Shown here piece by piece: positions 1 through 38,211 of a stretch of DNA of 38,211 bases. Source of the DNA: Singulisphaera sp. (GTDB lineage Bacteria > Planctomycetota > Planctomycetia > Isosphaerales > Isosphaeraceae). The position numbers were made by a program, and so were the translations under genes. The number at the start of each line of letters is the position of its first letter. The first letter of the stretch is position 1. The notes beneath the pieces were generated by a model, which saw only the letters and a program-made list of their open reading frames with translations, made no database searches and had not been told where the DNA came from. The stretch is from positions 1 through 38,211 of the forward strand of contig DAIDJG010000192.1 in the NCBI GenBank assembly GCA_027451445.1, read 5' to 3'.

Positions 1-7
1 AGTCTAA

Positions 8-220
8 GGCAGCCCGGGGAAGGAGGACAGAGAACAAGACAAAGTTAAAGCACGTGGTGAACAAAGACCACCGTATGAATGGAGGGCACAGTGGCTCCCA
101 CGAAACGATCGTAAATGGCTCCGATTTCACGATCGGTCCCATACGGCCGGCAAACTCAACCACCCCAACGTCGTCACGGCTTATTCGACCTTCGAGATTG
201 GCCGCCTGCGCGTCTTTGCG
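8..220 (+). pseudogene. Scrambled remnant of the kinase N-lobe upstream of the kinase-fusion gene
   Basis: The reading frame of the downstream kinase is open from the TAA at 5-7 but has no ATG, GTG or TTG before 221. From about 128 it already reads like kinase: RFHDRSHTAGKLNHPNVV, then TAYSTFEIGRLRVFAMEY, the usual alpha-C/beta-4/beta-5 segment of planctomycetal kinases. Further upstream, kinase-like fragments sit in other frames: a GEGGQ resembling a glycine-rich loop (16-30, frame 1) and KHVVNKDH resembling the beta-3 strand (about 45-68, frame 3). They are too close together for an intact lobe. I infer a kinase N-lobe damaged by several frameshifts and losses, or bad base calls. The P-loop and VAIK lysine cannot be read in one frame. 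Confidence 0.5.
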
Positions 221-3200
221 ATGGAGTACGTGTCCGGCGAAAACCTGGCTGATCTCGTGAAGAAGCGGGGGCCTCTCCCGGTCGTTCTGTCGTGCCAGTT
301 CATCTACCAGGCGGCGCTCGGCCTTCAGCACGCACACGACGCCGGGATGATCCATCGCGACATCAAGCCGGGCAATCTGATGGTTGCTCGCCAGGGTCAG
401 AAGATCGTCGTCAAGGTGCTCGACTTCGGGCTGGCCAAGGCGATGCGCGAGGCTCCGGTCGACAGCGCGAAGACGCGGGAAGGGCAGTCACTCGGCACAC
501 CCGATTACAACGCGCCGGAACAGATCATCGACGCGAGCAACGCCGACATCCGGGCTGACATCTACAGTCTCGGCTGCACTTTGCACTATCTCCTGGCTGG
601 TCGGCCGCCCTTCCAGGGCGCCAGCCTGTACGACGTCTATCAGGCCCACATCTCGACCGACGCCAAGCCTCTGAACCTCATCCGCCCCGAGGTGCCAGTG
701 GAACTGGCGATGGTCGTGGCGCGGATGATGGCGAAAGAGCCCTCCCGTCGGTATCAGACACCGGCCGAGGTGGCCGAGGCTTTAAAGCCATTTTGTAGGC
801 CGGGTGCCGCAGTCGCGCCGTCGCCTTCCGCGACGGAGCAAACCACTGTTGGGACCGGGGCTTCTGTTATCCCGGAGACCATTACGGTCCCGACACCCGC
901 AGCGCGTCCGGCGCCCCAGGCCGAGGAGCCGTGGTCGAGTCTGATCGACACTTCGGAGCGCGAAAACTCGAAGGAAGCGAACTCGGCGTCGCTGATCGCT
1001 GAACAGACCAAGGGAAGGCCGCGGTGGGCAGGAGCAGTGCTGACCGGTGTGTTGGTGCTCCTCGGAATGTTGATCGCAACGATGATCGCGCTCTCCGTGG
1101 GCACGAAGGAGGGGGTGCTCGTCTTCGAGGGACTCCCAGAGGACGCGGCGGTGTACGTGGACGAGCAGAAGGTCAGAGTCACATGGCCAGGAAGCGGCAA
1201 GCCGGCGGAATTCTCGGCCCGCCCGGGCCAGCACGGGGTCGTGGTGAAGAAGGAAGGGTTTGAGGTTTTCAGCGCGGACGAAGTGACTGTGGAAACAGGT
1301 GAGCGCGGGCTGCTGCCTGTTCGGCTTGTCCCGATAGCACCGAGGGGTCCTGACCCGGTTCCCAGCCCTGGCTCGATTCCCAGTCCTGATCCCGTTTCCG
1401 TTCCGCCCGACGGTTTGATCGCCTTCTACGGTTTCGACGGCGGAAAGGCCGAGGATCTCTCGGGACACGGCAGAGACGGCGTGCTCAGCGAAAACCCGCC
1501 GACGCCCATCCGGGGCCCGGACGGCACGGCATTGGCGTTCGAGCACTCTAAACATACTTATATTGAATTATCAATTGACATCAACACAAACGCCATGCCC
1601 CGGATCACGATGGGCGGATGGTTCCTCACCAATCGAACAGATATTTCACAGACTTTGATTTCTCACGACAATTCATGGTTCGATCGGACTCTCGACATCG
1701 AGGATCGAGGGGGCGCGGACGGCCGAAAACGCTGGTCTGCATTCACGGGACAAAAGGTCGTTGCGGTTTCGGACGCGTCGGTCGGACAATGGGTGTTCGT
1801 CGCCATGCGCCATGACCAGGACGCCCACAAACTTACTATCGACGTCGATGACATAAGGTCTGTTCATGACGCTACATTTGGGCTTGGATTTACTAAAACT
1901 TATGTCGGCCGGAACCCGTTTTTCGGCGGGGGGACCGACCTGGACGGCCGCGCCGACAATGTTTTCTTCTACAATCGTGTCCTCGACGATAAGGAGATCG
2001 ATCTCATGCGTGCCAAAGGGCGCGCCGCGATCCTGCCTGGGAAACCGGCGCCGGCGGAGGATGGCAGCGTCGGCTTGCCCCCACAACCCTCGGCGGGCGG
2101 CGCGTCCACCAAGGCGGGTGGGACCGGGAATCAAGGGGTGGACAAGCCGCCCGTGCAACCCGACCGAGTCGCGCCGCCGGATCCCGGCCGGTCGAACGAC
2201 GGCTTCCAGTCGCTCTTCAACGGAGAGGACCTGACGGGCTGGAAGATGGATAGTGGACTGAAGGGTTCCTGGAAGGTCGCTCAGCACGAGCTCGTTGTCA
2301 CCGGACCTCGTGCCACCAAGGACCAAGGATACCTGCTTACGGAGCACCAGTTCACGGACTTTCTCCTGCGCGTCGAGTATCAGCCGTCTAGGGGCGCCAA
2401 CAGCGGCGTTTGCTTCTGGGCCCTGCCAAACGAATTCGCAGGCAAGGTCCCGCGCCCCCTTCAGATCGAGCTGCTCGATCGAGACGCTCCGGGCGTCAAG
2501 AACGGTTCGTTCGCCTGGTCCAGAAGCACCGCCGCGAGCGATCTCCTCGCTCCGGACAAATCCGTCGAGCTCAAGCCGACCGGTTCGTGGAACACGTTGG
2601 AAGTCGAGGCCCGAGGAGATCGTCTGAGCGTCACGATCAACGGCCGGAAGATCTTGCAGGCCGAGCTGGACAGGCTCACGGCGTCGCCGAATGCGCAGCC
2701 TGCGCTATGGCGGCGTATCGGCTGCATCGGGCTGCAAAGCCACTCGGGCACCGTCCGGTTCCGCAATATCGAGATCAAAGAGTTGGCTGATGTGCCGACG
2801 CGCACGGATCGTTTCATTGCCCTCCACTCGGAGCGCGAGGACAACGCCTTGAAAATGAAGCTCTGCTGGTGCCCGCCTGGCTCGTTCCGCATGGGAAGCG
2901 AGCGTGACGAGCCCGAGCGACGCGACGACGAAGGCCCCGTGAACGTGACCCTTAGCCGCGGGTTTTGGATGGGCAAGCATGAGGTGACGCAGTCCCAGTG
3001 GCAGATGGTCATGGGAACCACGGTGGAACATCAGGAAACCAAGGGAACCTATCGTGGTCTTGCCGGCACGGGACCGGACCACGCGATGTATTTCGTGAAC
3101 CATACGGAAGCCGAGGAATTCTGCCGCAAGTTGACCGAGAATGAGCGTCGCGCGGGCCGTTTGTCCGCGTTCTGGGAGTATCGCTTGCCGACCGAGGCGC

Positions 3201-4648
3201 AATGGGAATACGCGTGCCGAGCTGGGACGACAACGGCCACGGCGTTTGGTGATCAACTGAGCAGCCTCAACGCGAACTTCAACGGCGACTTGCCCTACAA
3301 CAAGGCCGCCAAGGGGCCGAACCTCCGCGAGGTAACTCCGGTTGGACGGTATCGCCCTAATCCGTGGGGGCTCTATGATATGCACGGCAACGTCCGGGAG
3401 TGGTGCCGCGACGGCTACGCGGAGCAACTGACTGCGGGCGTCGACCCTCTGGGGCCATCCGGGGCCTCGGCCCGGGTGCTTCGCGACGGCAGTTGGTATC
3501 TCCCTGGCGGGAACTGCCGTTCGTCGTCACGCAGCAGTATCGCCCCTGGTTACCGTGATTCCAGCCTCGGGTTCCGCGCGGCCTTAGCTCCATCCAGTGC
3601 GATCGTTGCAGTCGGCGACGCCAGCGGCTTGCCCACCGCTGGGGGCGAGACCGGGGAAGTCGGTGAGGGGCATACCGTCGCGTCGTCGGCTCCGGGTCCC
3701 TCTCGGCGGCGTCGGAAACCATCAACCGTCGCGACCAGCCCCGCCTCGGGAATGAAACTGGTCCTGGTTCCTGCGGGATGGTTCGTGATGGGGGCTCTAG
3801 GCAGCGAAAAAGATGCGCTGAGCGTGGCGATGCCTCACCGTGTAAAGATCACGCGACCGTTTTACTTGAGTATGTATGAGGTGACCGTCGGCCAATTCCG
3901 CAAGATAGCGGAGCTCTCCAAACTGACCACTGACGCTGAACGGAATGGAAAGGGCGGCATCGGCTGGAACCGACAGACACTGAGATTTGAGCAGAACTCG
4001 AAGTTTACCTGGCGCTTCCCGGGATTTGAGCAGACAGACGACCATCCGGTCGTCGAACTCACCTGGAATGACGCGGTGAGGTATTGCAACGCACTGAGCG
4101 AAAAAGAAGGTCTGGCACCGTACTATCAATTCGATGGAGACAATGCGCCTGCGAGTGTTCCGGATTGGAACGGCGTGGGCTACCGTCTGCCCACCGAAGC
4201 GGAGTGGGAATATGCCTGTCGGGCAGGCTCTACGACCCGATACAACTACGGTGACGAAGCAGGAATTCCCGGCCAGTTTTTCTGGCACGGCGAGGGCGGC
4301 CCTGGTACGACCCATCCAGTGGGGCAGCATCCTCCCAATGCACTTGGCCTCTTCGACATGCATGGCAACGCACTGGAATGGTGCTGGGATGGTTTCGAAG
4401 CCAATTACTACAAGAATTCGCCCGGTGCGGATCCGACTGGCCCCCCCGTTTCCACCTGGCGGATCTGCCGTGGCGGTAGGTATAACGATCCCGCCATTAC
4501 CGCTCGTTCGGGGCATCGGTCGTGGGAAGAACCGGGAGCGCTGCGAAACTTCTTCGGCTTCCGCGTAGCCCGAAATCCACACACACAGCCGGCAGCCAGT
4601 CAAACGAAAACTCAACCCAAGACACCCGCAGTAAGACCAGATAAATAG
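221..4648 (+). CDS. Ser/Thr-kinase C-lobe fused to PEGA, LamG, DUF1080 and two FGE-like domains, N-truncated
   Basis: A 1475-codon open frame. Residues 1-190 are the kinase C-lobe: HRD at 45-47, DFG at 68-70 and APE at 98-100. The ATP-binding N-lobe is absent from the frame, so catalysis is doubtful. A Pro/Ala/Thr linker leads to one membrane helix (about 270-293), a PEGA-like domain (297-372), a LamG/concanavalin-like domain (398-600), a DUF1080 (3-keto-disaccharide hydrolase-like) domain starting SLFNGEDLTGW (662-855), and two FGE/sulfatase-modifying-factor-like domains (879-1122 and 1177-1451), each with RLPTEA(Q/E)WEYACRAG and DMHGN. The paired catalytic cysteines of true FGE are not seen near the GFRAAL and GFRVAR ends, so these are probably binding modules. 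The C-terminal part should lie outside the cytoplasmic membrane. ATG 221 is the first start in frame. The domain calls are strong; the function is unknown. Confidence 0.9.
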   Translation: MEYVSGENLADLVKKRGPLPVVLSCQFIYQAALGLQHAHDAGMIHRDIKPGNLMVARQGQKIVVKVLDFGLAKAMREAPVDSAKTREGQSLGTPDYNAPEQIIDASNADIRADIYSLGCTLHYLLAGRPPFQGASLYDVYQAHISTDAKPLNLIRPEVPVELAMVVARMMAKEPSRRYQTPAEVAEALKPFCRPGAAVAPSPSATEQTTVGTGASVIPETITVPTPAARPAPQAEEPWSSLIDTSERENSKEANSASLIAEQTKGRPRWAGAVLTGVLVLLGMLIATMIALSVGTKEGVLVFEGLPEDAAVYVDEQKVRVTWPGSGKPAEFSARPGQHGVVVKKEGFEVFSADEVTVETGERGLLPVRLVPIAPRGPDPVPSPGSIPSPDPVSVPPDGLIAFYGFDGGKAEDLSGHGRDGVLSENPPTPIRGPDGTALAFEHSKHTYIELSIDINTNAMPRITMGGWFLTNRTDISQTLISHDNSWFDRTLDIEDRGGADGRKRWSAFTGQKVVAVSDASVGQWVFVAMRHDQDAHKLTIDVDDIRSVHDATFGLGFTKTYVGRNPFFGGGTDLDGRADNVFFYNRVLDDKEIDLMRAKGRAAILPGKPAPAEDGSVGLPPQPSAGGASTKAGGTGNQGVDKPPVQPDRVAPPDPGRSNDGFQSLFNGEDLTGWKMDSGLKGSWKVAQHELVVTGPRATKDQGYLLTEHQFTDFLLRVEYQPSRGANSGVCFWALPNEFAGKVPRPLQIELLDRDAPGVKNGSFAWSRSTAASDLLAPDKSVELKPTGSWNTLEVEARGDRLSVTINGRKILQAELDRLTASPNAQPALWRRIGCIGLQSHSGTVRFRNIEIKELADVPTRTDRFIALHSEREDNALKMKLCWCPPGSFRMGSERDEPERRDDEGPVNVTLSRGFWMGKHEVTQSQWQMVMGTTVEHQETKGTYRGLAGTGPDHAMYFVNHTEAEEFCRKLTENERRAGRLSAFWEYRLPTEAQWEYACRAGTTTATAFGDQLSSLNANFNGDLPYNKAAKGPNLREVTPVGRYRPNPWGLYDMHGNVREWCRDGYAEQLTAGVDPLGPSGASARVLRDGSWYLPGGNCRSSSRSSIAPGYRDSSLGFRAALAPSSAIVAVGDASGLPTAGGETGEVGEGHTVASSAPGPSRRRRKPSTVATSPASGMKLVLVPAGWFVMGALGSEKDALSVAMPHRVKITRPFYLSMYEVTVGQFRKIAELSKLTTDAERNGKGGIGWNRQTLRFEQNSKFTWRFPGFEQTDDHPVVELTWNDAVRYCNALSEKEGLAPYYQFDGDNAPASVPDWNGVGYRLPTEAEWEYACRAGSTTRYNYGDEAGIPGQFFWHGEGGPGTTHPVGQHPPNALGLFDMHGNALEWCWDGFEANYYKNSPGADPTGPPVSTWRICRGGRYNDPAITARSGHRSWEEPGALRNFFGFRVARNPHTQPAASQTKTQPKTPAVRPDK

Positions 4649-5187
4649 TTATGTTAAAGTTGTTTATATGATTACTAATATAGATACAATTTAAAGTGTA
4701 TTATCGATATGTAGCGAGTTAGCAAAAGAAGTCTACTGACGTTATCCGTGAGCGTTCACCGGTATAGTCGCAGGTTCTGTATCGATACTTTGTGTGTGGA
4801 CCCTTTCCCGGTCTCCCGTCGGGCGTAAGGTGGGTCGGAACGCCGCACAGCGGCGCGAGGCCTACCGGCCTGCGCGATCGCTTAACCTCGGCGGGCCTCA
4901 CCGCCCTGACGGGCGGTTCAGACCCTACTTTCAGGAAAACGCGCAACTTCAAAAGCCGGAGCAGGGGATCGTGGATGCATCCGCAACCGTAAGGCCGCCC
5001 CTACGAGAGGTCCATCTCCGCCGAGCTCTCCAACGATAAGTTTGACGTCGAAAACCGGGCCGCGACGGTTCAGCGTCCGCTGTATGTCGACTATCGGATC
5101 AAGCTGGATTGAGCGTGGGAAGAACGTGCGTTTGAGTTGGGGGAGAGCGATCCTGGGGTTCGTACTCACGGGATCGCGTGGGGCCAT
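4649..5187. other. Intergenic stretch with an AT-rich block and GC-rich hairpins
   Basis: No convincing gene in 540 bases. 4640-4740 is strikingly AT-rich for this genome. 4800-4960 is GC-rich and palindromic: a perfect 6-bp stem CCGCCC/GGGCGG lies at 4901-4916, and AGGCC/GGCCT pairs just before it. The short overlapping frames here read as Arg/Pro/Gly-rich repeat translation and lack start signals. The 13-mer at 4901-4913 recurs exactly at 31756-31768 inside another palindromic repeat, so a degenerate dispersed repeat is likely. Confidence 0.4.
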
Positions 5188-5514
5188 TTACGGTTTCGAT
5201 CGATCGCGCTTTCTTCGCACGCGGATCATCGCATCGATGAGCGGTGTGCTGTCCTGCGCCGGGGCGGGATTCTGGGGATCGAGCACATCGAAGGCGGGCC
5301 CCTTCCGGGCGCGCTTTCCGGTTCGGAGGGTCGCCGGCCAGAGTTTCCCTGAGTAAATTGCGGCCGCAATGCAGCCGACAACGAACAGCGCAAGGCCTCG
5401 CCAGCGCATGTCCGGCTCGGGCGGGAACAGCATCACCAGGATTCCACCGAAGATGCCGGCGAGAGCGCACCGGAAATAGGTGATGTTTCGGATGATCTTT
5501 CCTCCGAGGCCCAA
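5188..5514 (-). CDS. Small membrane protein of unknown function
   Basis: 108 codons from a TTG start. No ATG or GTG lies nearer the conserved-looking part, so the start is uncertain. Two hydrophobic segments are visible: CALAGIFGGILVMLF (about 16-30) and GLALFVVGCIAAAIY (about 40-54), separated by a short PPEPDMRWR loop. A basic, polar C-terminal tail (about 62-108) should be cytoplasmic. Third codon positions are strongly G/C, as in neighbouring genes, which argues for real coding. It stands alone on the minus strand and I do not recognise the family. Confidence 0.5.
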   Translation of the reverse strand: MGLGGKIIRNITYFRCALAGIFGGILVMLFPPEPDMRWRGLALFVVGCIAAAIYSGKLWPATLRTGKRARKGPAFDVLDPQNPAPAQDSTPLIDAMIRVRRKRDRSKP

Positions 5515-5708
5515 AACGATCGACGGCCAGGATCCCGGCTCGCCTTGTAACCGACTGCCTATTCTGACAGGGCGCGGGGCAGGGGGGCAAACCCGAAGGC
5601 CGTCTCTGCGCCGCGCAACCGATGGTTTCGGCTAGTTCACCCTTCGATCGTGGCTTTCGGCTGCTTCTTGACCCACGCCCACAAAGATGAGCGACGGCGA
5701 GCTGGTTT

Positions 5709-5969
5709 TCACTGAACCGGAGAGGCACCAGAATCCCGTAACGACGGAGCAAGCTGCTCGTAGGTGGCGGGGCCTTCGACCTGGAAAGAAACGCTCTCGA
5801 TTGCCAGAAACCCCAGCGCTCGCTCAGGAACAAGCATTTCGCCCGTACCAAAGCTCTTGGACGAATAGCGCCCGGCGAGACGGCCCATCGCGCGTTTCTT
5901 GGCGTCCAGGTCGGTGAAGCGAACGCGGATCATGTCCTGATTGTATTGTATCCCCGCTCCGAAGCCCAT
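5709..5969 (-). CDS. Small hypothetical protein, 86 residues
   Basis: ATG 5969 is preceded by AAGGGTGG at suitable spacing. The open frame continues further upstream, but that part looks non-coding (His/Pro/Arg-rich). The product is mixed alpha/beta in composition: MIRVRFTDLDAKKRAMGRLA near the N-terminus, then SKSFGTGEMLVPERALGFLA and a VEGPATYEQL segment. No signal peptide or membrane helix is seen. The sequence looks like a folded cytosolic domain, but I cannot name the family. It is divergent from the operon beginning at 6063, with about 93 bases between the starts, so the two may share a promoter region. Confidence 0.5.
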   Translation of the reverse strand: MGFGAGIQYNQDMIRVRFTDLDAKKRAMGRLAGRYSSKSFGTGEMLVPERALGFLAIESVSFQVEGPATYEQLAPSLRDSGASPVQ

Positions 5970-6062
5970 GGTCCACCCTTGTTTCCAAGCCAACCGGCCG
6001 CTACCTTGGGTTCGATCGTCCTCCAGGCCGGATCGTGACTTCCTCGGGAGCCGTCGGTAAGC

Positions 6063-7046
6063 ATGGCCCGACCGGGCTGGACAAAGTGGGTGAAACGGGC
6101 ATTGAAGGCCCTCGTCGGCCTGCTGGTGCTCTGGGCCGTCGAACGCCATATCGTCCGGACATGGCATGACCTCCGGGAGCGGGGGCATTCCGTGCACGTG
6201 GACCCGGTGTGGATGGTCGCCGGAGGGGCGTTGTACGTCGCTGGGCTAAGCCTATTCGGCGTGTTTTATGGGCGGATCCTCAAGGCAAGTAAGTCTCCGG
6301 TGGCGTATACCCCCGCATTGCGGGCCTACCTGATCAGCCACCTTGGCAAATACGTTCCGGGCAAAGCGATGGTGGTAGTCATGCGCGCAGGATTGCTGAG
6401 CTCGTACGGAGCCCGGCCGGCAACGGCGGCGTTCGCCACTTTGTACGAGACCCTGACCATGATGGCCGCCGGTGGCTTCGTGGCGGCCCTGGGTTTCGCC
6501 CTGCGGCCGGTCCCTCCGCTGAATCTCTCGATCCGAGAGCACGTCATCCCCGTGCCACTCCTCTTGCTCAGTCTCGGCCTCGGCGTCGGCTTCTGGCTGC
6601 TGGTGGAACCGCGGGTCTTCCCCCGGCTCTCGAAGCTGGCGAGCATGCCGTTTCCCGGCGTGGGACCCGAGGCGCTGCCGGCGTTCTCTCAGCGACTGCT
6701 GGCGGAGGGGATGCTCTGGTCGATTGCCGGTTGGGTTCTGCTCGGCCTGAGCCAGGTGGCTGTGATCCGCGCGATCGTACCTGGCGGTCCTGCGCTGGCG
6801 TTCTGGCCGCTGGTGGTCGCAAGCGTGGCCCTGGCGACGGTGGCCGGCTTCGCGGTGGCCATTTTTCCCGGCGGACTCGTGGTGCGTGAGGGGGTGCTCT
6901 TCGCGACGCTCGCTCCCGTCGTCGGGACCGACCTCGCGGTCGTCTCCGCACTGGCGCTCCGGCTGACGTGGGTCGTCGCCGAGCTCGCGATTGCCGCGGT
7001 GCTTTCGGTCGTCCGTCCCCCTTTGCCGAGGCCCGCCGACTTATGA
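6063..7046 (+). CDS. UPF0104/LPG-synthase-TM-like flippase-family membrane protein
   Basis: 327 residues with about seven or eight hydrophobic helices. The segment SHLGKYVPGKAMVVVMRAGL (about 95-114) is the hallmark of the lysylphosphatidylglycerol-synthase transmembrane/UPF0104 (AglD-like) family. These proteins have no cytoplasmic aminoacyl-transferase domain and often lie beside lipid-linked sugar glycosyltransferases. A role in lipid or lipid-sugar handling at the cytoplasmic membrane is inferred. Its stop codon overlaps the start of the next gene (ATGA, 7043-7046), implying translational coupling. Confidence 0.85.
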   Translation: MARPGWTKWVKRALKALVGLLVLWAVERHIVRTWHDLRERGHSVHVDPVWMVAGGALYVAGLSLFGVFYGRILKASKSPVAYTPALRAYLISHLGKYVPGKAMVVVMRAGLLSSYGARPATAAFATLYETLTMMAAGGFVAALGFALRPVPPLNLSIREHVIPVPLLLLSLGLGVGFWLLVEPRVFPRLSKLASMPFPGVGPEALPAFSQRLLAEGMLWSIAGWVLLGLSQVAVIRAIVPGGPALAFWPLVVASVALATVAGFAVAIFPGGLVVREGVLFATLAPVVGTDLAVVSALALRLTWVVAELAIAAVLSVVRPPLPRPADL

Positions 7047-8002
7047 TCAGCGTTGTCATCCCCTTGCACAACGAAGCGGAAAGCCTCACCCAACTTCACG
7101 CGGAGCTGGACCGGGTCTTCGCCGACGATGCTCTCGGTCAGGCCGAAATCCTATTCGTTGACGACGGCAGTCGGGACGACTCCTGGAACGTGGTGCGGAA
7201 ACTTGTGAAGAGCGACAGCCGCGTGCGCGGAATTCGCTTCCGCCGCAACTTCGGTAAGGCCGCCGCGCTCACCGCTGGCTTCGAGGCCGCGCGCGGGTCG
7301 ATCGTGTTCACCCTCGACGGCGATCTCCAGGATGACCCGGCCGAGATCCCCCGGTTCCTGGCCAAGCTCGATCCCGACTTCGACGTCATCAGCGGCTGGA
7401 AGCGCAAGCGGCACGACCCGTGGCACAAGGTCTATCCGAGCCGCGTCTTCAACGGCATGGTCAGCTACCTGACGGGCTGTCACCTGCACGACCACAACTG
7501 CGGCTTCAAGGTCTATCGCCGCCAGGTCCTGCGCGAGGTTGGCATCTACGGCGAGCTCCACCGGTTCGTCCCGGTCCTGGCGCACGCCAAGGGGTTCCGG
7601 GTTGGTGAGATCGAGGTGAACCACCGCCCTCGGCAGTTCGGGTCGTCGAAGTACGGAGTCGCGCGCTTCATCAAAGGGCTGCTCGACCTGATCACCGTCC
7701 GCTTCCTGACCCGCTTCAGTCAGCGCCCCCTGCACATTCTGGGTGCGATCGGTCTGGGCCTTTTGAGTCTCGGCGGCCTGGGGCTGCTGTACATGGCCCT
7801 CCTCTGGCTCAACCCCACCAATCGCCCGATCGGTGACCGCCCGCTTCTCCTGTACTCGGCGACCTTCCTCGGTGTGGGTACGCAGCTCATCACTCTCGGC
7901 ATCCTCGCCGAGCTCGTGACCTCCTACAACATCCGCGCCGGGGATACGTACAGCATCGCCGAGACCGTGGAACCCACCGACAACATCGAGGAAACCCTTT
8001 GA
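7043..8002 (+). CDS. GT2 polyprenyl-phosphate glycosyltransferase (DPM1/ArnC-like)
   Basis: 319 residues, starting at the ATG that overlaps the previous stop; a longer frame exists upstream but the GT-A fold begins exactly at MISVVIPLHNEAESL. GT2 motifs: VDDGS (39-43), DGDLQDDP (92-99, the metal/nucleotide-binding DXD region), and HRPRQFGSSKYG near 200. Two C-terminal transmembrane helices (about 235-260 and 275-300) match the dolichyl-phosphate mannosyltransferase/ArnC/GtrB-type subfamily. It probably transfers a sugar from a nucleotide donor to undecaprenyl or dolichyl phosphate on the cytoplasmic face. The flanking membrane proteins could translocate or use that lipid-sugar. Confidence 0.9.
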   Translation: MISVVIPLHNEAESLTQLHAELDRVFADDALGQAEILFVDDGSRDDSWNVVRKLVKSDSRVRGIRFRRNFGKAAALTAGFEAARGSIVFTLDGDLQDDPAEIPRFLAKLDPDFDVISGWKRKRHDPWHKVYPSRVFNGMVSYLTGCHLHDHNCGFKVYRRQVLREVGIYGELHRFVPVLAHAKGFRVGEIEVNHRPRQFGSSKYGVARFIKGLLDLITVRFLTRFSQRPLHILGAIGLGLLSLGGLGLLYMALLWLNPTNRPIGDRPLLLYSATFLGVGTQLITLGILAELVTSYNIRAGDTYSIAETVEPTDNIEETL

Positions 8003-8024
8003 TCCTCTGATCCCGAATGGCCCC

Positions 8025-9629
8025 ATGAACGATTACTCCGACGAATATTACCCCGAGCAACCGATCCGTTCCCAAGCGCGTCAGTTCGTGGCCTTGCTGG
8101 TCATCGGCGCCGCGACGGCGCAGGCGCTGGGCCTGACGCTGAACCTCAAGTCGCAACTGGGAGCGAACGACATTTCGCGCTGGTGCACGGTCTGGAGCCT
8201 GCTCGAGCGGGGGACGTACGCGATCGACGAGTGCCCCTGGCAAGCCAAGACGCAGGACAAGGTGAAGAAGCCCGACAAGCTCTCTGACCCTGGGGCAGGG
8301 GGGGGAGTGCTGAAGAAGGTGGAGTACTCGCTTGCGCCGAAGTCGTGGAAGGAAGGGGAACCGGTCCTTCGTTACTACTCGAGCAAGCCACCGTTGTTGC
8401 CCACCCTGATTGCGGGCCTGCTCTATCCCGTGCGCAAGGCGACGGGCGTACCGCTCGACAAACTCGAGCTCCAGGCACGCCTTCCGCGCTGGGTCGATAA
8501 GCCGATCGAAGGCAAGCCGGGCGAGATCGAGCACGTCATGGAGACGCCCAAGGAACCGGCGCAGTGGCCGGTTTCGGTCTTCTACTTCAAGTCGATCGTC
8601 GTGCTCTTGAACGTGGTCCCGATGTTCGTGTTCCTGATTCTCTATGCTCGCTTGCTCGACCGGTACGCGGCGAACGATTGGACCTGGTTCTTCTGCCTGG
8701 TCGCCGGTGCCTGGGGCACGTACCTGTCCACATTCGTGCAGACCCTGAACAACCACACGATCGCGGCGGCCTCGGCCTTCTTCGCCCTCTATGCGCTGAT
8801 CCGCATTTGGGATGAGGGCGTTCGCTCGCCCTGGGCGTTTGCCGCCGCCGGTTTCTGGGGGGCCTTTTGCGCCTGCAATGAGCTCCCGGCGGCGCTGTTC
8901 GGCGTGCTCTTGTTTCTGATCATGTTGTGTCGCTTTCCGCGCTCGACGCTTTTCTACTTCGTGCCGGCCGCGGCGTTGCCGTGTATCGCGTTTCTGGCGA
9001 CGCAATACGTAGCGCTCGGCCAGTTCAAACCCGTGTATGAGGAATTCGGCACGCGGGCTTACAACTTCGAGGGAAGCTACTGGACCACGCCGCTCGAAAT
9101 GGACTGGTTCAACCTGCCCGTGACCACGGAGCCGACCTCCACGCCGGAACCGAAGCCGGGCTCAAGCTGGTTCAACCTGCCCCGGTTCAAGGAGCCGTAT
9201 AGCGTCTACTTGATGCACATGACGGTCGGCCATCACGGCGTATTCTCGCTCTCGCCAATTTTTCTGTTTTCACTGATCGGAACGCTGCGCATCATCTTCG
9301 GCCGCGATCGGCCCTTGAAGGCGACGGCCTGGCTTACGCTGCTCCTCACGGTCGGGATGATTGCGTTTTACACGTGGAACCCCAAGGCAAGAAACTACGG
9401 CGGGTCCACGCAGGGCTTACGCTGGCTGTTCTGGGTCATTCCCTTCTGGCTCATCGTCCTCCCTCCGGGCGTGGAAGGGGGCCAGGAGCGTCGAACTGTG
9501 CGCTGGTTGACGCTGGCGGCGCTCTTCGTTTCAGTAATGTCGGTCGGCTATGCTTTGCGCATGCCCTGGAGCCATCCCTGGATCTTGGATATGCTAGAGC
9601 ATCTGAATTTGTATCATCTGAAGAGGTGA
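8025..9629 (+). CDS. Large multi-span membrane protein, possible GT-C glycosyltransferase
   Basis: 534 residues, 22 bases after the GT2 gene, so probably the third gene of the operon. A first helix (about 22-42) is followed by a long extracytoplasmic loop with acidic residues (GANDISRWCTVWSLLERGTY) and then about eight or nine more helices. This layout resembles GT-C enzymes such as ArnT/PMT, which take sugar from polyprenyl phosphate outside the membrane, but no family signature is certain. A Pro/Thr-rich loop (about 360-386) is flanked by two copies of WFNLP encoded by a 16-base exact duplication (near 9106 and 9169). Function is inferred from topology and neighbours. Confidence 0.7.
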   Translation: MNDYSDEYYPEQPIRSQARQFVALLVIGAATAQALGLTLNLKSQLGANDISRWCTVWSLLERGTYAIDECPWQAKTQDKVKKPDKLSDPGAGGGVLKKVEYSLAPKSWKEGEPVLRYYSSKPPLLPTLIAGLLYPVRKATGVPLDKLELQARLPRWVDKPIEGKPGEIEHVMETPKEPAQWPVSVFYFKSIVVLLNVVPMFVFLILYARLLDRYAANDWTWFFCLVAGAWGTYLSTFVQTLNNHTIAAASAFFALYALIRIWDEGVRSPWAFAAAGFWGAFCACNELPAALFGVLLFLIMLCRFPRSTLFYFVPAAALPCIAFLATQYVALGQFKPVYEEFGTRAYNFEGSYWTTPLEMDWFNLPVTTEPTSTPEPKPGSSWFNLPRFKEPYSVYLMHMTVGHHGVFSLSPIFLFSLIGTLRIIFGRDRPLKATAWLTLLLTVGMIAFYTWNPKARNYGGSTQGLRWLFWVIPFWLIVLPPGVEGGQERRTVRWLTLAALFVSVMSVGYALRMPWSHPWILDMLEHLNLYHLKR

Positions 9630-9635
9630 GTTTAT

Positions 9636-9780
9636 TGGATGGCAGATGCTAGATGGCAAATGGCAGATGCAAGATGGGAGATGCAAAACCGGTGATTACG
9701 AAGGTCCGAGCCGATCGTCGTTCGGCATCTGCCTTGCGCATCTGCCATCTTGCATCCGTCATCTTGGATCTACCATCCTG
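9636..9780. repeat. Long imperfect inverted repeat made of short GCAGATG-type units
   Basis: The left arm (about 9636-9685) and right arm (about 9724-9780) are near reverse complements over nearly 50 bases with a loop of about 38 bases. Each arm is itself a chain of degenerate 8-10-base units related to GCAGATG and AGATGGCA. Transcribed from the operon at 6063-9629 it would form a very long hairpin, so it could end transcription or protect the 3' end, although there is no U tract. No coding signal is seen here. Confidence 0.75.
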
Positions 9781-9839
9781 AACCCCCCACGATCGTCCAA
9801 TCTCGCATCGGGATCCACTTTTCAGAAGGACGGCCGTCA

Positions 9840-10598
9840 ATGAAGCTTCAAGAGATGACCTGGTCCGCGGTGGCGGCGTTGTCGAGAGACGTGCCGGTGG
9901 TGGTGCCGATCGCGGCTCTGGAGCAGCACGGACGGCACATGCCCGTGTTCACCGACAGCATGTTGCTGGGCGAGGTTGTACGGCGAGCGTCGGAGCGTCT
10001 GGGCGACCGCGTGATCTGGGCGCCGGTGCTCTGGTTGGGCAACTCGCATCACCACCTCGATTTCGGGGCGACGCTCTCCGCGGGACCGCGGACCTATCTC
10101 GACATGCTCGGCGACCTGCTTGAGAACCTGATCATGCAAGGTTTCCGCCGGCTCGTTCTGTTGAACGGCCACGGCGGCAACATCGTGCCGTCGCAGCAGG
10201 CGGTCTTCGAGGTCCGGCAGCGGCATCGCGAGCGCTCCGACCTCCTCTTGCTCGCGAGCACCTACTGGAGCCTCGGCGGCAAGCCCCACGAGGTTGATCC
10301 GTCGATCAAGCAAGACCGCATGGGGCACGCGTGCGAGTGGGAGACGTCCATGGTTCTGCGCCTCGCGCCGCAGCTCGTCGTCAATCTTGCCCAGACGGAG
10401 CCAGTCCCGTTTGGGAATGCGTTCGAGCCCGCGAACCGGGGGTGGATCACCAAGGAACGGACTGAGCCGGGCCACATCGGCGATCCGCGGGGGGCCACGT
10501 CGGAGAAAGGGGAGGTGCTGTTCCGCGTCTTCAGTGAGGACGTGGTGGCGCTGCTGGAGCGGGTGCTCGCGTGGGATGGGAAGAGCTGGAACGGGTAA
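9840..10598 (+). CDS. Creatininase-family metal-dependent amidohydrolase
   Basis: 252 residues. ATG 9840 is preceded by AGAAGGA about ten bases upstream. The creatininase-family pattern is clear: PIAALEQHGRHMPVFTDS (about 20-37, usual metal-binding Glu/His/Asp region), SHHHLDFGATLS (about 66-77), LLNGHGGN (about 104-111), and a GHACEWETSM segment (about 163-172) with the acidic ligand. Members include creatinine amidohydrolase and mycofactocin MftE-like peptidases; the substrate here cannot be read from sequence. It has no recognisable partner genes and is convergent with the P-type ATPase. Confidence 0.88.
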   Translation: MKLQEMTWSAVAALSRDVPVVVPIAALEQHGRHMPVFTDSMLLGEVVRRASERLGDRVIWAPVLWLGNSHHHLDFGATLSAGPRTYLDMLGDLLENLIMQGFRRLVLLNGHGGNIVPSQQAVFEVRQRHRERSDLLLLASTYWSLGGKPHEVDPSIKQDRMGHACEWETSMVLRLAPQLVVNLAQTEPVPFGNAFEPANRGWITKERTEPGHIGDPRGATSEKGEVLFRVFSEDVVALLERVLAWDGKSWNG

Positions 10599-10721
10599 CC
10601 GGCGAATCGGCCGGCGATGCCGGGCACAATCGCGAACCGCAAGCATACCCTCGAGTAGAAGGAACGACGTTTAGAGCCCTCGCTGGTTGCGGGTTGGTCT
10701 TCCCCGGACCCGTCGCGATGG

Positions 10722-13226
10722 TCATTCTTCGACTCGATCTCGACGACCCCACGCGCTGGCCCGAATCATCGTGACCTTGAGGGCGTCGTTGACCACGAGG
10801 CACGCGAGCATGGCGTAACCGAAGACCGCAACCGTGTGCGTGGGGGACAGGGGCGTCAAACCGGGCAGGCCCGCGAACGGCACGAGCGTCCCCGCCAGGA
10901 TGTCCAGGACCAGAGCCGCGGCCAGGAGGTTGCTCGGCTTCGTTGTCCAGAACCACCGTCGCTCGCGCGCCGACACGATCGAGAACACGGCGAAGTAGAG
11001 GAGTGTCTGAAAACTGAACGTATGCAAGGCATGATCGTTCGTGCCCAGTCCGAACGGCGACCAGCAGAGGGTCAGGAGGAGGAGGGTTTCCGCGACCATC
11101 GCTACGCCCAGCACGGCGGAAATGAGGATAAAACCGCCGATGTTCCACGTCTCCGGCTTCCGCGACCAGCGCACGTCGTCGGTCGCCAGGGCGATCTTGG
11201 CGAAATCGGTCATGAACACGAGCAACAGCATGGCAAAGGCAGAGATCACGAACTTCCCCGTTACGACGAACGCGATCGCGACAAACGCCGCCTTCAGGAT
11301 CGTCCGGCTGATCTTGTTGAGGATCCACGTTAAGATGCGCTGATAGATCGTCCGACCCTGCTCGACCAGGGTGACGATCTCCGACAGTCCAAGCTCGGTG
11401 AGCACAACGCTGGCCGCCCCTTTGGCGACGTCCGTTGCGCTCGCGACGGCGATCCCTACCTCGGCCTGCCGCAACGCGGGCGCGTCGTTGACGCCGTCAC
11501 CGGTCATCCCGACGACGTGTCCCGCTGCCTGCAGATTCTTTACGACGATGTATTTGTCCTCGGGATACACTTCCGCGAAGCCATCGACACCGGACAGCAG
11601 TTCGCTCCGCGCTTCGCCATCGGCCGCCTGCCTCGCTTTCAAATCGGCAACGTGCTGGATGTTAGCCAACCCAACCGTTTGTGCGATCTCGCGCGCCACC
11701 GGTAGCCCGTCGCCGGTGAGCATCTTCACGCCAATGCCGAGGTCTCGGAGCGTGGCGATGAGTGCTTTCGCATCCGGACGAGGAGGGTCGTTCAACATGA
11801 CCAGCCCTATGAGCTCGACTGGTCCGGCTTCCAGTCCTCGGGCGACGGCCAGCGTCCGATAACCCTTCGCGGCCGACTCCGTCGCGCACAACTCCAGTTC
11901 CGCAGTCTCCGCCGCCGACAGCCCGCAGAGCTCCGCAATGGTTCCGACGGCGCCCTTCATCGTGCGATGACGCTGGCCCCCTCGCTCCACCACCGCCTCG
12001 GTCCGGCGATTCGCTGCGTCGAAGGGCTTGAACGAGATCGGAACGACCGGATCGCCCCCGTCAAAGAGTCGACGCTCGTGCGCGGCGGCGAGAAACGCCA
12101 GGTCGATCGGATCCTGGTTCGCCTCTTGCGACGCCAGCGCTCCCGCCTGCAACACTTCAGACTCGGTCGCGCCGGCGAGGACCATAACGCCGGTGACGGC
12201 AAGCCGGTTCATCGTGATCGTCCCCGTCTTGTCGACGCAAAGCACGTCCATGGTCGCGGCATCTTCGGCGGCGCTGAGCCGCGTGACCAACACGCCGTGC
12301 CGGGACAACTCGGCCGCACCGACAGCCATCCCGACCGTGAACATCACCGGCAGGGCGACAGGCACTGCGCTCATTAGCAGGACGAGCAGCAACGGGAGCA
12401 TCTCGACGAGCGGCACGCCTCGAAGCGTCGAGAGCACGGCCACGACGGTGAGCAGCACGCCCACGATCACAAAGAGCCAGCGCACGACCTTCGCCACGAC
12501 CGCCTCGATATGGAGCGTCGGCCGAGCGCGCTGTACAAGCTCGGTCGTGCGACCGAAGTAGGTCGCCGCTCCGGTCAACATCACGACCCCGTTCCCCTCC
12601 CCTCGGCGCACGACCGAACCCGATGAAAGCACGTCTCCCCGCTCCTTGTCGACATCCCTCGACTCGCCGGTCAGTGCCGACTGATCGACCCGGAGCGATC
12701 CGGACAGGAGCCGCACGTCGGCCGGAATGATATCACCGGTTCGGAGGCGGACGATATCGCCGGGGACAAGCTCTCGCGCTGGGATGAGACGCCATGAAGA
12801 ATCACGCCGTACGCGCCCGCTTACCTGGAGCCGCCGTCGCAACGCCTCCAGGACCCCCGTTGCCCTCCGCTCCTGCGCAAAGCTCAGGACGGCATTGACG
12901 ACCAACAGCCCGCTCACGACGACCAGATCTGCATACTTATGAAGAACGGCTGAGAGCACGATGATAAGCTCGAGCATCCACGCCGAGAGGCCCCAGAACT
13001 TTTTCAGAAAAGCCAGGATCGGATTCCGCTTGTGTTCGGGCACTTCGTTGTAGCCATGCTCCTTCAGCCGGCGCTCAACCTCGTCGCCCGAGAGGCCCAA
13101 TTCCGGATTCACACCAAGCCTTAACAATGCCTCTTCGATCGCTGCTGACGCGATTTCCGGCGATGCGCCGGGCGAAACGATCGACGGCGCGTGTTTCGGT
13201 ACCGGCCGGTCGGTTTGCGATGGCAT
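10722..13226 (-). CDS. Plasma-membrane proton-efflux-type P-type ATPase (P3A-like)
   Basis: 834 residues from ATG 13226; a TTG 24 codons upstream would extend a basic, unconserved tail, so I prefer the ATG. The N-terminus is a cation-ATPase domain (GLSGDEVERRLKEHGYNEVP). Landmarks are the actuator LTGES, the phosphorylation site DKTGTIT (Asp at about 332), MLTGDG, the hinge GDGVNDAPALRQAEVGIAVA, and an M6 segment VFMTDFAKIALATDDV typical of H+-ATPases. About ten membrane helices are expected. It probably pumps protons out of the cytoplasm at the expense of ATP. Its start faces that of the glucan phosphorylase, with 121 bases between them. The terminal autoinhibitory extension of plant enzymes is not seen. 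Confidence 0.9.
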   Translation of the reverse strand: MPSQTDRPVPKHAPSIVSPGASPEIASAAIEEALLRLGVNPELGLSGDEVERRLKEHGYNEVPEHKRNPILAFLKKFWGLSAWMLELIIVLSAVLHKYADLVVVSGLLVVNAVLSFAQERRATGVLEALRRRLQVSGRVRRDSSWRLIPARELVPGDIVRLRTGDIIPADVRLLSGSLRVDQSALTGESRDVDKERGDVLSSGSVVRRGEGNGVVMLTGAATYFGRTTELVQRARPTLHIEAVVAKVVRWLFVIVGVLLTVVAVLSTLRGVPLVEMLPLLLVLLMSAVPVALPVMFTVGMAVGAAELSRHGVLVTRLSAAEDAATMDVLCVDKTGTITMNRLAVTGVMVLAGATESEVLQAGALASQEANQDPIDLAFLAAAHERRLFDGGDPVVPISFKPFDAANRRTEAVVERGGQRHRTMKGAVGTIAELCGLSAAETAELELCATESAAKGYRTLAVARGLEAGPVELIGLVMLNDPPRPDAKALIATLRDLGIGVKMLTGDGLPVAREIAQTVGLANIQHVADLKARQAADGEARSELLSGVDGFAEVYPEDKYIVVKNLQAAGHVVGMTGDGVNDAPALRQAEVGIAVASATDVAKGAASVVLTELGLSEIVTLVEQGRTIYQRILTWILNKISRTILKAAFVAIAFVVTGKFVISAFAMLLLVFMTDFAKIALATDDVRWSRKPETWNIGGFILISAVLGVAMVAETLLLLTLCWSPFGLGTNDHALHTFSFQTLLYFAVFSIVSARERRWFWTTKPSNLLAAALVLDILAGTLVPFAGLPGLTPLSPTHTVAVFGYAMLACLVVNDALKVTMIRASAWGRRDRVEE

Positions 13227-13347
13227 CGCGGCGAGCCTCGGGCCTGATGATGGGACGCGTTTCTGAATTCCCAGACGCCTGACAATTCGTTCGCGCAACT
13301 TCTATACTCTCTACTTGACCATAACGGCGTCGTGAAAGGCTATTCGG

Positions 13348-15882
13348 ATGTACCACTACCTGAATCGCGCTCTGCCTGCCGGCCTGGAACCGCTCACCGA
13401 GCTGGCCCTCGACCTTTCCTGGAACTGGAATCAGAGCGGAGACGAGCTCTGGAAGACGCTCGATCTTGAAGTGTGGGAGCGGACCAGGAATCCTTACCTG
13501 ATCCTGCAGAACGTCTCGCAGAGCCGGCTGGAGGCTGCGGCAAGGGATCCTGCGCTGAAGGAGCAACTCGATCAAATCTTTGGAAAGCGTCGCCAGTATC
13601 TCCAGGAGCCCGGCTGGTTTGCCCGTAACCACTCTCCGGACGAGCTCCGCAGTGTTGCCTACCTCAGCATGGAATTCGGCCTTTCGGAGGCGTTGCCGAT
13701 TTATTCCGGCGGGCTCGGCGTGCTGGCTGGCGACTATCTCAAGACGGCGAGCGACCTCGGAGTCCCAGCCATCGGGATCGGCCTGCTCTATCAGCAGGGC
13801 TACTTCAACCAGGTCCTGAATGCCGACGGCTGGCAGCTCGAAGCATTCCCCTATAACGATCCCATCAGCCTCCCCGTCACGCCGGTCAGGGATCGCGACG
13901 GCGGTTGGCTGCGCATCAAGCTGGCGCTTCCGGGACGTGATCTGATTCTGCGTATCTGGCTGGTTCAGGTCGGCAAGATTCCGCTGTATCTGCTCGACAG
14001 CAACGATCCGTTGAATCGTCCCTGGGACCGTGCCATCACGTCGACGCTCTACACGACCGACCGCGAACGGCGTTTGCTTCAGGAGATCGTCCTGGGAATC
14101 GGTGGGTGGCGGGTGATTGAATCGTTGGGGCTCGACGTCGACGTGTGCCACCTCAACGAAGGTCATGCGGCGTTCGCCGTCCTGGCGCGGGCGCACAGTT
14201 TCATGCGGCGTGCGGGAGCGACGTTCGAAGAGTCGCTGCGCGCCACTCGTCCGGGAAACGTGTTCACGACGCATACGCCGGTCGATGCGGCCTTCGATCG
14301 CTTTGAACCGGAATTGCTCGCGCACTACGCTGCTCGAGTGCCCGAGATGCTTGGGATCTCCCTCGAGCAGTTTCTGGGTCTGGGTCGCGCGAATCCAGCC
14401 GACCCACGCGAGCCCTTTAACATGGCCTACCTGGCGGTGCGCGGCTCGGGCTTCATCAACGGCGTCAGCTCGCTCCACGGGCAGGTGAGCCGGTTGCTCT
14501 TCGGCCGGCTCTTTCCCGAGTGGCCTTGGGCGGAGGTGCCTATCAGCTCCGTGACGAACGGGGCACACCAATCCTCATGGGATTCTCCCGCCGCCGATCG
14601 CTTCTGGCTGAAAACCTGCGGCGTCAACCGCTGGCGAGGGGCCATCGATGAATTGCCCTGCCAGATCGCCGCGTCGTCGGATACGGACATCTGGGCCTTC
14701 CGGGCAGAATTGCGACAGCACCTGGTCGCCTACGTGCGTCGTCGACTCTGCCGGCAACTGCACGAGCAGGGTGGGGCGGATGAGTGTCTGCGACGGGCCG
14801 AGCACGTGCTCGATCCCAATGCGCTAACCCTCGGGTTCGCGCGGCGCTTCACCGAATACAAGCGTCCCAACCTTTTGCTTCACGACCCCGAACGCCTGGC
14901 CCGTCTTCTGACGAACCCCGATCGCCCCGTTCAACTGATCGTGGCCGGCAAGGCGCACCCGGCGGATTTCGGCGGCAAGCAGCTCGTGCAAGCGTTGGTT
15001 CGATTTACCAGTCGGCCGGACATGTTCGACCGGGCCGTGTTTCTGGAAGACTACGACATGGCTCTGTCGCAGGAGCTCGTCGGCGGCATCGACGTCTGGA
15101 TCAACACCCCGCGCCGACCCTGGGAGGCCTGCGGCACGAGCGGCATGAAAGTCCTGGCGAACGGCGGGCTCAATCTTTCGGAGCTCGACGGTTGGTGGGC
15201 CGAAGCGTATTCACCCGAGGTTGGCTGGGCACTCGGCGACGGTGGTAACCACACGGAGCCTGGCTGGGATGCCGCCGAAGCGCAGCAGTTGTACTCTCTC
15301 CTGGAAACACAAATCATCCCCGAGTTCTACCGTCGCGACGAGACAGGGCTTCCTCGCCAATGGATCGAGCGTGTCCGGCAAAGCATGGCCCGGCTCACCC
15401 CCCGGTTCAGTGGCAATCGTATGGTCCGCGAGTATGTCGAAAGCCTCTATCTGAGCGCCGCCAGGACTTATCGCCGACGCGCCGCCGACAACGGTCGCGT
15501 CGCCAGGGACCTCGTCACGTGGAGCCGCATGCTCGGCGCCAACTGGAAGGATGTGCGTTTCGGAGAGGTGCGCGTCACGCCCGGCGAGGGCATCTGGCAC
15601 TTCGACGCGCAACTCTACATGGGGGAAATTGCCCCCGATTCGATTCGCGTCGAGCTCTATGCGGACCCGGTTGGCAACGAAGATCCCGTACGCATCGTCA
15701 TGTCGCGTGACGGCGCCATCGCCGGCGCTCTGAACAGCCATCGGTATCTCGCCGATGCCCCATCGACCCGCCCGATCGAGCACTACACACCCCGTGCGAT
15801 CCCCGTCCACACGGAAGTGATGGTGCCGCTGGAAGAGTCACATATCCGGTGGTTCCGGGGAGGGGCGTTAGTATCGTCATAA
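13348..15882 (+). CDS. glgP: Alpha-glucan (glycogen) phosphorylase, GT35 short-type
   Basis: 844 residues with a start preceded by AAAGG. The N-terminal ALPAGLEPLTELALDLSWNWN is the DUF3417 region found in the alpha-glucan phosphorylase subfamily modelled as TIGR02094, distinct from the E. coli GlgP/MalP type. The PLP-binding lysine lies in EACGTSGMKVLANGGLNLS (Lys about 601). SMEFGLSEALPIYSGGLGVL (about 110-130) is also typical. It should phosphorolyse alpha-1,4-glucans to glucose-1-phosphate in the cytosol. No other glycogen genes are adjacent; the divergent neighbour is a proton pump. Confidence 0.93.
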   Translation: MYHYLNRALPAGLEPLTELALDLSWNWNQSGDELWKTLDLEVWERTRNPYLILQNVSQSRLEAAARDPALKEQLDQIFGKRRQYLQEPGWFARNHSPDELRSVAYLSMEFGLSEALPIYSGGLGVLAGDYLKTASDLGVPAIGIGLLYQQGYFNQVLNADGWQLEAFPYNDPISLPVTPVRDRDGGWLRIKLALPGRDLILRIWLVQVGKIPLYLLDSNDPLNRPWDRAITSTLYTTDRERRLLQEIVLGIGGWRVIESLGLDVDVCHLNEGHAAFAVLARAHSFMRRAGATFEESLRATRPGNVFTTHTPVDAAFDRFEPELLAHYAARVPEMLGISLEQFLGLGRANPADPREPFNMAYLAVRGSGFINGVSSLHGQVSRLLFGRLFPEWPWAEVPISSVTNGAHQSSWDSPAADRFWLKTCGVNRWRGAIDELPCQIAASSDTDIWAFRAELRQHLVAYVRRRLCRQLHEQGGADECLRRAEHVLDPNALTLGFARRFTEYKRPNLLLHDPERLARLLTNPDRPVQLIVAGKAHPADFGGKQLVQALVRFTSRPDMFDRAVFLEDYDMALSQELVGGIDVWINTPRRPWEACGTSGMKVLANGGLNLSELDGWWAEAYSPEVGWALGDGGNHTEPGWDAAEAQQLYSLLETQIIPEFYRRDETGLPRQWIERVRQSMARLTPRFSGNRMVREYVESLYLSAARTYRRRAADNGRVARDLVTWSRMLGANWKDVRFGEVRVTPGEGIWHFDAQLYMGEIAPDSIRVELYADPVGNEDPVRIVMSRDGAIAGALNSHRYLADAPSTRPIEHYTPRAIPVHTEVMVPLEESHIRWFRGGALVSS

Positions 15883-15914
15883 TGCGTGGACGATGTACGT
15901 CGATTTCAGTGACC

Positions 15915-15970
15915 GTGAGCGAGATTCCGCGGAAATGAGCCGCGCGCTAAAATGCGTGTGCCGGCGTTCC
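15915..15970 (+). repeat. Copy A of a 56-bp dispersed intergenic repeat
   Basis: One of four related segments (others at 18121, 18187 and 19024), all in the same orientation. Shared features in order: GAG-CG-GATTCCG-like start, GGAA, GAGCCG-like centre, (T/C)TAAAATGC, GT-C, GGCGT. The distance from the start to the TAAAATGC block is the same in all four. A and B match at roughly 41 of 56 positions by hand alignment. Confidence 0.7.
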
Positions 15971-16103
15971 TTTGAGTTGTCGCGTGCCGATCCATAATGT
16001 GCTCTTGAAGGCAGTGCCGTATCAGGCTCCATCGGATCCCTTAGTGACAAGGTGTGCCCTGAAGTCTCCCTGGTTTACCGTTGTCGCGATGTCGAGCCGC
16101 GGT

Positions 16104-16460
16104 TTACGCGTTCCCTTCGTTTTCCTGCTCCTCGAGCTCCTTGAGAGTCCGCTGAAGATCTTCCTTCTCCTTCGGGAACAGGTGAGGGAGCTCGACCCAG
16201 TGTCGGTACAGGCACAATTCCCACGGACAGGCACCGAAGTCGGGCCGATGGTCGGCCAGGAGCTGGAAGGCGTCGTGGACGTCGGGTGCGATGGCTTCGC
16301 GTTCGCGAGCGAGACGAGTGAGGATTTCGATGGCGGCGTTGGTCGGCCAGTCCTGGGGACCGAGCAGGATGGACCGCAGGGCCTCGCGCCGCGTTGACCC
16401 TTCCCAGCCGTCGTCCACCTGTGCCGCGATGGCGAGCGCCGCGCGATGGACGCGAGGGAG
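16104..16460 (-). pseudogene. In-frame continuation of the TPR gene beyond an amber codon
   Basis: After the TAG at 16463-16461 the same frame stays open for 118 more codons, from LPRVHRAALAIAAQVDDGWE to QENEGNA and a stop at 16104. The composition is that of real protein: helical, with ordered motifs such as RSILLGPQDWPTNAAIEILT, VHDAFQLLADHRPDFGACPW and YRHWVELPHLFPKEKEDLQ. A GTG at 16418 could start a 104-residue product, but no good ribosome site precedes it. The simplest reading is the C-terminal domain of the TPR protein, cut off by a single CAG-to-TAG-type change, a sequencing error, or readthrough. Confidence 0.65.
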
Positions 16461-17969
16461 CTAGGCGAGCGCGGTCTTTCCTTGCGGAACGGCCGGGGGA
16501 TGCACGAGCACTGCAAGGATTTCGCCGACCCGCTCGGGACCGAGTGCCTCGGCCGCACGACTGGCCCCGGCCCAGTTCGTCAGCTCGTCGTACGGGATCG
16601 ACGCCAGCGCGGCGACGCGCTCCACGACGTCCGCGGAGGGGGGCGGGAGGTTAGGAATCGGCTGGATGCCGTCGTACGTCCAGATCCGGTATTTCACATC
16701 CGCGATCGGCTCGCGAGGGTCCGGCGACGGCACGCGATCCACCGCCATCCGTAACCGCAGCTCGCGGCCGATGGCCTCGCCTTCGAGACGAAACGCCAGG
16801 TGGTTGCTGGGCGCTTCGAGGCAAGCGAGGCCGATGCGGATTTCGCCCTGCGGTGCCTTCGATGGGTCGTCGACGATGGATTGGCGAAAGTGACGCAACA
16901 GGCTCGCGGTGGCGTCGCTGGGTTCGTCCGGTTCGGCCCAGAACGCCCGCTGGCAAAGTATGCCCGCGCGCCGGTCGCCCGCCTTCATGAGCGCGACCAC
17001 TTCGTTGAGGTGCTTTTCCTCGCCGCTCATCTTCCAACGGCAATAGAGAGCGGACGGCATGGCCCATTCTTGATGCGGTTCTCGAGCGAGGAGTTCGTCG
17101 TACCAGGCCAGGGCCGCCGGCCACTGTTGGACTCCGAAGAAGGTGTCGCCCGCTTCGAGGTAGACGCTGAAGTTGTTGGGGTCGATCTGCTGGCTCACCC
17201 GAAACGCCTCTGCGGCCCCCTCGGGATCGCCTTTTTCGCGCAGGATCAACCCCAGGGCTGTAGCCAGGTACCAGCTCTCACCGGGTCCCATGGCGCGCTC
17301 GACCGCGGCCTCGGCGTCGTCCAGTCGGCCCGCCTTGCGGAGGAGGCCGGCCGTGAACATGAGGAGCTGGCCATTGTCGGGATGGACCGAACCCAAACGT
17401 TCGGCGAGCCGCGCCCAACGCTCGACCTCGCGAAGTTGCGGGAGCGGCGACTGTCTGGCTTCGGGGAATCGGATGAGCGTGGACGAGAGGAGACGGAGTC
17501 CCGTCTCGAGAGGCAACGTTTCCATGACGCCCAGGGGCTCGAGCCAGCTCAGGCCCCACGTCTCCAGGTAGCGCAGGGTCTTTTTGGCTTCGACGACATT
17601 CACCAGCAGCACGATCGCATCCGCGAGCCGCCCCTGCTTGTGCCAGATGTAGGCGCGCAGGGCCTCGGTACCCGTGTAGAGTTGCTCCCCGCGCGGGATC
17701 AATGACTCAGGATCGGAGCCCGCGGCCGCCAGATATCGCTCGAGCAATTCGACCCACTCCGCGTGGCCTGGGTCGAACAGGAGCAGGTTGGCGAGGTGCG
17801 ACGCGCCGTGCTTGAGGCTGTGGCCTGCCTCGATCTCGGCCTGCGCCACGAACCACTCGAATTCCGCCGTTCCCTGACGGAGCGCGATCGTGCTGTGGTC
17901 GCACCCACCGGGTTCGTCGGCTCCGGAATCACCACGTAGCTTCTTGACGAACCTTTGCCACCAGGACAT
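16461..17969 (-). CDS. TPR-repeat protein, ended early by an amber codon
   Basis: 502 residues from ATG 17969, chosen because a strong GAGGTGAT sits directly upstream; an upstream frame extends 32 codons but looks random. It begins MSWWQRFVKKLRGD and contains several TPR-like helical pairs, for example SLKHGASHLANLLLFDPGHA, DDAEAAVERAMGPGESWYLA, PEGAAEAFRVSQQIDPNNFS and FFGVQQWPAALAWYDELLAR. No signal peptide or membrane helix is seen, so it is probably cytosolic and mediates protein-protein contacts. The family is not one I can name. The frame continues for 118 codons after its TAG stop, so the natural protein may be about 620 residues. Confidence 0.8.
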   Translation of the reverse strand: MSWWQRFVKKLRGDSGADEPGGCDHSTIALRQGTAEFEWFVAQAEIEAGHSLKHGASHLANLLLFDPGHAEWVELLERYLAAAGSDPESLIPRGEQLYTGTEALRAYIWHKQGRLADAIVLLVNVVEAKKTLRYLETWGLSWLEPLGVMETLPLETGLRLLSSTLIRFPEARQSPLPQLREVERWARLAERLGSVHPDNGQLLMFTAGLLRKAGRLDDAEAAVERAMGPGESWYLATALGLILREKGDPEGAAEAFRVSQQIDPNNFSVYLEAGDTFFGVQQWPAALAWYDELLAREPHQEWAMPSALYCRWKMSGEEKHLNEVVALMKAGDRRAGILCQRAFWAEPDEPSDATASLLRHFRQSIVDDPSKAPQGEIRIGLACLEAPSNHLAFRLEGEAIGRELRLRMAVDRVPSPDPREPIADVKYRIWTYDGIQPIPNLPPPSADVVERVAALASIPYDELTNWAGASRAAEALGPERVGEILAVLVHPPAVPQGKTALA

Positions 17970-17972
17970 AAG

Positions 17973-17980
17973 ATCACCTC
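17973..17980 (-). promoter_or_regulatory. Ribosome binding site of the TPR gene
   Basis: Read on the minus strand, GAGGTGAT lies 3 bases before ATG 17969. It decides this start over the longer upstream frame. Confidence 0.7.
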
Positions 17981-18120
17981 GTCGGCCGAATGGTGTCGAA
18001 TTCCGCGGGTCGCGACCCAAGGGCACATGATCGTGCGAATCACAGTCGTCCGCAATCGAATTCACCGGTCCGATTGGGTTGCGCCGTTGGCAGACGGCAG
18101 AACGTGCACTTCGCTGACCC

Positions 18121-18176
18121 GTGCACGAGATTCTGCGGAACCGGACCGCTAGCTACAGTGCGCGTCCTGGCGTCCC
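18121..18176 (+). repeat. Copy B of the 56-bp dispersed repeat
   Basis: This is the most diverged copy: TACAGTGC replaces TAAAATGC, but GAGATTC, GCGGAA, ACCGC, GTCC and GGCGT are kept at the same spacing as in copy A. It lies 66 bases before copy C in the region between the TPR and PEP-CTERM genes. Confidence 0.6.
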
Positions 18177-18186
18177 CCAGTTGCTT

Positions 18187-18242
18187 TGGAGCGCGGCTCC
18201 GAGGAAACGAACTGTCCGTTAAAATGCATGTCCCGACGTGGC
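18187..18242 (+). repeat. Copy C of the 56-bp dispersed repeat
   Basis: It has GAGCGCGGCTCCGAGGAAAC, then GTTAAAATGCATGTCC and GACGT, aligned without gaps to copies A and D. It is about 100 bases upstream of the PEP-CTERM start. Confidence 0.7.
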
Positions 18243-18329
18243 CGTCGGAGTAGAAACGCAGCCGTTTAATATTGACAGGAAGAGGTACATCCTCAATTCT
18301 TTGCGCTCGCGACAATGTCGTGAACACTC

Positions 18330-18338
18330 AAGGAGGAG
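18330..18338 (+). promoter_or_regulatory. Strong ribosome binding site of the PEP-CTERM gene
   Basis: AAGGAGGAG, 4 bases before ATG 18343, fixes the start over an open frame that extends 35 codons further upstream. Confidence 0.85.
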
Positions 18339-18342
18339 CGAA

Positions 18343-19059
18343 ATGCGCCTGGTGACTCTTGCAACTCTCGGTCTCGCGATCATCGGATTCGCCCTCTGTT
18401 CCTCGGCGCACGCGGATCCTCTCATCCTGACATTCACGGGCACGGCGTTCGGTGCACCTTTACTTGCGGACTTTCCGCTCGCTGCCTCGGGAATCCCCGA
18501 TGACGCGACCAGCGGTGTCAGTGGTCAGTGGTTCGCAATCACCGACGAGCCGATCAACGTCCTCATTCAGCCGTTCGTTTACCCTTCCCCGGGGCAGGTG
18601 TATCCGTTTACCAGTTCGTTCAACATGCAAGTGACCCTGAGTGGGCTGAACGGGAACCCGGGCGTCGCCGCGACCGAAACCTTGTCAGGCCCCATTTCCG
18701 GCAGCTACGGTCCCATTCAATCGGCCAACGATATAATACCCGTCACGGTGTCGGGCAGTGCGGTTGCGACCAACTTGATTCTGCAACCCGGGGTGACCCT
18801 GAGCGAACTGCCATCCTGGTTTCCGGGAATGGGGGTTACCCTGCACGCTGTGCTCCGTCCAGATATTCCATATCATAATCTGTACGTAGACGCGGATCTC
18901 ATACCAGGCTCGCCTCAGAACATTCCGGAGCCGTCGTCGCTGCTGACTTTTGCCGGAGTTGCCCTCGCGATCAGCCGGGGCTTCAGCCGCCGGAAGACCC
19001 GACGACACGAACATCGCGGTCTTGCGAGCGCGATGCGAGGGGAACGAGCCGCCAGTTAA
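18343..19059 (+). CDS. Exported PEP-CTERM domain protein with an unusual C-terminal tail
   Basis: 238 residues. A signal peptide (1-24, hydrophobic LATLGLAIIGFALCSSAHA) is followed by a polar, Ser/Pro/Gly-rich body without cysteines in the mature part. The C-terminus has IPEPSSLLTFAGVALAIS and a basic cluster (RGFSRRK, about 194-218), the PEP-CTERM sorting signal recognised by exosortase and expected to be cleaved. Such proteins normally end within a few residues of the basic cluster; this one runs on for 20 residues (219-238). The last dozen or so are encoded by repeat copy D, which also supplies the TAA. The body matches no domain I recognise; a surface or extracellular-matrix role is inferred from the sorting signal. 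No exosortase gene is in the window. Confidence 0.85.
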   Translation: MRLVTLATLGLAIIGFALCSSAHADPLILTFTGTAFGAPLLADFPLAASGIPDDATSGVSGQWFAITDEPINVLIQPFVYPSPGQVYPFTSSFNMQVTLSGLNGNPGVAATETLSGPISGSYGPIQSANDIIPVTVSGSAVATNLILQPGVTLSELPSWFPGMGVTLHAVLRPDIPYHNLYVDADLIPGSPQNIPEPSSLLTFAGVALAISRGFSRRKTRRHEHRGLASAMRGERAAS

Positions 19060-19080
19060 AACGCACGTCCTGGAACCTCC
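19024..19080 (+). repeat. Copy D of the dispersed repeat, overlapping a gene end
   Basis: It aligns without gaps to copies A and C (GAGCGCGATGCGAGGGGAAC, then GTTAAAACGCACGTCC). Its first half encodes the last dozen residues of the PEP-CTERM protein, and its conserved TTAAAA block provides the stop codon at 19057-19059. Confidence 0.7.
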
Positions 19081-19541
19081 CTGCACTCTCAACGATTGAG
19101 CCGGACCTCAGTTTCGAAAGCCGTAGCCAGCGAACGCAACTTCACGCCTTCGGACTCTGAGAACGAACGGTGAACCCGGCGGCTGGTCTTGTCTGCCCGC
19201 TTGCCCCGCGGCTCGTCGAAGGCCAACCTCTTGGTTCGTCCGGGCTATTGATGAGATTCTAAATTGATCTAGTTTATTTGCCTCGAATACTTCGAGATAC
19301 CCCGGAACCGCGAGCTAACGGATACTATACGTCCGATCATCGAGCGAGAGCAGCAGTTAGGGAATGCCGGGAACGCAACGAGAATCCCCGATCGCGCGGT
19401 TGTCCGCTCCGTGCCAGCCGTGACTCCAAGGTCCCGAGCTTTGGCCCGAGAGGACGCCAGTCGAGCGTGAGGGTCTTCCGATAAACCGTCACAGGTGGTT
19501 GGGCGGCGCTGCCGGCCCCGGAAGACCTGGAGCGACACCAC
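19081..19541. other. Intergenic stretch, nothing recognised
   Basis: 460 bases between the PEP-CTERM gene and the acidic membrane protein. Short frames on both strands are low-complexity Arg/Ser/Pro translations without ribosome sites. No hairpin, promoter or RNA gene can be supported. Confidence 0.4.
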
Positions 19542-20750
19542 GTGCAACGTGACGAACCCGCTCTTTCCTCACAACCGCTTGAAGCATCGCGGTCGTTGCG
19601 GCCGCGGCTGTCCCTCGCTCGCGTGCGGGCGTGGGTCTGGCCAGCCGCATTGGCCGTTTCGATGCTGGCGACGAGCCTGGCGATGGCCTTCTGGGCCTCG
19701 GTCTGGCTCGTCCCTCCCTACCTGGTACTTATGGGCTGGCTGCTCTGGCCGGCGATCGATCCGCGCGGTCACGCGCGACAACATCGAGAGCCGGTCGAGT
19801 CCGAGTCCCAAGGGATCGGATCGGGAGAAGCACGCGCTGAGGAATCCGAGCGGGGCGATCGCAGCGCCGTGGACGACGCAACGGTCTCCCGACCGGTGGA
19901 AGGATCGGGATCCTCGCTCGAATCGGACACCGGTCCGGTCGGCGTCAAAACCAAACGTGCCCGGACTCGGACACGTAAAGTCAAGCCCGCGCCGGTCGTT
20001 GAACCGCCCGCTACCGAGGTGACCTGGATTCGGGTCGGACCGGGCAAATTCGTCCGCGTTGAGGCTCCGGCAACTCCGGTCGCGGACGAGCCGTCCGCCA
20101 CACCGGCGGAGCCGGAGCCGGCCGACGCGCTCCTATCGCCGGTTTCAGACGATGCCCCGCGCGACGAGGTCGACACCGCCCTGGCGGTCGAGGCTGAGCC
20201 CGCGCTGGCCGCCGATCGCGAAGATCGCGAAATCGAGCCGGAGCCCGCAGTGGCCGATCCGGAGACGGTCACCGACAGTCCGCTGCCGGACGACGTCTCC
20301 TCGTTGGTAACATCCGTAGAGGATCTTGCCGTCGACGCACCGACGCTCGAATCGAACGTTCCCACTGAGCCTATCAGTGAAGCGGCCGAAGAGGGACGTA
20401 CTGCGTCGGACGCGACGGTCCTCGAACCGGGTATCGATTCGAGGGATGACGCTTGCACGGTCAGTCCCACGGCCGTGCCGGTCCCGAGTGTTGTGCACCC
20501 TGTCGAAGCCTTGCCTTCGACGTTCGGTCGCTCGCTCGTGATGACGTCGCAACGGTTGGGACCTCGCCGAGACCTCGTCCCTCGCGCCTTCGAGGGGCGT
20601 CCGCCAATCGAGCGGTTCGCGTTCTCGGGACTGCAGGAACGGGTTACGCCCCTCCTCCGTCTGCGCTCGCGCCGAGGGCTGGGACGTGCTCAACTCGCCT
20701 GTCGGGCCTTTTTTGCCCGTTCGCCCCCACGGCGCAGGGGCTCGCGATGA
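19542..20750 (+). CDS. Membrane-anchored acidic disordered protein of unknown function
   Basis: 402 residues from a GTG with TGGAG upstream; no better start is in frame. Two close hydrophobic helices (about 32-70, VWPAALAVSMLATSLAMAFW and VWLVPPYLVLMGWLLWP) are followed by a long Glu/Asp/Ala/Pro/Ser-rich region (about 75-345), certainly disordered. Within it lies a basic patch KTKRARTRTRKVKPAP and a short folded-looking motif VTWIRVGPGKFVRVEAP (about 157-173). The tail (about 350-402) is Arg-rich and ends PPRRRGSR. The split between acidic and basic parts suggests a scaffold or nucleic-acid/protein tether, but this is inference. Confidence 0.7.
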   Translation: MQRDEPALSSQPLEASRSLRPRLSLARVRAWVWPAALAVSMLATSLAMAFWASVWLVPPYLVLMGWLLWPAIDPRGHARQHREPVESESQGIGSGEARAEESERGDRSAVDDATVSRPVEGSGSSLESDTGPVGVKTKRARTRTRKVKPAPVVEPPATEVTWIRVGPGKFVRVEAPATPVADEPSATPAEPEPADALLSPVSDDAPRDEVDTALAVEAEPALAADREDREIEPEPAVADPETVTDSPLPDDVSSLVTSVEDLAVDAPTLESNVPTEPISEAAEEGRTASDATVLEPGIDSRDDACTVSPTAVPVPSVVHPVEALPSTFGRSLVMTSQRLGPRRDLVPRAFEGRPPIERFAFSGLQERVTPLLRLRSRRGLGRAQLACRAFFARSPPRRRGSR

Positions 20751-20805
20751 GTCGGCAAGTCAGCTTGCGACAGGGGTCAGTGAGACCTCCTGCCATTCCG
20801 AATGT

Positions 20806-20827
20806 AGGGCCGGCGATTGCCGGCCCT
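20806..20827. terminator. Hairpin between convergent genes, probable bidirectional terminator
   Basis: A perfect 9-bp stem AGGGCCGGC/GCCGGCCCT closes a GATT loop. It lies between the ends of the plus-strand acidic protein (20750) and the minus-strand sigma factor (20851). On the plus strand a weak T run follows only about 20 bases later, so function is inferred mainly from position and stem strength. Confidence 0.6.
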
Positions 20828-20850
20828 GCGCATTATCCGATAGGACCGTT

Positions 20851-21711
20851 TTAGTTCCCCACCTGGCCGCGCATCTCGTCATTCAGAGCGACCATGAGCT
20901 TCAGGATCGCCTGATTCTCGAGTTGACGGACGCGTTCGCGGGTAAGGCCGAGGTTTTCGCCCACCTCGCGCAGGGTCATGGGCGAGTAGGGTTCGAGGCC
21001 GAACCGCATGCGGATGACCGTGGCTTCGCGGTTCTCCAACTGTTCGATCCGCTGGAAGATGCGGTCGAGGTCGTCCGACTCGATCAGCAGATCGTCGGGC
21101 GCACGCGAGCGGTCGTCCGTCAGGACGTCGTCGAGAGCGAAGTTCTCGTCTTCGTTGCCCTCGGAGTGAGGGATCAGGTTGTTGACCTTGATCGCCTTGG
21201 CGACGATGCCGACCTTCTTCTTCGAGAGCCGGAGCACCTTGCCCACTTCGTCGGGTGTGGGGGGACGTCCGAGACGCTCGGTGAGCACGTGACTGACGCG
21301 CTTCCACTTGGCCAGAAGGCTGACCATGTAGGCGGGGAGGCGGATGGGCTTCCCCTGGTTCATCACGGCGCGACGGATCGATTGCTTGATCCAGTAGCTG
21401 GCATACGTGCTGAAGCGAGTGTCCATCATGCCGTCGAATCCCTCGACGGCTCGCATCAGGCCGAGGTTCCCTTCCTCGATCAGGTCTTCCAGCGACAGTC
21501 CCTTACCGACGTACCCGCGCGCGATGTTGACCACAAGGCGCAAGTTCGCCTTCACCATATGCTCACGCGCATACGGGTCGCCTAGCGATACACGCTCGGC
21601 CAACTCGCGCTCTTCTTGCGCAGTGAGCAATGGTGTGTCGTTAATGTCGTGGAGATAGATCTGGAGCGGGGAGTTTCCGCTCGATTCGCGTCGCGCGGCG
21701 CGAGAGGTCAT
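20851..21711 (-). CDS. Sigma-70 family RNA polymerase sigma factor (RpoD/SigA-related, no region 1.1)
   Basis: 286 residues from ATG 21711, with TGGAG upstream; the frame is open 75 codons further, but that part has no sigma homology. Region 1.2 is SPLQIYLHDINDTPLLTAQE. Region 2 carries NLRLVVNIARGYVGKGLSLE, DLIEEGNLGLMRAVEGFD and RFSTYASYWIKQSIRRAV. Region 3 is GRPPTPDEVGKVLRLSKKK. Region 4.2 is TLREVGENLGLTRERVRQLE, the -35-binding helix-turn-helix. Because region 1.1 is lacking, it is more likely a group 2 factor than the essential housekeeping sigma; planctomycetes often carry several. The 5' leader holds an 11-bp perfect inverted repeat (21912-21941). Confidence 0.9.
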   Translation of the reverse strand: MTSRAARRESSGNSPLQIYLHDINDTPLLTAQEERELAERVSLGDPYAREHMVKANLRLVVNIARGYVGKGLSLEDLIEEGNLGLMRAVEGFDGMMDTRFSTYASYWIKQSIRRAVMNQGKPIRLPAYMVSLLAKWKRVSHVLTERLGRPPTPDEVGKVLRLSKKKVGIVAKAIKVNNLIPHSEGNEDENFALDDVLTDDRSRAPDDLLIESDDLDRIFQRIEQLENREATVIRMRFGLEPYSPMTLREVGENLGLTRERVRQLENQAILKLMVALNDEMRGQVGN

Positions 21712-21911
21712 GACCAGAGGCTCCAGGGTACGTTGTCGAATTCCGTTGGGCGCCTTCGCAATCCCGGGCTGCTCTCGCACGTGCATTCCTGCCTTGGAGA
21801 GAGGCATCCGGGCTTGGACTCGACACTCGAACCTAGGCTGCATACTCGCAAGCGCCAATGGCCGCGGGCGGGTGGTTTTGAGCTTTTTAAGAAGTGCGCT
21901 GACCAAACTCG

Positions 21912-21941
21912 ACACCGTGTTCGGGAAAAGGAACACGGTGT
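21912..21941. promoter_or_regulatory. Perfect 11-bp inverted repeat upstream of the sigma gene
   Basis: ACACCGTGTTC and GAACACGGTGT flank an 8-base loop. It lies about 200 bases before the sigma start and 70 bases after the SWIM gene stop, both on the minus strand. There is no U run, so an operator or RNA structure is as likely as a terminator. Confidence 0.5.
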
Positions 21942-21959
21942 GGAGTGTTGACGTCGTAC

Positions 21960-21975
21960 GAGCCCGAAAGGGCTC
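21960..21975 (-). terminator. Short hairpin after the SWIM gene
   Basis: A perfect 6-bp stem GAGCCC/GGGCTC with a 4-base loop (TTTC on the minus strand) lies 37 bases beyond the SWIM stop codon. The stem is strong but no U tract follows, so terminator is a tentative call for the five-gene operon. Confidence 0.4.
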
Positions 21976-22011
21976 CGGCAGCGTTCGAACTCCGGGAACG
22001 CCGCTGTTGCC

Positions 22012-23007
22012 TTAACGCGGCTTTTTCGCCTTTTCCTTCGCGGCGCGTTTCGTGGCTGGCTTTTTCGCGGTCTTGGGGGTGGCTTTCGTTGCGGCGGCTT
22101 TCGTTGCGGCGGCCTTCTTCGTGGGAACGGTGACCGCATCGTCGCTGGCCACAGCCTTCTTCGCGGTCCCGGGTTTCTTTGCGGCCGGCTTTGCAGGGGC
22201 TGCCTTCGCGGCTGCGGCTTTCTTTGGGGCGCGGGGCTTCTTTGCCGCGGGTTTTTCTGAAACCGGGGCCTCCGCTTGCACAGCGGCTCCGTCGCCAATC
22301 TCGATGTCGAAGATGGCGCCCAGATCATCGTTCGCGATCGTGGGGGCGTTGGAACCGGTGCCAAGGGGAGCGGCGGGGATCGCTTGCTCGATCAGTTCCA
22401 GATGATCCACTCCACGCAGTTCGAACAGCATTTCCGGCGCGGTGTCAAACCGGTTGCCAATGCCGTACATAACGGCGGCAATATGTTTACACATGTAAGC
22501 GCCATCGGGGCAACTACAGCGCATGTGGATCTCTTTCGGCTTCGGGAAGAGCCCGTGCCCTTTCTCGGTCACCAGCTCCATCACGGCCTTCGAGAGCTTG
22601 CCTTTGAGCAGCTCGACGAGGGTGCCGATCTTGCCGACGGACTGCGACTTCAACCGGCTCCAGTCCTCTTTCGGCAGCGCGGCGATATCGATGTTAACCT
22701 CGTAAACCTCCGACCCGCTCACCAGGGCCTCGATCCGCCCCTTGCTGATCTTCAGATGCACGACGGAGCCGTTGCGCACGTATGTCCGCCCGCGCGGCAG
22801 GCGGTTGGCGAAGTCGCTGTAACTCTCGAGGTTGGTACACCAGGCCTTACCCCAGAAGGTCGAAGCGATGGTGCGCCCCTCGATGCGCACGGGCGCAATC
22901 GCCTGTCCCTTCTTGATCCGCTTGGCGACTTCACGCTCCGCCTGAGCGCGTCGCTGTGCCACGGGAACGTAAGGCTTATAGCCCCAGTAATCGTCGTACC
23001 TGCCCAT
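22012..23007 (-). CDS. SWIM zinc-finger protein with a histone-H1-like Lys/Ala tail
   Basis: 331 residues. The N-terminal part (1-150) includes RTIASTFWGKAWCTNLESYS and NRLPRGRTYVRNGSV, typical of SWIM proteins encoded beside SNF2 helicases. The SWIM zinc site is CSCPDGAYMCKH: Cys164, Cys166, Cys173 and His175 (CxC-x6-CxH). From about 250 to 331 the chain is almost only Lys, Ala, Pro and Thr (AAKKP, AAAKAAPAKPAAKKP), like eukaryotic H1 tails and bacterial HU/Hc1-like tails, so DNA or RNA binding is likely. It begins 24 bases after the SNF2 stop, so the two are surely cotranscribed. The biological role of the pair is not established. Confidence 0.9.
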   Translation of the reverse strand: MGRYDDYWGYKPYVPVAQRRAQAEREVAKRIKKGQAIAPVRIEGRTIASTFWGKAWCTNLESYSDFANRLPRGRTYVRNGSVVHLKISKGRIEALVSGSEVYEVNIDIAALPKEDWSRLKSQSVGKIGTLVELLKGKLSKAVMELVTEKGHGLFPKPKEIHMRCSCPDGAYMCKHIAAVMYGIGNRFDTAPEMLFELRGVDHLELIEQAIPAAPLGTGSNAPTIANDDLGAIFDIEIGDGAAVQAEAPVSEKPAAKKPRAPKKAAAAKAAPAKPAAKKPGTAKKAVASDDAVTVPTKKAAATKAAATKATPKTAKKPATKRAAKEKAKKPR

Positions 23008-23031
23008 GGGTGTCGCTCACCTTGTGTCCGA

Positions 23032-25719
23032 TCAGTCGGACGTTGCCTGGTTCAAATCGAGCTTGACGAACGCGAGCAGCGTAGCATCGTCCATTTCCGT
23101 CAGCAAGGTTTCGCCCGAATCCTCGCCGCCGATCGCTTCTGTGGCGACGTGAACTTTCTGGGCGATCATCTCGTCGATCCGCTCCTCGACGGTGCCCCGG
23201 CAGATAAATTTATGCACCAGGACGTTCTTCTTTTGACCGATTCGAAAGGCGCGGTCGGTCGCCTGGTTCTCGATCGCGGGGTTCCACCAACGGTCGAAGT
23301 GGATGACGTGCGAGGCCGCCGTCAGGTTCAGGCCGGTGCCGCCGGCCTTGAGCGACAGCACGAAGAATGGGGGACCGTCTTCCCGCTGAAACGCATCGAC
23401 GAGCTCCTTCCGTTTCTTGACGCTCGTCGCCCCGTGCAGCACCAGGCCCGACTGGCCGAAGAGGGTGGCGAGAAAGCCCGCCAGCGGCTCCGTGATCTCG
23501 CGGAACTGCGTAAAGACGAGGACTTTCTCCTGCCGCGACGCAATCTCCTCGGCCAGTTCCGCCAGGCGGCGAAACTTGCCGCTCCGGTCGGCGAGGTAGT
23601 CGTTGGTGCCGGTCACCTGCGCGGGGTGATTGCAAATCTGTTTCAGCCGCATCAATTGCGCCAAAACCATCCCCCGGCGCTGGATTCCGTCGGCATTTTC
23701 CAGTTGCTCGGCGAGGTCGTCGACCGCCTTCTGATAAAGGGCGGCCTGGTGCTTGCTGAGGGTGCAGTAGGCTTTGACCTCGGTCTTGTCCGGCAGGTCG
23801 GCGATCACGCGTTTGTCAGTCTTCAGGCGCCTGAGGATGTAGGGTCGCACAAGGTTCCTGAGCGGCTCGAACGACGGGGTGGGCGCATCCTGGAGCCGTT
23901 TGACGAACGAGCTGAACTCCTTGGCGGTTCCGAGCAGGCCGGGGTTCAGGAAATCGAAAAGGGACCAGAGGTCCGAGAGCCGGTTCTCGACGGGCGTGCC
24001 GGTCATGGCGATCCGGCAGCCAGCGGTAAGCTCCTTGGCGGCGCGGGTCTGTTTGGTGCCGGAGTTCTTGATCGCCTGGGCCTCGTCGAGGACCAGCAGC
24101 CTCCAGTCGTGCTTCTTGATCCAGTCCGTGCGCACGAGCATGCCGTAGGTGGTCACAACGACATCGTACGTGTCGGCGTTGGACGCTTTGATCGCGCCGC
24201 CGTTGGTGTTTCCCTCCGAGGGATGGGCCACGGCGAAGGTGAGGCTGGGCGCGAACTTCGCGAGCTCCGACTTCCAGTTGGCGATCAACGACGCTGGCAC
24301 AACGAGCAAGCTGGCTCGCTTCTGTGGGTCTCGCTTCAGGTCGAGCAGCAGCGCGATGACCTGGACCGTCTTGCCGAGTCCCATGTCGTCGGCCAGGCAC
24401 GCGCCCAGGCCCAGTCGCGCGACGAACCGCAGCCACGAGTAGCCCGTTTGCTGGTAAGGACGCAGCTCGGCCTTCAAATCGGCGGGGGCCTTCTCCTGCT
24501 GAGTTTCCGGAGCACGCAGACCCTTGAGAATCGCGTCGAGCTCCGGCCCGGCGGTCAACCCGGTCCATTCGTGGATCGCGGCGTTGCCGTCACGCTCTTC
24601 CTCTTTGGTGAGGTTAGCGCCTGAGAGAAGACGCATTCCTTCGAAGAAGGAAATGCCTTCGCTACGAACCTCTGCTTCAACATCCTTCCAGTGTTCCAAT
24701 GCTTCCTTCAACTTCTCAGGATCGACCTCGACCCACTTCCCTCTGAGCGGGACCAGTCCGCCGCTGGCATCGAGCAGCTCGGCGATTTCGGCCTGGGTCA
24801 AGGTTTCTCCGTCGAGACTCATGCCGACGGAGAATTGCATCATCGCGTCGAGGCTAACGCTGCTCGAGTGCTTGGAATCAACCTTCACGCTGACGCGGGG
24901 ACGAGTGGGCTTCTTGGCATGCCACCAGTCCGGCACCCGTACGATCAACCCGCTCGATTCAAAGAGAGGGATCGCTTTGAGGAACTCGTAAGCCTCCTTT
25001 GGCGACCACGCGCGCGGGTGGTAAATCTCCCCGGAGTCGACGAGCTCACGGATCAAATCCGAGGATTCGGCCGCCTTCGAGACCGGGGTCAGAAGCGTGA
25101 GCATCGCCTCCCGGTTTTGCGCCCCCGCATATTGCTGAAGCGCCCGGCCGAGCGGCTCATGCTTCACCTTGCCCTGAGGCGTCAACCCATTGGCATAAGT
25201 GGCCAGAAAGGCGAACGGGTAGTCGGGATTGCGCTTGTTCTCGGCCAGGTGGAGCGTCACGCGGCCGACGTAACGCCACTGGGGGTTGCGCTCGCGCAGA
25301 AAGGCCTGCGCACCACCGGAGTACGATGCGATCTCGCTTCTCGTGAGTGCATCCAGCTCTTCCCACCACTGGGCCAGGACGTCCGACGTCAAGTACTCCA
25401 ACCCAGTCATCGGCGGCGCTTGCAAGACGGCCCGTTCGAGATCGGCCGTCGGGGGCGGCAGCGCGGGGATCGGACTGTCCGGCTCGGTGATCGCGGCCTT
25501 GCAGAGGTTCGTGAAATACAACTGCGCAATTGAACGGGCGAACTCAAACGACGGCGGCAGCGGCGCGTCCAGCTCTTCGCTCGCCGCGTACAACAAGCCT
25601 CGGGCCGCACTTTCGCCGAAGGCGGCGAGCATGGCCTTCGATGGCTTTCGCCCCGGCGTTTCGGGCTCAGTTTCTCGAACCAGGAGATGCCCGTTCGGCG
25701 TGATCGTCAGTTCGTGCAT
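23032..25719 (-). CDS. SNF2-family DEAD-like helicase/ATPase (SWIM-linked)
   Basis: 895 residues from ATG 25719; an alternative ATG at 25794 would overlap the upstream gene by 29 bases, and neither has a strong ribosome site. The N-terminal 400 residues are the accessory region usual in bacterial SNF2 proteins. Motor motifs: DDMGLGKT (motif I, about 443-450), LVLDEAQAIKN (motif II, about 540-550), MTGTPVENRLSDLWSLFDFL (motif III region), LVFTQFREI, LKAGGTGLNLTAASHVIHFD (motif V) and ATDRAFRIGQKKNV (motif VI). It should be a DNA translocase that remodels protein-DNA complexes. It is third from the operon's end-point gene order Hsp70, Mo-fold, SNF2, SWIM. Confidence 0.93.
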   Translation of the reverse strand: MHELTITPNGHLLVRETEPETPGRKPSKAMLAAFGESAARGLLYAASEELDAPLPPSFEFARSIAQLYFTNLCKAAITEPDSPIPALPPPTADLERAVLQAPPMTGLEYLTSDVLAQWWEELDALTRSEIASYSGGAQAFLRERNPQWRYVGRVTLHLAENKRNPDYPFAFLATYANGLTPQGKVKHEPLGRALQQYAGAQNREAMLTLLTPVSKAAESSDLIRELVDSGEIYHPRAWSPKEAYEFLKAIPLFESSGLIVRVPDWWHAKKPTRPRVSVKVDSKHSSSVSLDAMMQFSVGMSLDGETLTQAEIAELLDASGGLVPLRGKWVEVDPEKLKEALEHWKDVEAEVRSEGISFFEGMRLLSGANLTKEEERDGNAAIHEWTGLTAGPELDAILKGLRAPETQQEKAPADLKAELRPYQQTGYSWLRFVARLGLGACLADDMGLGKTVQVIALLLDLKRDPQKRASLLVVPASLIANWKSELAKFAPSLTFAVAHPSEGNTNGGAIKASNADTYDVVVTTYGMLVRTDWIKKHDWRLLVLDEAQAIKNSGTKQTRAAKELTAGCRIAMTGTPVENRLSDLWSLFDFLNPGLLGTAKEFSSFVKRLQDAPTPSFEPLRNLVRPYILRRLKTDKRVIADLPDKTEVKAYCTLSKHQAALYQKAVDDLAEQLENADGIQRRGMVLAQLMRLKQICNHPAQVTGTNDYLADRSGKFRRLAELAEEIASRQEKVLVFTQFREITEPLAGFLATLFGQSGLVLHGATSVKKRKELVDAFQREDGPPFFVLSLKAGGTGLNLTAASHVIHFDRWWNPAIENQATDRAFRIGQKKNVLVHKFICRGTVEERIDEMIAQKVHVATEAIGGEDSGETLLTEMDDATLLAFVKLDLNQATSD

Positions 25720-25765
25720 CGTGAGGCGGCTCGCAATACTTTGGGGCAGTCCCGGCCTGCTGATC

Positions 25766-26260
25766 CTACTTCGCGGAATCCTTCTCCGCGGCATGGAGCG
25801 CAGCGTGCGCCGCTTCGTCGGCGGGGCGGGTGTCGCGTCCCCGGCGGACGGTCAGCTCGATCCGGCTCAGGTACTTGACGTTCGCGCAGTCGTCGAGCTC
25901 GCCGGTGTGGCACGCGGTCGGGTCGCGGATCAGGAAGCGGATCGGACCCCCTTGCGCAGTGGCCAGGGGGGTGTTGCCGAGGCGGTAGACCACGATGCCC
26001 TCCTGGCGCACGAGAGCCAGGGGGATCGAGACGTGAAAATCGTCGCGGTCAGCGTGCAGGGTCAGGTAATTGGCGTCGGGCAACGGTTTGGCTCGCTCCA
26101 GCAGGGTCTCCAGCATGACCCCCGTACCGGCCCTCGACGGGTGGTACCGCGAGACGTCGGGCACCTGGTCGCTCTCAGGGACACTCGCGAGGTCGTCGAA
26201 GGTCAGGCTCAGTGAGTGTTCCACCGCGCCGTCGATCAGGAGCAGAGTTGGGCGATCCAT
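25766..26260 (-). CDS. Small molybdopterin-binding-fold (sulfite-oxidase-like) protein
   Basis: 164 residues. The pattern resembles the oxidoreductase molybdopterin-binding domain: SLTFDDLASVP near the N-terminus, GVMLETLLERAKPLPDANYL in the middle, and GGPIRFLIRDPTACHTGELD then CANVKYLSRIEL towards the end (the latter is the usual GG-P-R-PxxxG...KW/Y-I element). The cysteine that ligates molybdenum in sulfite oxidase and YedY normally lies just before the LLERA-type helix; no Cys is there (DVSRYHPSRAGTGVML). It may bind a pterin without catalysis, or use the fold for something else. It is 15 bases after the Hsp70 stop and 46 before the SNF2 start. The fold assignment is by eye. Confidence 0.65.
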   Translation of the reverse strand: MDRPTLLLIDGAVEHSLSLTFDDLASVPESDQVPDVSRYHPSRAGTGVMLETLLERAKPLPDANYLTLHADRDDFHVSIPLALVRQEGIVVYRLGNTPLATAQGGPIRFLIRDPTACHTGELDDCANVKYLSRIELTVRRGRDTRPADEAAHAALHAAEKDSAK

Positions 26261-26275
26261 GTCTGGCTTGGGTCC

Positions 26276-28090
26276 TCAATCCTGGGACGTTTCACGGACG
26301 TTGAATTCGAGCTTCCAGCGGCGAGGGTCGCGGCTGCTGTTGCACCAGAGGGCGAGTGTGCCCACCTCGGTGACGTGAGAATGGAGCCGGACGGGGACCG
26401 TCTCGCCCGCGCCGCCGTCCTCGGCGCCGAGCGCCGTTTCGAGCGGCTCCTGCTCCTGGAGCTCCTCCGGCGCCCAGCGGTCGAGCACGGTTCCCACCGG
26501 GTCGTTTCGCCTCGTTGTCGAGCTCAGGAACCGAAACTCCGCGGGCTCGCCGACGACGAGGCCGAACTCCGGGCCCGGCACATCCGTCTCTGTTCCTTCT
26601 TCCATCCCCATCCGAACCACGCACAGGGCCTTGATCGGCGGAGTGACCCCGGGAACTGCGGGTGCGGCCGTCTCAACCCCCACGTAGTACGAACGCGGCA
26701 CGCCGCCGCGAATGCGCACCCCCTTGCCGCGCCGTACCTGGCCGTAATAGGCCGCCCCCAGGGCGACGGCCAGGTCAAGGTCACGGGTTTCGAGAGTTTG
26801 CACGGGGGCGTCGAACCAGGAGGAGAGGACTTCGACGGTCCGGTTGCGCAACTCGGCGGCTTTGAAGACGCCGCCATTGAACAGGATGGCGGACGGCTGC
26901 ACGAGCTTTCCGCCCGTATGCAGCGAACCGGCCTGCTGGCCCAAGAAGCGGGCCAGGTGGCGGGTGATCGCCGGGTCGGCAGCGTACGGGAGGCCGATCT
27001 CGGTCAGGCCGACGCGACGCCCCCGCGCGGGAAGATCGGTCGGAGCGCAGCGGGGCAGGAAGCCGTCGAGCAACGTGCTGTTCAGGGTCTCGCGGGTGAG
27101 CTCCGTTTTGACCGCGCCGCCGATGACCTTGGAGCCTCGGCCGAGGATAGTGACCGGGGCGGTCTTCTTCTGGGGCTCGGCGAAGAGGATTTCCTTCGCG
27201 CTTCGGCAGGCGTGTCCGAGGGCGATCTTTTGAGACGCGTCGAGTGCGTCCATGCCGTTGGGGAGCGTTGCGGCGACGGCGTGGGCCAGAGTGAGGTCCA
27301 TGTTGTCGCCGCCGAGGAGGATGTGCTCTCCGACCGCCAGCCGGGTGAGCGCGAGGTCACCCCCTTCGTCGCTCACGGAGATCAGGGTGAAGTCAGTGGT
27401 GCCGCCGCCGACGTCACAGACAAGGAGCAGGTCGCCGACCTTCACCTTCTTGCGCCAGGAGTCGCCATGCGCAGCAAGCCAGGAGTAGAAGGCGGCCTGC
27501 GGCTCTTCGAGCAGGGTTACACGTTCAAGCCCCGCCTGCTGGGCGGCCTCGACCGTGAGCTCGCGTGCCACCGCGTCGAACGAGGCGGGGACCGTCAGGA
27601 ACACCTCCTGGTGCTCCAGGCGATCGGCCGCAGTCTTGCCGGCGATCAGGTGGTTCCAGGCATCGCGCAGGTGGGCGAGATAGGCCGAAGAGGCGTCCAC
27701 CGGCGAGACCTTCGTGACGTCGTCCGCGGCCGTCCAGGGTAGGATCGGCGCCTTGCGGTCGACCCCAGGGTGCGAGAGCCAGCTTTTGGCCGAGCTGACG
27801 AGTCGCCCAGGAACCTTGGCACCATGATCGCGCGCAAAGCTGCCAACCAGCCGATCGAGGGGCGACTTCCAGGGGAGGTCCAGTGCTCCGGCCGGAAACT
27901 CCTTCGACGCGGGAAGATAGAGGAACGACGGCAATACGGCCCGTTCGCTGGCATCATTGACGCCGACGACTTGCGGGATCGCCAGCGCCTTGATCGGCGC
28001 GGGCTTGTCGTCGGTCGCCTCGCGCATGTCGGCGTAGCCCAAGGCGCTATTGGTCGTTCCCAGATCGATGCCCACGACATAACGCGACAT
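26276..28090 (-). CDS. Hsp70-family (DnaK-like) ATPase
   Basis: 604 residues, AAGGAG before ATG 28090. The actin-like ATPase motifs are intact: GIDLGTTNS (7-15), TVPASFDAVARELT (about 167-180), LLEEPQAAFYSW (193-204), DVGGGTTDF (226-234) and a GGDNMD segment. Compared with DnaK the substrate-binding part is divergent (after about 420) and lacks the usual EEVD-like or lid features. This belongs to the DUF2760-linked Hsp70 group rather than canonical DnaK. No DnaJ or GrpE gene is adjacent. It should be an ATP-dependent peptide-binding chaperone or switch in the cytosol. Confidence 0.92.
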   Translation of the reverse strand: MSRYVVGIDLGTTNSALGYADMREATDDKPAPIKALAIPQVVGVNDASERAVLPSFLYLPASKEFPAGALDLPWKSPLDRLVGSFARDHGAKVPGRLVSSAKSWLSHPGVDRKAPILPWTAADDVTKVSPVDASSAYLAHLRDAWNHLIAGKTAADRLEHQEVFLTVPASFDAVARELTVEAAQQAGLERVTLLEEPQAAFYSWLAAHGDSWRKKVKVGDLLLVCDVGGGTTDFTLISVSDEGGDLALTRLAVGEHILLGGDNMDLTLAHAVAATLPNGMDALDASQKIALGHACRSAKEILFAEPQKKTAPVTILGRGSKVIGGAVKTELTRETLNSTLLDGFLPRCAPTDLPARGRRVGLTEIGLPYAADPAITRHLARFLGQQAGSLHTGGKLVQPSAILFNGGVFKAAELRNRTVEVLSSWFDAPVQTLETRDLDLAVALGAAYYGQVRRGKGVRIRGGVPRSYYVGVETAAPAVPGVTPPIKALCVVRMGMEEGTETDVPGPEFGLVVGEPAEFRFLSSTTRRNDPVGTVLDRWAPEELQEQEPLETALGAEDGGAGETVPVRLHSHVTEVGTLALWCNSSRDPRRWKLEFNVRETSQD

Positions 28091-28118
28091 GGACGCTCCT
28101 TCTCAAGAACGGCTGGCT

Positions 28119-28637
28119 TTACGAGATCTCGACTTCGGCCGGGGCGAGCACCGAGGTCTGGTCTCGAGACGCAGGCAACGTGGGGAGATGGACCGACTTG
28201 ACTCGCCATCCGTGATGTTTCAGAACGCCATGAAAAGGAGGAGAGCCGTTGACATTACCGATGAGCCGGATCGCCGCTGGATCGAAGTCGGACGGGACCG
28301 TGACGCGCTCCTCTTCCGCGGCGTTCAGGACGGGTTCCAGCGTCAGGTAGTCGCGCAGCGACTTGCGGCAGCCTCGGTGGATGTCGCGCACAGCGGCGCC
28401 GATCTGGGCGTCGGAATAGGCGTCGATGTCTTCCTCGAGAAAGTCCACGAGCCGGCCGTCGCGCTGAAGGACCGCGAGGACCCGCAGGTCGGGCCCGGCC
28501 GGGGCCTTCTCGAACAACGGGGCCACGCGTGCAGCGAAGTCGGGGTCGGTCAGGCAGTGCCAAAATGCCTGCAAGGCAAGCCAGAGTCGATTCAACGGAA
28601 GCACCTCAATAAGCCGGTCGGGTATCCGGAAAGCCAC
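28119..28637 (-). CDS. DUF2760 family protein
   Basis: 172 residues, first gene of the five-gene minus-strand run. The family pattern is visible: LALQAFWHCLTDPDFAARVA (about 20-39), LRVLAVLQRDGRLVDFLEED (about 51-70), DIDAYSDAQIGAAVRDIHRG (about 70-89), and a C-terminal SPPFHGVLKHHGWRVKSVHL. DUF2760 genes are known to sit next to Hsp70 genes, as here (28 bases apart), but have no assigned function. The start is a GTG; a second GTG eleven codons downstream (28604) is an equally good alternative because family members often begin near the LNRLWLALQAFW part. Confidence 0.85.
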   Translation of the reverse strand: MAFRIPDRLIEVLPLNRLWLALQAFWHCLTDPDFAARVAPLFEKAPAGPDLRVLAVLQRDGRLVDFLEEDIDAYSDAQIGAAVRDIHRGCRKSLRDYLTLEPVLNAAEEERVTVPSDFDPAAIRLIGNVNGSPPFHGVLKHHGWRVKSVHLPTLPASRDQTSVLAPAEVEIS

Positions 28638-28963
28638 AATCCGTCTCTTCGACAGTGTAACGGTACAGGGACCGGTTGAAAACGAGGAGGCGTCGCCTCA
28701 ATTTACGACGCCCCGGAAAGCATATTGAATTGCATCCTCTGCATCGCACGCGATATGATGTGGATTGAACTCCTCGCCTCGCCCTGCTGTCGAGCGGCGA
28801 CGGGTTGTGAAGTTGCGGAGAAGAGATCGGGAACCTCAGTCGAAAAAAACGGGCTCCCTCCAGCCAATCCGCTGAGCATTGAACATCCCTCGGCGCTGGA
28901 TGTGCTGGTCTGACGAATGTCTCGTCTCGGAACGATGAGTCGTTGCTAGGAGTCGTTATCATC
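28638..28963. other. Divergent intergenic region between the DUF2760 operon and the STAS gene
   Basis: 325 bases without a supported gene, holding the promoters for both directions. No convincing -35/-10 pair could be picked out; TTGAAT at 28725 and TATGAT at 28754 are 23 bases apart, too far for a standard sigma-70 promoter. Confidence 0.35.
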
Positions 28964-29323
28964 ATGTCGTTCAGCACGCGTAATGAAGACGGTAGCCTCA
29001 TCATCACCCTCGAAGATGCGACCGACCTCAACGACTTCCGCACCAACGTGTTCCGCGACGCACTCTACGAGGCGATCAAACCGCTCGAACAGCCCCACGT
29101 GGCGATCGATTTGGGCGTTACCGATTACTTATCCAGCTCCGGGATCGCGATTCTCGTCGGCCTCAAGCGCCGGATCGAAGCGCAAAGCGGAAAGCTTGTC
29201 CTGGTCGCCGTCAGCCCCACCGTTCAGAACCTGCTGGGCATCATGAAGCTGACCCAATACTTCACATTCACGGAAAACGTCCCCGCCGCGCTCGCCTCTC
29301 TGCGATCCACCCCAACGGCGTAA
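28964..29323 (+). CDS. STAS-domain anti-sigma factor antagonist
   Basis: 119 residues from ATG 28964, with TAGGAG upstream; a TTG seven codons earlier is less likely. The whole chain is one STAS domain: VAIDLGVTDYLSSSGIAILV (about 46-65) includes the SS-G loop where SpoIIAA-type antagonists are phosphorylated (Ser57-Ser59), and LVLVAVSPTVQNLLGIMKL follows. It should bind an anti-sigma kinase in partner-switching control. No anti-sigma kinase or phosphatase is in the window; the sigma factor at 20851 is of the primary-like type and not an obvious target. Confidence 0.88.
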   Translation: MSFSTRNEDGSLIITLEDATDLNDFRTNVFRDALYEAIKPLEQPHVAIDLGVTDYLSSSGIAILVGLKRRIEAQSGKLVLVAVSPTVQNLLGIMKLTQYFTFTENVPAALASLRSTPTA

Positions 29324-29452
29324 TCGCTTTGTCTAATTTCCTCGATACCCTGTTTTTCCCACCTTATCTACGTGTCTGAAGTCGCCACGGTTATCCGGCC
29401 GAGTAATTAGGTCGTAGCCTAGCACGCTGCGCCCTCCGCGCTTGGGATATGG

Positions 29453-29618
29453 GGTTGTCACAGGACGTAACACCCTGGCAGGGCGCAAGATCCGAGGAGT
29501 TATCAAGCCGGACGGCCATCCGAAATAGGGGGGCGGCTCGTGGGGTTAGCGCGCAACCGGTGCGAACACCGGCGCCTAATGGAATCACCCGACGAGTTGC
29601 TTGGGGAGGGAGTCTTCC
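29453..29618 (+). promoter_or_regulatory. Candidate structured 5' leader of the secreted LEQLERR protein
   Basis: About 165 bases with several self-complementary parts: CCGGTG-CGAA-CACCGG (29559-29574), nested in a weaker outer pairing of GTTAGCGC with GCGCCTAAT, and CCCT-GGC-AGGG just upstream. The leader ends in GGGGAGGGAG, the ribosome site. It does not match a riboswitch class I can name, so this is only a suggestion of structure. Confidence 0.3.
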
Positions 29619-31424
29619 ATGCGGTTCATACGGCGGCGGCCTGACCGGCCCCACCCCGCCCGGCCCAGGCTGGGATCGGGCCTCGAACAACTTGAGCGCC
29701 GAGAATTGCTCTCCTCGGCGACCACCAGCAATCCGTTTCAGCCGTGGGTACCCAGCGAGCTGCCGGTGCAGAATCCGATCACGGGTCAGCCGGTGGCGGT
29801 CTCGGAGGCCCAGCTCATCAATCCGAATAACCCGCAGAGCCCCGGACTGAGCAACGAAGGCAAGGTGGTGACGGGTACGGACCGGCAGGGCGACATCTGG
29901 ACGATTACCGTCCACGGCCCCGGCTTCGCGATCGTGACCGACTCGACGCCCAACGACGGCAGTCTGGACGACAGCATCGACACGATCCAGCTCGTGGGAA
30001 CGGATCTGAAGCACACCTATGTCACGGGCAACGTCCTCGCTTCCGACCGGGTGCCGACCGACGGCACGGTTCAGTTCAACAAGCTGGTTGACGTCAATGG
30101 TGTGAAGTCGGTGATCCTTAACGGATTCACGCTCACGCAGACGGTCACGCCGCCGAGTGGTGTGAACAACAGCAACACCGGCATCTTCCTGTACGGCGGC
30201 GTGCAGACCCTCCAGTTCCACGACATCCTCGCGGCGATCAATCAGGCGACGAACGACGGGCCGATCAACATCATCATCGGCAACTCGACGACGCCGTTGA
30301 CCGTTCAGCCCGTGATCAAGCTCGACAGCATCTTCAACACCGTCTTCAACAGCGACGCCGCCACGGTGCCGACCTCGCCGCAGACGACGGGGACGGTCAA
30401 CCTGATCGTCAATGGTCAGATCAAGAGCCTGTCGTACATCTCCTCGACCCAGCACGCACCGTTCGACCCCGCGCAGGCCGTCAACTCGATGGAGCCGCAG
30501 ACTTACAACCCGACCGACAGCCCGATCGCGGGGGCCGGCGAACAGTTCGCGTTCCCGATCGTGTCGACAACGGGCCGGACGTCGGTCCAGGCAACGGCCA
30601 TTGGGCGTCTCCACGTGGGGGGTTCGGCGGTCAACACGACGTATTCGCGCTCGGCCACGCCGTTCCAGAACGGCCTGAGCGGTCTCAGTCATCTCGGCAG
30701 CGCCTCGTTCGGCGGCAACGCCGACGCGGTCGGCATCGACGTCAACGGCAAGATCGGCAAGCTGAACTTCAAGCGCGGCCTGGGCAACCCGACCGGCTCG
30801 AACATCGGCCCGCCCGCGACCTCGAACCAGAATGCGACGACCCTTGGCCAGCCTTCGAGCTCGTATGGCTTCCCGGCGTCGGGTCTGCTCGGCGGCCAGG
30901 TGACGGCCACGCACATCGGCAAACTGCACATTGGGCCTGCGAACACGCAGCTCCTCACGCCGACCAATCCGCACTACGCCAGCCGTCTGGGCGAGCCGGT
31001 CTTCGTCGCGGAGCCGGGCAACGCGACCACCAACGCGCTCATCACGTCGTCGGGGTCGATCAGCAAGACGTCGATCACGGGCAACAACCAGAACACCAAC
31101 ATCACGTCGGGCTTCGACTACCCGTCGTACGCCGCGGGCCTGCAAGGGACTCGTGCCGCGAGCAAGATTGGCCCGTTGCACCAGCACGGCGGCTTGATCG
31201 ACAGCGTCACTTCGGCGACCTACCGCCCTGCGAACAAGGAGTTCGGCAGCCCCGGCGATGTCGCTGGTCCGGGCAAGATCAAAGGCAACCTGAAGGGCAA
31301 CATTTTCTCGACCGGCACCACAGATCCGCTCGGCAACGTCACCTCGCCCAACGAGGGCACCGGCTTCTTCGCCCGCCGCAAGAAAGGCCACCTGCCGCCG
31401 CCAACCACGCCTCAGGCGATCTGA
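29619..31424 (+). CDS. Secreted Ser/Thr/Asn/Gly-rich protein with planctomycetal LEQLERR motif
   Basis: 601 residues from ATG 29619, supported by GGGAGG nine bases upstream. A basic N-terminus (MRFIRRRPDR) precedes LEQLERRELLSS (22-33), the motif seen at the start of many planctomycetal exported proteins. The rest is polar and Asn/Thr/Ser/Gly-rich with recurrent beta-type pieces such as KIGKLNFKRGL, ATHIGKLHIG and AASKIGPLHQHGG, suggesting degenerate repeats of a beta structure. No catalytic motif is recognised. The C-terminus is basic (FFARRKKGHLPPP). A cell-surface or matrix role is inferred. It ends just before a clear terminator. Confidence 0.85.
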   Translation: MRFIRRRPDRPHPARPRLGSGLEQLERRELLSSATTSNPFQPWVPSELPVQNPITGQPVAVSEAQLINPNNPQSPGLSNEGKVVTGTDRQGDIWTITVHGPGFAIVTDSTPNDGSLDDSIDTIQLVGTDLKHTYVTGNVLASDRVPTDGTVQFNKLVDVNGVKSVILNGFTLTQTVTPPSGVNNSNTGIFLYGGVQTLQFHDILAAINQATNDGPINIIIGNSTTPLTVQPVIKLDSIFNTVFNSDAATVPTSPQTTGTVNLIVNGQIKSLSYISSTQHAPFDPAQAVNSMEPQTYNPTDSPIAGAGEQFAFPIVSTTGRTSVQATAIGRLHVGGSAVNTTYSRSATPFQNGLSGLSHLGSASFGGNADAVGIDVNGKIGKLNFKRGLGNPTGSNIGPPATSNQNATTLGQPSSSYGFPASGLLGGQVTATHIGKLHIGPANTQLLTPTNPHYASRLGEPVFVAEPGNATTNALITSSGSISKTSITGNNQNTNITSGFDYPSYAAGLQGTRAASKIGPLHQHGGLIDSVTSATYRPANKEFGSPGDVAGPGKIKGNLKGNIFSTGTTDPLGNVTSPNEGTGFFARRKKGHLPPPTTPQAI

Positions 31425-31454
31425 GCGGGAGACGGGTGGACAAGACGAAACCAG

Positions 31455-31500
31455 GCGAGCCGTTCCGGACAGAGGTCTGGGGCGGCTCGCTCGGTTTTTA
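31455..31500 (+). terminator. Rho-independent terminator of the LEQLERR gene
   Basis: An 8-bp perfect stem GCGAGCCG/CGGCTCGC (31455-31462 and 31483-31490) is followed by TCGGTTTTTA. It lies 30 bases after the stop codon. Confidence 0.8.
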
Positions 31501-31599
31501 GGTTTGGCGGTTGGCGTTCTCGAGATGTCCCGACGAACTTGACACCGTCGCCACGTGAGCGGGTTGTCTTCGAGGTCGCTGCCACAAAAGGGAGAAGCC

Positions 31600-31960
31600 G
31601 AGGCCATCGCCCACCCCCCCAACTCTGGGAAGTTGAAAAGTCCCGGTGGACAGCGTTGCGCGTTCCGTCATTTCTGTTGCGCGCTTGGCCCTGAAAGGGC
31701 CAGACAGGAAAGCCCAGGGCAACGCCCTGGGTATGCGTGACACAAAAACATGATTCCGCCCTGACGGGGCGGGACAGGCCGACGCGGCCCCTTCAGGGCG
31801 GCACAGAAGCAAGGTAGGCATCGGTCCCCAGGGCTTTGGCCCTGGGCTTTCCTGTCTGACCCTTTCAGGGCCAAGAAAATGCACCGTCGCGTAACGTTTT
31901 TCGCGCAGAAGAGGGCCAGAAAACCGTGACGCGAGGCCGATTTTTCAACTCCCCACCCCT
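31600..31960. repeat. Nested palindromic intergenic repeat
   Basis: Outer arms of about 48 bases (31684-31731 and 31827-31875) are near-perfect reverse complements, each containing CCCTGAAAGGG or its variant, GACAGGAAAGCCCAGGGC and the AACGCCCTGGG end. A second hairpin sits in the centre (31756-31770 with 31786-31801). Outside, GAAGTTGAAAAGTC at 31629 and its inverted counterpart near 31940 suggest that the palindrome continues. Frames across it encode Pro/Arg-rich nonsense and are not genes. Confidence 0.75.
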
Positions 31961-32059
31961 ACCCCCCTTCCCAAGATAAATAGTTATATGTTTGTTATTG
32001 CGAAAATATGCGCAACGCGAATGTGAACCGCTCTACGCAACGTGGAACGGGTTTCCCAA

Positions 32060-33830
32060 TCAGTCCGTGTAGTATTTGTTCTCATCAGGGAACTCTTCAT
32101 CCACGAGAATCTCATCCTTTTGCGCCAGGAATTGATCCAGCGGCGGACGTTGCGTGAGTCCGATGGCCCGCTCGCACGCGTGGGCGAGCGCAAGGAGCGT
32201 GCTCTCGTCGTAAATGCGGCCAATCATCAGTTGCGGTTTGGGCAACGGGAACCCGTCGGTCGGCTCGAACTTCCCTCGGGAACGCGATCATCGGGTGCCC
32301 CGTCGGATTGCTGTACCACTGCCATTTGTCTTCAGGGTTCACGTCCGAAATCCATTATTTACACATTTATATATCAATAGATTTCATCAGTTTAACAAAA
32401 CGCTCCATGATGACGGAACGCAGCCGATTGAGCTTCAAATAATCGACAGCCGTAAGATAGTGGCCCAGCAAAAAGAACTGGGGCCAACCCTTCACGCCCT
32501 TCGGTTCTCCACGACGCGTGAGATCCTCGAACGCGGCGGCCGCCTCGCTGGCGACAAGCCCTGTGGCGAGGTGATTCGTCGGCAGTCCAAAGTCCTCTTT
32601 CAAACGGAGCCGATCGACGGGAACGAGCTTCACGCCCAGTTCGCGCAGTAGTCGAAGCTCGTCGCTCTTCCCGTCTTCGCGACCGGTTGCGACGTAGCCC
32701 ACGCGAATCGTGGAAATCTCCCGCGAAGACGGCCAAACGTACGGCCGGTCAACCGCGGCCGGGTCGCGCGGATCGGCCCCGTGAATCGCGGCGAGGACCA
32801 GGCCGCAGTCGTCCACACTGCGGCAGATCGGCCCGATCTTGTCGAGCGACCAACAGAGCTGCATGCAGCCATGTCGACTGACGCGTCCGTACGTCGGTCG
32901 CAGTCCCACTGCGCCACAGACGACGGAAGGACCGATCAGGCTTCCCGTGGTTTCCGTGCCGATCGCAAAGCCGACGAGCCCCGCCGCGGCGGAGACGGCC
33001 GACCCCGACGATGAACCCGCGGCATCCCGGCGTGGATTCCACGGATTCCGTGTGATGCCGCGATACCACAACACCGATCCGCCGGCCATTGTATTCGTGG
33101 CCAGTTTCGCGACGAGCACCGCACCGGCATTCTCGAGCCGTTCGGCGACGGCCGCCTTCACGTCGATCACACGGTCGCGATATTGCCCCACGCCCCAGGT
33201 CGTCGGATAGCCCGGATAGGAGAAGATGTCCTTGATCCCCCAGGGGATTCCGTGCAGCGGTCCGCGATCGTTTTTGGCCCGCAGTTCCCGGTCGGCGCGC
33301 TCGGCTTGTTTGAGTGCCAGGTCGTCCATGAAGGTCACAACACACTTGAGCAGCGGATCGTAGCGCCGGAGCCGTTCCAGATACAACTTCGTCAATTCGA
33401 CCGACGAAATCTGACGATTGCGCAGCAGTTTCCCGAGCTGCCGAATGGAACTGAACGCCAGATCCTCGTCGGAGTCGGGCCGTGAAAGCAGGTCGGAGTC
33501 CAGTGCCGGAGCCGACTTGACGTCGTAGCCGCGAGGATCCGGCAGCGCTGCGGGACTGGCAAGCGGAACGAATCGGAGCCCCGGCAGCAGCGCATTGCCG
33601 AACTCGATCGGTCGCACGCGTTCCAGGTCCGTCTGCACCATCTTGAAGGCGTTGACGAGCGTTTCCCGTTGCGGATCGGTGAGCTCGAGGCCAGCCACCC
33701 ACTCCGCCTCGGTAACCAACTCAAGTGAAACCGGCCTCTTGGCTACGTTCGCTGCCAACGCCCGCTGAAAGGCGCCCGTTCCGATCCCTGTCGCCGCGAG
33801 AATTTCGAGCGCTCGTCGCCGTGTGAGCAT
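32060..33830 (-). pseudogene. Exported amidase-signature enzyme, C-terminus broken by frameshifts
   Basis: ATG 33830 has GAGGG upstream. The N-terminus MLTRRRALEILAATGIG is a Tat-like signal. The amidase signature is intact: PLHGIPWGIKDIF (Lys200), GSSSGSA (272-278) and GTETTGSLIGPS with the likely nucleophile Ser297, so the Lys-Ser-Ser triad is present. The frame ends after MKSIDI at a TAA in an AT-rich patch (about 32367). The family C-terminus is still readable beyond: DVNPEDKWQWYSNPTGHP in the same frame after a second TAA, then KFEPTDGFPLPKPQLMIGRI in the next frame (32060-32280), to the stop at 32060. One surplus base near 32279 and compensating shifts near 32350-32370 explain all of it. 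Either a recent pseudogene or base-calling errors. Confidence 0.8.
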
Positions 33831-34036
33831 GGTTCGCGTCCCTCGGAATGAGGTGTCCAGGAGAATGCAGGCGTCGTTGGAGCGCGTCGTCGGTTGGGCG
33901 TCATGGATCGTGAGCCGGAACTCGCCGACGGCAGATCCCCCAGGAGGAGCACCGCCGGAATTGATCAAGCTTTCAAGGGCCTTCGCGGTCTGGAGGCGGG
34001 CAACCTCGCGGAAGAACGCGGTTTGGCTTGCGCTGT

Positions 34037-34158
34037 CTAGCCAACGACCTTCGACCCCACCGGCACAAGGCGCGTGGGGTCGCGTCGGGATGACGCGCAG
34101 GCGTCGCCGACGCTAGCCGGAGACCTTCTTCACCACCCGCACAAGGCGTGTGAGGTCG
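34037..34158. repeat. Two 46-bp direct repeats with 76-bp period, first one a hairpin
   Basis: Copies at 34037-34082 and 34113-34158 share CTAGCC, GACCTTC, GCACAAGGCG, GTG and GGTCG at identical spacing, about 37 of 46 positions matching. Copy 1 has a perfect 9-bp stem CGACCCCAC/GTGGGGTCG (34052-34060 and 34074-34082); copy 2 does not keep the pairing. It lies upstream of the amidase. Confidence 0.6.
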
Positions 34159-35488
34159 TGGAATGGCGTGCGATGCGTCTCGGGCCAAACGAAACGGGTC
34201 CACACAGTATTGGGCCTCAGGGAGCGCATCACTACAGTAACGCCGAGTTTACGAAGACCGAAGAGCGCCGCGACCCTCGCAGGTCCCCCAAATTCCGTTC
34301 CTGACCGGGACACTCTCATCACTGCCAGGACCCGTCCCTACCTGGGTGAACCGCCCCGCGGTCAGGCGCGCACCGATGAAAATCCGTGCCCTCGCGGATT
34401 TTTTTCCGCACAATCGAGGTCGCTGGACGTATACTATGTGATCTTTAGTTTAGTAATGGCCGTTTCCCATCGCCTCAACGAGCCCGATGTAGCCGAGGGT
34501 CGGTCGGAAATCAGGTTATGGGAGGGTCGGTGCATCGTGTTGCCAACCAATCTGGTCGCGACCCGTTCATCCGCTTTGGTCCATGGGGCGACGCATTGCT
34601 CCGGCTGGCCAACGTCGGGGAGCGAAACCACGGATTGCATGCTTACCGCGCGACGGCGAGCGTACCGCCATATTAATCTTGAGACGCCCATGATCGCCGC
34701 TCACACGACGAAACTGCGTGCAATCATGGGACCAATCTCGCGACAAGTGTCACGCGGTATATTTCGGGTATCCCGTAAATTTCGGGTGTATTTTTCGAAT
34801 AGCATGTACGCTCATTTGGGAAGAATACACAGATTGGATGAGATGCCTTGCGACAGGTCGCGGACCGCTCGGTCTCGGACGGACCGTTACACGGATCGCG
34901 CAGTATTTGGCGACTGCTCACGATCCTTCGTAAATCTCGGGACCCTTTTCGAACCCGATCTCGGACGGACGCCTCGCCAGATCGCCCGGGAGCGGACGAA
35001 CTGCGGGTTCATCAAATATTCATCGTCGACGGTCATAAACGCAGAAACGCGCAAAACCAGAAGGAGTTCTGGAACCCGTTTCAGCATCAGGAGTTATGCA
35101 GTTCCAGTTGGTCAAACTCAAGCGGAGTAATGGAAATTACTACCATTCCAGGAGTTGCGGCGTTTCGCGACGACGGGCACCGGGTCTCGAGACGAGCGGA
35201 TCGGCGTCGGTCGTCGGACACACGGGCGACGGCCCGGCGAGTCCGTGGTCTTGCCGTTACGGCCGCGCGGTCGTCGGGTGATGGTGGCGTCGTACGGGTG
35301 CTTCAAAACGTGCCCGTTAGGGTTTACGATGGATGCGGTTTCGGCGTCGCAATCAACGGCGCCAAGTGACGTGAATACCCTCTGCCTCCCACGGAGCCGC
35401 CAGAGCAGAGGAGCGGCTTCACGACAACTCGGCGCCGATTGTGAGACTGGCCCGAGCCCCCTTTCCTGACACCAAAGGCCGAAGCGCC
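34159..35488. other. 1.3-kb stretch without a convincing gene
   Basis: The longest frame (34150-35130, plus) has an Arg/Thr/Ser-rich, motif-free translation with no ribosome site and unusual codon composition for this window, so I do not accept it. Local GC is lower than around it. A possible terminator lies at 34379-34406. Near 34756-34790 there is a short tandem of ATTTCGGGT. Possible remnants of decayed genes; nothing else recognised. Confidence 0.35.
34379..34406 (+). terminator. Possible rho-independent terminator
   Basis: AAAATCCG (34379-34386) pairs with CGGATTTT (34395-34402), and more T residues follow. No recognised plus-strand gene ends just before it, so the transcript it would stop is unknown. 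Confidence 0.45.
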
Positions 35489-38211
35489 ATGAGATGTCGA
35501 CAACTCATCCTGATGTTGCTGTTTGGCCTTGCCTCGACGTCGTTGCACGCGGCGCCGGCGATCGATTTCGGACGCGACATCCAGCCGATCTTTGCCCAGC
35601 ACTGCTATCGCTGTCACGGTGCCAAGAAGCAGCAAGGGGGCTTTGCGCTTCATGAGAAGACGAGAGCTCTCGCAGGCGGCGACGGCGGCAAGGCCATCGT
35701 GCCGGGCAAGAGCGGAGAGAGCCGGCTGTATCGGTTTGTGGCCGGTCTGGACGAGGAGACGGTCATGCCGCCCGAGGAGGCAGGCAAACCGCTCTCGGCC
35801 GAGCAGGTGAAGCGGCTACGCGACTGGATCGATCAGGGGGCCATTTGGCCCGAGGACGGTAATGCCCCCAAAGCCGTTGCCAGCGATCATTGGTCGTTCA
35901 AAAAGCCCATACGGCCAACGCCACCCCCGGTGAAGAACGCAGCCTGGCCGCGCAACGATATCGACCGGTTCATCCTGGCACGACTTGAGAAGGAAGGATT
36001 CACTCCTTCGCCGGAGGCCGATCGCGCGACCTTGGTCCGTCGGCTCAGCCTCGACCTCACCGGCCTGCCGCCAACGCTCGCGGAGGCCGATGCCTTCCTT
36101 AATGACACACGCCCTGATGCCTATGAGCGGCTCGTCGACCGCTTGCTCGACAGTCCCCACTACGGCGAGCGCTGGGGTCGCCACTGGCTCGACCAGGCAC
36201 GCTATGCCGACACCAACGGCTACGAGAAGGACCGCGAGCGGTCGATCTGGCCGTATCGCGACTGGGTGATCCAGGCCTTGAACGATGACATGCCCTTCGA
36301 TCGGTTCACCATCGAGCAGATCGCCGGCGACATGCTCCCGAAGCCAACGCTCGCCCAGCGCACCGCGACGGGTTTCCACCGCAACACCATGCAGAACGAA
36401 GAAGGGGGCATCGACATCGAGGAATTCCGCTTCGTGTCGCTCGTCGACCGCGTCGCCACGACGGGGACAGTCTGGCTGGGCCTGACCATCCAGTGCGCCC
36501 AGTGTCACACGCACAAGTTCGACCCGATCACACAGCGCGAGTATTACCAGTTCCTCGCCTTCTTCAATAACGCCGACGAACCCGAGATCGACCTTCCCCG
36601 GCCCGAGCTCCAAACGAAGCGGGCCGAAATCGAGAGCCGGATCGCCGCCCTCGAGACAGGCCTGGCCGACGCATTCCCAGCGGAAGAAAGCACGGGGAAC
36701 TGGAAGCCGCTCAAGCTCGTTGAAGCTCGCTCTGAACACGGCGCGACCCTCAAGGGCCGGCCCGACGGCTCCGTTCTCGTCTCCGGCCGCTCGCCAGCGA
36801 GTGATTCCTACACCGTCGTGCTCGACACGGCCTTGAGCCAGGTGAGCGCGCTCAAGCTCGAGGCCTTGACCGACCGCTCACTCCCGAGTACCGGGCCCGG
36901 CCGTACGCCGCACGGCAACTTCGTGCTCACCCGCATCAAGGCGACGGCCTCGCCGATCGGCAAGGGAGGCGACGCGACCCCCATCACGCTGGCGTCAGCG
37001 ACCGCCGACTTCTCGCAGAACCAGTTTGACGTCGCCGGAGCCATCGACGACGACCCGGCGACGGGCTGGGCCATTGACGACGGTTCGGGCCATCTCAACA
37101 AGGACCGGACAGCCGTCTTTACCCTCAAGGCCCCGATCGGATTCCCCGGTGGAACGCGATTGACCATCACGCTCGACCAGAGCTACGGCGGCACACATAC
37201 CCTCGGCAATTTCCGCCTCTCGGCGCAAGGGCCGCCGCAGGAAAGCGGTTCGGAGCCACTGGACGTGCGCCGCGAAAAGTACCTGGCGGCGAAGATGGGT
37301 GCGTGGGAAGCGGCGATCAAACCGGTGAACTGGACTACACTCAGGCCCTCGCGCCTGTCGTCCAGGAAGCTGGCAACGTTGACCGTTCAGGGCGACGGTT
37401 CGGTGCTCGCGACAGGAGACAAGCCAAACAACGACACGTACGAGGTCGAGCTCCCGGCCGACATCCCGGGCATCACGGCCCTGCGGCTCGAAGTCCTGCC
37501 GGACCCGAGCCTGCCCGACGGCGGGCCGGGCCGGGCTCCCTTGTTCTCGGTTGGCGACTTCATCCTCACGGAGCTCGATGTCGCGGTTGCACAGGGAGAC
37601 GGAAAACCCCGCACGGTGGGTCTAGCAAATGCCTCGCAAGACTACTCCGAAGCAAACCATCCAGCGGCCCTGGCGATCGATGGTATCAGCGACACCGGCT
37701 GGACCGTCAAGGGCGGGATCGGCCGGCCGCATGCGGCGGTCTTCGAGCTGAAAGAGCCGGTCGGCGGGCCGGGGACGCGGCTGTTACTCACACTCCACCA
37801 GGACGGGATTCACCAGTTGACGATCGGCCGATTCCGCATCTCGGTCACGACCGACGCCGGCCCGGTACGAGCCTCCGGACTGCCGGCCGAAATCGAGGCG
37901 ATTCGCCTTGTGCCCCCCGAGCGCAGGACTGAGGCGCAAGCAAGGGAAATGCGGCGTCACTACCTCTCCGTCGCACCCGAGCTAGCGGCGCAGCACGCGA
38001 AGATCGCCGAGCTCAGAAAGTCGCTTCCTAAGTATCCGACGACGATGGTGATGCAAGAGCGCTCGCCCGAGCATGCCAGGACCACGCACATCCACAAGCG
38101 CGGCGAGTTCCTCAAGCTAGCCGAGCCGGTGGAAACGGGAGTACCGGCGGTGCTCCCGCCCCTGCCTTCGCAGGGGCCGCGCGACCGCCTGGCCCTGGCG
38201 CGCTGGCTGGT
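35489..38211 (+). CDS. PSD1 cytochrome/DUF1549/DUF1553 protein, cut by the window end
   Basis: 907 codons with no stop before the window ends. A signal peptide (MRCRQLILMLLFGLASTSLHA) is followed by a planctomycete cytochrome c domain: heme motif C39-YR-C42-H43 and MPP near 93. DUF1549 spans about 150-360 and contains GERWGRHWLDQARYADTNGY and a second CxxCH (C336, C339, H340). Between about 404 and 790 two related modules occur in tandem, each starting NW-(K/T)-(P/T)-L, with GDGSVL/PDGSVL, GPGR, DD-T-W and a TL-NFR/LTIGRFR end. DUF1553 starts near 860, from TTMVMQERSPEHARTTHIHK to RDRLALARWLV. It is exported, probably periplasmic, and belongs to a family often next to DUF1501 proteins. Substrate and electron partner are unknown. 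AAAGG precedes ATG 35489. Confidence 0.9.
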   Translation, partial: MRCRQLILMLLFGLASTSLHAAPAIDFGRDIQPIFAQHCYRCHGAKKQQGGFALHEKTRALAGGDGGKAIVPGKSGESRLYRFVAGLDEETVMPPEEAGKPLSAEQVKRLRDWIDQGAIWPEDGNAPKAVASDHWSFKKPIRPTPPPVKNAAWPRNDIDRFILARLEKEGFTPSPEADRATLVRRLSLDLTGLPPTLAEADAFLNDTRPDAYERLVDRLLDSPHYGERWGRHWLDQARYADTNGYEKDRERSIWPYRDWVIQALNDDMPFDRFTIEQIAGDMLPKPTLAQRTATGFHRNTMQNEEGGIDIEEFRFVSLVDRVATTGTVWLGLTIQCAQCHTHKFDPITQREYYQFLAFFNNADEPEIDLPRPELQTKRAEIESRIAALETGLADAFPAEESTGNWKPLKLVEARSEHGATLKGRPDGSVLVSGRSPASDSYTVVLDTALSQVSALKLEALTDRSLPSTGPGRTPHGNFVLTRIKATASPIGKGGDATPITLASATADFSQNQFDVAGAIDDDPATGWAIDDGSGHLNKDRTAVFTLKAPIGFPGGTRLTITLDQSYGGTHTLGNFRLSAQGPPQESGSEPLDVRREKYLAAKMGAWEAAIKPVNWTTLRPSRLSSRKLATLTVQGDGSVLATGDKPNNDTYEVELPADIPGITALRLEVLPDPSLPDGGPGRAPLFSVGDFILTELDVAVAQGDGKPRTVGLANASQDYSEANHPAALAIDGISDTGWTVKGGIGRPHAAVFELKEPVGGPGTRLLLTLHQDGIHQLTIGRFRISVTTDAGPVRASGLPAEIEAIRLVPPERRTEAQAREMRRHYLSVAPELAAQHAKIAELRKSLPKYPTTMVMQERSPEHARTTHIHKRGEFLKLAEPVETGVPAVLPPLPSQGPRDRLALARWL

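Follow-up and report, generated by a model that had tools for sequence, protein, structure and literature searches.

A decayed palindromic repeat family of probable mobile origin in a Singulisphaera genome

Introduction

Bacterial MITEs are elements of 70-300 bp with 15-30 bp TIRs and no coding capacity (PMC3733652). Among the TIR repeats described for Y1 transposases, some are self-complementary and clustered, and a planctomycete, R. baltica, is reported to have Y1 genes with flanking repeats (PMC3733652). Here we describe a repeat that occurs four times in a stretch of 38,211 nucleotides (hereafter the window; contig C192) of a Singulisphaera genome (G000; 10.88 Mb in 622 contigs).

Like the MITEs, this repeat of ~85 bp is non-coding, intergenic and dispersed, and its consensus has 17-bp terminal complementary arms; unlike them, it comes with no detected target duplication or parent insertion sequence. 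With the TIR repeats of the TIRYT/TIRtron type it shares a moderate copy number, self-complementarity, and an arrangement in dimers and clusters, and the same genome has Y1 genes with other palindromic repeats at their flanks. However, no Y1 gene flanked by the repeat itself was found, its copies are heavily decayed, and neighboring copies are co-oriented. As in REP/REPIN sequences with RAYTs, the unit is an extragenic hairpin that forms tandem pairs and is limited to one species, but it measures 85 bp rather than 20-40, lies away from Y1 genes and is not present in high copy number. Neither a GTAG nor a CGTC tag is found in the consensus; with both tags absent and no copy adjoining a Y1 gene at the eight loci searched, we rejected the repeat as a REP belonging to a RAYT of the genome. 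Finally, the copies resemble integron attC sites in being imperfect palindromes of similar length, clustered in the same orientation between small genes, and differ from them in lacking the R''/R' core boxes and a maintained fold, with no integron integrase scoring over the cut-off. Judged by its anatomy, the repeat falls within the published MITE range and is closer still to those TIR repeats of Y1 transposases that are self-complementary and clustered. It would work like such a TIR repeat, but we do not file it as one because no copies were seen at the flanks of the eight Y1 loci examined.

Four copies of the repeat in the window

The preliminary description of the window placed four segments in one orientation, alignable without gaps over 56 bp, and our analysis confirms them, with 32-41 of the 56 positions identical; the pair at 15915 and 18121 is the top-scoring same-strand 56-mer pair within the window. 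An independent profile, trained solely on copies from contigs other than the window's, recovers all four, at 18091-18175 (E 8.8e-15), 18993-19080 (E 8.6e-14), 15917-15971 (E 9.9e-12), and 18183-18241 (E 1.3e-9), while the match ranked after them in the window has an E of 0.14. Their scores of 33-50 bits compare with a maximum of 16.9 bits in simulated sequence (100 windows, 3.8 Mb, first-order).

The flanks of further copies in the genome revealed a longer unit of ~85 bp, starting up to ~30 bp earlier than supposed. The 56-bp view had therefore caught the middle and the right arm and overlooked the left arm. The fixed spacing that was reported is internal to the unit and does not extend to the intervals between successive copies, which are 2206, 66, and 837 bp. 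Likewise, the TAAAA block follows GAG at a distance of 31 bp in three of the four copies; copy 2 has TACAG in its place and lacks GAG at the aligned position.

All four copies are on the + strand. Copy 1 (15896..15971; 15896-15970 with the R1 profile, E 2.4e-12), whose left outer arm is decayed, is located ~15 bp 3' of the stop of a + strand ORF (13348-15882) and also precedes the 3' end of the TPR-gene region. The TPR-repeat protein gene (16461..17969, - strand; PF07719/PF14559 above cut-off) occupies the space between copies 1 and 2, outside the repeat. Copy 2 (18090..18177; R1 E 2.4e-16) is near full length with both arms discernible, whereas copy 3 (18183..18241; R1 E 2.6e-7) consists of the middle and right arm only and has no left arm at its junction with copy 2. 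The two are arranged head to tail in the gap that separates the divergent TPR and PEP-CTERM genes.

The full-length copy 4 (18993..19080; R1 E 6.5e-16) overlaps the 3' end of the gene for a PEP-CTERM protein of 238 aa (18343..19059, + strand; PF07589 match at residues 194-217, 19.7 bits, slightly under the cut-off of 20.7). It begins at about residue 218, immediately past the PEP-CTERM motif, and contributes the last ~21 codons and the stop codon. A new tail and stop provided in this way is the pattern expected of an insertion, and annotation of this gene should take into account that its tail derives from the repeat.

Consensus structure and decay of the repeat unit

The consensus, AGACCCCAGGACATGCACTTCGCTGGCTTCCGAGCGCGATTCCGCGGAAACGAACCGCCAGCTAAAATGCATGTCCTGGGGTCT, is a near-perfect palindrome with outer complementary arms of 17 bp. 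In its predicted fold (-52 kcal/mol), an outer stem of 17 bp is followed by the asymmetric internal loop CTTC/TAAAA and then by an inner stem. These terminal inverted repeats are a property of the consensus that individual copies do not preserve. Identity between copy and consensus ranges from 57 to 85%, and no young identical copies were seen among those compared with the consensus, the best being the one at 85%.

Over 33 copies, the arms pair in 61.3% of cells, compared to 61.9% (sd 0.9) when the 3' letters are shuffled within columns, and 50 cells are compensatory, against 46.5 (sd 5.5) in the shuffles. The four window copies also fold no better than shuffled sequences, with z-scores from -0.65 to +0.22. 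The ancestor was thus palindromic, but its copies have not been kept so, each arm decaying alone. The absence of a maintained fold argues against an RNA and against fold-dependent sites of the attC type.

Distribution in the genome

Copy counts rest on searches of the genome and on 0.78 Mb of individual contigs. Additional copies were first located with a degenerate pattern, so the refuting condition set in the preliminary description, a genome lacking any others, does not hold. A sequence-only profile gave ~50 matches in the genome at E up to 0.04, and the iterated profile found 49 copies over the 0.78 Mb of contigs, 45 of them with E < 1e-3, so that the window segments belong to a dispersed, non-coding family of ~50 copies. 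A related subfamily, B, is longer (~125-140 bp), has ~12 members, and shares the middle and the right side with the main family.

Coding sequence makes up ~74% of the DNA, yet 43 of 45 copies lie between genes; the other two overlap the ends of genes. Flanking genes are found in each of the four possible orientations, about as often as in the background. The clustering around TPR and PEP-CTERM genes noted in the window is not general, as the majority of copies adjoin unrelated genes. Cassettes of defense genes were rejected, as PADLOC returned no match.

Four copies are found at homologous positions upstream of Rpn-like genes, where they drift together with their spacers; these copies have been co-duplicated with the genes. 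The Rpn/DUF4351-like family itself comprises ~13 copies in the genome, one at L059:3816-4787 (C264) and ~12 at further loci, with varying internal repeat units, and is absent from the congener. Its identity was assigned by reading the sequence, with Pfam returning MgtE_N alone. The genome also contains DUF1559, Rhodopirellula-type transposase, and PEP-CTERM gene families, which point to a planctomycete.

Distribution in other genomes

The congener, 43 other members of the taxonomic family, and 297 other members of the class yielded no comparable repeat family; at E up to 1e-4, the only match in another genome is a partial one in G018. No copies of the family were found in plasmids. Viral contigs gave no match and GTDB contigs a single one, probably due to chance, in searches with an exact short pattern that decayed copies would escape. 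The repeat family is apparently undescribed so far and limited to one species.

The congener is distant, with 82% DNA identity in an rpoD-like region and a closest glgP-like match of 42% in protein, which leaves room on a long private branch for the family to have both expanded in a burst and decayed. No empty sites were found; the sole congener compared is too distant for such a comparison, lacking synteny with the surroundings of the window copies.

Clustering and shared orientation of neighboring copies

Adjacent copies less than 10 kb apart form 18 pairs, where 1.8 would be expected and no more than 7 arose in any of 5000 draws, a ~10-fold excess, and the orientation is identical in all 18. 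The sole discordant matches, at C332:8179 and C416:17128, are weak, lie outside this set, and are both on the minus strand. There are three tandem pairs, and seven contigs carry at least two copies at E < 1e-3. Shared flanks, as left by recent segmental duplications, are seen in the Rpn-like unit only. Orientation has no clear link with GC skew or with the share of coding strand (p 0.15). Among the 27 copy-bearing contigs, 21 carry copies in plus and 6 in minus orientation (p about 0.006), where contig orientation should be arbitrary.

The family is unusual mainly for having its neighbors point one way, and this co-orientation is the one feature that ordinary double-strand MITE insertion fails to predict. 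Local duplication, exchange of cassettes, or insertion into a single strand, as at replication forks, could each produce it. Such strict co-orientation offers a testable trace of which of these routes palindromic repeats take as they spread.

Origin of the repeat

The preliminary description left the choice between a mobile repeat, a protein-binding site, and a small RNA. The family has a palindromic consensus, and its copies are dispersed, intergenic, and independently decayed. As a non-coding, species-limited palindrome with terminal arms and this distribution, it fits a mobile repeat best, and the four segments are probably decayed copies of a non-autonomous palindromic element, MITE-like or TIR/REP-like, the pattern of the copies being what suggests mobility. 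The ancestral unit, as single-stranded DNA, would form a long hairpin. It may have been spread in trans by a transposase. The most plausible candidate is a Y1 (HUH) enzyme of the RAYT/TIRYT type that works on single strands; such an enzyme acts on hairpins and could leave each replicating strand with copies in one orientation. A number of copies would later have been carried within segmental duplications, as beside the Rpn-like genes. The transposase may since have been lost, or may be present but unrecognised, and today's copies presumably drift with little or no function.

Flank-to-flank identity does not exceed chance for the size of the search, so no target-site duplication was detected; the copies are too decayed for one to be expected. 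In the contigs scanned, no transposase is found between the arms or between copies. The genome has nine Y1_Tnp matches, eight of whose loci were searched for the repeat at their flanks, with none found. Other palindromic repeats border several of these Y1 genes, and the genome has further, unrelated palindromic families dispersed through it. A genome already rich in repeats linked to Y1 transposases gains one more palindromic family.

An unlikely alternative to a mobile repeat is that the copies are recombination sites of cassette arrays, palindromes in one orientation as in integrons, serving as entry points for small gene cassettes by way of a recombinase or homologous recombination. The excess of close, uniformly oriented pairs agrees with this, as do clusters containing small unrelated genes (seven of the eight genes scanned in the C416 cluster have no Pfam match) and sites located 12-73 bp beyond, or overlapping, the stop of a same-strand gene. 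A tyrosine recombinase (L063:6138-6980, C223) is also encoded 2.1 kb from the three-copy cluster on C223, but it is near that cluster only, and none was found by the others. Inverted genes and core genes, such as that for malic enzyme, adjoin copies too, and the palindromic fold is not maintained. The consensus is devoid of RYYYAAC/GTTRRRY boxes, the attC finder gave two matches in the 0.78 Mb of copy-bearing contigs, both in the same stretch, compared to one in shuffled sequence, and all TIGR02249 matches are below the cut-off for an integron integrase. With the core boxes missing and no integrase over cut-off, attC sites of an integron were rejected.

We consider it quite improbable that the repeat is a conserved double-stranded site for protein binding or regulation, for example a promoter. 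Conservation is more uneven along the unit than under simulated uniform decay (column variance 0.0123 vs 0.0051), and the conserved columns include TT (43-44) and TA-AAT (66-71), 17 bp apart, in subfamily B as well, so that TTCCGC-N17-TA(A/C)AAT recurs in both subfamilies. This unevenness possibly reflects some constraint, or else diverse source copies. However, the downstream gene is inconsistent, with neighbors in all four orientations at roughly background proportions; some copies have indels between the two blocks; and a binding site leaves the 17-bp palindromic arms of the consensus unexplained.

There is only a slim chance that the copies represent directional recombination sites of a new class, which are palindromic but unrelated to attC and have built arrays of small gene cassettes in this lineage via an unrecognised recombinase; if true, this would explain the clusters, with 18 of 18 pairs co-oriented, better than ordinary transposition. 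Hardly credible is a structured RNA, either a cis-regulatory hairpin or a small RNA, spread by duplication: the consensus fold is strong, but the covarying arms proposed as a sign of RNA were not seen, 39% of pairs are broken, the window copies fold like shuffled sequence, and no Rfam match stands above chance, so that a conserved RNA was rejected.

Other palindromic repeats in the genome

A second, unrelated self-palindromic repeat of ~170 bp, ~84% alike between copies, is found at L035:1380-1560 and at C264:2561-2726, C257:3498-3660, C308:7361-7527, C178:9282-9445, and C441:13335-13500 of the same genome; one copy adjoins a Y1 transposase gene on C486. A third palindromic family of ~75-95 bp, up to ~96% alike and apparently younger, occurs at C264:11706-11800 and 17562-17636, C257:4383-4457, C67:61391-61460, C406:1018-1087, and C268:12952-13023 (all in G000). 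Hairpin doublets, CCCAGCGTTTTAACGCTGGG, at L034:1300-1365 and 1980-2045 flank a Y1 transposase gene on C579, and a dispersed hairpin doublet at C426:24350-24585 immediately adjoins one copy of the ~85-bp family.

Palindromes resembling attC, of a constant 169 bp and with boxes GCCCAAC and GTTAGGC/GTTGGGC, are located at L182:1247-1415 (C101), L194:1110-1278 (C130), and L143:8183-8351 and 10809-10977 (C67). On C101, the homology of the Rpn-like gene unit starts right after the 169-bp palindrome. Within the window, positions 31541-31620 are 84% identical over 80 bp with C257:9762-9841 and represent another dispersed repeat.
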